From: Streptomyces sp. Je 1-369
Lineage (GTDB): Bacteria; Actinomycetota; Actinomycetes; Streptomycetales; Streptomycetaceae
Assembly (NCBI RefSeq): GCF_026810505.1
Contig: NZ_CP101750.1
Location: forward strand, 1,765,448 to 1,829,447
Length of the DNA stretch: 64,000 nt
Reading direction: 5' to 3'
The position numbers were made by a program, and so were the translations under genes. The notes below the pieces were generated by a model, which saw nothing but the letters and a program-made list of their open reading frames with translations, did not search any database and had not been told where the DNA came from. Shown one piece after another: positions 1 to 64,000 of the stretch (positions are counted from its first letter, which is position 1; each line of letters starts with the position of its first letter).

Positions 1-931
1 TGCGGGTCAGGGACAGCAGGTCCCTGCCCGGCCCCGCCGGTCGGTGGCCCGTCGGCCACACCGCCCGCAACGCCCTGCGCAGCCGCACCTCCGCCACGGG
101 AATCTCCACCAGCCGCCGGGCCGCCAGCTCCTCGCCCACCGCGAGCTCGCTCAGGACCGACGGACCCGCGCCGCTCACCGCGGACGCCTTCACCGCCGTC
201 GTCGACGACAGCTCGATCAGCGGGCGGGCGAGACCGCCGAGCGCCGCGTCGAGGACCTGGCGCGTGCCCGAGCCCTCCTCGCGCAGGATCAGCGGCGTCG
301 CCGCCAGCTCGTCCGCGCCGAGAGGCTTCCTGCGCCGGGCCCACGGGTGCCCCGGCGCCGTCACGACGACCAGGCGGTCGTGGGCGATGACCACATCGTC
401 GAGTCCGCCCGGCACGGTGAGCCCTTCGACGAAGCCGAGGTCCGCCTCGCCGGCGAGGAGCCGGGACGCGACCGCCGCGGAGTTCCCCGCGAGCAGCGAC
501 ACCGCCGTGTCCGGACGCTGGGTGCGCAGGGCGATCAGCCAGCCCGGCAGCAGATACTCGGCGATCGTCATGCTCGCCGCCACCCGCAGCCTCGAGTCCC
601 GCCGCACGCGCAGCGCCTGCGCCCCCACGTCGAACGCCTCCGCCGCCTCCACGATCCGGCCCGCCCAGTCCGTGACCAGCGCGCCCGCGTCCGTGAGGCG
701 CGAACCGCGCGGCGAGCGGTCGACGAGGGCCACGCCCAGCTGCCGCTCCATGGCCCGCACCCGGCTGCTGGCGGCGGGCTGGGTGATGCCGAGCTCCCGC
801 GCCGCCCGCCCCAGGCTGCCGAGTCTGGCGACGGCGAGCAGGAGCTGCAGCGCCCCGAGATCGGGCACGCGGTGAGCCAGTGAGGCCTCGGGGGCGGCGG
901 ACGGCTCGGGGGACGCAGGGGACGTACTCAT
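1..931 (-). CDS. LysR-family transcriptional regulator (3' end cut by window)
   Basis: Reading from the ATG at 931 on the minus strand, the frame stays open to the window edge for 310 codons. The N-terminal helix-turn-helix reads LGSLGRAARELGITQPAASS, the classic LysR pattern (residues about 35-55), followed by a RVRAMERQLGVALVDR linker helix and a periplasmic-binding-like effector domain with the usual SRLLAGEADLGFVEG stretch. No stop is present, so the last few residues lie outside the window. The gene is divergent from the TDT carrier at 1003, and LysR regulators commonly control the divergent neighbour; that pairing is inference. The effector is unknown. Confidence 0.9.
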   Translation of the reverse strand, partial: MSTSPASPEPSAAPEASLAHRVPDLGALQLLLAVARLGSLGRAARELGITQPAASSRVRAMERQLGVALVDRSPRGSRLTDAGALVTDWAGRIVEAAEAFDVGAQALRVRRDSRLRVAASMTIAEYLLPGWLIALRTQRPDTAVSLLAGNSAAVASRLLAGEADLGFVEGLTVPGGLDDVVIAHDRLVVVTAPGHPWARRRKPLGADELAATPLILREEGSGTRQVLDAALGGLARPLIELSSTTAVKASAVSGAGPSVLSELAVGEELAARRLVEIPVAEVRLRRALRAVWPTGHRPAGPGRDLLSLTR

Positions 932-945
932 AAAACCAGCTTATG
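929..945. promoter_or_regulatory. Possible LysR operator, CATAA-N7-TTATG dyad
   Basis: A perfect 5-bp inverted repeat with a 7-nt spacer overlaps the LysR start codon and lies about 60 nt before the divergent carrier gene. A second short dyad, TATG-N4-CATA, follows immediately (942-953). The T-N11-A geometry suits LysR boxes, but the arms are short and chance is not excluded. Confidence 0.3.
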
Positions 946-1002
946 CCCCCATAGAACGGTGCTCCCTGGTGGCCGACCCTCACCCTGCACGACTGTGGAC
1001 AC

Positions 1003-2130
1003 ATGGTCACCACCGCACATCCCGCCGCTTCCGCGGGCGCCTCCCCCACGGCCACCGCCACCCGCGTCCTGGCGGTCCGCCACCTCGGACCGAACTGGTA
1101 CGCCGCCGTCATGGGCACCGCCATCGTCGCCAACGCGGGCGCGACGCTGCCGTACCGGTTCGCGGGACTGCGCACGGGCTGCACGATCGTGTGGGCGCTG
1201 TCCTTCGTGATGCTGGCCGTCCTGCTCACCGCCCGCGCCGCGCACTGGATCCACCACCGCGACCAGGCCCGCGCCCACCTCCTGGACCCGGCCGTCGCCC
1301 CGTTCTACGGCTGCCTGTCGATGGCGCTGCTCGCGGTCGGCGGCGGCACCCTGCTCGTCGGCGAGGACTGGATCGGCACGGACGCGGCCGTCGCGGTTGA
1401 CGCGGTGCTGTTCACCGCGGGCACGGTCATCGGGCTCGCAGCCGCCGTCGCCATCCCCTACCTGATGGTGGTCCGGCACCGCATAGCCGCCGACCAGGCC
1501 TCCCCCGTGTGGCTGCTGCCCGTGGTGGCCCCCATGGTGTCGGCGGCCGTCGGCCCGCTGCTCATCCCGCACCTGCCGGCGGGCCAGGCACAGCAGACGA
1601 TGCTGTACGCCTGCTTCGCGATGTTCGGCCTGAGCCTGCTCGCCACCCTCGTGATGCTGCCGGTGATCTTCGCCCGCCTGGTGACCGCGGGCCCGCTGCC
1701 CCCGGCCCTCACCCCCACCCTGTTCCTGGTCCTCGGCCCGCTGGGCCAGTCGACGACCGCGACCAACAAGTTCGCCGACTTCGCCCCGCACGTCGTCTCG
1801 GCCCCCCTCGACCGGGGCTTCCTCGTCTTCGCCGTCCTGTACGGCGTACCCGTGATGGGCTTCGCCCTGATGTGGCTGGCGCTGGCCGGGGCGATGGTGG
1901 TGCGCGCCGGGCGCCGCGGCATGGGGTTCGCGATGACGTGGTGGGCGTTCACCTTCCCCGTCGGCACCTGCGTGACCGGCGCGGAGGGCCTCGGCAAGCA
2001 CACGGGCCTGGCGGTGTTCGACTGGCTCGCGACCGCCCTGTTCGTGTTCCTCGTGGCGGCCTGGGCGGTGGCCCTCGCCCACACCCTGCGGGGCGTCGTC
2101 AGCGGTCGACTGCTTGCAGCGCCGCGCTGA
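1003..2130 (+). CDS. TDT-family (TehA/Ssu1/SLAC1-like) membrane transporter
   Basis: A 375-aa integral membrane protein with about ten hydrophobic segments and the family signature near the N terminus (HLGPNWYAAVMGTAIVANAG, residues about 28-47). The tellurite-resistance/dicarboxylate transporter family includes malate, sulfite and anion carriers and channels, so the substrate cannot be assigned from sequence alone. It starts at ATG 1003, 71 nt from the divergent LysR start. Its last 32 nt overlap the 3' end of the convergent BtuF-like gene, so the two messages are antisense over their ends. Fold assignment is firm, function is not. Confidence 0.85.
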   Translation: MVTTAHPAASAGASPTATATRVLAVRHLGPNWYAAVMGTAIVANAGATLPYRFAGLRTGCTIVWALSFVMLAVLLTARAAHWIHHRDQARAHLLDPAVAPFYGCLSMALLAVGGGTLLVGEDWIGTDAAVAVDAVLFTAGTVIGLAAAVAIPYLMVVRHRIAADQASPVWLLPVVAPMVSAAVGPLLIPHLPAGQAQQTMLYACFAMFGLSLLATLVMLPVIFARLVTAGPLPPALTPTLFLVLGPLGQSTTATNKFADFAPHVVSAPLDRGFLVFAVLYGVPVMGFALMWLALAGAMVVRAGRRGMGFAMTWWAFTFPVGTCVTGAEGLGKHTGLAVFDWLATALFVFLVAAWAVALAHTLRGVVSGRLLAAPR

Positions 2131-2836
2131 GTACGGCGGGCGCCTCGACCAAGGACGGCCCGTACCAGGTGAGATGGCGGCCCCCGACCAGCGCGACCGG
2201 CGTGTCCGGGAACGCCTCGGGGCCGTCGTCGCGCGTGAAGCGGTACGGCTCGTCCGGGAGCACCACCAGGTCGAGGTCCGCCGACGTCAGCTCCTCGACC
2301 GGCACGCGCGGGTACCGCTCGGTGTGGTCCGCGTACGCGTTGTCGACGCCGAGGCGCGCGAGGACGTCCCCCGCGAAGGTGTCGCGGCCCAGGACCATCC
2401 ACGGTCGGCGCCAGATGGGGACAGCCGCCCGCAGCCGGGCGGCAGGGCGCGGGACCTCCCGCCACGCCGCCTCGGCCTCGTCCAGCCACCGCGGACGTCC
2501 CGCCCCACACGCCGCGAGGACTCGCGCCAGCTCCCGGAAGGCCTGCTCCAGCGTGCGCACCTCGGTGACGAGGACCTCGATGCCCGCCGCGCGGAGCGCC
2601 GCCAGGTCGGGGGCCCGGTTCTCCTCCTCGTTGGCGACGACGAGGTCGGGCGCGAGGGCGACGACGCGCGCCACGTCGGGGTTCTTGGTCCCGCCCACCC
2701 GCGTGACGTCGAGGCCCGCCGGGTGGCTGCACCAGTCGGTCGCCCCGACCAGCGCGCCGGGCACGGTGACGGCGACCGCCTCGGTCAGCGAGGGCACCAG
2801 CGAGACGACCCGCAGCGGGCCACGCGCGCGCGACAC
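2099..2836 (-). CDS. BtuF-like helical-backbone metal/cobalamin receptor, no signal peptide
   Basis: A 245-aa protein that aligns by eye with the TroA/BtuF type III binding-protein fold: it opens VVSLVPSLTEAV, then has GATDWCSHP and VGGTKNPDVARVVALAPDLV, the usual BtuF block. There is no export signal or lipobox and no permease or ATPase nearby, so it is probably a cytoplasmic stand-alone relative rather than part of an importer. It begins 1 nt after the XRE-cupin gene ends (stop at 2838, start at 2836), so the two are almost certainly co-transcribed. Ligand unknown; corrinoid or chelated metal is the family expectation. Confidence 0.75.
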   Translation of the reverse strand: MSRARGPLRVVSLVPSLTEAVAVTVPGALVGATDWCSHPAGLDVTRVGGTKNPDVARVVALAPDLVVANEEENRAPDLAALRAAGIEVLVTEVRTLEQAFRELARVLAACGAGRPRWLDEAEAAWREVPRPAARLRAAVPIWRRPWMVLGRDTFAGDVLARLGVDNAYADHTERYPRVPVEELTSADLDLVVLPDEPYRFTRDDGPEAFPDTPVALVGGRHLTWYGPSLVEAPAVLSAALQAVDR

Positions 2837-2837
2837 G

Positions 2838-3413
2838 TCAGCGCCCCTTGTCGTCCACGGCCTCGATGTGGTCCCCCACTGCGACCACCAGGACCCGGGT
2901 GTCCGGCACGGTGGCCCGCCAGCGGTGCCGCACCCCGCCCGTGAGGAACAGCGCGTCGCCGCGCCCGAGGCGGTAGGCCCGGCCCTCGGCCTCCATCTCC
3001 ACGGCGCCCTCGACGACGTACATCAGCTCGTCGTTGCGGTGCTGGAACTCGCGTCCCTCGTCGTGGTCGCCGATGAATTCCAGGGCGTGCAGTTGGTGGT
3101 GGCCGCGGGTCAGCTCGCGTACGCGCGTGTCGGGAGTGGAGCCGTCCAGGTCCGTTTCGTCGCCCGCGCGCACCACCTCGACGGTGCGGGCCGGGTCGGC
3201 GGCGGCCAGGAGCTCCACGTCGGTGGTGCACAGGGCGTCGGCGACGCGTTGCAGCGAGCGCATGCTGGGCCGGGCCCGCTCGTTCTCGATCTGGCTGAGG
3301 AAGGGCACGGAGAGACCACTGCGCTCGGCGACGACCGCGAGGGTGAGCTCCAGCTGCCTGCGGCGTCGCCGCACGGCCGAGCCCACCCGGAGCGTCTCCT
3401 TGTGCTCGTCCAT
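2838..3413 (-). CDS. XRE-type regulator with C-terminal cupin sensor domain
   Basis: A 191-aa protein. Residues about 10-65 are a Cro/C1 helix-turn-helix (LTLAVVAERSGLSVPFLSQI, then ENERARPSMRSLQRVADAL). Residues about 115-185 are a small cupin barrel (HRNDELMYVVEGAVEMEAEG, then GDALFLTGGVRHRWRA). Family members sense small molecules through the cupin and often repress nearby metabolic or transport genes. It starts at ATG 3413 and is the first gene of a two-gene operon with the BtuF-like receptor, suggesting that the receptor's ligand or a related compound is sensed; this is inference. Confidence 0.88.
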   Translation of the reverse strand: MDEHKETLRVGSAVRRRRRQLELTLAVVAERSGLSVPFLSQIENERARPSMRSLQRVADALCTTDVELLAAADPARTVEVVRAGDETDLDGSTPDTRVRELTRGHHQLHALEFIGDHDEGREFQHRNDELMYVVEGAVEMEAEGRAYRLGRGDALFLTGGVRHRWRATVPDTRVLVVAVGDHIEAVDDKGR

Positions 3414-3518
3414 CGCCTCGACTCCCTTCAGCGCGTCGGCCCGCTCTCAACCCTGAGGGGTTCTCTGCACCCTACGCATGTTCGCCAAACGGTTTTGCCC
3501 CGTTGCCGAGACCGCCTT

Positions 3519-4508
3519 CTACAGCTCGTGCCAGTAGAGCAGTTGCCCGGACTCGCCGGGGGCGGAACCCTCGGCCGGCACGAACACGCTGACGAGCAGG
3601 GCGGGTTGGCCCCGCGGGCCGGTGAGGAGGGTCGCCGAGGGGTTGGCGAATGCGTGGCTGCCGCCGTGCGTCCGGATGTCGAGGCGGTCCGCGCGGCCAC
3701 TTGAGGGGTCGTACGCGTACGTGCCCCAGCTGCCGAAGTCGCCGCGCCGCCCCTGGCCCTCGACGAGGACCACGCGCTCCCCGCCGAGCCGCACGGGTGA
3801 CCGGTCGCCGATGTTGCCGCCGTTGCCCCAGGCGTGCACGGCACGGTCCAGGCGGCGGTCCGGCTCGGCATGCCAGTGCCGGAAGCCGGTGAGGGTGGCG
3901 CGCAGCTGGCGGTCGGTGTCGCAGCCCGCGCGGTAGTGCCCGGTGAGGTGGATGGTGGCGCCGCGCACGGCGCTGATGCTGGGGGTGCCCTCGGCGCAGC
4001 GGGAGAGGGTCAGCGGGGCGTCGAAGGCGCGGTGGGCGTGCCCGTCGAGGAGCGCGGTCGGGTTCGCGTACGCGCGTACGGCGATGTGGTTGCGGGGGTC
4101 CTTCTCGTACGCGAGGACGTATCCCCCGCGGCCGTCGGAGGCGAGGGAGGCCTGGTGGGTGCCGGGGCCGAAGTCGTGACGGCGGTGCCAGTGGCGCAGG
4201 TCGGTGGAGGTGGCGACGGCCGCGTGGAAGCGTCCGTCGGGCAGGAGCGTGTGGTACACGGCGAGGTAGGTGCCGTCCTGGGCCTGGGCGATCTGCGCGG
4301 CGTCCATGGTGCGGCCGGTGTGGTCGCGTGCGTCGTAGCGGTGGCCGTCGGCGGCGGTCACGTCCTCGGCGAGTGCGGCGAGGCGGGCGGTGCCCGCGGA
4401 GGCGGGGGCGGCGTCGGCCCGCGCGAGCTGCGCGACGAGCAGGGCGGCGGCCAGGGCCAGGGCGGCGGCCGCGGCGAAGAGCGCGGTCCTGGGCTGCCTT
4501 GCGGTCAC
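3519..4508 (-). CDS. Secreted protein of unknown function, probable beta-propeller
   Basis: A 329-aa protein beginning at GTG 4508 with a signal peptide (TALFAAAAALALAAALLVAQ followed by LARADA), so it is exported. The mature part has recurring blade-like segments such as DAAQIAQAQDGTYLAVYHT, VATSTDLRHWHRRHDF, ASDGRGGYVLAYEKD and GTPSISAVRG. This pattern resembles the five-bladed propellers of GH43/GH32-like proteins, but I cannot point to a complete catalytic triad, so no enzyme activity is assigned. The gene stands alone between the betaine transporter terminator and the XRE operon. The start is supported by the signal peptide rather than by a good ribosome site. Confidence 0.7.
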   Translation of the reverse strand: MTARQPRTALFAAAAALALAAALLVAQLARADAAPASAGTARLAALAEDVTAADGHRYDARDHTGRTMDAAQIAQAQDGTYLAVYHTLLPDGRFHAAVATSTDLRHWHRRHDFGPGTHQASLASDGRGGYVLAYEKDPRNHIAVRAYANPTALLDGHAHRAFDAPLTLSRCAEGTPSISAVRGATIHLTGHYRAGCDTDRQLRATLTGFRHWHAEPDRRLDRAVHAWGNGGNIGDRSPVRLGGERVVLVEGQGRRGDFGSWGTYAYDPSSGRADRLDIRTHGGSHAFANPSATLLTGPRGQPALLVSVFVPAEGSAPGESGQLLYWHEL

Positions 4509-4595
4509 GGGCGGGTTCTCACGTTCAGGTGTTCGAGATTGTGGGACGGGGCCCGGTCGAGCGTAGGGACTCGGCGGTCCCGCGGGAACGCCGGA

Positions 4596-4631
4596 GGGGG
4601 TGGGCTTCGCCACAGGGCGAGGCCCACCCCC
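4596..4631 (-). terminator. Terminator hairpin after the betaine transporter operon
   Basis: Strong inverted repeat GGGGGTGGGC...GCCCACCCCC with complementary inner arms, 24 nt past the stop of the fused permease gene. It is GC-rich and lacks a clear U tract, as is usual in Streptomyces. Confidence 0.7.
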
Positions 4632-4654
4632 CAGGAGTGGCGACGACGTTTCGG

Positions 4655-7264
4655 CTACTTGACCGCCGTCATCTTCTCCTCGAAGCCCGGGTTCTTCTTC
4701 AGCCAGGCGTCGACGGCATCGGGCTCGTTGTTCTTGCCCGCCTTGTTGATCTCGTTCTCCAGACTCGCCAGTTCCTTCTCGCTCATCTTGAAGTTCTTGA
4801 GCCACTTCGTGAGCTGCGGGTACTGGTTCGGGAAGTCCTTGCTGGAGAGCGACCGGATCGTGTTGCCCTTGCCGAAGCCACCCTTGGGGTCCTCCAGCTT
4901 GGTCAGGTCGTACTCGCTGTACGCCCAGTGCGGCGACCAGAGCAGAACCGCGATCGGCTCCTTCTTCGCGTACGCCGTCTTCAGCTCGGAGAGCATCGCG
5001 GGGGTCGAGCCCGCGGCGATCTCGTACTCGTCCTCGAGGCCGTAACCCGGCAGGACCTTGTCCTTGAGGGCCTGCATCACGCCGGTGCCCGGCTCGATGC
5101 CGATGATCTTGCCCTTGAACTTGTCGCCCTTGCCCTTGAGGTCCTCGAGCGACTTCACGTCCTTGACGTAGGACGGGACGGCGACCTCCAGGGAGGTCGG
5201 GCTGTACCAGGAACCGAGGTCCTTCAGGTTCGCCTTGTTCTTGTCCCAGTACGTCTTCTGCGCGGTGGGCAGCCAGGCGTCCAGGTTCAGGTCGATGTCA
5301 CCCTGCGCGAGACCGGTGTAGGCGGGGCCCACGTCGGCCGGCGTCAGCTCCATCTTGTAGCCGCGCTTCTCCAGGACGCGCTTCCACAGGTTGGTGACGG
5401 CGACGTTCTCGTCCCAGGCGAAGTACGCGGCCTTCAGCGGACGCTTCTTCTCCTCGCCGCCGGAGTTCTTCGGCAGCGGGGCGAGCTTGTCGACGACCTT
5501 CGGGTTCTTCTTCAGCCAGGTGCGCACGGCGTCCTGCTGCTTGCCCTTGCCCGCCTGGTTGATCTCCGCTTCAAGGCTGGTGAGCTGCTTCTCCTCCATC
5601 TTGAAGTTCTTCAGCCACTTGGCGACCTGCGGGTTCTCCTCGGAGAAACCCTTACGTGCCAGCGAGTGCACGCCGTCGCCCTTGCCCCAGGCACCCTTCG
5701 GGTCCTTGAGCTTCTTCAGGTCGAAGTCGTTGTACGCCCAGTGCGGCGACCACAGCGGGACGACGATCGGCTCCTTCTTCCCGTACGCCGCCTTCAGCTC
5801 GGACAGCATCGCGGTGGTGGAGCCGTCGACGACCTTGTACTCCTTGTCGAGGCCGTACTCCTTGAGGACCTTGCTCTTCAGGAGCTGCATCTCACCGGCG
5901 CTCGGCTCGATGCCGGTGATCTTCCCGTCGAACGTGCCGCCCTTGCCCTTGAGGTCGGCGAGCGAGTTCACGTCCTTCATGTACGACGGGACGGTCAGCT
6001 CCAGGGACGTCCGGTCGTACCAGGCGCCGAGGTCCTCCAGCTGCTTGCCGTACTTCTTCATGTACGTGGCGTGCGTCGTCGGCAGCCACGAGTCGGTCTG
6101 GAAGTCGACGTCGCCCTGGGCGAGCGAGGTGTAGAGCGGCCCCGCGTCCAGGAGGCTGGCGTTCACCTTGAAGCCGCGCTGCTCCAGGATCTCCTTCCAG
6201 AGGAAGGTGGAGGCGATGCCCTCGTCCCAGTTGATGTAGCCGATGTTGATTTCCTTGCCCTGGCCGACGTTGTCGGAGTCGGCCACGGGCTCGGACTTGG
6301 TGCCGCCGAAGATGCTCATGCCGCCCGCGACGAGCGCGAGGACGACGACGCCGACCATCGCGACGACGGGCCGGGGGCGGTAGTTCCAGATGTTCAGGCC
6401 CTGCGCGGCCCGCAGCTTGGCGAGCGCACGCCGGCCGAGCGGCGAGACCTGGCCGCCCAGACCGCTGGTGACGCGGTCCAGGTAGATGGCGAGGATGACG
6501 ATGGAGACGCCCGCCTCGGCGCCGAGACCGACGTCGAGCTGGCCGATGGCCGCGTTGACGTCCGCGCCGAGACCCGGGGTGCCGACCATGCCGGTCAGCG
6601 CCGCCATGGAGAGGCCGAGCATGATGACCTGGTTGACACCGGCCATGATCGTCGGCAGCGCGAGCGGCAGCTGGACCCGGAACAGGGTGTTGCGGGGCGT
6701 GGTGCCGAACGCGTCGGCGGCCTCGACCAGCTCCTTGTCGACCTGCCGGATGCCGAGCTCCGTCATGCGCACGCCGGGGGCGAGCGCGAAGACGATCGTG
6801 GCGACGATGCCCGCGGGGGCGCCCATGCGGAAGAAGAGCAGCGCCGGGATGAGGTAGATCATCGCGGGCAGCGTCTGCATGAAGTCCAGGATGGGGCGGA
6901 CGACGCCGCTGACCGTCTTGGAGCGGGCCGCCCAGATGCCCACGGGCACGGCGATGACCAGCGCCACGAAGGTCGAGACGAGCACCAGGGCCAGCGTCAT
7001 CATCGCGTTGTCCCACAGCTCCAGGGACACGATGAAGGCGAAGCCGACGAAGGCGAGGACGCCGCCGAGCAGGCCGCGCAGCCAGAACGCGATGACGGCG
7101 AGGATGCCCGCCATCAGCAGCGGCTCGGGTCCCGAGAGGACGTCGAAGACGCCGTCCCACATGTTCTGGAAGATCGTCTTGATGAACGAGAACAGCCAGT
7201 CCATGTGGGTTCTGAGCCACTCGACCGAGTCATTGACCCAGTCGCCGAAAGGAATCCTAGGCAC
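4655..7264 (-). CDS. Glycine betaine/proline ABC importer: permease fused to two tandem binding domains
   Basis: An 869-aa three-part protein. Residues about 1-285 are an OpuAB/ProW-type permease with the EAA loop EAADAFGTTP before the LP motif. An extra membrane span at about 300-320 (VVAMVGVVVLALVAGG) then places the rest outside the cell. Residues about 333-595 and 605-869 are two OpuAC-type betaine-binding domains, each opening with the same signature (GYINWDEGIASTFLW and AYFAWDENVAVTNLW) and ending with a matching helical tail (WLKKNPKVVDKLAP / WLKKNPGFEEKMTAVK). The two copies are clearly an internal duplication. The start overlaps the end of the ATPase gene by 8 nt, so the two are co-translated. 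It should import osmoprotectants under salt stress. Confidence 0.92.
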   Translation of the reverse strand: MPRIPFGDWVNDSVEWLRTHMDWLFSFIKTIFQNMWDGVFDVLSGPEPLLMAGILAVIAFWLRGLLGGVLAFVGFAFIVSLELWDNAMMTLALVLVSTFVALVIAVPVGIWAARSKTVSGVVRPILDFMQTLPAMIYLIPALLFFRMGAPAGIVATIVFALAPGVRMTELGIRQVDKELVEAADAFGTTPRNTLFRVQLPLALPTIMAGVNQVIMLGLSMAALTGMVGTPGLGADVNAAIGQLDVGLGAEAGVSIVILAIYLDRVTSGLGGQVSPLGRRALAKLRAAQGLNIWNYRPRPVVAMVGVVVLALVAGGMSIFGGTKSEPVADSDNVGQGKEINIGYINWDEGIASTFLWKEILEQRGFKVNASLLDAGPLYTSLAQGDVDFQTDSWLPTTHATYMKKYGKQLEDLGAWYDRTSLELTVPSYMKDVNSLADLKGKGGTFDGKITGIEPSAGEMQLLKSKVLKEYGLDKEYKVVDGSTTAMLSELKAAYGKKEPIVVPLWSPHWAYNDFDLKKLKDPKGAWGKGDGVHSLARKGFSEENPQVAKWLKNFKMEEKQLTSLEAEINQAGKGKQQDAVRTWLKKNPKVVDKLAPLPKNSGGEEKKRPLKAAYFAWDENVAVTNLWKRVLEKRGYKMELTPADVGPAYTGLAQGDIDLNLDAWLPTAQKTYWDKNKANLKDLGSWYSPTSLEVAVPSYVKDVKSLEDLKGKGDKFKGKIIGIEPGTGVMQALKDKVLPGYGLEDEYEIAAGSTPAMLSELKTAYAKKEPIAVLLWSPHWAYSEYDLTKLEDPKGGFGKGNTIRSLSSKDFPNQYPQLTKWLKNFKMSEKELASLENEINKAGKNNEPDAVDAWLKKNPGFEEKMTAVK

Positions 7265-8381
7265 CGCTGCTCACCTTGCCCGCGTTCTTGTCGCCCTTGT
7301 CCTGGGCGTCGCCCTCGTCCTGGGCGGGTATGGAAGTCGGCACGGCGTCTGCCGGTTCCTTCATCGGCTCGCCGAGCACGGCGAGCAGCCTGGCCCGCGG
7401 CACGACGCCGACGAGCTCGCCGTCGGCGTCGGTCACGGCGACCGGTACCTCGCTGGTGGAGCAGGGCGTGAACAGCTCGATGATCGGAGTGTCCTCGGCG
7501 ACCGTCGCGGGCGCGGCGGCCGCCACGAAGCCCTCGTCGGGCTCGGCCATGATCGCGCCCGCCGTGAGCACCCGGGAACGGTCGACGTCCTGCGTGAACG
7601 CGGCGACGTAGTCGTTGGCCGGGGTGACCAGGATGTCCTCGGAGTTGCCGATCTGGACGATGCGGCCGTCGCGCATGACGGCGATCTGGTCGCCCAGGCG
7701 CATGGCCTCGTTGAGGTCGTGGGTGATGAAGACGATGGTCTTCTTCAGCCGCTTCTGCAGTACGAGGAGCTGGTCCTGCATGTCGCGCCGGATCAGCGGG
7801 TCGAGCGCGCTGAACGACTCGTCCATGAGGAGCAGGTCGGCGTCGGTGGCGAGCGCGCGGGCGAGGCCCACGCGCTGCTGCATGCCGCCGGACAGCTCGT
7901 CGGGCCAGGACTTCTCCCAGCCCTTGAGGCCCGCGAGCTCCAGCGCCTCGGTGGCGCGCTTCTCGCGCTCGGCGCGGGGCACGCCCTGCACCTCGAGGCC
8001 GTAACCGGCGTTCTCCAGGACGCTGCGGTGCGGGAAGAGCGCGAAGTGCTGGAAGACCATGCTGATCTTCTTGGAGCGCACCTCCCGCATCTCGCGCGCG
8101 CTCAGCTCGGTCAGGTCCTGACCGTCGAAGCGGACATGACCGGCCGTCGGCTCCGACAGTCCGTTGAGCATGCGCAACAACGTGGACTTGCCGGATCCGG
8201 AGAGACCCATGACGACGAAGATCTGGCCCGGCTCGACCTCGAAGGACGCGTCGATCACGGCAGCGGTGGTGCCGTTGGCGCGCAGCTCCTCTCGGTCGGC
8301 TCCGTGGCGGAGTTGCTCCACCGCGTCATCGGGTCGTCTGCCGAACACTTTGTACAAGTGCTCGGCCTGCAGCCTGGACAC
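7257..8381 (-). CDS. opuAA: Glycine betaine/proline ABC transporter ATP-binding protein with CBS domains
   Basis: A 374-aa ATPase of the OpuAA/ProV type: Walker A GLSGSGKST, signature LSGGMQQRVGLARAL, Walker B LLLMDESFSALDP, and a C-terminal CBS pair (about 265-350), which in this family senses ionic strength or nucleotides. The start is set by the ribosome site: GAGAGG at 8392-8387 runs into an upstream in-frame GTG (8387), so the GTG at 8381, five nt further on, is preferred. It overlaps the fused permease-receptor gene by 8 nt, forming a two-gene operon. The last 20 residues are charged and low-complexity. Confidence 0.9.
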   Translation of the reverse strand: MSRLQAEHLYKVFGRRPDDAVEQLRHGADREELRANGTTAAVIDASFEVEPGQIFVVMGLSGSGKSTLLRMLNGLSEPTAGHVRFDGQDLTELSAREMREVRSKKISMVFQHFALFPHRSVLENAGYGLEVQGVPRAEREKRATEALELAGLKGWEKSWPDELSGGMQQRVGLARALATDADLLLMDESFSALDPLIRRDMQDQLLVLQKRLKKTIVFITHDLNEAMRLGDQIAVMRDGRIVQIGNSEDILVTPANDYVAAFTQDVDRSRVLTAGAIMAEPDEGFVAAAAPATVAEDTPIIELFTPCSTSEVPVAVTDADGELVGVVPRARLLAVLGEPMKEPADAVPTSIPAQDEGDAQDKGDKNAGKVSSGA

Positions 8382-8406
8382 ATACACCTCTCGGGTCGAA
8401 CCAAGA

Positions 8407-8433
8407 CGGCCCGCCTCCCCCGCCGGCGGGCCG
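8407..8433 (-). promoter_or_regulatory. Perfect 9-bp hairpin in the leader of the betaine transporter mRNA
   Basis: CGGCCCGCC and GGCGGGCCG are separated by a 9-nt C-rich loop and sit 26 nt before the ATPase start codon. The rest of the 260-nt divergent gap to the exonuclease gene (8382-8641) carries no other feature I can name. The hairpin could be a leader attenuator or just mRNA structure. Confidence 0.4.
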
Positions 8434-8641
8434 TGAGCGGCACGGGGTCTGCCCGCTTACCGATCGAAAAGTTGAATATGCGACCGGGTCCGCTCCGGGT
8501 GCGCACCTGCCCACGCTTATGCAGGCCAAACCGATGAGTGGCCCACGTCACATCCGTTGCGCTGTCGGCACGGTGTGGCGCGATGCGCAACGCGGCCACA
8601 CCTTCGTACGCAGCACGTTCGCACTGTCAGTGCCGTGCGGC

Positions 8642-9583
8642 ATGATGCGCGATGTGACTCAGCGAACACGACGGCTCATGCTTCTCGACACGGCTTCCCT
8701 CTACTTCAGGGCGTACTTCGGGGTCCCGGAGTCCGTGAAGGCCCCGGACGGCACTCCGGTGAACGCCGTCCGCGGGCTCCTCGACTTCATCACGCGCCTC
8801 GTCCAGGACCACCGCCCGGACGACCTGGTCGCCTGCATGGACGCCGACTGGCGCCCGCAGTGGCGTGTCGAGCTCATCCCCTCCTACAAGGCGCACCGCG
8901 TCGCCGAGGAGGTCGAGCAGGGCGCGGACGCCGAGGAGATCCCGGACACGCTCTCGCCTCAGGTGCCGGTCATCGAGGAGGTCCTCGACGCGCTCGGCAT
9001 CGCACGCGTGGGCGTGGCGGCGTACGAGGCGGACGACGTGATCGGCACGTTCACGGCGCGCGCCACCGGCCCCGTCGACATCGTCACGGGCGACCGCGAC
9101 CTCTACCAGCTGGTGGACGACAGGCGCGGCGTCCGCGTCCTCTATCCCCTCAAGGGCGTCGGCACCCTCCAGACGACGGACGAGGCGTGGCTGCGCGAGA
9201 AGTACGGCGTGGACGGCCCGGGCTACGTCGACCTGGCGCTGCTGCGCGGCGACCCGAGCGACGGCCTGCCGGGCGTCCCCGGCATCGGCGAGAAGACGGC
9301 GGCCAAGCTCCTGGACGCGTTCGGCGACCTGGCGGGGATCATGGCCGCGGTCGACGACCCGAAGTCGAAGCTCACCCCGTCGCAGCGCAGGCGGCTCGAC
9401 GAGTCGCGCGCGTACGTGGCGGTCGCGCCGAAGGTCGTACGAGTGGCGGACGACGTCCCCCTGCCGGATGTGGACGTCGCGCTTCCGCACACCCCCCGCG
9501 ATCCCGCCGCACTGGACGAGCTGGCGGCCCGCTGGGGCCTGGGCGGCTCGCTGCAACGCCTGCTCTCCACCCTCACCCTCTGA
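8642..9583 (+). CDS. Stand-alone 5'-3' exonuclease (PolI N-terminal domain type)
   Basis: A protein of about 313 aa corresponding to the 5' nuclease domain of DNA polymerase I without the polymerase. Visible motifs are MDADWRPQWRVELIPSYKAHR-like substrate arch residues split across 100-125, the acidic block VDIVTGDRDLYQLVDD, and the helix-hairpin-helix region DGLPGVPGIGEKTAAKLLDA (about 210-230) that grips duplex DNA. Such proteins remove RNA primers and flaps. Tandem ATG codons at 8642 and 8645 and an internal ATG at 8678 all lack a good ribosome site, so the exact start is uncertain. Confidence 0.88.
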   Translation: MMRDVTQRTRRLMLLDTASLYFRAYFGVPESVKAPDGTPVNAVRGLLDFITRLVQDHRPDDLVACMDADWRPQWRVELIPSYKAHRVAEEVEQGADAEEIPDTLSPQVPVIEEVLDALGIARVGVAAYEADDVIGTFTARATGPVDIVTGDRDLYQLVDDRRGVRVLYPLKGVGTLQTTDEAWLREKYGVDGPGYVDLALLRGDPSDGLPGVPGIGEKTAAKLLDAFGDLAGIMAAVDDPKSKLTPSQRRRLDESRAYVAVAPKVVRVADDVPLPDVDVALPHTPRDPAALDELAARWGLGGSLQRLLSTLTL

Positions 9584-9587
9584 GGTG

Positions 9588-9606
9588 TTAGCTTAGGTAA
9601 ACCTAA
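9588..9606 (+). promoter_or_regulatory. Iron box (DmdR/IdeR-type operator)
   Basis: TTAGCTTAGGTAAACCTAA agrees at 16 of 19 positions with the DmdR/IdeR consensus TTAGGTTAGGCTAACCTAA as I recall it. It contains a perfect dyad CTTAGGT-AA-ACCTAAG (9592-9607). It lies 40 nt before the siderophore-interacting protein start, so that gene should be repressed when iron is plentiful. Confidence 0.88.
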
Positions 9607-9646
9607 GTACTTGTGGATCAGTTGTGGATCAGGGGAGGCCGTCGCC

Positions 9647-10483
9647 ATGGCAGAACGTCCGGCACGCAAAGCACCGAAGGCCCATGTCGCGCAGGTCGTC
9701 CGCACGGAGCGGCTGACCCCGCACATGCAGCGGGTGGTCCTCGGCGGCGAGGGCCTCGCCGAGTTCACCACCGCCGGGTGCACCGATCACTATGTGAAGC
9801 TGCTCTTCGACGCGGAGGGCGTCACCTATCCCGAGCCCTTCGACATGCAGCGCATCCGCGAGGAGTTCCCGCGCGACCAGTGGCCGGTCACCCGCACCTA
9901 CACGGTCCGTTCCTGGGACCCCGAGGCCCGCGAGCTCGCCCTCGACTTCGTGATCCACGGCGACGAGGGCCTCGCCGGGCCGTGGGCCCGCGACGTCCAG
10001 CCCGGCGCCACGGTGCGCTTCCTGGGCCCGGGCGGCGCGTACGCCCCGGGTGCGGACGCCGACTGGCACCTGCTCGCCGGTGACGAGAGCGCCCTGCCCG
10101 CCATCGCCGCGGCGGCCGAGGCACTTCCCCCGGGCGCCGTCGCGCGCATCTTCGTCGAGGTCGAGGGCCCCGAGGAGGAGCAGAAGATCGCGACGGACGC
10201 CGAGGTCGTCTGGCTGCACCGCGGCGACCGCCCGGTCGGCGAGCTCCTCATCGAGGCCGTCCGCTCCCTGGAGTTCCCGGCAGGCGAGCTGCAGGCCTTC
10301 GTGCACGGCGAGGCGGGCTTCGTGAAGGAGCTGCGCCGCTACCTGCGCATCGAGCACGAGATCCCCCGCGAGCGCCTCTCCATCTCCGGCTACTGGCGCC
10401 TCGGCCACAACGAGGACGGCTGGCAGGCCTCCAAGCGGGAGTGGAACGCGCAGGTGGAGGCGGAGCAGGAGAAGGCGGCCTGA
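9647..10483 (+). CDS. Siderophore-interacting protein (FAD/NAD(P)H ferric-siderophore reductase)
   Basis: A 278-aa SIP-family flavoreductase. Features are the FAD-binding motif RTYTVRSWD (about 85) followed by LALDFVIHGDEGLAGPWA, a GAYAP phosphate-binding region, and the C-terminal GYWRLGHNEDGW typical of the family. It releases iron from imported ferric siderophores in the cytoplasm. The start at ATG 9647 is fixed by AGGGGAGG at 9631-9638. The upstream iron box makes iron control likely. No siderophore transporter is adjacent, so it acts on siderophores imported elsewhere. Confidence 0.92.
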   Translation: MAERPARKAPKAHVAQVVRTERLTPHMQRVVLGGEGLAEFTTAGCTDHYVKLLFDAEGVTYPEPFDMQRIREEFPRDQWPVTRTYTVRSWDPEARELALDFVIHGDEGLAGPWARDVQPGATVRFLGPGGAYAPGADADWHLLAGDESALPAIAAAAEALPPGAVARIFVEVEGPEEEQKIATDAEVVWLHRGDRPVGELLIEAVRSLEFPAGELQAFVHGEAGFVKELRRYLRIEHEIPRERLSISGYWRLGHNEDGWQASKREWNAQVEAEQEKAA

Positions 10484-10508
10484 CGGCACCGGCCCGCGAC
10501 GCGCCCTG

Positions 10509-10952
10509 TCAGCCCTTGCGGGAGAACTTCACGTCGAGACCGCACAGGGCGTCCGGGTCGTCGGAGGCGCAGAGCGTGTCGCCGCCGTCGACCGCGACCA
10601 GGTCGATCAGACACTCCCCCTGCGGCACACCGTTGAACGACAGGCCGAGCCGGGTCCCCGACTGCGCCTTCTCCGAGACCTCGGTCATCGATTCACCCTT
10701 GTAGACGTAGAAACCCCACGTCCCGGACGCGGCGCCTGCCGGGCAGTCATTATCCGAAAAAGCATCAGATTTCAGACCGGACGCCGTGAAAGTCCGATCG
10801 GTGGAGATGGCGATCCTCCCACCGGCCGACTCAACCCATTCCCCGGCGACGTCATCCATTTTGACCTTCACCGATTTGTCACCATAGCCGCACGAGGAGA
10901 CAACGAGCAAGGCTGCCAATACCAGCGGTAGACCGAATCTCAATTTGCTCAC
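10509..10952 (-). CDS. Small lipoprotein of unknown function downstream of the RHS gene
   Basis: A 147-aa protein starting at GTG 10952, with a lipoprotein signal (LRFGLPLVLAALLVVSSCGY, lipobox Cys about residue 21). The mature part holds GEWVESAGGRIAISTDRTFT, a lipocalin/META-like beta pattern often seen in Streptomyces lipoproteins, and four further cysteines. The start lies just past the RHS terminator, which excludes an upstream in-frame GTG at 11000 that sits inside the hairpin. The 5' half is visibly poorer in GC than the core genes (for example 10745-10900). It follows the RHS gene on the same strand, the position of an immunity or accessory gene; no function is proven. Confidence 0.72.
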   Translation of the reverse strand: MSKLRFGLPLVLAALLVVSSCGYGDKSVKVKMDDVAGEWVESAGGRIAISTDRTFTASGLKSDAFSDNDCPAGAASGTWGFYVYKGESMTEVSEKAQSGTRLGLSFNGVPQGECLIDLVAVDGGDTLCASDDPDALCGLDVKFSRKG

Positions 10953-10967
10953 CCTCGCATAATAGCA

Positions 10968-11008
10968 GCAGGGCTGCGGGGTCACATTCAAGAGCCCCAC
11001 AGCCCTGC
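10968..11008 (-). terminator. Terminator after the RHS gene
   Basis: 14-bp arms (10968-10981 and 10995-11008) pair completely if one G-U pair is allowed, with a 13-nt loop. It begins 8 nt past the RHS stop codon. Confidence 0.75.
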
Positions 11009-11015
11009 CCGAGCA

Positions 11016-14000
11016 CTATTCCAGCCACTCCGAGTAGCTCACGCACCCGCCGAGCGGCCATTTCTCTTCCCACCCGAATTGCTCGGTCACGAGCGCTCCG
11101 CGACCGCCCTTGTATACAGGGTTCCAGGACCTCGGAAGCACATGGGTGGCCGAGTTCCAGTCCGAGAGATTCGTAGCAGTGAACCGGAGCGTAACCGTTC
11201 CCTTTCTCTTGTCGACTGCCTTGATGCGCGCCGTGCCGCTGTAGCTGCCCAGGAAGGCATCGGCAGAATTAGAGGTCCCTATGGCACCGTTGGTCAAGGT
11301 CCCCGCAATATCGCTGGCAGCTCCGCGAAGGGAGTTGAACTTCCAGAAAGAGCTGCCTGGATCAGGACCGACGTCCTTGTAGGAAAACCTTTCGCCCTTT
11401 TCGTCGGCGCCCTTCGCCTCCATCCCCTTCTCCCGGGCCTGCCCCAGCAATTCCGCACGCTTCTTGGCAATAGTGCCGTCACGAGCCAGAATGGCGGTAA
11501 AGGCGTCGCCTCCGTGGAAGTACTGATTCGACTTGAGCGGCCACCCGCCTCCCCAGACCCATCCGAAGAAGAGCTGTCGGGAGGAGGTCCAGCCGTTCTG
11601 CGCCTTGGGGTCCTGGACGATTCCCCACTCCGGAACGGACGCGAGGACTTCGTCCAGCGCCTTACCCCCTCGGACCAGGAACGGGTAGTCCCAGGACTTG
11701 GTGATGAGGTTGTAGGTCGCCCCGGGCTTCCACCCGTTGTTGATGCTTCCGGCCCATCCCCAGTTGTTGGTCGGCGCCGTACCGCCGGTGTACCCCGTGC
11801 CGCCGAAACCGCCGCCACCGCCACCACCGCCACCGAGCATGCCCATGACGTTCTGCACGAAGCTGCCCACGGCGGCGAGGCCGCCGATGACCATGCCGAA
11901 GAGGCCACCGATGTCCAGGCCCGTGGGGTCGCTGAACGTCGCCGGGTTGTTGTTGCCGTAGGTGTAGCCGTTGAGGGACTGGGCCTTCTCCGGGTCGATG
12001 ACCGGGTCCACGCTGAGGAACCGGCCGATGACCGGGTCGTACTCCCGGGCGCCGACGTGCGTGAGGCCCGTCTCCTGGTCGGTCGGCTTCCCGAGGAAGC
12101 CCTTGTCGTCCGGCCACTCCGCGGGCTTCGCTCCGCGCGGCGCCCCGAAGGGCGTGGTCTGCCGCTTGGTGAACGCCATGGTCGTCGCGTCGATCACGAG
12201 GCTCGACGTGCCGTGGTGGTCGCCGACGAGGAAGGCCAGCTTGCTGCCGGACGTCCCCGCGGTCGCGGTGCGGACCGCGACGGTCTGGTCCCCGGCCGTG
12301 TAATAGCGGGTCCCGGACAGGGACGCCTTGCCGCCACTGGCCGACTTCACGCGCACCTCGATCGCGCCGAGGTACATCACCGTCTCGCCGTCGCCGGACG
12401 TGGCACGGCGGATCAGCAGGTCTCCACCGGCGTCGTAGAGGTACTCGGTCTTCTTGGCTCCCTTGTCACCGGCGGCGGGCTCACTGACGCTCTGCAGGCT
12501 GCCTTCCGCGTTCCAGGTCAGCGTCTGCTCCGCCTGCGTGCCGGGGCGGGTCCTGGTGGTGCCGTCGGCGTAGTAGGAGTAGGACTTCGTCTTGCCGCCC
12601 GACTCCGTCCTGGCCAGCGCGTGCGGCTGCCCGGTCTCCGTTCCGTAGCGGTAGTCGGTGACGGTGTTGCCTGCGGACGCGTGGTCGGTCTGCTGGGTGC
12701 GCAGCCCGGCGTCGTCGTACTGGTAGCTCGTCCAGTACGGCGCGGCCCCGCCTAGGTTGCCGACCGTGCGGCCGGTGGTGGCGCAGTCCGCAGTCTTCGG
12801 CGTCCAGGCCTCGGTCAGGCGGCGCTGGCCGTCGTAGTCGAAGCACTGGTAGTCGGCCTGGCCGGTGCCGCCCAGGGTCGTCGCGTCGAAGACCGACGTC
12901 ATGTTGCCCGCGTCGTCCTGGTGGTACTTGAGGTCCTGCAGCATGTAGCCGTGCACGTCGTCGGTGACGTACGACCGGGTGAGGCGTCGCGTGCCGTCCT
13001 CGTACTCGTTGGTGACATAGGCCTTCTTCGCGGTGGCGTCGGTGCCCAAGGTCAGCTGGCTCTTGTCACCGACCGGTGAGTAGGCGGCGTCCTGGAGGTA
13101 GCCGGTGGCGCCCTTGGCCGTGCGGATCCGGCCCAGGGCGTCGTAGCCGTACGACACCGTCTCGGCGGCGAGCCCGGCGACCGCGGGGGCGGTGCTCTGC
13201 TTGACCGTGCCGTCGAGGTTGTAGCCGGTGGAGAAGGACAGCGTCTTGGGCACGCCGGCCGTCACGAGCGGGTCGCCGTCCGGCAGGATGATCTGTTTGC
13301 CGGTGACCTTGTAGAGACTGTCGTACGAGGTGACCTTCTGGATGTACGCCTTGCCGCTCAGGCCGCCGTCATAGCGGACGGCGGTGTCCTGCTGCCCCTT
13401 GGCGAGGCTGTCGAAGGTCCAGGCGGCAAGCTTGTTGGCGTCGGTCTTGGAGTTCTGCCACACGGCGGTCTTGCGGTTGAGTTCGTCGTACCCGACGAGC
13501 AGGGACTTGCCGGTGTTGTCGGTGGTCCGCACCGGCTGGTCCAGGTCGTTGTACTCCGTGGAGTTGCCGCCCTTGTCCGGGTCGTCCGCGTGGACCTGAC
13601 GGCCGAAGAGGTCGTAGGTGTAGGTCCACGCGGCGTCCTTGCCCGGCCCGGTGACGGACTTCTGCAGGCCGCGAGGCGTGTAGCCGAACGTCGTGGTGGT
13701 GTACTCGGTGCCGGTCGCCTTGGGGCCCGAGTACTCGCGCCGCTCCGTGGTCTGGCCGAGGGCGTCGGTCACGACCGCGGCCGCCTGGCCGCCGGCCGGG
13801 GCGCCGGTGATCACGGTGTCGCCCTGGTAGACGGTCTCGGTCGACCAGCGCGCGACTCCCCTGTTCTTCGTCGTGGTCTTGATCGCGCGGGCCGCGCCGT
13901 CGAAGACGGTGTCCGTCTGGGTGGGTGCCTGGCCTCCGTCGATCTGGGCGAGCACGCCGGACGGCGCGTTCTTGGCGTCCCAGATGTCGGACTCGGCGGT

Positions 14001-17000
14001 GACCGCGAGACCGCGGTCGTCGTACAGCGTCTCCGCGATGACGCGTCCACCGGAAGCGGACGGCGCCTGCACCTGACGGGTCCTCAACTGTGAGTCGAAG
14101 ATTTCGTAGGTGGTGGTGTAGCCGGAACCGTCGGCCTGGAGGGTGCCGCTCGACACCCAGGGAAGGGCGGCGGCGGTGATGCTGTAGCCGTACACGTAGT
14201 TGGGTGTCTTGCCGAGCGACTTGGACCGGTTGGGCAGCCAGACCTTGAGGATGCGCCCGAGGCTGTCGTACTCGCTCTCGGTGGCCTTGCCGTTGGGGTC
14301 GGTGACCTTCAGGTCGACGCCGAGTCCGAAGTCCTTGGCCGTGGTGGTCTTGAACCCCTTGGCGTTCGTGACGGTGGTCCCGGTCAGCGGGCCCGTCGTG
14401 GCCGGGGTGTAGCCCGTGCTGGTGACGGTGTCGTCGTGGGTGTCCCGCTCCACGGTGGGGCGGCCGAGCACGTCGTACTTGACGGTTCCCGACTGCTGCC
14501 AGACGGGGGCGTTGTCGCTGCCGTATCCCTTGGCGCGGCCCTTCCACTGCGCTTCGCCCTTGGTGGGCTTCTGCGCGGCGGACCAAGTGGTCGTGTCGTA
14601 GGCCGTGGCCTCGTCCGAGATCACGTCACCGGAGCGTGTGGAGTCGGCCGGCAGGTCCAGCTCGGCGTCCGTGACGGAGCAGGGCTTCGCGACGGAACGT
14701 GTGCGTGACGTGGCCGAGTTGATGCCCGCCTCGCTGTTGCGCGCGTACCAGGTGCGCGTGCACTTCTCGTCGCCCTTGACCGCGTCGTCGCCGGTGTCCT
14801 CGACCGTTTCGGGCATGCCGTAGTCGTCGTAGGTCGTCTTCGTGGTGCGGACCCGGTCGACGGGGGTCAGCTTGCTCGTGACGTTGGTGCGGGCGTGGGA
14901 CGCCGCGGTGCGGACGAAGTACGCCTCCGTGTCGGCGTACGACTTGTGCTGCGTGCCGGTCCGCTTCGACCAGGGGTCGTTGACCGTGCCGGAGACCTCG
15001 GTGGCCCCGTCGTAAGACACCGTTTCCCGGGTGAAGCCCGCGTACTGATCGGAGTCGGTGATCTTCGGAGCCTTGACGCCGGTGACGTCGGCGCTCTTGC
15101 GCTTGTCGGCGTCAGGGGTCTTTCCGTCGGTCCCGAGGACCCGGTCCCCGTTCATGCCGCGCAGGAAGACCGACACCTCCTTGGACTGGGTGCCGCCGGG
15201 CGAGCCCGTGAGGTGCGTGACCTTCTCGTAGCCGCGCCAGATCGACCAGGTGCGCTCCTTGGCCGGAGTCATCGGGTCGTCGTTGTAGTGCCAGGCACCG
15301 CCGCCGGAGTACGTGTAGATGTGCTGCACGGCCTCGGAGCCGCCGCGCGGGTCGGTCGTCTGGACGCCGCTGACCGGGTACTTCTGGAACCAGTCGAGGA
15401 TCGGTGTGAGCTCGCCGTTCGGGGACCAGTACACCGGATAGCACCGCTTGGTGTTCTCGTCCGCCTTGGGCATGGTCTGCCCGGCCGCGCAGTCGGCGGC
15501 GAGGTAGTCCACGATGGTCTGGGCGCCCGTCTCCGAAGTGATCGTCTTCAGGCGCGGCCGGTTGAACGGCAGGATGTCGTCCGAAGGACCGTCGACCCGG
15601 TTGGGCCGGTACACATGGTCGAACTTGACCGGGTCCAGGGAGAGGTCGGCCCCTCGCTTGCCGGTGTGCTCGATCTCGTCCAGCCACAGCGACTGGTCGG
15701 TGGAGTCACCGGTGTCCCCGGGGTCGAGGTAACGCTGCTTGAGGGACCAGGAGTCCACCGGCGCGTAGCCGGGCGTGGCCGCGCCCGCGTCCCACGCGGA
15801 GGTGGTGACGCCCGTCAGCCGCTTACGGGAGAAGAACGTGGGGCTGAGGTTGTACGTGCACTTGTCGCCGTCCTTGCAGAGGCTGTCGAACGGCACGTCG
15901 GGCCAGTTGTCCCTGGTGTCCTTCGTCAGCGAGTCGCACCCGCTGCCCGAGGCGACGCACCGCTCGGCATGGGTGAACACGACCTTGTCGGAGGCGGCAG
16001 GCGTCGCGGAGAAGAGGGCACCGGCGCGCTGGCCGTAGCGGATCTCCTTGAGGTATCCGCCGCGAACGTAGTCGGTACCGGTGTTGTCGTCGCCGAGCTT
16101 GTCGTAGTTGTTGTGCTCGGCCTCGTACCAGTAGCTCATCGCGTTGCCGTGGGTGTCCTCCACGTAGTCGAGGTTCCACCGCCACGCCTGCTTCTTGTCG
16201 CGGCCGGAGAACGTGGTGCCGTCCTCGTATCCGGGTTCGCCGGAGTCGTCGCCGAAGACGGGCACGGTCCACGTGGACTCGGTGCGGTCGGCGGCCGCCG
16301 CGCCGTCGAGCTTGTTCAGGCCGAAGACGTACTTCGTGCCGTCGCCGGTGACGACGGTCCAGTGCTCGCCGTTGTCGTCACCGTTCTCCGCGCCCGTGGA
16401 GTGCGTGACGACGGAGGCGTCGTCGTTCTTGAGCCGCCACTTGCCGTCGGTGTCGTCCTTGACCAGCTCGGTGGCCTTGCCGTTGAGCACGAGCGAGGCG
16501 TTGTCGTACTTCCAGCACAGGTCGTACTTCTTGTCCTGGCCGTCGTCGTTGCACGAGCCGTACTTGCGCTCGACGAAGGACTCTGTGAGGTCGAAGCCCT
16601 CACCCACCTGCGTGCCCTGGTTGTTGGTGGTGGCCGTACGGCCGTCGACGCTGGAGGAGTTGTAGGAGATGTCCAGGGTGGGCTTGGGCCCGGCGGCGGG
16701 CGCCGGCGGCTTCAGCGGGTACGACCAGGTGAAGGTGCCCGCGCTGCCGCCCGCCTCCCAGGTGGACGAGGCGGTCAGCGGGGTCGCCTTGAAGTCGCCG
16801 CCACCCGACTGCGTACCGGCCGAGACCGCGAGGAGCAGCGTCCTTCCGGTGCCGGAACGCGCGCTCGTGGCCGCGCCCTTGGCCGCCGGGGCGGTGGCCG
16901 GGAAGTCCAGCTGGGCGGCGAGGCGCTGGTCGCCGCGCTCGTTCACGGATGGCAGGGGCTCCGCCTTGTGGCACTTGGCCGCCTCGGGCGAGCGCAGCGC

Positions 17001-17633
17001 ACAGTCGGAGACGCGGGCGACCTGCAGTCGGCCTGCCCAGTCACCGCCGTAGGCCGTGGCGAACTTCGCGTACTGGATGCCGAGTTCGGCCTTGCCGCCG
17101 GTCGCGGGGCCCGTCACCTTCAGCGCGACGCCCTTGATCCCGAGCTCGGCCGTCTCCTGCCGACTGAGGACGTTCACCTCGACCTGGTCGGCGACCCGGC
17201 CGTGCTTCTTGCCCTTGCCCATGCCCTTGCCCTGCTTCGGCGGTGCGAGGGTCACCGGCAGTGCTCCCGGCGCGGCCTCGGCCGTTCCTGCGTCGGGCAG
17301 CTTCAGGGTCGCCGCCCCGCGCTTCGGCCAGGCGACGGTCCGTCGCGCGTCGGCGTGGGCACGCCGCACGGCGTCCCGATCCGCCTGCGCCGCCTCCGCC
17401 ATCCTGGCTGCCGTCTTCTTGTCCGTCTTCGCCTTGAAGGGCGACACGTCGTCGGCCGCGACCGTCTTCAGGTCGGGGCGGCCCAGCGGATCGGGGCGCG
17501 CCCCGTAGGCGCTGGTGCTCAGCAGCCCCGGAAGCAGCGAGAATCCGGCGATGACCGCCACTCGGCGGAGCCTGCGCTCTCGCGCGGCTCTGGTGCGGCC
17601 CGGCACATGCCGGACCAACGCTGTTCGTCTCAT
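11016..17633 (-). CDS. Giant secreted RHS/YD-repeat protein with variable C-terminal tip
   Basis: A 2205-aa protein. The ATG at 17633 is chosen because AGAGGG precedes it by 6 nt and a signal peptide follows (VAVIAGFSLLPGLLSTSAYG). An N-terminal shell region (about 330-480) contains TLDISYNSSSVDGRTATTNN, as in other actinobacterial YD proteins. YD repeats such as YDALGRIRTAKGATGYL run from about 1100 to 1850. The RHS core end, YDPVIGRFLSVDPVID then GYTYGNNNPATFSDPTGL, closes at about 1909. A hinge with nine consecutive glycines (about 1932-1942) leads to a tip of about 260 residues that I do not recognise. In polymorphic toxins this position carries the toxin, but here the tip could be a non-toxic adhesion module. 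Base composition falls in the last 500 nt. Confidence 0.88.
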   Translation of the reverse strand: MRRTALVRHVPGRTRAARERRLRRVAVIAGFSLLPGLLSTSAYGARPDPLGRPDLKTVAADDVSPFKAKTDKKTAARMAEAAQADRDAVRRAHADARRTVAWPKRGAATLKLPDAGTAEAAPGALPVTLAPPKQGKGMGKGKKHGRVADQVEVNVLSRQETAELGIKGVALKVTGPATGGKAELGIQYAKFATAYGGDWAGRLQVARVSDCALRSPEAAKCHKAEPLPSVNERGDQRLAAQLDFPATAPAAKGAATSARSGTGRTLLLAVSAGTQSGGGDFKATPLTASSTWEAGGSAGTFTWSYPLKPPAPAAGPKPTLDISYNSSSVDGRTATTNNQGTQVGEGFDLTESFVERKYGSCNDDGQDKKYDLCWKYDNASLVLNGKATELVKDDTDGKWRLKNDDASVVTHSTGAENGDDNGEHWTVVTGDGTKYVFGLNKLDGAAAADRTESTWTVPVFGDDSGEPGYEDGTTFSGRDKKQAWRWNLDYVEDTHGNAMSYWYEAEHNNYDKLGDDNTGTDYVRGGYLKEIRYGQRAGALFSATPAASDKVVFTHAERCVASGSGCDSLTKDTRDNWPDVPFDSLCKDGDKCTYNLSPTFFSRKRLTGVTTSAWDAGAATPGYAPVDSWSLKQRYLDPGDTGDSTDQSLWLDEIEHTGKRGADLSLDPVKFDHVYRPNRVDGPSDDILPFNRPRLKTITSETGAQTIVDYLAADCAAGQTMPKADENTKRCYPVYWSPNGELTPILDWFQKYPVSGVQTTDPRGGSEAVQHIYTYSGGGAWHYNDDPMTPAKERTWSIWRGYEKVTHLTGSPGGTQSKEVSVFLRGMNGDRVLGTDGKTPDADKRKSADVTGVKAPKITDSDQYAGFTRETVSYDGATEVSGTVNDPWSKRTGTQHKSYADTEAYFVRTAASHARTNVTSKLTPVDRVRTTKTTYDDYGMPETVEDTGDDAVKGDEKCTRTWYARNSEAGINSATSRTRSVAKPCSVTDAELDLPADSTRSGDVISDEATAYDTTTWSAAQKPTKGEAQWKGRAKGYGSDNAPVWQQSGTVKYDVLGRPTVERDTHDDTVTSTGYTPATTGPLTGTTVTNAKGFKTTTAKDFGLGVDLKVTDPNGKATESEYDSLGRILKVWLPNRSKSLGKTPNYVYGYSITAAALPWVSSGTLQADGSGYTTTYEIFDSQLRTRQVQAPSASGGRVIAETLYDDRGLAVTAESDIWDAKNAPSGVLAQIDGGQAPTQTDTVFDGAARAIKTTTKNRGVARWSTETVYQGDTVITGAPAGGQAAAVVTDALGQTTERREYSGPKATGTEYTTTTFGYTPRGLQKSVTGPGKDAAWTYTYDLFGRQVHADDPDKGGNSTEYNDLDQPVRTTDNTGKSLLVGYDELNRKTAVWQNSKTDANKLAAWTFDSLAKGQQDTAVRYDGGLSGKAYIQKVTSYDSLYKVTGKQIILPDGDPLVTAGVPKTLSFSTGYNLDGTVKQSTAPAVAGLAAETVSYGYDALGRIRTAKGATGYLQDAAYSPVGDKSQLTLGTDATAKKAYVTNEYEDGTRRLTRSYVTDDVHGYMLQDLKYHQDDAGNMTSVFDATTLGGTGQADYQCFDYDGQRRLTEAWTPKTADCATTGRTVGNLGGAAPYWTSYQYDDAGLRTQQTDHASAGNTVTDYRYGTETGQPHALARTESGGKTKSYSYYADGTTRTRPGTQAEQTLTWNAEGSLQSVSEPAAGDKGAKKTEYLYDAGGDLLIRRATSGDGETVMYLGAIEVRVKSASGGKASLSGTRYYTAGDQTVAVRTATAGTSGSKLAFLVGDHHGTSSLVIDATTMAFTKRQTTPFGAPRGAKPAEWPDDKGFLGKPTDQETGLTHVGAREYDPVIGRFLSVDPVIDPEKAQSLNGYTYGNNNPATFSDPTGLDIGGLFGMVIGGLAAVGSFVQNVMGMLGGGGGGGGGFGGTGYTGGTAPTNNWGWAGSINNGWKPGATYNLITKSWDYPFLVRGGKALDEVLASVPEWGIVQDPKAQNGWTSSRQLFFGWVWGGGWPLKSNQYFHGGDAFTAILARDGTIAKKRAELLGQAREKGMEAKGADEKGERFSYKDVGPDPGSSFWKFNSLRGAASDIAGTLTNGAIGTSNSADAFLGSYSGTARIKAVDKRKGTVTLRFTATNLSDWNSATHVLPRSWNPVYKGGRGALVTEQFGWEEKWPLGGCVSYSEWLE

Positions 17634-17846
17634 TGGTGTCCCTCTGCGGCCCGCGCCGGGACGGCGACGTCCGGGCAGGGGCCATCGCGTGACGACCACG
17701 GAGGCATGGATCTGCTCCACACCGCCGTCAGGTGCCACTGGCTGTATGCGTGAATGCGCGAAAGCGCGTATGCGTATGCGTGGGTGCGTGCGTCGGGCCC
17801 GTCGGGGCGGAGCCGGCGGCCCGCGTGTGCGGGCCCCCGGCGTCCG

Positions 17847-20800
17847 TCACTCGTCGCCGGGTGCGCCCAGCGCCTTGGCGCGGACCTGGTCGGCGGTCAT
17901 GGCCCCGGTCCACACCCGGACCTCGTCCAGGGAGGCGGGCAGGTAGTGCCCGTTGACGCCACCGGCCCGGCCTCGCCCGGCCGCGAGCTCACCGCCGCCC
18001 TGTTCGACCGCGGGGAAGGCGGCGCCCCCCTCCTGCGCCTGCTCGGTCTCGCTCAGGTACAGATGGGTGTTGCCGTAGCCGCCATCGACTTCCTCGGTGG
18101 CGTCGTACACGCCGGTGACCTGCACCCACGTGTCCATCTCGGCGGACGTCTCGGACGGCACGGAAGCGGTCGAGAGCACCTTCCCGGCGGCGTCGGTTGC
18201 CGTACGCCCGAAGTGCCAGAGGTAGCCGTCGGCCGAGACCTTCTCCACCCACAGCGCCCACGACGACTCCTTGCCGTCCGGGGTGGACTGGCCGAAGACC
18301 TGGGCGCGGGAGCCGACCTTCATGGCCGCGAACTTCGCGCCGTCCAGCTTGACGTCGGCGGTCACCGTGAAGGAACCGGTCTCGTCCACCACGGGGCCCG
18401 TGGTGGCCATGTAGCCCGAGCTGCCGTCGAGTTCCAGCTCGTTGTCGTCGGGATCCGCGACCGCGCCGGTGGACGAGATGTCCATCGAGCCGAGTGCGTA
18501 CGACGTGAACTCGGCGACCTTCCCGTTCTCCGCGGTGGCGGAGTCCCAGTATCCGACGAGTTCGGTCGCGGGCACGCTGTCGGTCTCCAGGCGCGCGTCC
18601 TGGCGCAGCTGTTCACCGGTCAGCGCGCGCTGCCAGACGTTGGCCTCGTCGAGTCGGCCCATGAAGTTCTCGCCCCATGCACCGCCGACCTTGGAGCGGC
18701 CGAACTGCAGGCCCTCGGTCGAGACCCAGGGCGTGTAGGCGCTGGAGGTCGCGTGGAGCTTGACCGGCTGGCCCTGCGGGCGGCCGTTGACGAACAGCTG
18801 GATGGTGTCGTTCGTCCTGTCGGTGTCGCCCTTGCTGTCGAACACTCCGGCGACGTGGGTCCACACCTCTGTCGACGGGTTCGCGGTGTCCGCGATCGAG
18901 CGGATGTAGACGGGGTTCGTCTTCGTGTCCGTGGCGGTGCGGTTGAACACCCACTTGTTGTACGTGGACGAGTAGTAGAGCGTGAACGCCGAACCGTTGG
19001 CTCCCGGTGCGGAGGCCACCACCCGGTTCGCCGAGGTGTCGGTGAGCAGGACCCACGAGGACAGCGTGAACGAGTCGCCGGTGTTGACCGCGGGCGCGGA
19101 GGTGGCGGCATAGCCGGTCCGCCCGGACTCCGTGCTCACATCGTCGTTGAGGAGCAGCGAGTAGTCGGCGGTGCCGCGGCGACCGAGCACGGACCAGCCC
19201 GCGGCCGTGCCGTCCGTCCGGGCGCGCAGCGTCGCGTCGTGCCGCGTGCCCTCGGACCCGGTGTCCTTGGCCACGGTGGCCGTCGAGCCCGGTGCGCCGT
19301 CGTCGAAGTGCCAGGTGCCGACGGGCCCCGCGGCCGGAGCGACCTTGAAGGCGAACTCGCTCGGGCTGCCCCAGCGTTCACGTACGTCCTTGGCCTGCAC
19401 CGTCAGGACCTGGAGCCCGGACAGTGACGGCGTCGGCTTGACGGTGACGGTCGAGCCGGCCGTCTCGCTGGCGCCCTTCTGGGTCAGCAGCCGCCACCGG
19501 TAGGCGACGATGTCCTTGTCGACGGTGTTCGGCTTGAACTGGAAGGATCCGGCCACTCCGGGGCCGCCCTTGCCCTCGCAGAGGTCGGGGAGGCATTCGG
19601 TGTAGAGACCCGTCGAGGTGATCTGGGGCGCCTTGGGCGCCGTCGAGTCGATCTTGAAGTAGCACCAGGACGAGTAGGCCGACCACAGGTCGCCGTTCCT
19701 CTTGCCGTACGTCCAGTGGGACTGCGTGCGCGCCCTCATGCGGTACAGGCCGCCGTCGGCCCGTTCGCCCATGCGGACCTTCGCCAGCGTGTCGTCCGCC
19801 ACCCAGCCGGGCTTCGGCCGGTAGTCCGACCACACCTGGTGCCAGTCGGCGTCGTCGCCGCGCTGCACGACGAACTCGGCCTGCAGCTCGCCCTTCTCCT
19901 CGCCCGCCTTCGGCTTGACCTGGGTCTGCACCTTGGCCTGCGCCATCGGGTCGAGACGGGTGACGATCGTGGGGGTGCGCGAGGACTTGGCGCAGTACCC
20001 CGTGTTTCCGTTGCCCGGGATGATCCCCACCGATGAGGGGGTGCCGGGCTTCGGCACGTAGATCACCTGGAGCTCGGCGTTGTCGTCGAACCGTTTCCAG
20101 GCCGCCGGGTCGCCCTCGTCGTGCGCCCGCAGCATCAGCGTCAGGGCGCTGAACTTGCCGGACGCCAGATTGCGCACCGAGGAGGTGAGGTTCTCGTCCG
20201 ACTCGTCCGGGTTGTCGTTGAACTCGACCCACTGGTCCGGCTGTTCGGGGCTGCACTGGTCCCCGCGGCCCGCGGAGACGTACCGGTCGCCCATCTGGTC
20301 CCGCTGCGTGGGGCCCGGCCACTTCTTGCCCTTGGAGATGTTGTCGGTGCGCTCCAGGTCGACCCACTTGGCGTCACAGGTGAACGACCAGGTCTCCTTG
20401 GCACGGAAGGTGGCGTCGACGACCTGCTTGCCGGACAGCTTCGAGGGCCCGAACTCGAAGTACATCCGGTTCGTGTGGTCCTTGTCGCAGTAGTACGGGC
20501 CCATGCGGCTGCAGTTGCCGACTCCGTAGTCCCCGTTGAACTGCCAGAAGACGTCGCCGTCACTGGAGAGGACCGTACGCTCCGAGGCGCCGAGGCCGAC
20601 GGGGGGATCGATGCGCACCGGGTAGACGGTCTTCTTGCCGCGCAGCAGCGCCCGGTCCGGACGCACGCTGATGGCGCCGTCCTCGACCTTCACCGGCATT
20701 TCGGCGCTGTGGTCGCCGGGGTTCGGCTGCGTGGCGCTCCGCCCGTGCCGGGCGCCGGGCTCGGCGGCCGGGGCGGACGCCGACTTCGACGACCGGGCGC

Positions 20801-21566
20801 GCTGCGCCTTGTCGCCCGCCGCGTCCCACATCACACCGGCCGGGCCCGCCAGGACGTCGTTGCCGTCCTCGTCGACCGCGCGAAGCCCGCCGTCCGCGCC
20901 GGGGACGACCTGCAGACCCTTGCCTTTGACGGCCAGCCGGACGGTGGCCAGCCGGGGGTCGGCGGCCGCCTCCGGCGTCTTGACGACGAGGATCTCCCTG
21001 AACCCCTCCGACGTGGCCGTCAGTTCGAGGTCGACGCCTTTGAGCACGTTCGGGTACGTCGCCGTGGCGCCCTTCAGCTCGGGGGTCGGCAGCTCGCCGG
21101 GCCAGCCGAGCTCCAGGGCGCCGCGCGGGGTGCCGATGCGGATCATCCTGCTGCCGCTGCCCCCGCCGGAGAAGGCGAGGTCGACGGCGGTCGCCCCGGG
21201 GGCGACGGTGCCGTCGGAGCGGCGCACCAGCGTGGTGTCGATGTCCCGCCAGTCACCGTCGGCCGCCTTCACCCGCTGCGGGGTGGTGGCCTTCGTCAGC
21301 GTGTAGGTGCCGTCGGGATTGGCCACGGTCGTGCTGTAGGTGCCGCGCTCCGACACCACCTCGACCGGCTTACCGGTGGCCGCGGCACGCTCCGACGCCG
21401 TCCGCCCGGCGTCCGTCTTCCCGCCGTCCGCGGACGCGGCCGATCCGGCCAGGCCCACCGCCGTCACCAGCGATGCCAGGACGGCGCACGCCGTCGCCCA
21501 ACTCACCGCGCGAGCACCACTCGATCTTGGCCGTCGCGAATCGCGACGCCCCCTTGCTGTCAGCAC
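17847..21566 (-). CDS. Secreted LamG-domain protein paired with the RHS gene
   Basis: A 1239-aa exported protein starting at GTG 21566 behind GGGGTGGGGAC. The signal peptide (AVSWATACAVLASLVTAVGL, then AGSAASA) ends near residue 46. Residues about 60-350 form a region seen in Streptomyces wall-associated YD proteins (PDGTYTLTKATTPQRVKAAD). Two LamG-like jelly-roll domains lie at about 790-970 and 1010-1215, each with the SFTLSSWVLLTDTSANRVVA / SFTVTADVKLDG strand and a closing LDEANVW / LDEVRVW. LamG domains bind glycans or proteins. The gap to the RHS start is 213 nt, and the same order recurs in streptomycetes as I recall, suggesting one surface system. No catalytic site is visible. Confidence 0.82.
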   Translation of the reverse strand: MLTARGRRDSRRPRSSGARAVSWATACAVLASLVTAVGLAGSAASADGGKTDAGRTASERAAATGKPVEVVSERGTYSTTVANPDGTYTLTKATTPQRVKAADGDWRDIDTTLVRRSDGTVAPGATAVDLAFSGGGSGSRMIRIGTPRGALELGWPGELPTPELKGATATYPNVLKGVDLELTATSEGFREILVVKTPEAAADPRLATVRLAVKGKGLQVVPGADGGLRAVDEDGNDVLAGPAGVMWDAAGDKAQRARSSKSASAPAAEPGARHGRSATQPNPGDHSAEMPVKVEDGAISVRPDRALLRGKKTVYPVRIDPPVGLGASERTVLSSDGDVFWQFNGDYGVGNCSRMGPYYCDKDHTNRMYFEFGPSKLSGKQVVDATFRAKETWSFTCDAKWVDLERTDNISKGKKWPGPTQRDQMGDRYVSAGRGDQCSPEQPDQWVEFNDNPDESDENLTSSVRNLASGKFSALTLMLRAHDEGDPAAWKRFDDNAELQVIYVPKPGTPSSVGIIPGNGNTGYCAKSSRTPTIVTRLDPMAQAKVQTQVKPKAGEEKGELQAEFVVQRGDDADWHQVWSDYRPKPGWVADDTLAKVRMGERADGGLYRMRARTQSHWTYGKRNGDLWSAYSSWCYFKIDSTAPKAPQITSTGLYTECLPDLCEGKGGPGVAGSFQFKPNTVDKDIVAYRWRLLTQKGASETAGSTVTVKPTPSLSGLQVLTVQAKDVRERWGSPSEFAFKVAPAAGPVGTWHFDDGAPGSTATVAKDTGSEGTRHDATLRARTDGTAAGWSVLGRRGTADYSLLLNDDVSTESGRTGYAATSAPAVNTGDSFTLSSWVLLTDTSANRVVASAPGANGSAFTLYYSSTYNKWVFNRTATDTKTNPVYIRSIADTANPSTEVWTHVAGVFDSKGDTDRTNDTIQLFVNGRPQGQPVKLHATSSAYTPWVSTEGLQFGRSKVGGAWGENFMGRLDEANVWQRALTGEQLRQDARLETDSVPATELVGYWDSATAENGKVAEFTSYALGSMDISSTGAVADPDDNELELDGSSGYMATTGPVVDETGSFTVTADVKLDGAKFAAMKVGSRAQVFGQSTPDGKESSWALWVEKVSADGYLWHFGRTATDAAGKVLSTASVPSETSAEMDTWVQVTGVYDATEEVDGGYGNTHLYLSETEQAQEGGAAFPAVEQGGGELAAGRGRAGGVNGHYLPASLDEVRVWTGAMTADQVRAKALGAPGDE

Positions 21567-21608
21567 GTCCCCACCCCAGGTTTACAGGTTCTCCACAGAA
21601 ACGAGCGA

Positions 21609-21638
21609 AGCTAAGCACCTACTCTCAGTAAGCGTCAA
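21609..21638 (-). promoter_or_regulatory. Candidate promoter of the LamG-RHS operon
   Basis: On the minus strand TTGACG (21638-21633) and TTAGCT (21614-21609) are separated by 18 nt, about 45 nt before the LamG start, within a conspicuously AT-rich stretch (21570-21690). The -35 is good, the -10 weak. Confidence 0.35.
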
Positions 21639-21716
21639 TAAAGGGTAAGTAAAGACGGGCATAAGGCACCCCGCCTGACCTGCAGAAATATGGATTGGTC
21701 TGGACAACCCGGGACT

Positions 21717-22316
21717 TCACGACATCGTGACCGGCCCCTCCCCCCTGATCCGCGCATGCAGATGCATGTCATGCCACCCGTCCTCGTGCAGCAGCGCACT
21801 CCGCTTCGTGCCCTCCGCCGCGAACCCCGTCTTCAGGGCCACGCGGCACGACGCCTCGTTCGCCGTCGAGTGGGTCAGTTCCAGGCGGTGCAGGCCCACC
21901 TCGTCGAACGCCCACGCCGAGAGCGCCTCGACGGCGCGGGGGGCGATGCCGCGGCCGCGGGCCGACGGCATCGTCCAGTACGCGATCTCCGCCTGGCCGT
22001 CCGCGAGCACGATGCAGCGCAGCGCGACACGCCCCACGACCTCGTCGGTCCCCGCGTCGGCGATCGCCCAGTACGCGTCGCGTTCGTCCGCCCACGCCTT
22101 GCGCCAGCCCTCTATCCAACCGCGCGCCTCGCTCTCGGAGTCGGCCACGCGCGCGTGCCAGCGCTGCATCACGGGGTCCTGGAACGCCTCGTACACGGCG
22201 GGCACATCGGCAGTCGACCAGGGGCGCAGGATCAGTCCGCCGGGAGCGGGGAGCGTCGGCTGCGCGCGGCGGGCCAGGGTGCCTGCCGCGACGATGTCGG
22301 AGATCTTGAAGGGCAT
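21717..22316 (-). CDS. GNAT N-acetyltransferase (RimJ/RimL-like)
   Basis: A 199-aa acetyl-CoA-dependent transferase. The acetyl-CoA pyrophosphate loop reads ARGRGIAPRAVEALSAWAF (about 125-143), preceded by the strand QAEIAYWTMP and followed by LHRLELTHSTANEASCRVAL and KTGFAAEGTKRSA, the standard RimJ/RimL order. The substrate (ribosomal protein, antibiotic or other amine) cannot be read from the sequence. It opens with MPFKISDI but without a clear ribosome site. It is flanked by the LamG promoter region and a divergent pseudouridine synthase. Confidence 0.88.
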   Translation of the reverse strand: MPFKISDIVAAGTLARRAQPTLPAPGGLILRPWSTADVPAVYEAFQDPVMQRWHARVADSESEARGWIEGWRKAWADERDAYWAIADAGTDEVVGRVALRCIVLADGQAEIAYWTMPSARGRGIAPRAVEALSAWAFDEVGLHRLELTHSTANEASCRVALKTGFAAEGTKRSALLHEDGWHDMHLHARIRGEGPVTMS

Positions 22317-22496
22317 GGGCGCATCGTGTCAGCGGGGACACGCGCGACGGCAGTGGTTTTCCGGGGCGCACATGAGCCTGCGGGACCCGGACCCGCGCGC
22401 CCCGCACACCCGCCCGCCCCGGAAGATCCACGAACGCCCCGATCGCCCCCGTCCACACCCTCTATGACCTGCGGCGCCCCGTACGCTGACCCCCTG

Positions 22497-23441
22497 ATGA
22501 GACGCAAGCGCCGCCTTCCCCCCGCCCCGCTCCCCCAGCGCGACGGCATCGACCCCGTCCGGGTCGCGCTGCCGCCCGACGGGGCGTGGCCGACCGTGCG
22601 CGACTATCTGACGGAGCGGCTGCCGGTCGGGCCGGACGTCGTCGACGCGATGGTGCGGGATGGCCGGATCGTCGGCGCGGACGGTGCACCGGTGGCCCCG
22701 GACACCCCCTATCTGCCGGGCGCCTCCGTCTGGTTCCACCGGGACCTCCCCGCCGAGGTCCCCGTCCCCTTCGCCCTCGACGTCGTCCACCGCGACGAGC
22801 ACATCGTCGTCGTGGACAAGCCGCACTTCCTCGCGACGATGCCCCGCGGCAGCCACGTCACGCAGACGGCCCTCGCCCGGCTCCGCACCGAACTCGGCAT
22901 CCCGACGCTCGGCGTCGCCCACCGCCTGGACCGGCTGACCGCCGGACTGCTCCTGTGCACGGTGCGGCCCGCGGAACGCGGGGCGTATCAGACGTTGTTC
23001 GGGGACCGTCGGGTGCGTAAGGAGTACGAGGCCGTGGCCGCGTACGATCCGGGCGTGCCGCTCCCCCGGAGCGTGCGCAGCCACATCGTGAAGGAGCGCG
23101 GGATCATCGCCGCGTACGAGGTGGCGGACGCCGAGCCCAACAGCGAGAGCCGCGTCGAACTCGTCGAGCACCGCGCGGGCCTCGGCCGCTACCGTCTGAC
23201 CCCGCACACCGGCCGTACCCACCAACTCCGCGTCCACATGAACGCGTTGGGCCTGCCGATCCTCGGCGACCCCGTCTACCCGGTGGTGGCCGGGCCCGTG
23301 CCACCGGGCGACTTCCGGCGGCCCCTGCAACTCCTGGCGCGCGTCCTGGAGTTCACGGACCCGGTCACGGGCGTCGCCCACCGTTTCACCAGCGGGCGGA
23401 CGCTGGGCGCCTGGGAGGCGTACGACAGCTGGGCGCGGTAG
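22497..23441 (+). CDS. RluA-family RNA pseudouridine synthase
   Basis: A 314-aa enzyme converting uridine to pseudouridine in RNA. The catalytic motif HRLDRLTAGLLLCTVRP (about 141-157) contains the essential Asp. The second family motif, TGRTHQLRVHMNALGLPILG, lies at about 238-257. An N-terminal S4-like stretch (VRDYLTERLPVGPDVVDAMV) may help bind RNA. The start at ATG 22497 removes a long meaningless upstream extension. The gene ends 6 nt before the converging P450 gene. Whether it modifies 23S rRNA or tRNA is not known. Confidence 0.88.
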   Translation: MRRKRRLPPAPLPQRDGIDPVRVALPPDGAWPTVRDYLTERLPVGPDVVDAMVRDGRIVGADGAPVAPDTPYLPGASVWFHRDLPAEVPVPFALDVVHRDEHIVVVDKPHFLATMPRGSHVTQTALARLRTELGIPTLGVAHRLDRLTAGLLLCTVRPAERGAYQTLFGDRRVRKEYEAVAAYDPGVPLPRSVRSHIVKERGIIAAYEVADAEPNSESRVELVEHRAGLGRYRLTPHTGRTHQLRVHMNALGLPILGDPVYPVVAGPVPPGDFRRPLQLLARVLEFTDPVTGVAHRFTSGRTLGAWEAYDSWAR

Positions 23442-23447
23442 CCCCTG

Positions 23448-24935
23448 TCAGTAGCCGCGCCACCAGGTGAGGAAGCGCTGCCACGCTCCCCTGGGGCGGA
23501 CGGCCTCGGGAGCCGGGGCCGGGGCGGGCGCCGACGGCCGGGGGGCCGGGGCGGCGGGGGCGGCGGGGGCCGGAGGGTGCGGCGCCGGGGACGACACCTG
23601 CCAGTCCCTGCGCTGGGGCGGCAGGTGCGCCGAGGGGCGGGCCGTGATGTCCTGCGGCGGGCGCGGCGCGAACGTGACCGGCAGCTCCACGAGGTGCCGC
23701 GACAGGATCGACGACGTCCACCCCAGATCCCGCTCGTCGATGGCGAGTTCGACGTCCGGCAGCCGCATCAGGAGCGCGTCGACGCCGGTGTCGGCGATGG
23801 CGCGCCCGATGTCCTGGCCCGGGCACTCGTGCGGCCCGCCGCTGAACGCGAGGTGCGAGCGGTTGCCCTGCATGTTGGCGGCGAGGTCGGGCCGTACGAC
23901 CGGGTCGACGTTGCCCGGCGCGATGCCCATGATCAGGCCGTCGCCCGCGCGGATGTGCTGACCGCCCAGCTGGGTGTCCTGCTTCGCGAAGTAGCCGACC
24001 ATCGCGCTGAACGGCGGCTCGTCCCACAGGGACTGCTCGACCGCCTCGGGAACGGTCATCTGCCCGCCGCTGAGCTGCGCCCGGAAGCGCGGGTCGGTGA
24101 GGACCATCCGCACGACGTTCGCGATGAGGTTGGCGGTGGCCTCGTACGCGGCGATGAGCACGAGCCGCAGGTGCTCGCCGACCTCGTTGTCGGTGAGCTG
24201 CGCGGGGTGGGCGATGAGGCTGCTGGTGAAGTCCTCCTCGGCGTTGGCGCGGCGCCGCCGCACCAGCCCCATCAGGACCTCCATCACGTACGCGTTGCTC
24301 GCGATGGCGGTGTCGGTGCCCTTGATCATGTCGCGGGCGGACTGCACCATCCGCTCGTTGTACTCCTCGGGCATCCCGAGGACGTGGCACATCACCATCA
24401 TCGGCAGGTGTTCGGCGAACTGGCTGACGAGGTCGGCGTGACCGTCCTGGCAGAAGTCGTTCAGCAGATGGTTCGTATAGCGGTTGATGTGGCGGCGGAT
24501 GCCTCGGTGGTCGATGCCGGACATGGCGCCGGTGACCGCGCCGCGCAGCCTCTGGTGCTCGTCGCCCTCGACGAAGCTGCACATCGGCTGCCAGGTGAAG
24601 ACGGGCGCGAGCGGATGGTCGAGGCCCGCGCTGCCGTCCCGCACGGCCCGCCAGACGCGCGAGTCGCGGGTGTAGTGCGAGGGAGTGCGGACCATGTGGA
24701 GGTTCTCGCTGTGGCCGAGCACCACCCACATCGGCACGTCGTTGTGGATCAGCACGGGCGCGACCGGGCCGTGCTCGGCGCGCAGCTTCTCGTACAGCCC
24801 CGCGAGGTCGGTGTCCGCCTCGGGGCCGTAGATGCGGCGCAGGCCGCCGGGGCCGAGGCCGTGGGCGGGGCAGCCGGGCGGCGCGGCACCGAGGTCGCCG
24901 GCGCCGGCCCAGGAGGAAGGGGGAGGAGTCGTCAC
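23448..24935 (-). CDS. cvnE: Conservon cytochrome P450 lacking the ExxR motif (CYP157-like)
   Basis: A protein of about 495 aa. The heme loop FSGGPHECPGQDIGRA supplies the cysteine ligand, and the I helix has AAYEATANLIANV. In the K helix, where P450s carry ExxR, this protein reads AVEQSLWDEPPF, so the arginine is absent; EQSLW is the sequence I recall as described for the Streptomyces CYP157 family. The C-terminal 90 residues are a Pro/Ala-rich tail ending WQRFLTWWRGY. The GTG at 24935 has GGAG eight nt upstream; a GTG at 24995, two nt after the cvnD stop, is the alternative. As the last gene of the conservon it may be an effector or ligand sensor rather than an ordinary oxygenase. Confidence 0.88.
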   Translation of the reverse strand: MTTPPPSSWAGAGDLGAAPPGCPAHGLGPGGLRRIYGPEADTDLAGLYEKLRAEHGPVAPVLIHNDVPMWVVLGHSENLHMVRTPSHYTRDSRVWRAVRDGSAGLDHPLAPVFTWQPMCSFVEGDEHQRLRGAVTGAMSGIDHRGIRRHINRYTNHLLNDFCQDGHADLVSQFAEHLPMMVMCHVLGMPEEYNERMVQSARDMIKGTDTAIASNAYVMEVLMGLVRRRRANAEEDFTSSLIAHPAQLTDNEVGEHLRLVLIAAYEATANLIANVVRMVLTDPRFRAQLSGGQMTVPEAVEQSLWDEPPFSAMVGYFAKQDTQLGGQHIRAGDGLIMGIAPGNVDPVVRPDLAANMQGNRSHLAFSGGPHECPGQDIGRAIADTGVDALLMRLPDVELAIDERDLGWTSSILSRHLVELPVTFAPRPPQDITARPSAHLPPQRRDWQVSSPAPHPPAPAAPAAPAPRPSAPAPAPAPEAVRPRGAWQRFLTWWRGY

Positions 24936-24997
24936 GGTCGTCGCTCCGGGTTTCACTGAGGGGGGTTGCGGGTGGCTGGGTACGGGTGCGGACACGG

Positions 24998-25621
24998 TCA
25001 GACGCGCGCCGTGGTCAGGGAGTGGAGGTAGCGCATCAGGGTCATCAGGACGTCCCGGCTGGATTCCCTGCGGCGGGCGTCGCACGCCATGATCGGCACG
25101 ACGGCCTCCAGGTCGAGCGCCTTGCGCAGGGTCTCGACCGGGTGGTGGGGCGCGTCGGGGAAGTCGTTGACGGCGACGACGAACGGCACGCCGCGCTCCT
25201 CAAGGCGGCCGATGACGTCGAAGCTGACCTCGAGGCGGCGGGTGTCGATGAGCACGACCGCGCCGAGCGCGCCTTCGAAGAGGCCGTTCCACAGGAACCA
25301 GAAGCGTTCCTGGCCGGGGGTTCCGAAGAGGTAGAGGACGAGTTCCTCGGAGACGCTGATGCGGCCGAAGTCCATCGCCACGGTGGTGGCCGTCTTGGAC
25401 TCGGAGCCGTAGTTGTCGTCGACGCCGATGCCCGCCTGGGTCATCGTCTCCTCGGTGGTCAGCGGGCGGATCTCGCTCACCGAACCGACCATCGTCGTCT
25501 TGCCGACCCCGAAACCGCCCACGATCACGACCTTCACGGCGGCCGCGGCCGTGTGCGGCAGGACGTCCTCACTGCGCGGGCCGGTGATCGTGTCCGTGTT
25601 CCTAGAGTTTCTGAAGTCCAT
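24998..25621 (-). CDS. cvnD: Conservon small GTPase
   Basis: A 207-aa Ras-like/MglA-type GTP-binding protein. The P-loop is GGFGVGKTTMVGSV (about 35-48), switch II is LFGTPGQERFWFLW, and VVAVNDF stands where NKxD would be in Ras. CvnD proteins bind and hydrolyse GTP, and the set is thought to act as a membrane signalling complex with CvnA as receptor. The start overlaps the end of cvnC by 20 nt, and the stop is within 2 nt of the alternative P450 start, so translation is coupled along the operon. Confidence 0.92.
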   Translation of the reverse strand: MDFRNSRNTDTITGPRSEDVLPHTAAAAVKVVIVGGFGVGKTTMVGSVSEIRPLTTEETMTQAGIGVDDNYGSESKTATTVAMDFGRISVSEELVLYLFGTPGQERFWFLWNGLFEGALGAVVLIDTRRLEVSFDVIGRLEERGVPFVVAVNDFPDAPHHPVETLRKALDLEAVVPIMACDARRRESSRDVLMTLMRYLHSLTTARV

Positions 25622-26015
25622 GCATCACCGCTTCGAGGAGGGATCGGTCGGGGAGCGCGGAGCGGACGACGGGGGCGCGCGCCTGCACGAGGTCGGTCGC
25701 CAGTAACTCCGTCAGGACGACGGTCACGACGGAGAACGGCAGCGACATGTACGCCGAGAGCTCGGCGACGGAGAGCGGCGTCGTGCACAGCCGCAGTACC
25801 GCCGAGTGTTCCGGCTGCGCCGTCGGGGACGCCTCGCCCTGCGCGACGATCAGGGTGACGAGGTCGAGCGGTGCCCGCTCGGAGTCCTCGCCCGTGAGGA
25901 TGTACAGCCGCTCCGGGTTCCCGGGGCTGCGGCGCTCCCGCTGGGGGGTCGCACCGCCCTGCGGCGGTACATCGCCCTGTTGCGGGCCGCGTGGGGAGTC
26001 CTGCGGAGGAGTCAT
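25602..26015 (-). CDS. cvnC: Conservon DUF742 protein
   Basis: A 137-aa protein with a disordered Pro/Gln-rich N terminus (residues 1-32), then the DUF742 core: RLYILTGEDSERAPLDLVTL, a winged-helix-like region AELSAYMSLPFSVVTVVLTE, and the conserved end SLLEAVMHGLQKL. It overlaps cvnB by 4 nt (ATGA) and cvnD by 20 nt. The fold suggests a protein-interaction or DNA-binding-like module in the Cvn complex; its biochemical role is not known. Confidence 0.92.
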   Translation of the reverse strand: MTPPQDSPRGPQQGDVPPQGGATPQRERRSPGNPERLYILTGEDSERAPLDLVTLIVAQGEASPTAQPEHSAVLRLCTTPLSVAELSAYMSLPFSVVTVVLTELLATDLVQARAPVVRSALPDRSLLEAVMHGLQKL

Positions 26016-26419
26016 ACGGCCTGCCCGTCACGCCGGGGCGGGCTGGTCAGGTGCGCCCCGATGCGTACGACGAGGTCGCGCATGCGGGTGGCGACGAGGC
26101 CCGCGTCGACGGTTTCGTCGGCGAGCACGGCGAGGTAGGCGCCCGCGCCCGCGGCCATCAGGTAGAAGTAGCCGCCGTTGATCTCGATGATGACCATCTT
26201 CATGCCGCCGTCGCTGTGCGGGATCTCGGTGGCGACGGCGGCGGCGAGGCTCTGCAGACCCGCGCAGGCCGCGGCGATGCGGTCGGCCGCGTCCGGGTCG
26301 CCGCCGTAGCGCGCGATGCGCAGACCGTCCGCCGAGAGCACCACGATCTGCCGGGTCTGCGGCACTCCGTCGGCGAGCTCCTTCAGCATCCAGTCGAAGT
26401 TGGCGCGTTGCTGGATCAC
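26012..26419 (-). CDS. cvnB: Conservon roadblock/LC7 protein
   Basis: A 135-aa roadblock/LC7 protein (FDWMLKELADGVPQTRQIVV, then SADGLRIARYGGD and the GMKMVIIEINGGYFYLMAAG strand pair). The family acts as partner and regulator of MglA/Ras-like GTPases, here presumably CvnD. It starts at GTG 26419, overlapping the cvnA stop in a GTGA arrangement, and ends overlapping cvnC in ATGA. These overlaps fix both ends and indicate stoichiometric co-translation. Confidence 0.92.
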   Translation of the reverse strand: MIQQRANFDWMLKELADGVPQTRQIVVLSADGLRIARYGGDPDAADRIAAACAGLQSLAAAVATEIPHSDGGMKMVIIEINGGYFYLMAAGAGAYLAVLADETVDAGLVATRMRDLVVRIGAHLTSPPRRDGQAV

Positions 26420-28068
26420 TGCCAGTCCCTCTCGTCGGCGCTGCCGTGGTTGTTCTGGGTGGTTCCCCGCGGAGCGTGGGGGCCGTCCTCGGCGGTTCCC
26501 TCCGGGGTGGCTGCGTGCGGAGGCAGCGGGGCGGGGTCTGCGGGGTCGCCTTTGACGCCCTTCATGAACGCCTCGACCCACAGGCCCGGTTCGGGCTCCT
26601 CCCGCTTGGGCGGTGCGGGGGGCGGTGCGGTGGCCGCGGCGTGGGCCTCGGCGATCCGCTGGGCCTCGGCCTCCTGGGCGTACCGCTCGACGAGGGAGAT
26701 CTTGACGCGGCTGCGGCGCTGCGGCAGGCCGCCGGACGTCCATTCGGTGACCTCGGGGACGTCGTCCTGCATGGTCGCGGTGAGCGGGGAGCGCAGCGGC
26801 GGGCCCGCGGTGACGACGCGGGGCTTCTTGCGGCGGATGTTGCGGGCGGGCTCTTCGATGCTGCGGCCGCTGTTGTCGAAGCGGGGCACGGCGGAGGCGC
26901 CGATGCCGTGGGCGAGGCCGGGCGCGGGGCCGGTGGTCATCATCTCGCGCGGCACGATGAGCACCGCGCGGACCCCGCCGTAGGCGGACTGGCGCAGGGC
27001 GACCTGGAGGTTGTACATCTGCGAGAGGCGGCCCACGACGGCCATGCCGAGGCGGGGCGTCTCACCGAGGTCGTTGAGGTCGATGCCGGCCTGGGCCCGT
27101 GCCAGCATGCGCTCGGCGCGGGCCCGGGCCTCCTCGCTGAGGCTGACGCCGCCGTCCTCGATCTCGATGGCGATGCCGGTCTGCACCTCGACGGCGGTGA
27201 CGTGCACCTTGGTCTGCGGGGGCGAGTACCGGGTGGCGTTGTCCAGGAGTTCGGCGCAGGCGTGGATGAGCGGCTCGACGGACGTGCCGAGGATCGCGAC
27301 GTCGGCGATCGAGTGCAGCTCCACGCGCGGGTAGTCGAGGATCCGGGACATCGCGCCGCGCAGCACGCTGAACAGCCGGACGGGCTCGGGCCACTGGCGG
27401 CCCGGGCGTGCGCCGCCGAGCACCGTGATGGAGTCGGCGAGCCGGCCGATCAGCGCGGTGCCGTGGTCGATGCGCAGCAGGTCGTCGAAGACCTCGGGGT
27501 TGCGGCCGTGGAACTCTTCCATCTCGCGCAGTTCCGCGGCCTGCTGGTGGACGATCGACTGGACGCGCCGGGCGATGTTGACGAAGGCGCGCTGCGCGGA
27601 CTCACGCATCGCCTCCTCGTTGTCCAGGATCTCCAGGACGGAGCGCAGCAAGTCGCGCTGGGAGTCTGGGAGATCGCTGTAGACCTCGCTCCTGTCGACG
27701 ACATTGCGGATGACGTCCACGGGCGTTTCGCCCTGCCGCAGCCGCCAGAGCGCGTCGGGCAGGAGTTCCCGGCCCAGGCGCACGATCTCGTCGTCGTGGG
27801 CCGCGATGCGCCGTTCGAGGAAGGCGAGCCGCTGTGCGTACTGCGTGCGCTGCCCCCGGATGGTCCGGCCGCGGCGCACCGCTTCGGCGCCGACCGCGAT
27901 GACCATGAGGGTCGCGACGGCGCCGCACCAGGTGACGGCGGGCCGGGCCGGTGCCGCCACCGAGGCGACGGCGGCTCCGGTCGCCGCCGCCATGAGCATG
28001 GCGGGCAGCAACAACACGCGCGCGTAAGGGACTTCTCGGCCACCGGGAGGCGATTGAACACTCACCAT
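26416..28068 (-). CDS. cvnA: Conservon sensor, histidine-kinase-like ATPase
   Basis: A 550-aa membrane protein. It has two N-terminal transmembrane helices (about 17-40 and 45-62), a helical region (80-200) with DNEEAMRESAQRAFVNIARR, and a GHKL ATPase domain whose N box is HACAELLDNATRYSPP (about 270-285) with G boxes IEIEDGGVSLS and RLGMAVVGRL. The C-terminal 130 residues are low-complexity Pro/Ala. There is no response regulator partner; in conservons the downstream partners are CvnB-D. The start is fixed by AGAGGG five nt before ATG 28068. Position next to helY corresponds to my recollection of the S. coelicolor cvn9 (rar) operon, which affects aerial mycelium formation; the orthology needs alignment. 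Confidence 0.92.
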   Translation of the reverse strand: MVSVQSPPGGREVPYARVLLLPAMLMAAATGAAVASVAAPARPAVTWCGAVATLMVIAVGAEAVRRGRTIRGQRTQYAQRLAFLERRIAAHDDEIVRLGRELLPDALWRLRQGETPVDVIRNVVDRSEVYSDLPDSQRDLLRSVLEILDNEEAMRESAQRAFVNIARRVQSIVHQQAAELREMEEFHGRNPEVFDDLLRIDHGTALIGRLADSITVLGGARPGRQWPEPVRLFSVLRGAMSRILDYPRVELHSIADVAILGTSVEPLIHACAELLDNATRYSPPQTKVHVTAVEVQTGIAIEIEDGGVSLSEEARARAERMLARAQAGIDLNDLGETPRLGMAVVGRLSQMYNLQVALRQSAYGGVRAVLIVPREMMTTGPAPGLAHGIGASAVPRFDNSGRSIEEPARNIRRKKPRVVTAGPPLRSPLTATMQDDVPEVTEWTSGGLPQRRSRVKISLVERYAQEAEAQRIAEAHAAATAPPPAPPKREEPEPGLWVEAFMKGVKGDPADPAPLPPHAATPEGTAEDGPHAPRGTTQNNHGSADERDWQ

Positions 28069-28364
28069 GTATGCCCTCTGAACACTCGTCTTGGGGGAAT
28101 GTGACGTCTTGGGGAATGACGGAACATAAGGGGGATGACGAAACGTACGATCGAAAAGATTTGGGGAACAAGCGCGCGAATCAGTCGCAACTCGTTCAAC
28201 TCGCCGCGCTCCGGGCGAGCTTAGTCCGCCAAAATCATCGTCGAGTCATATTCGGCAACCCTCTGCAGAGGGTGCGCCGGGAGGCATACACTCCGCCCTT
28301 TTGCACAGCTGGCGACGGTTCGAACACATGGAGTAACACCTCGAAAGTGCCGGAAAAACGCCGA
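28069..28364. other. Intergenic region upstream of the conservon
   Basis: About 300 nt, noticeably AT-richer than the flanking genes (especially 28095-28180), presumably holding the conservon promoter. I see no gene, RNA gene or clear operator in it. Confidence 0.5.
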
Positions 28365-28407
28365 ACGGGCGCGTTCCGCGACCGACGTGGTCGAGGAACG
28401 CGCCCGT
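28365..28407 (-). terminator. Terminator after helY
   Basis: Perfect 13-bp arms ACGGGCGCGTTCC and GGAACGCGCCCGT enclose a smaller inner stem (CGACC/GGTCG). It lies 20 nt past the helY stop. Confidence 0.85.
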
Positions 28408-28426
28408 AGCGCGACAGAGGCCGGTC

Positions 28427-31237
28427 TCAGCCCACCGAGCTGTACGCCACCACACCCCGCAAGAGCTGATCGACGGCCTTGCGAGCGTTCTTCGCGACCG
28501 TGCTGCCCTCACGGGGGGCCGCGGCCGAGATCTGCCCGAGCACGTCGATGACCTGCTTGCACCAGCGCACGAAGTCACCGGCCGGCATCTCCGCCTCGCG
28601 CAGCACCTCGTCAAGGCCCTTGTCGTTGGCCCACATGTACGCCGCCCAGGCGAAGCCGAGGTCGGGCTCCCGCTGGCCGACACCCTCCGTCTGACTGATC
28701 TTGAACTCTTCCTCCAGACCGTCGAGACGGCCCCAGATGCGGACCATCTCGCCGAGCGAGGCCTTCACCGCGCCGGACGGCAGCTTCGGCGCCAGCGCGT
28801 CGTCACCGACCCGCGACTCGTACACCAACGCCGAGACGCACGCGGCCAGTTCGGCCGGGCTGAGCCCCTCCCACACACCGGCCCGCAGGCACTCGCTGGC
28901 CAGCAGATCCAGCTCCCCGTACAACCGGGCGAGCCGCTTGCCGTGCTCGGTGACCTCGTCGCCCCGCAGATAGTCCAGCTCCGTCAGGAGCGCGACGATC
29001 CGGTCGAAGGTACGGGCGATCGTGTTCGTACGCCCCTCGATGCGGCGCTCCAGCTGCGAGGTGTCGCGCTTGAGGCGGTAGTACCGCTCGGCCCAGCGCG
29101 CGTGGTCCTCGCGCTCGTCACAGCCGTGGCAGGGGTGCGCGCGCAGCTCCGCGCGCAGGCGTGCGATCTCCTGGTCGTCGGCGGCCGTCGCACGCCCCTT
29201 GCGGTGCCGGTCCGGGACGATGTGCCCGGCCTTGGTGCGCAGCGCGGACGCCAGGTCACGGCGGGACTGCGGGGAGCGCGCGTTGAACGACTTCGGGATG
29301 CGCATCCGCTCCAGCGCCTCGACCGGCACCGGGAAGTCCATGGCAGCGAGCCGCTTGACCTGCCGCTCGGCCGTGAGCACCAGCGGCCGCGGCCCGTCGA
29401 CGTGGTCGAACCCGCGGTGGCCGTTGGCCCGCCCCGCGGGCAGCCCCGGGTCCAGGACGAGCGCCAGGCCCGCATACTTCCCCGTGGGCACGTGGATGAC
29501 GTCCCCCGGCTTCAGCTTCTCCAGCGCGACGGCAGCGGCGACCCTGCGCTGGGCGGCACCCTGCTTGGCGAGCTCGTTCTCCCGGTCCTTCAACTCGCGG
29601 CGCAACCGCGCGTACTCGTCGAAGTCGCCCAGGTGGCAGGTCATGGAGGCCTTGTAGCCCTCGAGGCCCGTCTCGTTCTTCTGCACCTGACGGGAGATCC
29701 CGACGACCGACTTGTCGGCCTGGAACTGCGCGAACGACGTCTCCAGGAGCTCGCGCGAGCGGTGCCGCCCGAACTGCTCGACCAGGTTCACCGCCATGTT
29801 GTACGACGGCTTGAAGCTGGACCGCAGCGGGTACGTGCGCGTCCCGGCCAGGCCCGCCAGGTGCTCGGGGCTGAAGGCGCGCTGCCAGAGCACCACCGCG
29901 TGACCCTCGACGTCGATGCCGCGGCGCCCGGCACGGCCCGTCAACTGCGTGTACTCACCCGGGGTGATGTCGGCGTGCTGCTCGCCGTTCCACTTGACGA
30001 GCTTCTCCAACACCACACTGCGCGCGGGCATGTTGATGCCCAGCGCGAGGGTCTCGGTGGCGAAGACGGCCTTGACCAGGCCCCGCACGAACAGCTCCTC
30101 GACGACCTCCTTGAAGGTCGGCAGCATGCCCGCGTGGTGCGCCGCGATGCCGCGCTCCAGGCCTTCCAGCCATTCGTAGTAACCAAGGACGTGGAGGTCC
30201 TCGTTCGGGATCGAGGACGTGCGCTCCTCGACGATCCCCCGGACCGTCATCCGTGCCTCGTCGTCGTTCAGCCTGAGCCCCGCGTACAGACACTGCTGCA
30301 CGGCCGCCTCGCAGGCGGCCCGGCTGAAGATGAACGTGATGGCGGGCAGCAGGCCCTCGGCGTCGAGCCGCTCGATGACCTCGGGCCGCCCCGGCGTCCA
30401 GATCCGCGACCGCTGGCGGCGCTCCCGCTCGCGGTCGGCCTCGCGGACCATCTTGCCCTTGCGGCGGTCACGCGGGTTGTACGAACGGCTGGACTCCATC
30501 CGCGCCATGCGCGTGAGGTCGGGGTTGACCGCCTTGCGCTGGCCCTCGCCCTCCTCGAAGAGGTCGTACATCCGGCGCCCGGCGAGCACGTGCTGGAACA
30601 GCGGCACGGGCCGGTGCTCGGAGACGATCACCTCGGTGTCGCCGCGGACCGTGTCGAGCCAGTCGCCGAACTCCTCGGCGTTCGACACCGTGGCCGACAG
30701 GGAGACCAGCGTGACCGACTCCTGGAGGTGGATGATCACTTCCTCCCAGACGGCACCGCGGAAGCGGTCGGAGAGGTAGTGCACCTCGTCCATGACCACA
30801 TAGCCGAGGTTCAGCAGCGACTGCGAGCCCGAATACAGCATGTTCCGCAGGACTTCGGTGGTCATGACGACCACCGGGGCGTCACTGTTGACGCTGTTGT
30901 CGCCGGTGAGCAGGCCGACCTTGTCCGCGCCGTACCGCTTGGCGAGGTCGGAGTACTTCTGGTTGGAGAGCGCCTTGATCGGCGTGGTGTAGAAACACTT
31001 CTTGCCCTGCAGCAGGGCGAGGTGCACGGCGAACTCGCCGACGATCGTCTTGCCCGAGCCCGTGGGGGCGGCCACGAGCACGCCCTTGCCCGCCTCCAGC
31101 GCCTGGCACGCCTCGATCTGGAAGGGGTCGAGGCCGAATTCGTACATCTCGCGGAAGGACGCGAGTGCGGTGGCCTGCTCGGCAGCGCGCTTGCGCGCCG
31201 CCGCGTACCGCTCGGCCGGTGAGAGGTCCTCTGTCAT
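28427..31237 (-). CDS. helY: HelY-type superfamily 2 RNA helicase (Ski2/Mtr4-like)
   Basis: A 936-aa DEVH-box helicase. Walker A APTGSGKTIVGEFA (about 41-54), motif II MDEVHYLSDRFRGAVWEE, motif III SLSATVSNAEEF, and motif VI TGRAGRRGIDVEG identify a Ski2-like enzyme. The C-terminal half carries the arch/winged-helix regions typical of HelY. The likely role is RNA unwinding in decay or quality control. The ATG at 31237 has GAAAG five nt upstream and removes 11 weakly coding residues. It sits at the end of the tat cluster, a neighbourhood also found in mycobacteria. Confidence 0.93.
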   Translation of the reverse strand: MTEDLSPAERYAAARKRAAEQATALASFREMYEFGLDPFQIEACQALEAGKGVLVAAPTGSGKTIVGEFAVHLALLQGKKCFYTTPIKALSNQKYSDLAKRYGADKVGLLTGDNSVNSDAPVVVMTTEVLRNMLYSGSQSLLNLGYVVMDEVHYLSDRFRGAVWEEVIIHLQESVTLVSLSATVSNAEEFGDWLDTVRGDTEVIVSEHRPVPLFQHVLAGRRMYDLFEEGEGQRKAVNPDLTRMARMESSRSYNPRDRRKGKMVREADRERERRQRSRIWTPGRPEVIERLDAEGLLPAITFIFSRAACEAAVQQCLYAGLRLNDDEARMTVRGIVEERTSSIPNEDLHVLGYYEWLEGLERGIAAHHAGMLPTFKEVVEELFVRGLVKAVFATETLALGINMPARSVVLEKLVKWNGEQHADITPGEYTQLTGRAGRRGIDVEGHAVVLWQRAFSPEHLAGLAGTRTYPLRSSFKPSYNMAVNLVEQFGRHRSRELLETSFAQFQADKSVVGISRQVQKNETGLEGYKASMTCHLGDFDEYARLRRELKDRENELAKQGAAQRRVAAAVALEKLKPGDVIHVPTGKYAGLALVLDPGLPAGRANGHRGFDHVDGPRPLVLTAERQVKRLAAMDFPVPVEALERMRIPKSFNARSPQSRRDLASALRTKAGHIVPDRHRKGRATAADDQEIARLRAELRAHPCHGCDEREDHARWAERYYRLKRDTSQLERRIEGRTNTIARTFDRIVALLTELDYLRGDEVTEHGKRLARLYGELDLLASECLRAGVWEGLSPAELAACVSALVYESRVGDDALAPKLPSGAVKASLGEMVRIWGRLDGLEEEFKISQTEGVGQREPDLGFAWAAYMWANDKGLDEVLREAEMPAGDFVRWCKQVIDVLGQISAAAPREGSTVAKNARKAVDQLLRGVVAYSSVG

Positions 31238-31332
31238 CGTGCTTTCGAGACTACCGGCCACCACTGACAACGGACGATCATTATTGGAACGGGGGTGGAA
31301 CGTGCCAGCTCACACGGCGTGCGCCGCGGCGC

Positions 31333-32223
31333 TCACGGCCCGAGGACGCGCACGGCTCCCGGTACGCACTCCGCGGTCAGCGGCAGCGCGCCGAGCGGCT
31401 CCCCGTCCGCGTAACCCGTGATGCCGGGCGCGGCGAGCTCGACCCGGGCCGCGCGGTGCACGGTGACCTTCGGATGGTCGAGGTGCGTTCCCCTGTAGAC
31501 CCGCGGGAAGACCTTGAGGAGCGTCGTACGGCTGCAGTCGCCGACCACGGTGACGTCGAAAAGACCGTCGCCCATGTCGGCCCCGGCACAGATCCGCATG
31601 CCACCGCCGTACGAGGTTCCGTTGCCGACCGCGACGAGCGTGGCCTCGACCTCGTGGACGTCACCGCCGTCCAGCGTGATGCGGTACGGGATCGGGCGGA
31701 ACGCCGCCAGCTCAGCGACCATCGCCAGGTCGTACTTGAAGCGTCCCGTGGGCCACCGCATCCGGTTGCCGCGGTCGTTGACCCGCGAGTCGAAGCCGGA
31801 GGCGAGCACCGTCCCGAACCACGTCCCGCCGACCCTCCCCAGGTCGACGTCGCGCGTGCGGGCCCCCTTCAGCGCCTCGGCGACGAGCTCCCCGGCGGCG
31901 GCCGGCTCGCGCACCGGCAGGCCCAGGGCCCGCGCGAAGTCGTTGCCGGTCCCCACCGCGATCACGCCCAGCGGGGTGCGCGTCCCGGCGACGGCCTGCA
32001 GCGCGAGGCTCGCCATGCCGTCGCCGCCGACGGCTATGAGCGCCCCCGTGCCGCCCTCGACGGCCGCACGGGCCCGCCGCAACGCGTCGGGGGCGTCCTC
32101 ACCGATGACCGTGCGCACGGAGAAGCCACGGGCCCGCAACGCCGAAGCGGCCGGCTGCGCCGCGTGAGCGCCCCGGCCGCGGCCCGCGGTGGGATTGACG
32201 AAGAGGGTGATCTCGCTGGTCAC
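31333..32223 (-). CDS. Diacylglycerol kinase-family lipid kinase
   Basis: A 296-aa DagK/YegS-like enzyme. It opens with the nucleotide-binding NPTAGRGRG, then has the hallmark LIAVGGDGMASLALQAVAG and GVIAVGTGNDFARALGLP. It phosphorylates a lipid hydroxyl, most likely diacylglycerol, recycling it to phosphatidic acid at the membrane. It lies between tatC and helY on the same strand, with 43 nt to tatC, so it is probably transcribed from the tat promoter. The lipid substrate is inferred from the family. Confidence 0.92.
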   Translation of the reverse strand: MTSEITLFVNPTAGRGRGAHAAQPAASALRARGFSVRTVIGEDAPDALRRARAAVEGGTGALIAVGGDGMASLALQAVAGTRTPLGVIAVGTGNDFARALGLPVREPAAAGELVAEALKGARTRDVDLGRVGGTWFGTVLASGFDSRVNDRGNRMRWPTGRFKYDLAMVAELAAFRPIPYRITLDGGDVHEVEATLVAVGNGTSYGGGMRICAGADMGDGLFDVTVVGDCSRTTLLKVFPRVYRGTHLDHPKVTVHRAARVELAAPGITGYADGEPLGALPLTAECVPGAVRVLGP

Positions 32224-32266
32224 TGGGGTCCCCCCGGACGGAGTTTGAGGGAGGACCCTAACAACG

Positions 32267-33205
32267 TCAGGTCACGTCGTCGAAACCGTTCACCCGCTGA
32301 TCGGCCCTTCCGGTGCCCGCCTGCTCGGGCAGCGCCCGGGGCGGCCGCACCGATTCGACGCCGTCGACGTCCTGCGGCGTCAGATCGAGGTCGGACGCCT
32401 CGTCGTCGTCGAGCTCGGCGTCGGGGTCGTTGCGGCGGCGGCGACGGTCGTTGAGGAACGAGATGCCGACCGCGATGAAGTACAGGACGACGATCGGTCC
32501 CGCGAGCGCGATCATGCCGACCGGGTCGGTCGTCGGGGTCGCCACCGCGCCGAAGATGAAGACGCCCATGACGACGCCGCGCCACCAGGTGAGCATGCGG
32601 CGGCCGGTCACCATGCCCGTCATGTTGAGCATCACCAGGAGCAGTGGCAGCTCGAACGAGGCACCGAAGACGAGGACCATCCTGACGGTGAAGTCGAGGA
32701 TCTTGTCCATCGGCAGCAGGTTGGCCGCGCCGTCGGGCGTGATGCCGAGCAGGACGCGCATGCTGACGGGGAGGATCGCGTAGGCCAGCCAGGCGCCCGC
32801 GAAGAAGAGCGGCACGGCGGCGGACACGAACCAGTACGTGTACTTGCGCTCGTTCTTGTGGAGTCCCGGCGCGACGAACGCCCACAGCTGGTACAGCCAG
32901 ACCGGGCTGGACACGATGATGCCGACCATGAGGCTGACCTTCACCGTCGTGGTGAAGGGCGAGAGCAGGTCGTTGAAGGTCACGGTCGCGCAGTGGCCAC
33001 CGGTCTGCTTCATGCCGGGCTCGCAGCGCGGCACGGGGTCAGCCAGGAACTCCATCAGCTCCTGGCTGTAGAACGCCGCCACGATCGACACGACCGTGAT
33101 GGCGAGGAGCCCCTTGGCGAGCCGGTTGCGGAGCTCGCGAAGGTGCTCCGCGAGGGACATCCGCCCCTCGGGGTCCTTCTCCTTCTTGCGGGCAGACTTG
33201 AGCAA
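32267..33205 (-). CDS. tatC: Sec-independent translocase subunit TatC
   Basis: A 312-aa membrane protein with six transmembrane helices. The N-terminal MSLAEHLRELRNRLAKGLLA (from residue 16) is the receptor face for twin-arginine signals. It starts at TTG 33205, a rare initiator, but GAGG lies seven nt upstream and the following residues are conserved as I recall. The last 70 residues are an acidic tail (DPDAELDDDEASDLD). TatC with TatA (50 nt upstream) exports folded proteins, a heavily used pathway in Streptomyces. Confidence 0.95.
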   Translation of the reverse strand: MLKSARKKEKDPEGRMSLAEHLRELRNRLAKGLLAITVVSIVAAFYSQELMEFLADPVPRCEPGMKQTGGHCATVTFNDLLSPFTTTVKVSLMVGIIVSSPVWLYQLWAFVAPGLHKNERKYTYWFVSAAVPLFFAGAWLAYAILPVSMRVLLGITPDGAANLLPMDKILDFTVRMVLVFGASFELPLLLVMLNMTGMVTGRRMLTWWRGVVMGVFIFGAVATPTTDPVGMIALAGPIVVLYFIAVGISFLNDRRRRRNDPDAELDDDEASDLDLTPQDVDGVESVRPPRALPEQAGTGRADQRVNGFDDVT

Positions 33206-33255
33206 CCCACGTCCTCATCTCGTGCGGCAGGCCGGCCGTCGGCGCCGGCCTTGGA

Positions 33256-33540
33256 TCAGCGCTGCGTCGTACGGTCGGTCGGCTCGGTGACCGGGCGCGA
33301 GCTGGTCACGTCGCCGGGGGCGGCCTGGATCGTGCGCTTCTGGACGGCCGGGTCGCTCGGCGGGTCGGCCGGAGCGGCGGTGTCGTCCTTGCTCTCGGAC
33401 TTCATGGCCTTGGCCTCGCTCTTGAGGATGCGGGCCGACTTGCCGAGGGAGCGCGCCATGTCGGGCAGCTTCTTGGCACCGAAGAGCAGGACGATGACGA
33501 CGAGGATGAGAATGATCTCGGTGGGGCCGAGCCTACCCAT
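33256..33540 (-). CDS. tatA: Twin-arginine translocase pore subunit TatA
   Basis: A 94-aa protein with the TatA plan: [20 protein letters not shown] membrane helix, [20 protein letters not shown] amphipathic helix, then a charged, Pro-rich tail. It oligomerises with TatC to let folded proteins through. It is the first gene of the tatA-tatC-kinase-helY group; the 210 nt upstream (33541-33750) presumably contains the promoter. Confidence 0.95.
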
Positions 33541-33750
33541 AGCTGTTTACCTTCTTCACCGAGGCGACAGGAGTCTGGTTGCTCGACAGACCGGACATAT
33601 ATCCGATCTCCCGCGCATGGCAGCGATCGTAACCCCCCGGGGTAAACGCTCGGCAATCCCCGCGCATACTCCGAGTACGGCCCCCGCCTCGATCCCGGGC
33701 CGTATTCGCAGCGTACCCGTCCACCTCGGGGAGTTGACAGGCCGCGGACG

Positions 33751-33948
33751 CTAAAGAGCCCCGCCGCCCGCACGGGCCACACCGGCCGCTGCCTTCTCCA
33801 GGTCCTCCGCCGCCCGGTTGATCTGCCGTGTGGTCTCGGTCACTTGCCGCGCGAGACGCTGCGCCTCCACAAACACCTTGACCGCCAGTACGCCGAGGAC
33901 GGCGAGACCCAAGAAGCCCGCCGCGATCGCGAGCATCGCCCAGAACAT
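33751..33948 (-). CDS. Small membrane protein with coiled coil, unknown function
   Basis: A 65-aa protein: one N-terminal transmembrane helix (MFWAMLAIAAGFLGLAVLGV) followed by an amphipathic helix RLARQVTETTRQINRAAEDL. It starts 9 nt after the zinc-ribbon gene and is the last of the pafB-pafC cluster. Similar short proteins occur in this position in other actinobacteria as I recall. No function can be assigned. Confidence 0.7.
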   Translation of the reverse strand: MFWAMLAIAAGFLGLAVLGVLAVKVFVEAQRLARQVTETTRQINRAAEDLEKAAAGVARAGGGAL

Positions 33949-33957
33949 GCGCCGAGC

Positions 33958-34236
33958 CTAGACGGTCGGGTGCAGGCGCAGCGTCCGCACCCCACCGCCG
34001 GTGAGGAGTTCCACGATCCGCTCGCCCGCGGGCTTGCGCACCGCGGCCTCGCACTCCGGGCACGTGAACGAGTAGAAGGTGGTGCGGGCGCTCGCGCCGA
34101 TCGCGAGGCGCAGCGCACCCGCGGACAGCTCGAAGCGGGCACGGCAGTCCGGGCAGGCGGCCGTGAACAGGACGGGGGCGGAGGCGGACCGCTGCGACGG
34201 CACCCCCGGCAGCCCGGACATCGTCGGTGTACTCAA
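33958..34236 (-). CDS. Small zinc-ribbon protein, unknown function
   Basis: A 92-aa protein with two CxxC pairs, CPDC (about 29) and CPEC (about 59), spaced for a single zinc ribbon, plus a Val/Leu-rich C terminus. Its ATG overlaps the pafC stop by 4 nt, so it is translated together with the WYL regulators. It could be a nucleic-acid or protein adaptor; this is inference. Confidence 0.72.
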   Translation of the reverse strand: MSTPTMSGLPGVPSQRSASAPVLFTAACPDCRARFELSAGALRLAIGASARTTFYSFTCPECEAAVRKPAGERIVELLTGGGVRTLRLHPTV

Positions 34237-35228
34237 CGCCCCGCCTCCTGACCGTCGTGCTCCTCGTACGCCGCCACTTCCCGCTCGTACGCGTCGAGGG
34301 CCTCGCGGGCCGCCTCACGCGCACTGTCGGCGAGCTGGGCCGGGGAGACGATCCGCCCGTCCCTGCCGAGCCGCAGCGCGAGCCGCCGCAGCGAGGTCGG
34401 GTCGGGGGTGCGCAGCGTGATCCGCAGACCGCCGTCGGGCAGCTCGTCGGCACTGTCGTGCGGGTAGTACTCGGCGACCCAGCGGCCACCGGGGCCGACC
34501 TCGACGACGACCTCCGGGTCCTCGGCCGCGGGCTGCACGAGGCCTTCGGAGAGGTCGCGCAGCTCCACCTCGGGCGGCGCGGACGGCTCGTCGAGGATCT
34601 TGATCTCGGCGACCCGGTCCAGACGGAAGGTGCGCCGCGCCTCGGAGCGACGGCACCACGCCTCTACGTAGGTGTGGCCGACGCTCACCAGACGGATGGG
34701 GTCGATCTCCCGCTCGGTGAGCTCGTCGCGCGCCGGCGAGTAGTAGCGGATCCAGAGCCTGCGCCGCTCCGAGATGGCCCGGTCGACGTCGGCGAAGACG
34801 CCGCCCTCCGACTCGAACGTCACCGAAAGGCGGGAGCTGGCGCCCGCCGCCTCACCGGCCGCGGTCTCCAGCTTCGCGGTGGCACGCAGCAGCGCGAGGC
34901 GGTCGCTCTCGCGCAGGCCGGGCAGTGTGGACACGGCGCGGGCGGCCACAAGGAGGGCGGTCGCCTCGTCGGCGGCCAGGCGCAGCGGCGCCGCCACGTC
35001 GTCGGGGTTGTGCCACCAGATGCGGTCGCCGTCGGTGTCGATGTCCAGGAGGTCACCGCCGCGGAAGCTGGTCCCGCACAGCGGCAGCACATCGAGGTCG
35101 GAGATCAGCTCGTCCGTGCTGATCCCGAAGGCACGGGCGACGTCGCCGACGTGCGCCCCGGGGCGCTCCCGCAGATAGGTCACCAGCGACAGCATCCGTC
35201 GCGTCTGGTCGATGGCGTTCGAGGCCAT
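34233..35228 (-). CDS. pafC: WYL-domain transcriptional regulator PafC
   Basis: A 331-aa protein: an N-terminal winged helix (RMLSLVTYLRERPGAHVGDV) and a WYL domain with RLWIRYYSPARDELTEREID and VEAWCRRSEARRTFRLDRVA. PafB and PafC form a linked activator that in mycobacteria drives the LexA-independent DNA damage response; the WYL domain is thought to sense single-stranded DNA. It lies 18 nt downstream of pafB and overlaps the zinc-ribbon gene. Confidence 0.9.
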   Translation of the reverse strand: MASNAIDQTRRMLSLVTYLRERPGAHVGDVARAFGISTDELISDLDVLPLCGTSFRGGDLLDIDTDGDRIWWHNPDDVAAPLRLAADEATALLVAARAVSTLPGLRESDRLALLRATAKLETAAGEAAGASSRLSVTFESEGGVFADVDRAISERRRLWIRYYSPARDELTEREIDPIRLVSVGHTYVEAWCRRSEARRTFRLDRVAEIKILDEPSAPPEVELRDLSEGLVQPAAEDPEVVVEVGPGGRWVAEYYPHDSADELPDGGLRITLRTPDPTSLRRLALRLGRDGRIVSPAQLADSAREAAREALDAYEREVAAYEEHDGQEAGR

Positions 35229-35246
35229 TGCTCTGTCCGCTCCCCC

Positions 35247-36200
35247 TCAGCCCTTGGCCACGGCACGCAGCCGGTCCACGACATCGGCCCGCAGCTCGGC
35301 GGGCTCGAGGACCACCACATCGGGCCCGAACTCCACCAGCCACGCGTCGAGGCCGTGGCCGTACGGAATCTCCAACTCGTCCCACCCGTCGTCGCCCACC
35401 CGCGCCGCGACGGCCTTGGCCCGCAGCGGGTAGCCGGCGTCCGTGCGCAGCCGGATCAGGGCGGTGCGGTCGGCGGTCTCCCCCGCCCAGCTCGCGACGG
35501 TCTCACGGACCGTGACGACGTCCGGGACGTCGGCGGTGTACTTGCCCGCGCGGGCCCGCACCTTGCCGGTGATGCGCGAGAGCCGGAACACGCGCTCGGC
35601 GCCCCGGTCCCTGTCCCAGCCCGCCAGGTACCAGTGGCCGCGCCAGCACTCCAGCGCCCACGGCTCGACGTGGCGCTGCTCGGGGCGGGCCGCGGTGGCC
35701 TTGCGGTAGTCGAAGACGACGGGACGGCGGTCGCGGCAGGCGAGCATCAACGGCTCGAAGGACGCCTCGTGCGCGGGGATCCGCGGCTCCAGGGCGCTGT
35801 GCCCCCCGTACGGGTCGACGTCCTCGGGCAGGCCCGCGGCGCGCAGCTTCTGCAGGGCGCCGCTGGCGGCACCGGCGAGACGGGCCTGCTGCCAGACCTT
35901 CGCGGCCAGACCGAGCGCCGCGGCCTCCTCGGCGTCCAGGGTGATGGCGGGCAGGCGGTTGCTGTCGCGGCGGGCGAGGTAGCCGACCTCCCCTTCCAGG
36001 TTCTCCACGGTCTCGATGACCAGACCGAGCTCGCGCAGATCGTCCTTGTCGCGCTCGAACATCCGGTTGAAGCTGTCGTCGGACCCCGCCTCCAGATAGG
36101 CCTCGATCGACTCACGCAGCTCCCGCTTGCTGAGCGGCCGCCGGGTCCCGAGCAGGCACAGCGCAAGATTCATCAGCCGCTCGGCCTTGGCAATGGCCAT
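35247..36200 (-). CDS. pafB: WYL-domain transcriptional regulator PafB
   Basis: A 317-aa paralogue and partner of PafC: helix-turn-helix (LMNLALCLLGTRRPLSKREL, then RESIEAYL) and WYL domain (RRPVVFDYRKATAARPEQRH, then VEPWALECWRGHWYLAGWD). The ATG at 36200 follows GAGGAAGGG by 6 nt and is preferred to an upstream extension. Linked to pafA by neighbourhood, but a terminator (36274-36310) separates it from the FKBP genes, so pafBC has its own promoter. Confidence 0.9.
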   Translation of the reverse strand: MAIAKAERLMNLALCLLGTRRPLSKRELRESIEAYLEAGSDDSFNRMFERDKDDLRELGLVIETVENLEGEVGYLARRDSNRLPAITLDAEEAAALGLAAKVWQQARLAGAASGALQKLRAAGLPEDVDPYGGHSALEPRIPAHEASFEPLMLACRDRRPVVFDYRKATAARPEQRHVEPWALECWRGHWYLAGWDRDRGAERVFRLSRITGKVRARAGKYTADVPDVVTVRETVASWAGETADRTALIRLRTDAGYPLRAKAVAARVGDDGWDELEIPYGHGLDAWLVEFGPDVVVLEPAELRADVVDRLRAVAKG

Positions 36201-36273
36201 CGACGCCCTTCCTCGGCTGTTCAGATTGTGCTTCCGACCGATGACCGTACCGCCCCGGGGTGTCCGGGTAAAA

Positions 36274-36310
36274 GCCGAGGGCCCATGCCGGACAGGCATG
36301 GACCCTCGGC
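36274..36310 (-). terminator. Intrinsic terminator after the FKBP gene
   Basis: GCCGAGGG-N-CCATGCC pairs with GGCATGG-N-CCCTCGGC over a 5-nt loop. In the minus direction it is followed by GCTTTTACC, a rare U tract in this genome. Confidence 0.9.
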
Positions 36311-36334
36311 GAAAGGATCAGGTCACAGACGTCC

Positions 36335-36709
36335 TCAGACGGAGACCAGATCGCAGACGAAGATCAGCGTCTCGCCGGGGGCGATGCGGCCGCCACCGGC
36401 GCCGCGGTCGCCGTACGCGAGGTGGGCCGGGATGGTCAGCTCACGCCGGCCACCGACCTTCATGCCCTGCACGCCCTGGTCCCAGCCGGAGATGACCTGA
36501 CCGGCACCGAGCTGGAACTCCAGCGGGTTGCCGCGGTTCCAGCTCGCGTCGAACTCCTCGCCCGTGCTGAAGGCGACGCCCACGTAGTGGACCTTGACGA
36601 AGTCGCCCGCCTTGGCGACCGCCCCGTCACCCTCCCAGATGTCCTTGATCTGAAGCTCGGCCGGCGGCTCGCCGACCGGGAAGTCGACCTCGGGCTTGTC
36701 AATGCTCAC
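36335..36709 (-). CDS. FKBP-type peptidyl-prolyl isomerase, cytoplasmic
   Basis: A 124-aa single FKBP domain: KAGDFVKVHYVGVAF, then EFDASWNRGNPLEFQLGAG, VISGWDQGVQGMKVGGRREL, and AYGDRGAGGGRIAPGETLIF, the full set of FK506-site residues. There is no signal peptide. It starts at GTG 36709 behind AGGAG with 7-nt spacing. It lies 59 nt after the two-domain FKBP lipoprotein and is terminated by the hairpin at 36274-36310. It catalyses prolyl cis-trans isomerisation during folding. Confidence 0.93.
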   Translation of the reverse strand: MSIDKPEVDFPVGEPPAELQIKDIWEGDGAVAKAGDFVKVHYVGVAFSTGEEFDASWNRGNPLEFQLGAGQVISGWDQGVQGMKVGGRRELTIPAHLAYGDRGAGGGRIAPGETLIFVCDLVSV

Positions 36710-36768
36710 GAAAATGCTCCTGCTTTGATACGAAAGGTCAGCGCGGACAGTCTTACATCCCCGCGGCG

Positions 36769-37770
36769 TCACATCTTCGCGAGGATGTCCACGGTGAAGA
36801 TCAGGGTGGAGTCCTTCTTGATGGAGCTGCCCTGCGGGGGCTGGTCTCCGTACCCCAGCTCCGGCGGGATCACGATGAGGACGCGGCTGCCGACCTTCTT
36901 GCCGGTCAGCCCCTGCGCCCAGCCCTTGACGACCTGCGCCAGCTGGAACGACGCGAGCTGCTTGCGCTTGTACGAGGAGTCGAACTCCTTGCCGTCGGCC
37001 CACAGCACACCCTTGTACTGGCACAGCAGGCTGTCGGTCTTCTTGACCTCGTCGCCGTCGCCCTCCAGGACGTACGACGCGACGAGCTTCTTCGGCGCGG
37101 CCGTCTTCGGGACGTCGACGGAGGGGGCCTTGCCGTCGGTGTTCGTGCCGACCTTGGGCAGGTCCTTGTTGGACTGCGCCACCTCCTTGCCCTTCGCGGA
37201 GCTCGTGGCGGAGAAGGTGCCCACGAGGTCGACGACGAACACGAGGGTGTCCGAGCCCTTGATCCCGGCCTGCTTGTTGCCCTCCTCGCCATAACCCATC
37301 TTCGGAGGGATGGCGAGCTCCACACGGCTGTCGAGCTTCTTGCCGACCAGGGCCTGGTCCCAGCCGGGGATGACCTGACCGGTGCCGATCGGGAAGACCG
37401 TGGGGTTGCCCCGGTCGTACGAATTGTCGAAGACCTTGGCCGTCGCCCAGATCTGGCCGAGGTAGTTGGCCTGCAGGTAGTCGCCCTTGACGACCTCCTT
37501 GCCCTTGCCCTCGATCAGGGTCTTCACGGCGAGGTCGGAGGACGGCTTGCCCGAGCCCTTCGCGACGGTCGGCTTCTCACCGAACTTCGTGCCCTTCGTG
37601 ATCTCGGGCAGCGGCCCGTCCACGATCTTCGCGGTCGGCGGCGCCGACGTGTCGTTGGTCGGGCTGTCACTGGGCTTGGCCTTGTCGGCCTTGTCGGCCT
37701 TGTCGTCACCACAGCCTGCCAGCGTGAGCAGGCCTGCCGGGACGGCAAGAAGAAGTGAGCGTCGGCGCAC
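36769..37770 (-). CDS. Lipoprotein with two tandem FKBP isomerase domains
   Basis: A 333-aa extracytoplasmic protein. It starts at GTG 37770 (GAGG eight nt upstream), and RRRSLLLAVPAGLLTLAGCG is a lipobox signal with Cys about residue 19. A Lys/Asp-rich linker follows, then two FKBP domains, about 90-190 (DYLQANYLGQIW, VIPGWDQALVGKKLDSRVEL) and about 235-333 (LLCQYKGVLW, VKGWAQGLTGKKVGSRVLI). The first domain keeps the VIPGWDQ active-site pattern; the second has VKGWAQ, so it may be weaker. It is probably a surface folding factor for secreted proteins. Confidence 0.92.
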   Translation of the reverse strand: MRRRSLLLAVPAGLLTLAGCGDDKADKADKAKPSDSPTNDTSAPPTAKIVDGPLPEITKGTKFGEKPTVAKGSGKPSSDLAVKTLIEGKGKEVVKGDYLQANYLGQIWATAKVFDNSYDRGNPTVFPIGTGQVIPGWDQALVGKKLDSRVELAIPPKMGYGEEGNKQAGIKGSDTLVFVVDLVGTFSATSSAKGKEVAQSNKDLPKVGTNTDGKAPSVDVPKTAAPKKLVASYVLEGDGDEVKKTDSLLCQYKGVLWADGKEFDSSYKRKQLASFQLAQVVKGWAQGLTGKKVGSRVLIVIPPELGYGDQPPQGSSIKKDSTLIFTVDILAKM

Positions 37771-37833
37771 GGTGGGGGCCTCGTATCGGTCGATCTTGTG
37801 GGTTGGCGTGCGCGCAACTCTACGGCGTGAGAA

Positions 37834-37862
37834 GGGCGCCGCACGAGGAACGTACGGCGCCC
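37834..37862 (-). terminator. Terminator-like hairpin after pafA
   Basis: GGGCGCCG and CGGCGCCC enclose a 13-nt loop with an inner ACG/CGT pair, about 50 nt past the pafA stop. A second small hairpin (GTTGCG/CGCAAC, 37865-37880) adjoins it. Confidence 0.6.
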
Positions 37863-37908
37863 GTGTTGCGTTCCCGCAACGCCACACAGGACGTTGGGGC
37901 CACATGGG

Positions 37909-39270
37909 TCACATACCGGCGATCAGCTTCTCCACCCGGTCGTCCACCGACCTGAACGGGTCCTTGCACAACACCGTGCGCTGTGCTTGGTCGTTGAGCT
38001 TGAGGTGGACCCAGTCGACCGTGAAGTCACGACGCTGCTCCTGGGCCCGCCGGATGAAGTCGCCGCGCAGCCGCGCCCGGGTCGTCTGCGGCGGCACCGA
38101 CTTGCCCTCGAAGATCTTCAAGTCGTTGCAGATCCGGGCGGCTTGCCCCTTCTTCTCCAGGAGGTAGTACAGCCCTCGCCGACGGTGGATGTCGTGGTAC
38201 GCGAGGTCTATCTGCGCGACCCGCGGATGCGACATGGTCATGTTGTTCTTCGCCCGGTACCGCTCGATGAGCTTGTACTTCATGACCCAGTCGATCTCCG
38301 TGCCGATGCGGTCGAGGTCCTCCGACTCGATCGCGTCCAGCGTGCGGCCCCACAGCTCAAGGACCTGTTCGACGGTGCCCGTGCGGATACCGCGGCGGTC
38401 GACGAAGTCCACCGCCTTCTCGTAGTACTCGCGCTGCACTTCGAGAGCCGAGGCCTCACGGCCACTGGCCAGACGCACCTTACGGCGGCCCGTGATGTCG
38501 TGGGACACCTCGCGGATGGCCCTGATCGGGTTCTCCAGAGTGAGATCCCGCATGACCGTGCCCGCCTCGATCATGCGCAGCACCAGATCGGTGGCGCCGA
38601 CCTTGAGGAGCATGGTCGTCTCGGACATGTTCGAGTCACCCACGATGACGTGGAGCCTGCGATACCGCTCGGCGTCCGCGTGCGGTTCGTCGCGGGTGTT
38701 GATGATCGGCCGGGAACGGGTGGTCGCGGAGGACACCCCTTCCCAGATGTGCTCGGCACGCTGACTCACGCAGTACACGGCGCCGCGCGGAGTCTGCAGC
38801 ACCTTGCCCGCGCCGCACAGCAGCTGCCGGGTGACGAGGAACGGGATGAGGATGTCCGCGAGCCGGGAGAACTCCCCGTGACGGGCCACCAGATAGTTCT
38901 CGTGGCACCCGTAGGAGTTTCCCGCCGAATCGGTGTTGTTCTTGAAAAGATAGACGTCGCCCGCGATTCCCTCCTCGTGCAGGCGGCGTTCGGCGTCGAC
39001 GAGCAGGCCTTCCAGAATGCGCTCGCCCGCCTTGTCGTGGGTGACCAGCTCGGTCACATTGTCACACTCCGGTGTCGCATATTCCGGATGTGATCCCACG
39101 TCAAGATAGAGGCGGGCACCGTTCCGCAGAAAGACGTTGCTGCTGCGGCCCCATGACACAACACGGCGGAAGAGGTAGCGCGCCACCTCGTCAGGCGACA
39201 GACGGCGCTGTCCCCTGAACGTGCATGTGACGCCGTACTCGTTCTCCAGCCCGAAAATGCGGCGGTCCAT
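37909..39270 (-). CDS. pafA: Pup-protein ligase PafA
   Basis: A 453-aa ligase of the glutamine-synthetase-like carboxylate-amine fold. It begins [18 protein letters not shown] (ATP-binding Glu residues) and contains [18 protein letters not shown], whose Asp is the catalytic base in the family, and HESYG-like [15 protein letters not shown]. It activates the C-terminal Glu of Pup with ATP and joins it to substrate lysines. It is separated from the proteasome genes by the MFS and LacI genes. Confidence 0.97.
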
Positions 39271-39279
39271 GACTGAACA

Positions 39280-40539
39280 TTACGCCTGATGCGGGGCACT
39301 GAAACCGGGTTCGGCAGCACCGTTTCGATCATTTTCCGATGAACCCGCAACAACCCCGGATTCCCCGGCCGGTACGAGTACCCGCGTCGTCGCCAGCAGA
39401 ACCACCAACGCGGCCACCCCGGCAAGCCCCGGCACCGCGAACCCCCACGCCGTGCCACCCCACTCGACCACAGGACCAGCCGCCGCCGTCCCCAACGACG
39501 CCCCCACCGTGAACGTCGTCACCAGCCACGAGAACGCCTCCGTCACCGTCCCGCGCGGAGCATGCCGGTCCACGATGATGAACGCACAAGCAAGCGCCGG
39601 CGCGAGAAACACACCCGCGAGCGCCGTCAGCGCCGTCATCGCGACCGCCCCCGGAGTCAGCGTCAACGGCCAGTAGAAAACGGCCAGCAGCGCCACCAGG
39701 ACACTCAGCCGCCGCTCCGGCACACCACTCCACTGCCGCGCCCCGTACACGGACCCGCCCACCAGCGCACCGAGCCCGAGCGCCGCCATCATCCACCCGT
39801 ACACCGCGTCACCGCCGTTCCCGTCCGCGTACGACACACCCGCGACCGTGATGGAACCCAGCGCCATCCCGATGAACAGGAACGCGCCGAGGAGCGCGAG
39901 CAGCCCGCGCGAGCGCAGCGCCCCGAGCCAGTGCGCCTCCCTGGGCGCCGAACGCCACGCGCGCGAGGGCCGGGACACCACCACGGAGAGGGCACCCAGC
40001 ACACCCACCGCGTTGACGACGAGCAGCGCCGCCCGCTCATCCCACAGCGCCACACACCCGGTCACCAGCAACGGGCCGACGGTGAACATCACTTCCTGGG
40101 CGATCGCATCCATCGCGTACGCGGCGTGGACCTGCTCCTCCTTGCCGAGCACGCTCGGCCACAGCGCCCGCAGACCGCCCTCCAGAGGCGGCGTGAACAG
40201 ACCCGCGGCCGCCACCGCCACATACGCGAGCGCCAGCTGACCCGGCCCCGTGAAGGCGAACAGCGCCATGCCGAGCGCGGAGAGCAGCGCGGCGGGCAGC
40301 TGGACGCGCGGCTGACCGTGCAGGTCGACCAGGCGCCCGAGCAGCGGCTGCCCGACCGCGTTCGCCACGCCGTACACCGCGGCCAGCGCACCGGCCAGGC
40401 TGTACGTACCGCCCTCGGCCCGGATGAACAGCACGATCGCGATCGCCGCCGTCGCGTTCGGCAGCCGGCCCACCAGCGTCCCGGCCAGCAGCCGCGTCGC
40501 ATGAGGCGTCCGAAGGATCTCCGCGTATCCCGCAGCCAT
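39280..40539 (-). CDS. MFS transporter
   Basis: A 419-aa permease with twelve hydrophobic segments. The N-terminal half (RLLAGTLVGRLPNATAAIAI, then VLFIRAEGGTYSLAGALAA) and a central cytoplasmic loop (RPSRAWRSAPREAHWLGALR) fit drug- or sugar-efflux-like MFS families. It is divergent from the LacI regulator and shares the palindrome at 40579-40605, so that regulator probably controls it. Its stop is 9 nt before the pafA start. Substrate unknown. Confidence 0.85.
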   Translation of the reverse strand: MAAGYAEILRTPHATRLLAGTLVGRLPNATAAIAIVLFIRAEGGTYSLAGALAAVYGVANAVGQPLLGRLVDLHGQPRVQLPAALLSALGMALFAFTGPGQLALAYVAVAAAGLFTPPLEGGLRALWPSVLGKEEQVHAAYAMDAIAQEVMFTVGPLLVTGCVALWDERAALLVVNAVGVLGALSVVVSRPSRAWRSAPREAHWLGALRSRGLLALLGAFLFIGMALGSITVAGVSYADGNGGDAVYGWMMAALGLGALVGGSVYGARQWSGVPERRLSVLVALLAVFYWPLTLTPGAVAMTALTALAGVFLAPALACAFIIVDRHAPRGTVTEAFSWLVTTFTVGASLGTAAAGPVVEWGGTAWGFAVPGLAGVAALVVLLATTRVLVPAGESGVVAGSSENDRNGAAEPGFSAPHQA

Positions 40540-40578
40540 GCTCTCCCGCCCTCCCCCCGCAACGCCGAGCCGGGGTTT

Positions 40579-40605
40579 TACGTATAACGTCCGGCGTCAT
40601 ACGTA
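40579..40605. promoter_or_regulatory. 27-bp imperfect palindrome, candidate LacI operator
   Basis: Perfect outer arms TACGTAT (40579-40585) and ATACGTA (40599-40605) with further symmetric matches inside (ACG and CGT). It lies between the divergent MFS (start 40539) and LacI (start 40650) genes, the expected site of an autoregulatory operator. Confidence 0.65.
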
Positions 40606-40649
40606 CCATGAGCCCAGTCCGCGGGTCCACCGCAGAACAGGAGGTGACA

Positions 40650-41672
40650 GTGGCCGGGCCACTACAGGAAGCCGGGGCCCCACGCCCCACCAGCCGCGAC
40701 GTCGCACGCGCCGCAGGCGTCTCCCAGGCCACCGTCTCCCTCGTACTCGGCGACAAATGGCGCGGCCGCGTCGCCGAACCCACCGCCGAACGCGTCCGCA
40801 CCGCCGCACGCGAACTCGGCTACCGCCCCAACCTCGCCGCCCGCAACCTCCGCCTCGGCCGCACCCGGACAGCACTCCTCGTCGTCCCCGAACTCACCAA
40901 CGAATTCTTCGCCCACGTCTACACCGGCGTCGCCCGCATCGCCGCCCGCCACGGCTTCGGCGTCGTCCTCTACCCCTCCCCCGACGGCATCGGCCCCGCC
41001 CGCGACCCCTTCGCCTCCGCCCGCGCCTCCCTCGACGGCGTCCTCGCCTCCTCCATGGCCTCCGACGCCCTCGCCACCATCCGCGGCGACGACCTCCCCC
41101 TCGTCATGCTCGACAGCGACCCCGCGAACAGCCTCGGCGCCGCCACCGTCAACCTCGACCTCGCCGACGGCATGCGCCAGGTCACCGAACACCTCCTCGC
41201 CCTCGGCCACCGCGACTTCCTCCACCTCGCCGCCGACGTCGACTCCTGGACCTTCGACATCCGCGCCGAAGCGCTCGCCCGCACCCTCCGCGGCACCGAC
41301 ACCGCCGTACGCCGCGTCGCCGCACCCCTGAACGTCGAAGGCGCCCGCACCGTCGCCGAAGCCGCACTCTCCGGGCCGGGCCCCCGCCCCACCGCCATCG
41401 TCTGCGACGACGACTTCCTCTCCGCAGGCGCCTGCAAAGCCGCCCGACGCCTCGGCCTGCGCATCCCCGAGGACGTCTCCGTCACCGGCTTCGACGACCT
41501 CACCCTCGCGACCGCCGTCGAACCCGAACTGACCACCGTCCGACTCCCCGCCGAACGCTTCGGAGAACGCGCCATGGAATCCCTGGTCGCCGTCCTGGAG
41601 GCCCGCGAGCCCGACGCCACGCCACTCCCCGTCGAACTGGTCGTACGCGGCTCCACGGGCCCCACCCCCTGA
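40650..41672 (+). CDS. LacI-family transcriptional regulator
   Basis: A 340-aa repressor: helix-turn-helix TSRDVARAAGVSQATVSLVL (from about residue 13), hinge RPNLAARNLRLGRT, and a periplasmic-binding-like domain with DGVLASSMASDAL, LVMLDSDP, and the closing VSVTGFDDLTLATAVEPELT. GTG 40650 is chosen because AGGAGG ends five nt upstream; an ATG at 40608 abuts the palindrome and has no ribosome site. The effector, probably a sugar or related compound, is unknown. It is unlikely to regulate the proteasome genes, which face the other way. Confidence 0.9.
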   Translation: MAGPLQEAGAPRPTSRDVARAAGVSQATVSLVLGDKWRGRVAEPTAERVRTAARELGYRPNLAARNLRLGRTRTALLVVPELTNEFFAHVYTGVARIAARHGFGVVLYPSPDGIGPARDPFASARASLDGVLASSMASDALATIRGDDLPLVMLDSDPANSLGAATVNLDLADGMRQVTEHLLALGHRDFLHLAADVDSWTFDIRAEALARTLRGTDTAVRRVAAPLNVEGARTVAEAALSGPGPRPTAIVCDDDFLSAGACKAARRLGLRIPEDVSVTGFDDLTLATAVEPELTTVRLPAERFGERAMESLVAVLEAREPDATPLPVELVVRGSTGPTP

Positions 41673-41682
41673 CCCATCCCAC

Positions 41683-41726
41683 AAAAAAACGCCCCGCGCC
41701 CCGGCCCTCAGGCCGGAACACGGGGC
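41683..41726 (-). terminator. Terminator after prcA (proteasome operon end)
   Basis: Outer stem GCCCCG/CGGGGC and inner stem CGGCC/GGCCG, followed in the minus direction by seven U residues. Also positioned to end the converging LacI transcript. Confidence 0.85.
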
Positions 41727-41741
41727 GCACGCCCGCGCGGA

Positions 41742-42515
41742 CTACTCGACGTCGCCGCCCGACTTCGGCGTCGGCCCCGCATCCGCGTCCGTATCGGTCG
41801 GCGCGTCCGTCGCACCGCCCTCATCGAGCAGCCGCGACAACTGACGGCCCACGATCCGCTTGAACTTGCGCTTCTGAGGCCGCGTCCGGTCAAGGACCGC
41901 CACCTCGAGACGCTCCGCGGGAATCTCCCGCTCACTGCCGTTGGTGTCGCGCGACAGCGCCTGCACCGCCAGCTTCAGCGCCTCCGCCAACGTCATCCCG
42001 TCCTGGTGACGCTGATCGAGATAGCTGCTGATCTGCTCGGCATTGCCACCGACCGCGACCGAACCGTGCTCATCCACGATCGACCCGTCATGCGGCAGGC
42101 GATAGATCTGATCACCATCAGCCGTGGCGCCCACCTCGGCCACCACCAGCTCCACCTCGTACGGCTTCTCCGCATTGCTGGAGAAGATCGTGCCGAGCGT
42201 CTGCGCGTACACGTTCGCGAGCCCACGAGCCGTCACGTCATCGCGGTCGTACGTATATCCACGAAGGTCGGCGTAGCGAACGCCGCCGATCCGCAGATTC
42301 TCGTACTCGTTGTACTTACCGGCGGCCGCGAAGCCGATCCGGTCATAGATCTCGCTGAACTTGTGCAGCGCACGGGACGGGTTCTCGCCGACGAACACGA
42401 TGCCATCGGCAAACTGCATCACGACAAGGCTGCGGCCACGGGCGATGCCCTTCCGGGCGTATTCCGCCCGGTCGGCCATGGCCTGCTGGGGTGAGACATA
42501 GAACGGCGTCGACAC
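41742..42515 (-). CDS. prcA: 20S proteasome alpha subunit
   Basis: A 257-aa alpha subunit: [20 protein letters not shown] at the N-terminal gate, then [20 protein letters not shown] and [20 protein letters not shown]. Alpha rings control entry and dock ARC through its C-terminal GQYL. The C terminus is an acidic low-complexity tail (about 225-257). It starts at GTG 42515, 54 nt after prcB, and is the last gene of the operon. Confidence 0.97.
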
Positions 42516-42569
42516 CGGATCCGTCCCTTTCTGTCAAAAAAACTTCAGTCAGTGGCGAATTCGGAACGC

Positions 42570-43415
42570 TCAGAGCAACGCGGCCCGCGGACCGTCCGGC
42601 TGCTCCAGACGCTTCTCCAAGATCGAACGCGCAATGGCCGACGACTCGTCATCCGTCAGCCTGCGGAACCCCTCATCGGAAATCACGGTGACGATGGGAT
42701 AGATACGCCGCGCCACGTCAGGACCGCCCGTCGCCGAGTCGTCGTCCGCGGCGTCGTACAACGCCTGAACGACCAGCGTCGTCGCCTGCTCCTCCGTCAG
42801 ACCGTTGTGGTAGAGCTTCTTCATCGCACCGCGCGCGAAGACCGAACCCGAACCGGTCGCCGCGAAACCGTGCTCCTCCGAACGCCCACCCGTGACGTCG
42901 TACGAGAAGATACGACCCTTCTCGCGGTCCACGTCGTACCCCGCGAAGAGCGGCACCACGGCCAGGCCCTGCATGGCCATGCCGAGGTTGCTCCGAATCA
43001 TCGTGGAGAGGCGGTTCGCCTTGCCCTCCAGGGAGAGCGTGGCCCCCTCCACCTTCTCGAAGTGCTCCAGCTCCAACTGGAAGAGCTTCACCATCTCCAC
43101 GGCCAGACCCGCCGTACCGGCGATGCCCACCGCCGAGTACTCATCGGCCGGGAACACCTTCTCGATGTCGCGCTGCGCGATGACGTTGCCCATCGTCGCC
43201 CGCCGGTCGCCGGCGAGGACGACACCGCCGGGGAACGTCACGGCCACGATCGTCGTGCCGTGCGGCGCCTCGATCACGCCCTGCGTGGGCGGCAGTTGAC
43301 GGTTGCCCGGCAGGATCTCGGGCTGGTGCTCGGACAGGAAGTCCATGAACGACGACGAACCAGGCGTCAGGAAGGCAGCCGGTAGACGCCCTGTGCCACG
43401 AGTGTTGGCTTCCAC
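42570..43415 (-). CDS. prcB: 20S proteasome beta subunit
   Basis: A 281-aa beta subunit made as a precursor. The propeptide of 53 residues ends ...IEAPHG, and processing exposes Thr54 ([20 protein letters not shown]), the nucleophile. GTG 43415 is chosen for AAGGA five nt upstream and for the match to the Streptomyces propeptide as I recall ([14 protein letters not shown]). The first 49 nt overlap the end of the endonuclease gene in another reading frame, so the propeptide coding region also encodes the nuclease C terminus. Confidence 0.96.
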
Positions 43416-43960
43416 GCGTTTCCTTCCACGTATGCGGCCGCTCGCCTTATGGAGTCCGGCCGATCCTTGAATTGCCCCAGCGCCGCGTTGCAGCTGAAGC
43501 ACAGTACGCCTCGGACCCTACCCGTGTCGTGGCAGTGATCCACATGTACCGCCGGGGCGGCCAAGCAGATGCAGCAGACTCCCGCTTGAGAGAGGACCAG
43601 CTCGTCCCGCTCCGCCATGGTGATGCCGTACTTGCGCTTGAAGTAGCTCCGCTGATTCCGCTCAGCTCGGCAAATTTTGCAGTAACTCGAGTACCCGTCG
43701 GACGACGTGGGGTTGGGTTCCCATTCGGCGTGGGGCTTGACCTCTGTGCACTGAGGGCAACGCTTGTGGCCGTGCGGCACGGAGACTTTCACCCGCACCG
43801 CGCGACCTTTCGCCTCTTGGCGCTCCTTGTAGTACTCAGCAGCGCACTCCTTGCAGTAGGCCTGTAGGCCGCCCCGCATGGACTTGTTGCTCGCGAACGC
43901 CGCTCGCTCTCGCGTCCGCTTACAGCGCGAGCACTTCTTACCTTGCGGCAAGTCGGACAT
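43367..43960 (-). CDS. Endonuclease VII-like HNH protein inside the proteasome operon
   Basis: A 197-aa protein. Two zinc-ribbon segments lie at the N terminus (KCSRCK...YCKEC, about 9-37, and KRCPQC...YCKIC, about 70-98). The C-terminal domain is of the phage T4 endonuclease VII type: [20 protein letters not shown], then [18 protein letters not shown], with the HVDHCH metal site and the paired CxxC motifs. It starts at ATG 43960, 8 nt past the pup stop, with GAGGG just upstream. The end overlaps prcB by 49 nt. Endonuclease VII resolves branched DNA in phage; a role within proteasome biology is unknown. Its codon use is slightly poorer in GC. Confidence 0.88.
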
Positions 43961-43967
43961 TTGCCCT

Positions 43968-44186
43968 CTACTCGCCACCCTTTTGGACAAATGACCTCAC
44001 GAAATCCTCAGCATTCTCTTCCAAGACGTCATCGATTTCGTCAAGCACAGAGTCGACGTCGTCGCTCAGCTTCTCCTGGCGTTCCTTGAGGTCCTCCGAA
44101 GCCTGCGCGTCCTGCGTCTGCTCCTCGGTCTCCTCGGTGGGACGCGTCGCCTTCTGCTGTCCGCCGCCGGTGTCCTTGGTCGCCAT
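43968..44186 (-). CDS. pup: Prokaryotic ubiquitin-like protein Pup, ending GGE
   Basis: A 72-aa protein: disordered, Gln/Glu-rich N terminus, then the coiled-coil-forming ERQEKLSDDVDSVLDEIDDV that binds ARC, and the end FVQKGGE. The last codons read GGT GGC GAG TAG, so the terminal residue is Glu. Mycobacterial Pup ends in Gln and needs Dop deamidation; this form is encoded ready for ligation. It begins the pup-nuclease-prcB-prcA group. Confidence 0.97.
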   Translation of the reverse strand: MATKDTGGGQQKATRPTEETEEQTQDAQASEDLKERQEKLSDDVDSVLDEIDDVLEENAEDFVRSFVQKGGE

Positions 44187-44310
44187 CTACCTCACCCCGC
44201 TCGCTCGGTTAGACGTTCTTGATCAGACCCTACGCTTCGGGTCCGACATCGGCCCCGCAGTTCTCTCAACGTGCGGGACCCACCTGTGTGATTCCCTCGC
44301 GGATGACCTT

Positions 44311-45822
44311 TCAGCCGCCCGAGAGGACCCGAACCAGGTCCTCTGCCGTGCGGCAGCGGTCCAGGAGTTCCTTGACGTGGTTCCTCGTGCCGCGCAGGGG
44401 CTCCAGCGTGGGGACCCGTTGCAGAGAGTCACGGCCCGGGAGGTCGAAGATGACCGAGTCCCAGGACGCCGCGGCCACGTCGTCCGCGTACTGCTCGAGG
44501 CACCGGCCGCGGAAGTACGCGCGCGTGTCCTCGGGTGGCTTCGTGGTGGCCCGGTCGACGTCCGCCTCGTCGAGGAGCCGCTTCATCTTGCCTCGCGCCA
44601 CCAGCCGGTTGTACAGGCCCTTCTCGGCCCGTACGTCCGCGTACTGGAGGTCGACGAGGTGGAGGCGTGCGGCGTCCCAGTCGAGGTTGTCGCGTCGGCG
44701 GTAGCCCTCCATGAGTTCTCGTTTGGCGACCCAGTCGAGCTCTCCGGAGAGGCTCATCGGGTCGCTCTCCAGGCGGCCGAGGACGTCTTCCCAGCGGCTC
44801 AGTACGTCCTTGGTCTGGTCGTCGGCGTCGGAGCCGTACCGCTCCTCGACGTATTTGCGGGCCAGCTCGAAGTACTCCATCTGGAGCTGCACCGCGGTGA
44901 GTGACCGTCCACTGCGGAGCGTGACGAGGTGCTTGAGGGACGGGTCGTGGGAGACCTGGTGCAGCGTGCGCACGGGCTGGTCGACCGCGAGGTCGACGTT
45001 GATGAAGCCGTCCTCGATCATCGCGAGGACCAGTGACGTCGTGCCGAGCTTCAGGTACGTCGAGATCTCGGAGAGGTTCGCGTCGCCGATGATGACGTGC
45101 AGCCTGCGGTATTTCTCGGCGTCGGAGTGCGGCTCGTCGCGGGTGTTGATGATCGGCCGCTTCAGCGTCGTCTCCAGGCCGACTTCGACCTCGAAGTAGT
45201 CGGCGCGCTGGCTGAGCTGGAAGCCGTGTTCGTGGCCGTCCTGGCCGATGCCGACGCGTCCCGCTCCGGTGACGACCTGGCGGGAGACGAAGAACGGGGT
45301 CAGGTGCCGCACGATGTCCGAGAAGGGGGTCTCCCGCTTCATCAGGTAGTTCTCATGCGTGCCGTAGGAGGCGCCCTTGTTGTCGGTGTTGTTTTTGTAG
45401 AGGTGGATCGGCTGGGCGCCGGGGAGTGCCGCGGCGCGCTCGGCGGCCTCGGCCATGATGCGTTCGCCGGCTTTGTCCCAGAGGACGGCGTCCCAGGGGT
45501 TGGTGATCTCCGGGGAGCTGTACTCGGGGTGTGCGTGGTCGACGTAGAGGCGTGCGCCGTTGGTGAGGATGACGTTGGCGAGGCCGATGTCCTCGTCGGT
45601 GAGCTGGCTGGAGTCGGCGGCCTCGCGGGCGAGGTCGAAGCCCCGCGCGTCCCGCAGCGGGTTCTCTTCCTCGAAGTCCCAGCGGGCGCGTCGCGCCCGG
45701 TGCATCGCCGCGGCGTAGGCGTTGACGATTTGGGATGAGGTGAGCATGGCATTGGCGTTGGGGTGGCCGGGGACCGAGATGCCGTACTCCGTCTCGATAC
45801 CCATTACTCGCCGTACGGTCAT
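44311..45822 (-). CDS. dop: Pup deamidase/depupylase Dop
   Basis: A 503-aa paralogue of Paf[21 protein letters not shown] at the N terminus, the Dop-specific insert loop (about 40-75, [20 protein letters not shown]), and [17 protein letters not shown] with the catalytic Asp. Dop deamidates Pup-Gln and removes Pup from substrates. Because Pup here already ends in Glu, only the depupylase function may be needed. There are 124 nt to pup, so either a short leader or an own pup promoter is possible. Confidence 0.97.
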
Positions 45823-45992
45823 GCGGCCCTCCTTGCCCGGCGGCGCTCCCGTTCGGGAACGGCGCTCAAGTACCGCTGGTGCTCCGGTGCGTGTGCGGTG
45901 CCCGTCCCCGCACTGCGCGACTCGGCGGTACCGAAGAGCCTAGAACGCCTTTGCGCTGGTGGGGAGATCATTGCTGTCATTGAAAAACAGAC

Positions 45993-46025
45993 GGCTGCGG
46001 GTACCCGTGAAGGACACCCGCAGCC
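45993..46025 (-). terminator. Intrinsic terminator after arc
   Basis: Perfect 10-bp arms GGCTGCGGGT and ACCCGCAGCC, followed in the minus direction by GTCTGTTTTTC. It begins 11 nt past the arc stop and separates arc from dop. Confidence 0.92.
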
Positions 46026-46035
46026 GCCCTGTGTT

Positions 46036-47802
46036 CTACAGGTATTGACCGGTGTTGGCCACCGTGTCGATGGAGCGTCCCGTGTCCGCGCCCTGCTTTC
46101 CGGTGACGAGGGTACGGATGTACACGATCCGTTCGCCCTTCTTTCCGGAGATCCTGGCCCAGTCGTCGGGGTTGGTGGTGTTGGGCAGGTCCTCGTTCTC
46201 CTTGAACTCGTCGATGCAAGCCTGGAGGAGGTGAGCGACCCGGAGGCCCTTCTGGTTCGCTTCGAGGAAGGCCTTGATGGCCATCTTCTTGGCGCGGCCC
46301 ACGATGTTTTCGATCATGGCGCCGGAATTGAAGTCCTTGAAGTAGAGGACTTCCTTGTCTCCGTTGGCGTACGTCACCTCGAGGAAGCGGTTCTCCTCGG
46401 ACTCCGCGTACATCTGCTCGACGACGGACTGGATCATGCCGTGCACCGTGGCGCGCCGGTCGGCGCTGTGCTCGGCGAGGTCGTCGGAGTGCAGGGGGAG
46501 GCGTTCGGTGAGGTACTTGGCGAAGATGTCCTTGGCCGCTTCGGCGTCCGGGCGCTCGATCTTGATCTTGACGTCGAGTCGTCCGGGGCGAAGGATCGCG
46601 GGGTCGATCATGTCTTCGCGGTTGGAGGCGCCGATGACGATGACGTTCTCCAGGCCTTCCACGCCGTCGATCTCGGCGAGCAGCTGGGGGACGATGGTGT
46701 TCTCCACGTCCGAGCTGACGCCGGATCCGCGGGTGCGGAAGAGGGATTCCATCTCGTCGAAGAAGACGATGACGGGGGTGCCCTCGCTCGCCTTCTCTCG
46801 GGCACGCTGGAAGACCAGGCGGATGTGGCGCTCGGTCTCGCCGACGTACTTGTTGAGGAGCTCGGGGCCCTTGATGTTGAGGAAGAAGCTCTTCCCCGCG
46901 GGCTGGCCGGTCACCTCGGCGACCTTCTTGGCGAGTGAGTTGGCGACGGCCTTCGCGATCAGTGTCTTGCCGCAGCCGGGGGGCCCGTACAGCAGCACAC
47001 CCTTGGGTGGCCGCAGTTCGTGCTCCTTGAAGAGGTCGGGGTAGAGGTACGGAAGTTCGACGGCGTCCCGGATCATTTCGATCTGGCCGCCGAGGCCGCC
47101 GATCTTTTCGTAGCTGATGTCGGGGACTTCTTCGAGGACGAGTTCTTCGACCTCGCTCTTGGGCACGACTTCGTAGACGTAGCCGGAGCGGGGTTCGAGA
47201 AGGAGGGCGTCGCCCGGGCGGATGGTGACGTCGAGGAGGGGTTCGGCGAGCCGGACCACTCGTTCTTCGTCGGTGTGTCCCACCACCAGGGCTCGGTCGC
47301 CGTCCTCGAGGATTTCCTTGAGGGTGACGATGTCGCCGACGCTCTCGTACTCCATGGCCTCGACCACGTTGAGCGCTTCGTTGAGCATGACTTCCTGGCC
47401 GCGCCTGAGCTCTTCGAGCTCCACGCTCGGGCTGACGTTCACCCGGAGCTTGCGGCCCCCGGTGAAGATGTCGGCCGTGCCGTCCTCGTTCGCCACGAGG
47501 AAGACTCCGAAGCCGGCCGGTGGCTGTGCGAGCCGGTCGACTTCCTCTTTGAGGGCCACGATCTGGTCGCGGGCCTCGCGGAGCGTGTTGGCGAGCCGCT
47601 CGTTCTGTGCGGACACGCCGGCCAGGTTGGTCTGCAGCTCGACGATCCGCTCTTCGAGAATCCTCGTATGACGCGGAGAGTCGGCGAGCTTGCGTCGCAG
47701 GACGGCGATTTCCTGCTCGAGATAGGCAACCTGGCCGGCAGGGTCTTCAGACCCTCGCCCCGGCCGGATGCCGCGGTTGATGTCGTCGTCGTGGGCTGCC
47801 AC
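46036..47802 (-). CDS. arc: Proteasome-associated AAA ATPase ARC/Mpa
   Basis: A 588-aa unfoldase: N-terminal coiled coil (about 20-75, [20 protein letters not shown]) that captures Pup, OB domains, and an AAA module with Walker [16 protein letters not shown], Walker [13 protein letters not shown], and the arginine finger region. The C-terminal GQYL is the docking tail that opens the alpha ring. GTG 47802 is eight nt after GGAGGAGG and gives the start [10 protein letters not shown]; an upstream in-frame start would lie on the ribosome site. Confidence 0.97.
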
Positions 47803-48062
47803 GGTCCTCACCTCCTCCAAGGGGAGCTGGACGCTTCCTGACCCTACCTGGGTGGGTGTCGATTGAAACCCCTAGATCACAAAGACCGTGGGGGTGTGTC
47901 CGATCTTCACCCTTGCGCTCTCCCTCACACCAGGGGGATACCCACCCAACAACATCGGAAAGCGGGCGGTTGTATCGTCGAAGTGTTCAACACCCGTCAG
48001 GGCTGGCCCGACTTGCTGCATCGTCGGGTCGCTCGGCGCAGCGACCGGCAGGAGAGATGACC

Positions 48063-48368
48063 GTGCGGCACGAGGCCGAGACCGGCAGTGAGGGCCACGA
48101 TCTGGAGGTCTGGATCGACCAGGACCTCTGTACCGGGGACGGCATCTGTGCGCAGTACGCGCCTGAGGTCTTCGAGCTGGACATCGATGGTCTGGCGTAT
48201 GTGAAGAGCGGTGACGACGAGCTGTTGCAGGCTCCGGGGGCCACAACGCCCGTGCCGCTGACGCTCCTCAATGATGTCGTGGATTCGGCCAAGGAGTGTC
48301 CTGGGGACTGCATCCATGTGCGCCGTGTTTCGGACAGCGTCGAGGTGTACGGCCCCGACGCGGCCTGA
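48063..48368 (+). CDS. Ferredoxin with a single iron-sulfur cluster
   Basis: A protein of about 101-103 aa. Its cysteines, CTGDGIC (C-x5-C) and ECPGDCIHV, fit a 3Fe-4S or 4Fe-4S ferredoxin of the type that feeds electrons to P450s. GTG 48063 is preferred because AGGAG lies eight nt upstream; ATG 48057 is only two nt from that site. It is divergent from arc, with 254 nt between (47803-48056) containing both promoters. A role with the conservon P450 is possible but not shown. Confidence 0.85.
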   Translation: MRHEAETGSEGHDLEVWIDQDLCTGDGICAQYAPEVFELDIDGLAYVKSGDDELLQAPGATTPVPLTLLNDVVDSAKECPGDCIHVRRVSDSVEVYGPDAA

Positions 48369-48387
48369 TTTCACCCCTGCGGCGGTT

Positions 48388-48969
48388 TCATACGCTGCGT
48401 GCTTCGGCGGGGGTGGTCCGCTCGAACGTCCCGTCCTTCCACTGCCACTTGGCCTTGTCCTTGCGGTCGGGGCAGCAGCGGGGCACGTCGGGTGAGGAGT
48501 AGCCGAGCAGGGTGGCGGTGACGGCGCCGTCGCGCAGGGCGATGCGGGTCACGTTCTGTCGGTCCTTTGGGTCGACGAGGGTGGCGACGACGCGGGGTTT
48601 TCCGGGCCGGGGCGCGGTGATGACGTAGATCCCGTCGGGCGGGGTGCCCGAGCCGGCTTCGCAGTGGACGACGGCGACGGTTTCGGGTTTGCCGTCGCCG
48701 TCGAGGTCGCCGGAGGTCTTCTTCTTCACCACGGCTTCGACGGGGCCGCAGGCGATCGGGAAGTCGACGGCGGCGGGGTCGGGGGCCGGGGCGGGTGCGC
48801 CCGCGGTGGCCCTGGGGTGCGTCTGGGGGCCGGTCTGGGCCGCGGTGGCGGCGTCGGGCTGCAGGACGGCGGAGCCCGCGACGACGGCGGCGAGTGCGGC
48901 CGCGGTGGCCAGCCAGTGGATGGGGCGGGTGGTGGTGTGTGCCAGTTCCGGGACCGCGGGGTGCTGCAC
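48388..48969 (-). CDS. Secreted protein of unknown function
   Basis: A 193-aa protein with a signal peptide (PIHWLATAAALAAVVAGSAV) and a Pro/Ala-rich linker. A core containing GDLDGDGKPETVAVVHC resembles a single FG-GAP/calcium-binding repeat, and four cysteines (one CC pair, VPRCCPDRKDK) may form disulfides. GTG 48969 is taken as the start with AGGAG ten nt upstream; an ATG at 49026 would add an Arg/Pro-rich extension ahead of the signal. It converges on the ferredoxin gene with 19 nt between stops. Confidence 0.65.
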   Translation of the reverse strand: MQHPAVPELAHTTTRPIHWLATAAALAAVVAGSAVLQPDAATAAQTGPQTHPRATAGAPAPAPDPAAVDFPIACGPVEAVVKKKTSGDLDGDGKPETVAVVHCEAGSGTPPDGIYVITAPRPGKPRVVATLVDPKDRQNVTRIALRDGAVTATLLGYSSPDVPRCCPDRKDKAKWQWKDGTFERTTPAEARSV

Positions 48970-49106
48970 GGGGAGGCGTCTCCTGTGGGGGCTGTGCCGG
49001 CGGGGAGGTGGCCAGCATCGTGCCATACGTCACAGTGAGGTGGAACACCGGGGTCCGGTGGTTCTCGCGGTTCTTTCGGTACGGGCTGGTGTGCTGTCAA
49101 CGAAAC

Positions 49107-49156
49107 GGCGCCGCCGCCGAGTTCCCTGGTCGGTCAGGGAACTCGGCGGCGGCGCC
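49107..49156 (-). terminator. Exceptionally strong terminator after trmI
   Basis: Perfect 22-bp arms (49107-49128 and 49135-49156) around a 6-nt loop, 29 nt past the trmI stop. Bidirectional in principle; the minus-side tail has only a weak U-rich tract. Confidence 0.92.
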
Positions 49157-49185
49157 TGCTCATTGGACGGGGCGTGCCGCGCGGG

Positions 49186-50088
49186 TCAGCGCGGGGAGCC
49201 GCCGTCGGCGTTCGGTCCTGAGTAGTCCTCGCCGTAGGCACCCTTGGCGGGGCGGCGGCGGCGCATGGGCGGCTCGACGCCGTCCGCGAGGCGGCGGGCG
49301 GTGAGGAGGAAGCCGGTGTGCCCGATCATGCGGTGGTCGGGGCGGACGGCGAGGCCTTCGATGTGCCAGTTGCGGATCATCGATTCCCAGGCGGTCGGCT
49401 CGTTGAAGCCGCCGATCTCGCGGATGGACTCGACGGTCCGTGCGAGCTGGGTGGTGGTCGCGACGTAGCAGCAGAGGATGCCGCCGGGGACGAGTGCCTT
49501 GGAGACGGCTTCGAGGCATTCCCAGGGGGCGAGCATGTCGAGGATGACCCGGTCGACCTCGGTGTCGCTGAGGTTGTCCTGGAGGTCGCCGACGGTGAGC
49601 TGCCAGGCGGGGTGGGGTCCCCCGAAGTAGCGCTCGACGTTCTGCTGGGCGATCTCGGCGAAGTCCTCGCGGCGCTCGTAGGAGTGCAGCATGCCCTGGT
49701 CGCCGATGGCGCGGAGCAGGAAGCTGCTCAGCGAGCCGGAGCCCACGCCCGCTTCGACGACGCGTGCGCCGGGGAAGATGTCGGCGAAGGCCAGGATCTG
49801 CCCTGCGTCCTTGGGGTAGACCACGGCGGCGCCGCGGGGCATGGACAGGACGTAGTCGGGGAGCAGGGGTCGCAGCGCCAGGTAGGCGACGTTTCCCGTG
49901 GTTCGGACAACACTGCCCTCGGGAGCGCCGATCAGCTCGTCGTGGGGGAAGGAACCCTTGTGGGTGTGGAAGTTCTTCCCGGCCTCGAGCGTGAACGTGT
50001 AGTGGCGTCCCTTGGGGTCGGTGAGCTGGACCTGGTCCCCGACCTTGAAGGGCCCGCGACGGCGGGCGGCACCGGTCGGTTCGGACAT
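49186..50088 (-). CDS. trmI: tRNA (adenine-58-N1) methyltransferase TrmI
   Basis: A 300-aa SAM-dependent enzyme. An N-terminal beta domain (FKVGDQVQLTDPKGRHYTFT) precedes the methyltransferase fold with motif I VVEAGVGSGSLSSFLLRAIG (about 107-126), motif IV DRVILDMLAPWECL, and VATTTQLARTVESIREIGGF. It methylates A58 in the T loop of tRNA as a tetramer. The acidic/Arg C-terminal tail (MRRRRPAKGAYGED) is common in actinobacteria. It follows the M50 protease on the same strand by 50 nt. Confidence 0.93.
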   Translation of the reverse strand: MSEPTGAARRRGPFKVGDQVQLTDPKGRHYTFTLEAGKNFHTHKGSFPHDELIGAPEGSVVRTTGNVAYLALRPLLPDYVLSMPRGAAVVYPKDAGQILAFADIFPGARVVEAGVGSGSLSSFLLRAIGDQGMLHSYERREDFAEIAQQNVERYFGGPHPAWQLTVGDLQDNLSDTEVDRVILDMLAPWECLEAVSKALVPGGILCCYVATTTQLARTVESIREIGGFNEPTAWESMIRNWHIEGLAVRPDHRMIGHTGFLLTARRLADGVEPPMRRRRPAKGAYGEDYSGPNADGGSPR

Positions 50089-50138
50089 GTGACCAGCCTA
50101 CCGGCCCCCGCGCGGGCCGCCGACCACTGAGGTCTGTC

Positions 50139-51674
50139 CTAGGTGGGGCGGGCCATGGCCTTGACGAAGGCGCGCTCGACGTCGGCGGCGGAGAGGACTC
50201 CGTAGATCTCGCCGGACTCCTCGACGACGAGATATTCGGTGGCGGGTGTGGCGCGGAGGGTGTCGAGGAGTTCTTCGCCGGCGAGTTCGGCGGAGATGCG
50301 CATGCCTTCGGTGAGGTCCTGGGCGAGGCCGCCTACGCCGACCCAGGGGCGGCGGTGCTGGGGTACGGAGACGATGGCCGCTTCGCGGACGAGGGCCGTG
50401 GGGTCGCCGTCGGTGTCGACGACGACGAGGGCGCGGGCGCCCGCGTCGTTGGCGCGGCGCAGTGCTTCGGAGAGGGGTGTTTCGCTTTCGACGGGGACGG
50501 CGCGGCGGGTCAGGGTGCGGGCGCGGAGTTCGGGGAGGTGTTCGCGCAGGCGGGCCATGCGGAGGCTGTTTCCGGCGCCGGTCCAGATGATCGCGGCGAG
50601 GATCGCGGCGAGCAGGGCGTCGGTGACGGTGTCCATGCCGCCGATGTCCTGGGCTTCGCCGCCGAGGGCGCCGGACTGGTTGAGGAGGGGCAGGCCGATG
50701 AGGACGGAGATGGCGAGGGCGCGGCCGACCCAGGCGGCGGCGACGGTGCCGCTCATGGGTTTGCCGGTGATCTTCCAGACGACGGCGCGGAGCATGCGGC
50801 CGCCGTCGAGGGGCAGGCCGGGCAGGAGGTTGAAGGCGGCGACGATGAGGTTGGAGATCATCAGGCCGGCGAGGAGGACGCCGGGGACGGTGCCCGCGTC
50901 GACGGCCTGCATCCCCGCGTAGAAGACGCCGGCGAGGACGAGGGAGAGGAGGGGGCCGACGAAGGCGAGGACGAATTCGCGGCCGGGGGTCTCGGACTCC
51001 TTCTCGATCTCGGAGACGCCGCCGAAGAACTGGAGCTGGATGCGGCGTACGGGGAGTTTGAAGCGGAGGGCCGCGACGGTGTGGGCGAGTTCGTGGACGA
51101 GTACGGAGGCGTAGAAGGCGACGGCGAAGAAGAGGGAGACGAGGTAGCGGGCGCCGCCGAGCTCGGGCAGGACGCGGTCGAGCTGGTTGCCGAAGACCCA
51201 GGTGATGAGGGCGGCGACGAGGAACCAGCTGGGGGCTACGTAGACGGGTACGCCGAAGGGTTTGCCCATGAGGAGGCCGCCGCCGGGGCCTTTCTGCGCC
51301 TTGGGCGGTACGGGGGTGCCCTTGCCGGGGCGTCCGGAGTGTGCGGCGCGGGGGCGCCGGTCTTCGGCGGGGTGTTCTTCCCTCGTGTCGGTGCGCGGGG
51401 GTTCGGTGCGCGGTGTTTCGGTGCGCGGGGGTTCGGTGCGTGGTGTCTTGGTGAGGGAGGTGCGGTTCTCGTCCTTCGGCGGCTCGGCCGGACGCGTCGG
51501 CGCGTCGGCCGGGCGCCGGGGCTCGTCGGCCGGGCGCTCGGGTCCCTCGGCCGTGTCGACCGGCCGCGTCGGCTCCTGGGAGCCGGGCGTGTGGTGCGGG
51601 CCGTGTGGCTCCGTCGGCCGCAGGCCCTCCGTGCCGTCGGACTGCGGCCTGCCGCTCCCGCCGCTTTCGTCCAC
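50139..51674 (-). CDS. Site-2-type membrane metalloprotease (M50) with CBS domains
   Basis: A 511-aa polytopic protease. Residues 1-140 are disordered and include short repeats of the type RTEPPRTETPRTEPPRTDT. The zinc site is HELAH (SVLVHELAHTVAAL, about 198) with the second motif LLPGLPLDGGRMLRAVVW, as in site-2 proteases. A C-terminal CBS pair lies at about 395-511. GTG 51674 is supported by GAGGGG five nt upstream. Family members cut membrane-bound regulators such as anti-sigma factors; its target is unknown. It is divergent from the RecB-like nuclease. Confidence 0.9.
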   Translation of the reverse strand: MDESGGSGRPQSDGTEGLRPTEPHGPHHTPGSQEPTRPVDTAEGPERPADEPRRPADAPTRPAEPPKDENRTSLTKTPRTEPPRTETPRTEPPRTDTREEHPAEDRRPRAAHSGRPGKGTPVPPKAQKGPGGGLLMGKPFGVPVYVAPSWFLVAALITWVFGNQLDRVLPELGGARYLVSLFFAVAFYASVLVHELAHTVAALRFKLPVRRIQLQFFGGVSEIEKESETPGREFVLAFVGPLLSLVLAGVFYAGMQAVDAGTVPGVLLAGLMISNLIVAAFNLLPGLPLDGGRMLRAVVWKITGKPMSGTVAAAWVGRALAISVLIGLPLLNQSGALGGEAQDIGGMDTVTDALLAAILAAIIWTGAGNSLRMARLREHLPELRARTLTRRAVPVESETPLSEALRRANDAGARALVVVDTDGDPTALVREAAIVSVPQHRRPWVGVGGLAQDLTEGMRISAELAGEELLDTLRATPATEYLVVEESGEIYGVLSAADVERAFVKAMARPT

Positions 51675-51803
51675 GATGTCCCCTCGTTCGAAGCGTCCCT
51701 CGCCCCGGTATGGCGTGGTTACCCGCACGATCATGCAGGGCGAGAGGGTCTGTCGTCGATGGTATGCGGCTGTTGTCAGTGGCGGGTCGTAGGGTCTGTC
51801 CCT

Positions 51804-52685
51804 ATGGAAACCAGCTCCGACGACGCCGTGGCGGCCGTGCGCCCGGCGTCCTTGTCGCCCTCGCGTGCGGGCGATTTCATGCAGTGTCCGTTGCTGTACC
51901 GGTTCCGGGTGATCGACAAGCTGCCCGAGAAGCCGAGTGAGGCGGCGACGCGGGGCACTTTGGTGCATGCGGTGCTGGAGCGGCTCTTCGACGCCCCGGC
52001 GGGTGAGCGGACCGCGCCGCGGGCCAAGTCGCTCATTCCGGGGCAGTGGGACCGTCTGCGGGAGTCGAAGCCGGAGCTGTCGGAGCTGTTCGCGGACGAT
52101 CCGGAGGGCGAGCGGATGGCGCGCTGGCTGTCGGACGCGGAGAAGCTGGTGGAGCGCTGGTTCACGCTGGAGGATCCGACGCGGCTGGAGCCTGCCGAGC
52201 GGGAGCTGTTCGTGCAGGCCGAGCTGGCGTCGGGTTTGCGGCTGCGGGGGATCATCGACCGGGTGGACGTGGCACCGTCGGGCGATGTCCGCATCGTGGA
52301 CTACAAGACGGGCAAGGCTCCGCGTCCTGAGTACGCGGAGGGTGCGCTGTTCCAGATGAAGTTCTACGCGTTGGTGGTGTGGCGGCTGAGGGGTGTGGTG
52401 CCGCGCCGTCTGCAGCTCGTCTATCTGGGGAGTGGTGATGTGATCACGTACGACCCGGTGGTGGCGGACCTGGAGCGGGTGGAACGGAAGCTGCTCGCGC
52501 TGTGGGAGGCGATCGAGCTGGCGACGGAGACGGGGAACTGGCGGCCGCGGCCGACGAAATTGTGCGGTTGGTGCGATCACCGGGCGGTCTGTCCTGAATT
52601 CGGTGGGACTCCCCCGCCGTATCCGCTTCCTGTGAGGGCGCCCGAGTCGGCGGAGGGTGAGCAGGGCAGAATGGGCGCGGGCTAG
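51804..52685 (+). CDS. RecB-family PD-(D/E)XK nuclease with iron-sulfur cysteines
   Basis: A 293-aa single-domain nuclease. The PD-(D/E)XK core is visible as GTLVHAVLERLF (about 51), GIIDRVDVAPSGDVRIVDYK then TGKAP (about 150-175), and a QMKFYALVVWRL helix. Four cysteines placed as in AddB-type nucleases, one at QCPLLYRFRV near residue 28 and three in CGWCDHRAVC near 262, should bind a 4Fe-4S cluster. No helicase is fused or adjacent. The start is ATG 51804 and the ribosome site is weak. It probably trims DNA ends in repair. Confidence 0.9.
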   Translation: METSSDDAVAAVRPASLSPSRAGDFMQCPLLYRFRVIDKLPEKPSEAATRGTLVHAVLERLFDAPAGERTAPRAKSLIPGQWDRLRESKPELSELFADDPEGERMARWLSDAEKLVERWFTLEDPTRLEPAERELFVQAELASGLRLRGIIDRVDVAPSGDVRIVDYKTGKAPRPEYAEGALFQMKFYALVVWRLRGVVPRRLQLVYLGSGDVITYDPVVADLERVERKLLALWEAIELATETGNWRPRPTKLCGWCDHRAVCPEFGGTPPPYPLPVRAPESAEGEQGRMGAG

Positions 52686-52700
52686 CTGAAGGAGAGACAC

Positions 52701-53372
52701 GTGGCCATCCGCGTCCTACTGGTCGATGACCAGCCGCTGTTGCGCACCGGGTTCCGGATGATTCTGGAGGCCGAGCAGGACATCGCGGTCGTCGGCGAGG
52801 CCGGAGACGGCCTGCAGGCTCAGGATCAGGTGCGGGCGTTGCAGCCCGATGTGGTGCTCATGGACATCCGTATGCCGCGGATGGACGGGGTGGAGGCGAC
52901 GCGGCAGATCACCGGTCCCGGCCGGGACGGTCCGGCGAAGGTGCTGGTGCTGACCACGTTCGATCTCGATGAGTACGTAGTGGAGGCGTTGCGGGCGGGT
53001 GCCAGTGGCTTCCTGCTGAAGGACGCTCCGGCGAACGAGCTGGTGCAGGCGATCCGGGTGGTCGCGGCGGGTGAGGCGATGCTCGCGCCGAGCATCACGC
53101 GCCGTCTCCTGGACAAGTACTCGGCGCATCTGCCGTCGGGTGACGAGCCGGTGCCGGACACGTTGCACACGCTGACCGATCGTGAGGTCGAGGTGCTGAA
53201 GCTGGTGGCTCGCGGTCTGTCGAACGCGGAGATCGCGGCGGACCTGTTCGTGAGCGAGACGACGGTGAAGACGCATGTGGGTCACGTGCTGACGAAGCTG
53301 GGTCTGCGTGACCGGGTGCAGGCGGCTGTGTACGCGTACGAGAGCGGGCTGGTGCGTCCCGGGGCGCAGTGA
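52701..53372 (+). CDS. Orphan NarL/FixJ-type response regulator
   Basis: A 223-aa two-domain regulator. The receiver has the acidic pair DD (9-10) and phospho-acceptor Asp55 in VVLMDIRMPRMDG, with conserved T and K (VLTTFDLDEY; FLLKDAP). The LuxR-type DNA-binding domain reads LTDREVEVLKLVARGLSNAE then VSETTVKTHVGHVLTKLGL. It starts at GTG 52701 behind AAGGAG, 15 nt after the nuclease stop, so the two are probably co-transcribed. No sensor kinase is adjacent. Confidence 0.92.
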   Translation: MAIRVLLVDDQPLLRTGFRMILEAEQDIAVVGEAGDGLQAQDQVRALQPDVVLMDIRMPRMDGVEATRQITGPGRDGPAKVLVLTTFDLDEYVVEALRAGASGFLLKDAPANELVQAIRVVAAGEAMLAPSITRRLLDKYSAHLPSGDEPVPDTLHTLTDREVEVLKLVARGLSNAEIAADLFVSETTVKTHVGHVLTKLGLRDRVQAAVYAYESGLVRPGAQ

Positions 53373-53395
53373 CGCCGTCCGGGGTGTGAACGAGG

Positions 53396-53430
53396 AAGGG
53401 CGGCCGTCCCCCGAGGGGGTGGCCGCCCTT
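53396..53430. terminator. Bidirectional terminator hairpin
   Basis: AAGGGCGGCC and GGCCGCCCTT with an inner CCCCC/GGGGG stem form a long hairpin between the converging response regulator and binding-protein genes. Confidence 0.88.
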
Positions 53431-53447
53431 CGCCGTGGATCAGGGGG

Positions 53448-55034
53448 TCAGCCCTTGCTGATCTCCCAGAAGCGGAAGACGGTGGAGGCGTCGAGGCAGG
53501 ACTCCAGGCCGTAGACGCTGTCGCGGACGACGGCGTACTGCTTGGCCTGCCACACGGGCAGGACGGGCAGCTGTTCGGCCACGATGTCCTGGAGGCGGCC
53601 GTACTCCTTGCTGGTCCTGGTGCGGTCGCTCTCGGTCGCGGTGTTCGGGATGATCTTCGAGGTGATGGTGCTGTTCTCGAAGTGGTTGCCGAGGACGTTG
53701 CCCTTGCCGAAGAACGGCTGGGTGAAGTTGTCGGCGTCGGGGTAGTCGGGGACCCAGCCCTTGACGTAGACGCCGTACTTGCCGGCTTCGATGTCCTTCT
53801 CGTACTGCTCGAAGGCGACGGACTTCACGTCGGCGTCGAAGAGGCCGGAGGCGTTGAGCTGCTTGGCGATGGCGCGCAGCTCCTGGTCGGTGGCCGGGCC
53901 GTAGCGGGTGGGCGTCGACCAGAGGGTGAGCTTGGCCTTGCCCTCGATGCCGTCGGCGCGGAGTGCGGCGGCGGCCTTGGCGCGCTGCGGGCGGGCGCCA
54001 TAGGTGTCGAAGAAGGCGGTGTTGTGGCCGCCGATGCCGGCGGGGACGATCGAGTACAGCGGGGTGGCGGTGTCCTGGTAGACGTCCTTGACGAGGGCGT
54101 CGCGGTCCAGGAGGTAGGCCATGGCCTTGCGGACGCCGAGCTTGCCCGCGACCGGGTCCTTCATGTTGAAGACCAGGTGCTGTACCTCGGCGCTGGTGCC
54201 CTCGACGATGTCGACGTCCTGGCCGTCCTTGGAGGTGTCCTGCTCGATGTCGGCGATGTCGGCGGGGGCGAGGCCTCGGTAGGCCAGGTCGATCTTGCCG
54301 TCCAGGAGTGCCTGCTTGAGGCCCTGCTGGTCGCCGCGGAAGAATTTGAGGGCGATGCCGTCGTTCTTCGTCTTGGCGGTGCCCTTGTAGTCGGAGTTGA
54401 CGGAGAAGGTCGCCTGCTCCTTGCTGAAGGAGTCCAGCTCGTACGGTCCGGAGCCGACGGCCTTGCCGTCCTTGCGGAGCCGGTTCATGTCGTACTCGGT
54501 GTGGTCGACGATCGAGCCCGCGCCCGAGGCGATCTTGCTGGGGAAGGTCGCGTCGGAGTACTTCAGTTTGAAGACGACGGTCTTGGCGTCGGGTGTCTGT
54601 ACCTGGTCGAGCATCGGGAACATCAGCGCGGGGCCGGCGTCGTCGTTGATCTTCCGCATGCGGTCGAAGGAGAACTTGACGTCCTTCGAGGTGAGCGCGT
54701 TGCCGTTGCTGAACTTCAGTCCGTCACGCAGCTCGCACTTGAAGACCTTGGCTTCCGTGTCGGTGAAGCCGCACTCCTCGGCGGCCTCCGGCTCGGGCTC
54801 GGTGGCGCCCTTGGGGAAGCTCAGGAGCGACTGGAAGACGTTGTTGAACAGGAGCCAGGAGCCGGGGTCGTAGCCGGACGCGGGGTCGGTGGCGAGGATG
54901 TCGTCGGACATCCCCATCACTACCGCGTCGCCCGTGTCCCCCGCGCCGCCCGATTCCGTGCCGCAGCCGGTCAGCAGGGCGGCGGCCAGCCCTCCCGTGA
55001 GGGGAAGGGCCAGCCACTGGTTACGACATTTCAC
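53448..55034 (-). CDS. Peptide-type ABC substrate-binding lipoprotein (copy 1)
   Basis: A 528-aa SBP_bac_5 (DppA/OppA) protein. It starts at GTG 55034 (AAGG seven nt upstream), with lipobox signal LALPLTGGLAAALLTGCGTE. The family block PEAAEECGFTDTEAKVFKCE, then LRDGLKFSNGNALTSKDVKF, lies at about 85-130. It binds oligopeptides or similar solutes at the membrane surface. It is a tandem paralogue of the next upstream gene, sharing QCGFTDT, LKFS-G and DVKFS. No permease or ATPase genes are adjacent, so it must use a transporter encoded elsewhere. Confidence 0.9.
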   Translation of the reverse strand: MKCRNQWLALPLTGGLAAALLTGCGTESGGAGDTGDAVVMGMSDDILATDPASGYDPGSWLLFNNVFQSLLSFPKGATEPEPEAAEECGFTDTEAKVFKCELRDGLKFSNGNALTSKDVKFSFDRMRKINDDAGPALMFPMLDQVQTPDAKTVVFKLKYSDATFPSKIASGAGSIVDHTEYDMNRLRKDGKAVGSGPYELDSFSKEQATFSVNSDYKGTAKTKNDGIALKFFRGDQQGLKQALLDGKIDLAYRGLAPADIADIEQDTSKDGQDVDIVEGTSAEVQHLVFNMKDPVAGKLGVRKAMAYLLDRDALVKDVYQDTATPLYSIVPAGIGGHNTAFFDTYGARPQRAKAAAALRADGIEGKAKLTLWSTPTRYGPATDQELRAIAKQLNASGLFDADVKSVAFEQYEKDIEAGKYGVYVKGWVPDYPDADNFTQPFFGKGNVLGNHFENSTITSKIIPNTATESDRTRTSKEYGRLQDIVAEQLPVLPVWQAKQYAVVRDSVYGLESCLDASTVFRFWEISKG

Positions 55035-55095
55035 GTACGTGCCTTTGTTGGTGTGGTCGTTCGTTGGAACTTGAGGTGCCCTCGGGGTGCGGGGG

Positions 55096-56703
55096 TCAGC
55101 CGCTGACGCCGCGGCCGAGCTCCCACAGCTGGAGGTTCGAGGAGGAGTTGAGGGCCCACTGGATGCCGGTGATGTCGTCGCGCGCGGCGATGTACTGCTT
55201 GCCCTGCCAGAGCGGGAGCACCGGGACGTCGTCGGCGACGATGTCCTGGATCTTGCGGATGCTCTTGGAGGCGGCGAGCCGGTCGGCCTCTCGGCGGGAG
55301 GTCGGGATCAGCTGGTCGTTGATCGTGTCGTTGACGTACGGCGAGCCGAGGAAGTTGTCCTTGTCGAGGAACGGCGCGAGGAAGTTGTCGGCGTCGGGGA
55401 AGTCGGGGAACCAGCCCATGCCGTACGCCGCGTACTTGCCGTCGCGTTCGGCGGCGCGGAAGGTGTTCCACGGCACGCCCTTGACCGACACGTCGAACAG
55501 GCCGGAGTCGTTCAGCTGCTTCTGGAGCAGCTCGAACTCCTTCTTGGTGCCGGGGCCGTAGTGGTCGGTGGTGTAGTGCAGGGTCATCTTCACCGGGGTG
55601 GTGATGTTGGCCTTGTTGAGCAGGTTGCGGGCCTTGGCCGTGCTCGGGTCGCCGTACTTGTTGAAGAACGAGTTGGCGTGTCCGGTGATGGTGGAGGGCA
55701 CCAGCGAGTACAGGGGGTCGGCCGTCGAGCCGTACACCGAGGAGGCCAGCGCGCCGCGGTCGACGAGCTGTGCCATGGCCTGGCGCACGGCCTTGTTCTT
55801 GGCGACGGGGGCGTCGGTGTTGAAGGCGAGGTAGCGGATCTCCAGGCCCTGCATGTCGACCAGGTCGATCTTCTTGTCCGTGGAGGCGTCGAGTTCCTTG
55901 ACCTGCTCGGGCGACATGGTGCGCGTCATCAGGTCGATGTCGCCGTCGTCGAGCGCCTTGCCCATGGCGTCGGTGTCGGCGTAGTTGCGGAGCTCCACCT
56001 TGTCGCTCTGCATCTTGAACCCGCCCTTGTAGTGGGGGTTCTTGGTGAACACCGTCTTGACCAGGCGGTTGTCCTTGACGTCCTGCTCGGCGATGTAGGG
56101 GCCCGAGCCGTCGACCTCGAAGCCGTCGCGGAGCTTGTTCTTGCTGTAGTGCTCCTTGCTGATGATGCCCGCGGTGGGCGTCGCCAGCTTGAAGGGGAAC
56201 GTCGCGTCGGGGGTCTTGAGGTGGAAGACGATGTCGCGGTCGCCCTGGACCTCGATCTCGTCGACGTTGGAGACCAGGCCGTCGGAGCCGCTGGGGTCCT
56301 TGATCTTGATGTCGCGGACGCGCTCGATGGAGAACTTCACATCGGCGGCCGTCAGCGGCTTGCCGTCCGAGAACTTCAGCCCCTTGCGCAGGGTGCAGGC
56401 GTACCGCTCGTTGCCGGTGTCGGTGAAGCCGCACTGCTCGGCTGCCTCGGGCTGGGGGTCGCCGCCGCCGCGTGGCATGCCCATCAGTGTCTGCACGGTC
56501 TGGCGCAGGACGTTCCAGGAGCCCGCGTCGTAGGCGTACGCCGGGTCGAAGGGGGCTGGGACTTCCTTCGAGATGGCGAACGTGTCCGTGGTGCCGACCG
56601 CGATCGGCTTGTCGCCGTCGCCGCCGTCCGAGCCGCCGCACGCGGCGAGCGCGGGGGCGAGCAGACCTATGACTGCCGGCAGCACCAAAGTCTTGCGGTT
56701 CAT
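55096..56703 (-). CDS. Peptide-type ABC substrate-binding lipoprotein (copy 2)
   Basis: A 535-aa SBP_bac_5 lipoprotein starting at ATG 56703. The signal is KTLVLPAVIGLLAPALAACG, with the lipobox Cys about residue 22. The conserved EQCGFTDTGNERYACTLRKG, then LKFSDGKPLTAADVKFSIER, mirrors copy 1, and the C-terminal YMADNFLxP-like PDADNFLAPFLDKDNFLG matches PDADNFTQPFFGKGNVLG there. The 61-nt gap and shared strand suggest one transcript, with this copy first. The divergence between copies suggests different ligands. Confidence 0.9.
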   Translation of the reverse strand: MNRKTLVLPAVIGLLAPALAACGGSDGGDGDKPIAVGTTDTFAISKEVPAPFDPAYAYDAGSWNVLRQTVQTLMGMPRGGGDPQPEAAEQCGFTDTGNERYACTLRKGLKFSDGKPLTAADVKFSIERVRDIKIKDPSGSDGLVSNVDEIEVQGDRDIVFHLKTPDATFPFKLATPTAGIISKEHYSKNKLRDGFEVDGSGPYIAEQDVKDNRLVKTVFTKNPHYKGGFKMQSDKVELRNYADTDAMGKALDDGDIDLMTRTMSPEQVKELDASTDKKIDLVDMQGLEIRYLAFNTDAPVAKNKAVRQAMAQLVDRGALASSVYGSTADPLYSLVPSTITGHANSFFNKYGDPSTAKARNLLNKANITTPVKMTLHYTTDHYGPGTKKEFELLQKQLNDSGLFDVSVKGVPWNTFRAAERDGKYAAYGMGWFPDFPDADNFLAPFLDKDNFLGSPYVNDTINDQLIPTSRREADRLAASKSIRKIQDIVADDVPVLPLWQGKQYIAARDDITGIQWALNSSSNLQLWELGRGVSG

Positions 56704-57051
56704 GCTCGACGTTCTCCAGAGCTCTTGAATCCCGTGAATCCCGCAACGCGGGGTGTGGGTTGGTGGGGCACGGGGGGTGGGGCGATGTTCTCGCGACGAG
56801 ATTAGTCCGCACCAGATGAGCGTCGGAGGGCGCATGAACCCGCTTTCCATCACGCTGCGAAACCGGGCGTGGACACACTGATAACCCGACACCGGAAGGT
56901 TTCGTGCACGCTCCCATCAATCGGGACACAACGTCACGTCACACCGGACCCTGCGGCAGCCCACAGCACACACGGCCCCCACTGTCGACCTTCATCGGGG
57001 TGGGAAACGTCACACCCCGAAACAGGGTTGGTCCGGGATCCCGCGGAGCTG
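56704..57051. other. Intergenic region upstream of the tandem binding proteins
   Basis: About 350 nt between the binding-protein start and the HAD gene stop. I see a small hairpin CCCGC/GCGGG (56740-56752), two GAATCCCG repeats beside it and G/C-skewed tracts, but no gene, RNA gene or strong terminator. The promoter for the binding-protein pair must lie here. Confidence 0.5.
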
Positions 57052-57747
57052 TCAGAGGGTCATCAGGCCTTGCAGGAAAGGCAGGTTGACGTGTTCGAGG
57101 GACGGGACGACGGTGCGGCCCGCGACGGCGGGGATGGGGGCGACCGATGGCACGGCCACCACGCGGCACCCTGCGGCCTCCGCGGAGGCGACGCCGGTCG
57201 CGGTGTCCTCGATGACGGCGCATCTCGCGGGGTCCGCGCCGAGGCCACGGGCCGCGAGGAGGTAGGGGTCGGGGTGGGGCTTGGTGCGGGCCACCTCGTC
57301 GCCGGCGACGGTGAGTTCGAAGTGGTGGGCGCCGATCGAGTCGAGGACGCGGTCGATGATGCGGCGGTGCGAGGCGGAGACCAGGGCCATCGGCACGCCG
57401 TGCGCGGCGAGTTCAGCGAGCAGCCGTGTGGCGCCCGGCATCAGCGGCAGGGAGCGGCTGATGCGGTTCTCGAAGCCGTCGTTGAGCAGCACGGTGAGCT
57501 CGGCGACGGTGACGTCGGCGCCGGTGGCCTCGATGAGGAAGCCGGCGCTGCGCGTCATGGGGCCGCCCACGACGACATCGCGCCACGCCTCGTCGAGTGC
57601 GTGGCCCAGGGAGGCGAAGACCTCGACCTCGGTGTCCCACCAGAAGCCCTCGGTGTCCACGAGGGTGCCGTCCATGTCGAGCAGGACACCCTGCAGCGCG
57701 GAGCCTTCGGCCATTGGGGTGCTGAGCGCGGGAACCGTACTGGTCAT
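57052..57747 (-). CDS. HAD-family phosphatase (beta-phosphoglucomutase-like)
   Basis: A 231-aa HAD-IA hydrolase. Motif I is GVLLDMDGTLVDTEGFWWDT (nucleophile Asp), motif II is ALVSASH, motif III includes RTKPHPDPYLLAARGL, and motif IV is CAVIEDTATGVASAEAAG. It removes phosphate from a small molecule, possibly a sugar phosphate or riboflavin precursor; the substrate is not readable. It starts at ATG 57747 with GGAAGG nine nt upstream, 100 nt downstream of metH on the same strand, so it may be co-expressed with metH. Confidence 0.9.
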   Translation of the reverse strand: MTSTVPALSTPMAEGSALQGVLLDMDGTLVDTEGFWWDTEVEVFASLGHALDEAWRDVVVGGPMTRSAGFLIEATGADVTVAELTVLLNDGFENRISRSLPLMPGATRLLAELAAHGVPMALVSASHRRIIDRVLDSIGAHHFELTVAGDEVARTKPHPDPYLLAARGLGADPARCAVIEDTATGVASAEAAGCRVVAVPSVAPIPAVAGRTVVPSLEHVNLPFLQGLMTL

Positions 57748-57847
57748 GCGACCACACCTTCCGTAAGGGACGAGAAGGCCGGTTGCCTCCTTCTTGCGGG
57801 AAGGCAACCGGCCTGCACTGGACCGACCAGTGTACGACTGCGCCGGA

Positions 57848-60800
57848 TCAGCGCGCGTTGAAATATTTCGCCTCGGGGTGGTGGATGACGATCGCGTCGG
57901 TGGACTGCTCGGGGTGGAGCTGGAATTCCTCGGAGAGCTGTACGCCGATCCGCTCGGGCTGCAGGAGATCGGCGATCTTGGCGCGGTCCTCCAGGTCGGG
58001 GCAGGCGCCGTAGCCGAGGGAGAAGCGTGCGCCGCGGTACTTGAGCGCGAACATGTCCTCCACGTCGGCGGGGTCCTCTCCCCCGAATCCGAGTTCGGCG
58101 CGTACCCGGGCGTGCCAGTACTCGGCGAGGGCCTCGGCGAGCTGGACGGACAGGCCGTGCAGTTCGAGGTAGTCGCGGTAGGAGTCGGCGGCGAACAGTT
58201 TCGCGGTGGCCTCGCCGATCTTCGAGCCGACGGTGACGACCTGCAGCCCCACGACATCGGTCTCGCCGGATTCCTCGGGGCGGAAGAAGTCGGCCAGGCA
58301 CAGGCGTCGCCCGCGGCGCTGACGCGGGAAGGAGAAGCGGGTGCGCTCCGAACCGTCGTCGTTGAGGATGATCAGGTCGTCGCCCTTGGAGACGCACGGG
58401 AAGTAGCCGTAGACGACGGCCGCTTCCAGGAGGTTCTTGGTCTGCAATTCGTCCAGGAGACCGCGCAGGCGCGGGCGGCCCTCGCTCTCGACGAGCTCCT
58501 CGTACGTGGGTCCGTCCCCGGTGCGGGCCTGCTTCAGGCCCCACTGGCCCTTGAAGAGGGCGCCCTCATCGAGCCAGGACGCGTACTCCTTGAGCTGGAT
58601 GCCCTTGATGACGCGGGTGCCCCAGAACGGGGGCGTGGGCAGCGGGTTGTCGACGGCCACATCCGAGCGGGAGGGGCCCTCGGCCTCCTCGACGGCCACC
58701 GGCGCCTCGCGCTTGGGCACACGGCGCTGCTTCAGCTCCGGCAGGGTCGCCCCGGGCACGCCGCGCTTGACCGCGATGAGCGCGTCCATCAGGCGCAGGC
58801 CCTCGAACGCGTCGCGTGCGTAGCGCACCTCGCCCTCGTAGATCTCGTGCAGGTCCTGCTCGACGTAGGCCCGGGTGAGGGCCGCCCCGCCGAGGATGAC
58901 GGGGAAGTCGGCGGCCATCTTGCGCTGGTTGAGCTCCTCCAGGTTCTCCTTCATGATCACCGTGGATTTGACCAGCAGACCGGACATGCCGATCACGTCG
59001 GCCCTGTGCTCGGCGGCCGCGTCCAGGATGGCGGCGACGGGCTGCTTGATGCCGAGGTTGACGACGTTGTAGCCGTTGTTGGACAGGATGATGTCGACGA
59101 GGTTCTTGCCGATGTCGTGCACGTCGCCGCGGACCGTGGCCAGCACGATGGTGCCCTTGCCCTCGTCGTCGGTCTTCTCCATGTGCGGTTCGAGGTGGGC
59201 GACCGCGGTCTTCATGACCTCGGCGGACTGCAGCACGAACGGCAGCTGCATCTGTCCGGAGCCGAACAGCTCACCGACGACCTTCATGCCCTCCAGGAGG
59301 GTGTTGTTGACGATGTCCAGGGCGGGCGTGTCCTGGAGCGCCTCGTCGAGGTCGGCCTCCAGGCCGTTCTTCTCGCCGTCGATGATGCGCCGCTGCAGGC
59401 GCTCGTCCAGGGGCAGGGCGAGGAGTTCCTCGGCCTTGCCCGCCTTCATCGACTTGGTGGAGACGCCCTCGAAGAGCTCCATGAGCTTTTGCAGCGGGTC
59501 GTAGCCCTCGGCGCGGCGGTCGTGGATGAGGTCGAGGGCGGTGGTGACCTGCTCGTCGTCGAAGCGGGCGATCGGCAGGATCTTCGAGGCGTGCACGATC
59601 GCCGAGTCCAGTCCTGCCTTGACGCACTCGTCGAGGAAGACGGAGTTGAGCAGGACGCGGGCGGCCGGGTTGAGGCCGAAGGAGATGTTGGACAGGCCGA
59701 GCGTGGTCTGCACGTCGGGGTGGCGCTTCTTCAGCTCGCGGATCGCCTCGATGGTGGCGATGCCGTCCTTGCGGGACTCTTCCTGGCCTGTGCAGATGGT
59801 GAAGGTCAGGGTGTCGATGAGGATGTCCGACTCGTGGATGCCCCAGTTGCCGGTCAGATCCTCGATCAGGCGCTCGGCGATGGCGACCTTGTGCTCGACG
59901 GTGCGGGCCTGGCCCTCCTCGTCGATGGTCAGGGCGATCAGCGCCGCCCCGTGCTCCTTGGCGAGCGCGGTGACCTTCACGAAGCGCGACTCGGGGCCGT
60001 CGCCGTCCTCGTAGTTGACGGAGTTGATGACGGCGCGGCCGCCCAGCTTCTCCAAGCCCGCCTGGAGGACGGGCAGTTCGGTGGAGTCGAGGACGATCGG
60101 CAGGGTGGAGGCGGTCGCGAAGCGTCCGGCGAGCTCGGCCATGTCGGCCACGCCGTCGCGGCCCACGTAGTCGACGCACAGGTCGAGCATGTGGGCGCCC
60201 TCGCGGATCTGGTCGCGGGCCATCTCCACGCAGTCGTCCCAGCGGCCCTCGAGCATCGCCTCGCGGAACTTCTTCGAACCGTTGGCGTTCGTCCGCTCGC
60301 CGATCGCCATGTACGCGGTGTCCTGCCGGAACGGCACCGTCTGGTAGAGCGACGCGGCGCCCGGCTCGGGGCGCGGGTCGCGCGCCGGCGTCTCGATGCC
60401 GCGGACGCGCTCCACGACCTGGCGCAGGTGCTCCGGAGTCGTACCGCAGCAGCCACCGACCAGCGAGAGCCCGTAGTCGCGCACGAAGTTCTCCTGCGCG
60501 TCGGCCAGCTCGGACGCCGACAGGGGGTAGTGGGCGCCGTCCTTGCCGAGGACCGGGAGGCCCGCGTTGGGCATGCAGGAGAGCGGGATGCGGGAGTGGC
60601 GGGCCAGGTAGCGCAGGTGCTCGCTCATCTCGGCCGGTCCTGTGGCGCAGTTCAGGCCGATCATGTCGATGCCCAGCGGTTCCAGGGCGGTGAGCGCGGC
60701 GCCGATCTCCGAGCCGAGGAGCATGGTGCCGGTCGTCTCGACGGTGACCGAGCAGATCAGCGGGAGGTTCGCGCCGGTGGCGTCCAGGGCGCGGCGGGCG

Positions 60801-61378
60801 CCGAGGATCGAGGCCTTGGTCTGCAGCAGGTCCTGGGTGGTCTCCACCAGGAGGGCGTCGGCACCGCCCGCGATCATGCCTTCGGCGTTGGTCTGGTAGG
60901 CGTCGCGCAGCACGGTGTACGGGGCGTGGCCGAGCGTCGGCAGTTTGGTGCCGGGGCCCATCGAGCCCAGGACCCAGCGCTGCTGTCCGGTGGCGGCGGT
61001 GAACTCGTCGGCGACCTCGCGGGCGATGCGGACGCCCGCCTCGGAGAGCTCGAAGTTGCGGTCCGCGATGTCGTACTCGGTCAGCGCCGCATAGTTCGCG
61101 CCGAAAGTGTTGGTCTCCACACAGTCCACGCCGACCGCGAAATACTCCTCGTGCACCGAGCGCACGATGTCGGGGCGGGTGACGTTGAGGATCTCGTTGC
61201 AGCCCTCGAGCTGCTGGAAGTCCTCAAGGGTGGGGTCCTGTGCCTGGAGCATGGTGCCCATCGCGCCGTCGGCCACCACCACGCGGGTGGCCAGGGCCTC
61301 GCGGAGGGCGTCGGCTCGGGTCCTGCTCTCGGACGAAACAGGCGTGGGCTGCGACGACGGGGTTGGCGACGAGGCCAT
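57848..61378 (-). CDS. metH: Cobalamin-dependent methionine synthase
   Basis: A 1176-aa enzyme of near-standard length for MetH (E. coli about 1227). In order: homocysteine domain (VVADGAMGTMLQAQDPTLED; zinc cysteines in LNCATG and GGCCGTTPEH), folate domain (ERTNANGSKKFREAM), cap and B12 domain (VRGDVHDIGKNLVDIILSNN, with the DxHxxG cobalt-ligating His), and a C-terminal activation domain for SAM-dependent reactivation. It transfers a methyl group from methyl-folate to homocysteine. ATG 61378 follows GGGAG by 7 nt. The upstream promoter region carries an unusual palindrome. Confidence 0.97.
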   Translation of the reverse strand: MASSPTPSSQPTPVSSESRTRADALREALATRVVVADGAMGTMLQAQDPTLEDFQQLEGCNEILNVTRPDIVRSVHEEYFAVGVDCVETNTFGANYAALTEYDIADRNFELSEAGVRIAREVADEFTAATGQQRWVLGSMGPGTKLPTLGHAPYTVLRDAYQTNAEGMIAGGADALLVETTQDLLQTKASILGARRALDATGANLPLICSVTVETTGTMLLGSEIGAALTALEPLGIDMIGLNCATGPAEMSEHLRYLARHSRIPLSCMPNAGLPVLGKDGAHYPLSASELADAQENFVRDYGLSLVGGCCGTTPEHLRQVVERVRGIETPARDPRPEPGAASLYQTVPFRQDTAYMAIGERTNANGSKKFREAMLEGRWDDCVEMARDQIREGAHMLDLCVDYVGRDGVADMAELAGRFATASTLPIVLDSTELPVLQAGLEKLGGRAVINSVNYEDGDGPESRFVKVTALAKEHGAALIALTIDEEGQARTVEHKVAIAERLIEDLTGNWGIHESDILIDTLTFTICTGQEESRKDGIATIEAIRELKKRHPDVQTTLGLSNISFGLNPAARVLLNSVFLDECVKAGLDSAIVHASKILPIARFDDEQVTTALDLIHDRRAEGYDPLQKLMELFEGVSTKSMKAGKAEELLALPLDERLQRRIIDGEKNGLEADLDEALQDTPALDIVNNTLLEGMKVVGELFGSGQMQLPFVLQSAEVMKTAVAHLEPHMEKTDDEGKGTIVLATVRGDVHDIGKNLVDIILSNNGYNVVNLGIKQPVAAILDAAAEHRADVIGMSGLLVKSTVIMKENLEELNQRKMAADFPVILGGAALTRAYVEQDLHEIYEGEVRYARDAFEGLRLMDALIAVKRGVPGATLPELKQRRVPKREAPVAVEEAEGPSRSDVAVDNPLPTPPFWGTRVIKGIQLKEYASWLDEGALFKGQWGLKQARTGDGPTYEELVESEGRPRLRGLLDELQTKNLLEAAVVYGYFPCVSKGDDLIILNDDGSERTRFSFPRQRRGRRLCLADFFRPEESGETDVVGLQVVTVGSKIGEATAKLFAADSYRDYLELHGLSVQLAEALAEYWHARVRAELGFGGEDPADVEDMFALKYRGARFSLGYGACPDLEDRAKIADLLQPERIGVQLSEEFQLHPEQSTDAIVIHHPEAKYFNAR

Positions 61379-61444
61379 GAAAGAGCTCCCTGGAGTGCGA
61401 CGGCTGTCGGCTTTGCGTCCTCTGGTTGGAGGGCGCACTCGGTC

Positions 61445-61475
61445 AGGGTAGCCGGGACCATGGTCCCGTTGTGAA
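61445..61475 (-). promoter_or_regulatory. metH: Candidate metH promoter with perfect palindrome in a 19-bp spacer
   Basis: Minus strand: TTCACA (61475-61470) and TACCCT (61450-61445) resemble -35 and -10 boxes and are 19 nt apart. The spacer contains the perfect 16-bp palindrome CGGGACCATGGTCCCG (61453-61468), almost exactly centred. This geometry is typical of promoters controlled by MerR-family activators. It would give a leader of about 60 nt before metH. Confidence 0.55.
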
Positions 61476-61590
61476 GTAGTCCACGGGACGGACGCGCCGG
61501 ACGGGCTTGGCCGGATCGGATCCCCGGTGGGGGTGTGGGTGCGGGACAGGCCGTCCGCGCATTAGCGAGAGGTCGACAACGACCGATAGT

Positions 61591-61607
61591 GTTCAGCATT
61601 GTCGAAC
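61591..61607 (+). promoter_or_regulatory. gylR: Candidate GylR operator 1 (gylR promoter)
   Basis: GTTCAGCATTGTCGAAC has GTTC/GAAC outer arms and matches the site at 62689-62705 at 14 of 17 positions. It lies 38 nt before gylR, as expected for autoregulation. Confidence 0.65.
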
Positions 61608-61644
61608 GTCGAGTTGGTGCTAGGGGACGGAGGTCGGGGCTGCG

Positions 61645-62409
61645 ATGGCACGCAACATCCAGTCGCTCGAAAGGGCCGCGGCGATGCTGCGGCTGCTCGC
61701 GGGCGGCGAGCGACGGCTCGGCCTCTCGGAGATCGCCTCCGCCCTCGATCTCGCCAAGGGTACGGCGCACGGCATCCTGCGCACCCTTCAGGCGGAGGGC
61801 TTCGTGGAGCAGGACTCCGCGTCGGGCCGCTATCAGCTGGGCGCGGAGCTGCTGCGCCTGGGCAACAGCTATCTGGACGTGCACGAGCTGCGGGCGCGCG
61901 CCCTGGTGTGGACCGACGATCTGGCCCGGTCCAGCGGCGAGAGCGTGCACCTCGGTGTCCTGCACCAGCAGGGCGTGCTCATCGTCCACCACGTCTTCCG
62001 GCCCGACGACAGCCGTCAGGTCCTGGAGGTGGGGGCCATGCAGCCGCTGCATTCCACGGCGCTGGGCAAGGTCCTGTCGGCGTACGACCCGGTGGCGCAC
62101 AACGAGGCCGTCGAGGTCGAGCGGAAGACGTTCACCGTGCACACGGTGGCCGACCCCGAGGGGTTCGAGGGCGTTCTGGATCTGACTCGCGCGCGCGGGT
62201 ACGCGTCGGACGTCGAGGAGACCTGGGAGGGCATCGCCTCCGTTGCCGCGCCCATTCACGACCGGCGGCGGATGCCGGTCGGCGCGGTCGGTGTCACGGG
62301 CGCCGTGGAGCGCGTGTGCAAGGACGGGGAGCTGCGGCCCGAGCTGATCGCCGCGGTGCGGGACTGCGCGCGTGCGGTGTCCCGGGACCTGGGCGCCGGG
62401 CGGTTCTGA
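61645..62409 (+). CDS. gylR: IclR-family regulator of the glycerol operon
   Basis: A 254-aa regulator: winged helix (MARNIQSLERAAAMLRLLAG; RRLGLSEIASALDLAKGTAH) and an IclR effector domain with VHLGVLHQQGVLIVHHVF and the closing SVAAPIHDRRRMPVGAVGVT. It sits directly before glpF and glpK, the order of the gyl operon of S. coelicolor, whose regulator GylR represses glycerol uptake genes; glycerol-3-phosphate is the accepted inducer. Two near-identical candidate operators flank the gene. Confidence 0.93.
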   Translation: MARNIQSLERAAAMLRLLAGGERRLGLSEIASALDLAKGTAHGILRTLQAEGFVEQDSASGRYQLGAELLRLGNSYLDVHELRARALVWTDDLARSSGESVHLGVLHQQGVLIVHHVFRPDDSRQVLEVGAMQPLHSTALGKVLSAYDPVAHNEAVEVERKTFTVHTVADPEGFEGVLDLTRARGYASDVEETWEGIASVAAPIHDRRRMPVGAVGVTGAVERVCKDGELRPELIAAVRDCARAVSRDLGAGRF

Positions 62410-62442
62410 AGCCGCAAGCGCCGGGCGGTTCTGAAGCCGCAG
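62393..62442 (+). repeat. 25-bp tandem repeat across the gylR stop codon
   Basis: Two copies of a 25-nt unit (62393-62417 and 62418-62442) differ only at the last base; the first copy encodes AGRF and the stop, the second repeats it outside the gene, and a decayed third copy (GCGCCGGGG...) follows at 62443. A recent slippage duplication is likely. Confidence 0.9.
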
Positions 62443-62831
62443 GCGCCGGGGCGGCTCCGAGCCGGGCGGGCCGCGGGGCGATTCGGCGGCTGTCCGGTGG
62501 TTCGACGCGCGGGTGGCACGTGTTCGCGCAACGATCTCTGGACGTCTCCGGGCCCCTGGCGACCGGGCCCTGCCGGGTCTCGGACAGGCGGGCCCGAACC
62601 GATAGGTCGAAACGATCAATAACGATCGTGTTTTCAATAACAGAACTCTTGACGAGCGAGTAACCCCGGGGCGAGACTCGCGTCCATCGGTCGGCATTGT
62701 CGAACACCTACCGGCATTACGCGCTAGAGTGGGACAAGGCCAAGGGCCGGCAACGACCTCACCTGAGGTCGCGGACCACCGGAGGGACCCGGGGTTCGCC
62801 TTCCCCTGGACGAAGGACAAAGGAGTCGCGG
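62443..62831 (+). other. gylR-glpF intergenic region with glpFK control sequences
   Basis: About 390 nt. A GC-rich 5' part is followed by an AT-rich patch (62605-62650) holding two direct repeats TCAATAAC (62616-62623 and 62634-62641), then TTGACG (62649-62654) with GAGACT 18 nt later as a weak promoter pair, the second GylR-like site, and AAAGGAG before glpF. No gene is evident. Confidence 0.6.
62689..62705 (+). promoter_or_regulatory. Candidate GylR operator 2 (glpFK promoter)
   Basis: GGTCGGCATTGTCGAAC repeats the gylR-promoter site, with 12 consecutive identical bases (GCATTGTCGAAC). It would lie just downstream of the start point of the TTGACG/GAGACT promoter, a suitable place for repression. 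Confidence 0.65.
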
Positions 62832-63623
62832 GTGTCCAGCTCCGACATCTTCATCGGCGAGACCATCGGTACCGCCGTGCTCATCCTGCTCGGCGGTGGC
62901 GTGTGTGCCGCCGTCACGCTCAAGCGCTCAAAGGCCAAGGACGCCGGCTGGCTCGCGGTCACCTTCGGGTGGGGCTTCGCCGTACTGACCGGTGCCTACC
63001 TCGCGGGCGGCGTCTCCGGCGCCCACCTGAACCCGGCGGTCACGCTCGGGCTCGCCGTCGAGGGCGGCACCAAGTGGAGCGACGTACCGCTCTACCTGGG
63101 CTCGCAGCTGCTGGGCGCGATGATCGGCGCCGTGCTGGTGTGGGTCACGTACATGGGCCAGTTCAAGGCCCACCTGACCGACCCCGAGATCCTCGCGGCG
63201 CAGCCCGTCGAGGAGGGCATGGTCGACCAGAAGGCCGCCCCCGCGGCGGGCCCGGTGCTCGGTGTCTTCTCGACCGGCCCCGAGATCCGCAACTACGTCC
63301 AGAACGTGCTCACGGAGATCATCGCCACGGTCGTCCTGGTCCTCGCCATCCTCACGCAGGGCCTCAACGACGGCGGCAACGGCCTCGGCACCCTCGGCGC
63401 GCTCATCACGGCGCTCGTCGTGGTCAGCATCGGCCTCTCGCTCGGTGGCCCCACGGGCTACGCGATCAACCCCGTCCGTGACCTCGGTCCGCGCATCATC
63501 CACTCCGTGCTCCCGCTGCCGAACAAGGGCAGCTCGGACTGGTCGTACGCGTGGGTTCCGGTCGTCGGTCCGCTGATCGGCGGCGCCATCGCAGGCGGTC
63601 TCTACAACGTCGCGTTCAAGTAG
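62832..63623 (+). CDS. glpF: Glycerol uptake facilitator GlpF (MIP/aquaglyceroporin)
   Basis: A 263-aa channel with six transmembrane helices and both pore motifs, [14 protein letters not shown] (about 65-78) and [13 protein letters not shown] (the Asp after the second NPxR marks a glycerol channel). A periplasmic loop (about 115-150) is typical of actinobacterial GlpF. It starts at GTG 62832 behind AAGGAG with 6-nt spacing. It lets glycerol diffuse in for phosphorylation by GlpK, encoded 69 nt downstream. Confidence 0.95.
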
Positions 63624-63692
63624 AACCGCGACAGCGACCGATGACCGCCACAGACGCTTGAGACCGACAGCAAAGAAATCCTGGAGCACACC

Positions 63693-64000
63693 GTGACCGA
63701 CGCACACACCGCAGGCCCCTTCATCGCGGCCATCGACCAGGGCACGACCTCGAGCCGCTGCATCGTCTTCGACAAGGACGGACGGATCGTCTCCGTCGAC
63801 CAGAAGGAGCACGAGCAGATCTTCCCGAAGCCGGGATGGGTCGAGCACGACGCCGCCGAGATCTGGACCAACGTCCAGGAAGTCGTCTCCAAGGCCGTCT
63901 CCAAGGCCGGCATCACCCGCGACGACATCAAGGCGATCGGCATCACCAACCAGCGTGAGACCACGCTGCTGTGGGACAAGAACACCGGCGAGCCGGTGCA
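63693..64000 (+). CDS. glpK: Glycerol kinase (5' part only; cut by the window end)
   Basis: The first 102 residues of a FGGY-type kinase: [20 protein letters not shown] is the N-terminal phosphate-binding strand, then [18 protein letters not shown] and [16 protein letters not shown], all characteristic of GlpK. It starts at GTG 63693 with GGAG six nt upstream. It converts glycerol to glycerol-3-phosphate, the expected GylR inducer, so uptake and sensing are coupled. The rest lies outside the window. Confidence 0.96.

Follow-up and report, generated by a model that had tools for sequence, protein, structure and literature searches.

Why does a nuclease gene sit between pup, the proteasome tag gene, and prcB, the gene for the proteasome beta subunit, in Streptomyces sp. 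Je 1-369, and does it serve its host or itself? The window, a 64,000-nt stretch of this genome, carries the whole arrangement on its minus strand. The stop codon of pup (43968..44186; PF05639 at 1.1e-29, TIGR03687 at 1.3e-20) is separated by 7 nt from the ATG of the nuclease gene (43367..43960, 197 aa), whose TGA stop lies within prcB (42570..43415; TIGR03690 at 5.8e-118). The two genes share 49 nt (43367..43415) that prcB reads in another frame, and the GTG start of prcB at 43415 is preceded by its ribosome-binding site GGAAGG (43422..43427), itself within the nuclease gene. Between 41000 and 47000 the open reading frames run in the order prcA, prcB, nuclease, pup, dop and arc, with prcA, dop and arc being what we presume these neighbours to be. 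A plus-strand frame at 40608-41672 resembles a LacI-type regulator by eye and converges on the end of prcA. The initial annotation had described the nuclease frame, its two zinc ribbons, its HVDHCH..CxxC core and the 49-nt overlap, all of which we confirmed, and had read the gene either as a captured selfish nuclease fixed by overlap or as a link between DNA repair and the proteasome.

The protein begins with two zinc-ribbon-like CxxC..CxxC pairs at residues 10-39 (43844..43933) and 68-97 (43670..43759), and the beta-beta-alpha-Me catalytic core follows at residues 129-158 (43487..43576, all on the minus strand), with the HVDHCH..CFSCN motif at 139-158. Pfam family PF02945 (Endonuclease_7) matches residues 107-179 of the 197 at 4e-24, which places the EndoVII motif at the C-terminus behind the zinc ribbons, and phrog_2633 (endonuclease VII) matches at 9.4e-42. 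The AlphaFold model has a mean pLDDT of 90 and a pTM of 0.61. In the window genome (8.82 Mb) the gene is the sole match to itself at E<=10, while 1105 proteins match it at E<=1e-10. D141, H142, H144, R150 and N158 are present in all 56 intact Streptomyces copies, with H139 in 55 and C132 in 54; conservation of D141 and H142 follows partly from how an intact copy was defined, whereas H144, R150 and N158 lie outside that definition. These three residues and the 1105 matches indicate that the open reading frame is more than a chance occurrence. Each of the four cysteines of the first zinc ribbon is found in 55/56 copies, the remaining row being gapped, and those of the second are retained in 52 to 55 of 56. 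The catalytic core residues are also invariant among 16 family-diverse sequences. Median dN/dS over the nuclease body is 0.31 (249 non-independent pairs), and over 18 close pairs it is 0.22, with one pair at 1.8, compared to 0.05 for prcB. Across the overlap with prcB the synonymous entropy ratio is 0.00-0.06.

The closest solved structure is Hpy99I, both by sequence profile (1.7e-14) and by fold (4.8e-6, with a TM of only 0.28), and the match covers the second zinc ribbon as well as the catalytic core. Hpy99I is a site-specific type II restriction endonuclease that adjoins a methylase, according to excerpts of PMC6083498; by eye we recognised no methylase among the window frames between 41000 and 47000, so the neighbour expected of a type II restriction enzyme was not seen there. 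T4 endonuclease VII, a resolvase, is second by sequence profile (1.8e-12), and its likeness lies in the catalytic core. Its residues 8-86 align only with profile positions 128-193 of 216, and its core is N-terminal (PMC6083498, in part) where that of the window protein is C-terminal, meaning that the match does not run the whole length of the T4 enzyme.

To see how the gene fares across the genus, 150 Streptomyces-genus genomes were drawn. PrcB was found in 149, the pup-prcB region could be read in 148, and both genes were present in 147; the three outside this set are G079 (no PrcB), G028 (upstream sequence missing) and G113 (pup not found). A copy was called intact when a stop-to-stop frame of at least 185 aa ended within prcB and carried the H.DH..C..C core. 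Three such copies (G036, G064 and G068) were removed by eye as having no full-length start and one, G118, with QVDH, was added. The nuclease is intact by this definition in 56 of the 147 genomes and not intact in 91. Five of these 91 (G014, G035, G090, G126 and G145) have an open core behind the zinc-ribbon cysteines with an altered C-terminus or a deletion, and their nucleases may be active, which would give 56 to 61 of 147. We divided the non-intact copies at an intergenic length of 175 nt into 63 mid remnants above it, with intergenic regions up to 589 nt that contain frameshifts, stops and deletions, and 28 deep remnants at 105-175 nt. In seventeen of these 28 shortest remnants the alignment with the nuclease reaches upstream of residue 173, in nine it begins only at residue 173 or beyond, and two do not align at all, with similarity over residues 182-197 left uncounted as it lies over prcB. 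The nuclease stop falls 49 nt into prcB in 56/56 intact copies, and the identical triplet is present in 85/91 non-intact genomes, so its position is set by the sequence of prcB itself. Two genomes carry second PrcB-like genes away from the main locus (G121:C142:25920-26747 and G133:C2:254569-255387), whose products are 64% and 42% identical to PrcB of the window.

On a DNA tree of the flanking genes prcB and dop, the intact and non-intact states require at least 21 changes, fewer than in any of 200 shuffles (mean 44.9, minimum 35). If regain is excluded, the tree needs 38 losses. The intact copy of G085 sits among the short-remnant carriers G114, G119 and G034 (supports 0.977, 0.996 and 0.721), and that of G143 groups with G004 and G015 (0.953 and 0.875), which share a near-identical remnant. 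In both G085 and G143 the last 60 nt of pup diverge more than the remaining pup, an effect that is weaker in G143. Two re-entries of the nuclease into lineages that had kept remnants only are the probable explanation of these placements, though the tree rests on two flanking genes and the same pattern could come from separate losses or from exchange of remnants.

These counts bear on whether the gene is a DNA-repair or Holliday-junction enzyme tied functionally to the proteasome or to PafBC. Its position between pup and prcB and its EndoVII homology would suit such a role, but an intact copy is missing in 91/147 genus genomes, the EndoVII motif lies at the C-terminus, Hpy99I and not the resolvase is the nearest solved structure, and 18 of the 21 best-scoring prcB loci outside the genus are without a long nuclease match. 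We consider this role very improbable. That most Streptomyces have lost the gene or hold it in decayed form (91/147) is the outcome the initial annotation had named as speaking against a shared role, and its link between DNA repair and the proteasome finds no support in a genus where most members do without an intact copy. A role in a joint operon as the main function was also considered and is ruled out by the recurrent decay.

If the nuclease were simply inherited with its neighbours, its divergence should resemble theirs. Distance tests on 55 intact copies (G073 left out) gave a Spearman correlation of 0.80 between prcB and dop DNA distances, compared to 0.35 between nuclease and prcB and 0.22 between nuclease and dop. 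In four sister-host pairs (G013/G110, G020/G111, G118/G136 and G140/G141) the flanks are 2.0-2.7% apart and the nuclease proteins 32-40% apart, and the window strain is a similar case, with flanks about 7% and nuclease 43% apart from G081. For three of the four sister pairs prcB dS is 0.04-0.05 and nuclease dS 0.98-1.62, a ratio of 24-41; across all pairs nuclease dS is saturated in 60, and these give no ratio. Since synonymous divergence is inflated as well, selection at the protein level cannot be the cause, and fast protein evolution in place of lateral exchange is ruled out on the same ground. Among pairs that gave a ratio, nuclease dS never fell below 0.61 times prcB dS, so a strikingly recent long-range transfer is not seen.

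The exchange does not stop at the nuclease start codon. In eight pairs inspected, divergence climbs inside the end of pup and drops again at the start of prcB. The last 60 nt of pup track the nuclease (partial rho 0.27 and 0.24, with 0/200 permutations as high) and not the host (0.04 and 0.09), and prcB tracks the host (0.44-0.73), apart from a faint association of its first 30 nt with the nuclease (0.17, 6/100 permutations). By sequence comparison, the exchanged unit is the 3′ end of pup (its last 60-80 nt) together with the nuclease. The halves of the nuclease can also part company: N-terminal and C-terminal halves are weakly correlated in Streptomyces (0.33), and the loci L188 and L191 differ by 1% in PrcB and by 3% in the C-terminal half of the nuclease, but by at least 52% in its N-terminal half. 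The sister genus to which these two belong appears to be Streptacidiphilus, L188 being identical to the named locus L311.

The end of pup that travels with the nuclease is also unusual in its codons. In the window the last 26 codons of pup (43971..44048, minus strand) are synonymously recoded, with a GC3 of 0.58 compared to 0.89 in the remaining pup. Across Streptomyces, GC3 over these codons is 0.63 in intact strains, 0.84 with mid remnants and 0.90 with deep remnants, against 0.91-0.93 in the remaining pup, and prcB beyond codon 16 shows no effect. Among 21 phylogenetically separate pairs the intact strain was lower in 18, higher in one and tied in two (sign test p 7.6e-5, Wilcoxon p 5e-4). 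In the 91 non-intact strains GC3 of the pup end is higher the shorter the remnant (rho -0.35, p 6e-4), which fits codon usage relaxing after nuclease loss. The same holds outside the genus, where GC3 over the last 20 codons is 0.63 (80 named loci), 0.67 (15 unnamed) and 0.70 (4 Streptacidiphilus) with the nuclease, these 99 loci including at least four repeats (L188 = L311, L223 = L272, L211 = L265 and L209 = L251). Without it the values are 0.95 (18 loci without a long match, of which L247 and L254 have a short nuclease-like match), 0.91 (4 Streptacidiphilus remnants) and 0.89 (5 empty Streptacidiphilus sites).

Two trivial causes of the recoding seem unlikely. One is a nearby downstream start codon: 11 of the 18 nuclease-free loci have the prcB start within 35 nt of pup and show no dip (mean 0.95). 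The other, a nuclease frame reaching into pup, is opposed by an in-frame stop just before the start codon in several intact copies, for example G139, G140 and G141. The last 26 codons are probably both the left part of the exchanged unit and the target of the nuclease, and we infer that their synonymous recoding protects the carrier's own target from cleavage. The recoded end might instead represent foreign codon usage carried along with the gene, or an aid to translation of the nuclease. The GC3 step lies near codon -26, but isolated low-GC3 codons occur farther upstream (e.g., -44, -38 and -35). Intact strains also show a small GC3 deficit in the remaining pup (mean -0.012, Wilcoxon p 0.05) and a lower GC3 at the dop end (0.81 compared to 0.87-0.89, measured in 70/147).

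Could the locus be a recombination hot spot, where the conserved ends of pup and prcB allow the DNA between them to be swapped and no nuclease action is needed? Streptomyces recombine readily, and the exchange ends do fall in conserved stretches. This account leaves unexplained why carriers from several families have a recoded pup end and nuclease-free loci do not, and why catalytic residues are kept in intact copies; we regard it as quite unlikely. The selfish half of the initial reading stands on lateral replacement, recurrent decay and the recoded pup end, and the fixation half fails, as 86 to 91 of 147 genomes are without an intact copy and 38 losses are counted on the flank tree if there was no regain.

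The association with pup extends well beyond Streptomyces. A scan of GTDB genomes returned at least 533 relatives, of which the best 80 were kept; they include Micromonospora, Paractinoplanes, Catellatospora, Nonomuraea, Actinomadura, Blastococcus, Klenkia, Streptacidiphilus, Actinacidiphila and Frankiales MAGs. In all 80 of these best, named relatives the gene immediately follows pup; the order is pup-nuclease-prcB in 70, and in the other 10 prcB lies farther off or outside the fetched stretch. In 14 of the 80 a single frame of 320-449 aa adjoining pup holds two EndoVII cores (L293, L305, L307, L308, L312, L320, L324, L326, L329, L333-L335, L341 and L346); these belong to Nonomuraea, Actinomadura, Bailinhaonella and one MAG, and at 7 of 8 Nonomuraea loci no prcB match was found in the fetched stretch. 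The gene is patchy at the level of the class: 52/296 genomes have a match at E<=1e-12, and 31 of these belong to families other than that of the window (position checked for part of them). A long nuclease match was present at 3 of 21 non-genus prcB loci, these loci being the best-scoring and not a random draw. Five Streptacidiphilus loci (L195-L199) have a pup-prcB gap of 39-40 nt and are apparent empty sites. Further EndoVII-like genes are scattered elsewhere in Streptomyces genomes (L224-L241). Above the genus level the nuclease correlates with PrcB (Spearman 0.62-0.65, 140 loci) and so broadly follows host families; it has thus kept this site over a long period, with exchange taking place mainly within genera.

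A nuclease that benefits the host, for example against phage or plasmid DNA, would account for part of this picture, with recombination generating its diversity and loss following where it is not needed. Frequent loss, allele diversity and dN/dS of 0.2-0.3 also fit defence genes, as does an N-terminal half that is exchanged separately. However, such a gene would not be predicted to exchange and recode the 3′ end of pup along with itself, nor would all 80 of the best relatives (of at least 533) be expected beside pup, and on balance we think this explanation unlikely.

Phages are the best-known home of free-standing homing endonucleases. Among nucleases with an EndoVII motif are resolvases and restriction enzymes, and also F-CphI, a free-standing homing endonuclease of cyanophage S-PM2 (PMC6083498, in part). 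The window nuclease resembles F-CphI in its D, H, H, R and N residues, in its C-terminal motif and in being a free-standing gene beside a conserved one, and it shares the DHHRN residues and C-terminal core with the endonuclease clade described in the same excerpts when compared by features alone. Like a gene of the F-CphI type it is optional and lies between conserved genes, with alleles that are without it (including L195-L199); genome comparison points to lateral transfer with co-conversion of the flank, and the recoded pup end offers indirect support for site-specific cleavage of the allele without the gene and for protection of the carrier's own allele. The differences are that F-CphI is a phage gene beside psbA that works with a group I intron (PMC6083498, in part), whereas the window nuclease resides on a bacterial chromosome beside pup, with no intron noticed, and that the pup-linked nuclease has N-terminal zinc ribbons and a promoter-like element inside the gene. 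Free-standing homing genes are described as lying between conserved genes and moving with co-conversion (PMC2988022, in part), and the intronless homing of T4 Seg and Mob is comparable in both respects. Seg enzymes are GIY-YIG and Mob enzymes HNH, as opposed to the EndoVII core here, and the T4 free-standing enzymes cut hundreds or thousands of bp away (PMC2988022, in part), where the pup flank exchanged in our case is 60-80 nt.

We therefore favour, with good confidence, a free-standing homing-type nuclease that has an EndoVII (DHHRN) core and lives, in Actinomycetes, at the 3′ end of pup. A stable partnership with the proteasome or with repair does not seem to fit. Comparison of the loci shows the conserved core, lateral replacement together with the pup end, frequent decay, and recoding in carriers. 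The nuclease would cut pup near its 3′ end in strains lacking this particular allele, repair would then copy the donor pup end along with the nuclease, and synonymous recoding of pup would shield the carrier. Target choice probably lies with the zinc-ribbon half, which can be exchanged independently of the catalytic half. Against a homing-type nuclease, purifying selection on it could also mean a benefit to the host, and above the genus level it largely follows host families. Compared to known homing genes, it differs in residing on a bacterial chromosome and in having one and the same gene next to it across many genera, a recoded probable target and a promoter-like element within active-site codons. 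In the open-licence literature we found no account that brings endonuclease VII together with Streptomyces, the proteasome and pup, or with prcB, and none of SCO1645, although a remark in a subscription paper is possible.

The promoter-like element lies in the active-site codons of the gene. Among intact Streptomyces copies the synonymous entropy ratio (observed/expected) is 0.10 at codons 145-154, compared to 0.43-1.23 elsewhere outside the prcB overlap. Thr146 is ACG, Gly147 GGT and Val149 GTC in 56/56 copies, and residue 148, where it is Arg, is AGG in 46/46 even though AGG usage is 13.5%. The corresponding GGTANNNT is retained in 61/63 mid and 28/28 deep remnants, or 89/91 non-intact copies. 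When aligned on GGTANNNT, the mid remnants retain CATGTGGATCAC at 1.2-2.0 bits per column and CGGGTAGGGTCCG at 1.4-2.0 bits, with the ten columns between CATGTGGATCAC and CGGGTAGGGTCCG at 0.4-1.6 bits; the GGTA and T columns served to find the element, so their conservation in remnants is partly by construction. In the window these islands correspond to TAGGGT within codons Gly147-Val149 (43515..43520) and, 16 nt upstream, TGGATC within codons Val140-His142 (43537..43542), both on the minus strand. Of 18 fetched stretches with EndoVII genes from other places in Streptomyces genomes, 17 yielded the core, and none of these 17 has the element at the corresponding position; nor do 13 prcB-linked copies of other families, and all of these genes use other codons. 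Of 94 cores in the best 80 relatives it occurs in two, both Streptacidiphilus, and two more carry another GGTANNNT; by eye it is also absent from the empty sites L195-L199. Constraint on the HVDH and TGRVRG residues as protein only is ruled out by the frozen codons, by the islands persisting in non-coding copies and by the other codons used elsewhere.

TAGGGT satisfies TANNNT, the -10 motif at 80.4% of S. coelicolor starts, whereas TGGATC is not the canonical -35, which as NTGACC is present at 58.6% of starts (PMC4895711, in part). Within 40 nt, NTGACC was found in 0/56 intact copies, 0/61 mid remnants and 9/28 deep remnants, there only 14 nt from the -10. A sigma-70 scan with the E. coli consensus gave no promoter at the element, and inspection by eye for a PafBC motif there gave no convincing match. 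With GGTANNNT surviving in 89/91 non-intact copies, prcBA probably has a promoter of its own, and going by codon freezing and retention in remnants it is likely that the element (TGGATC-16-TAGGGT in the window) is that promoter. In Streptomyces and Streptacidiphilus the active-site codons hold a promoter-like element and the end of the gene the prcB ribosome-binding site; both remain after the nuclease has died, and the host seems to rely on them for expression of prcBA.

The region just after pup adds to this. The first 70 nt fold below -30 kcal/mol in 22/28 deep and 28/63 mid remnants and in 2/56 intact copies, and z is below -2 in 22/28, 17/63 and 16/56, respectively (30 shuffles each); one hairpin rechecked by folding it as DNA had a z of -5.8. 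At L144:1488-1525 and other short-remnant loci a very strong GC-rich hairpin follows pup directly where the nuclease has been deleted. This hairpin is possibly a terminator separating transcription of pup from that of prcBA. The initial annotation had stated that pup, the nuclease and the proteasome genes must be expressed together; we could not confirm this, and a promoter-like element that outlives the gene and a strong hairpin after pup in most of the shortest remnants argue against it.

Taken jointly, we see about an even chance that a homing lineage has occupied the Actinomycete pup for much of the history of the class, shielding its carriers by recoding, renewing the half that reads the target and forming a single chain with two cores in Nonomuraea and Actinomadura, and that in Streptomyces and Streptacidiphilus it made the host dependent through a prcBA promoter in its active-site codons, so that dead copies are rarely removed completely. 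A lineage of this kind beside a bacterial proteasome gene in many genera makes target choice, self-immunity and cycles of loss testable by comparison. Here the active-site codons of a parasite may also act as a promoter for the host, a case relevant to the way in which selfish and host genes become entangled. In Mycobacterium pup and prcBA are taken to be co-transcribed, and the regulation of prcBA in Streptomyces may differ from this.
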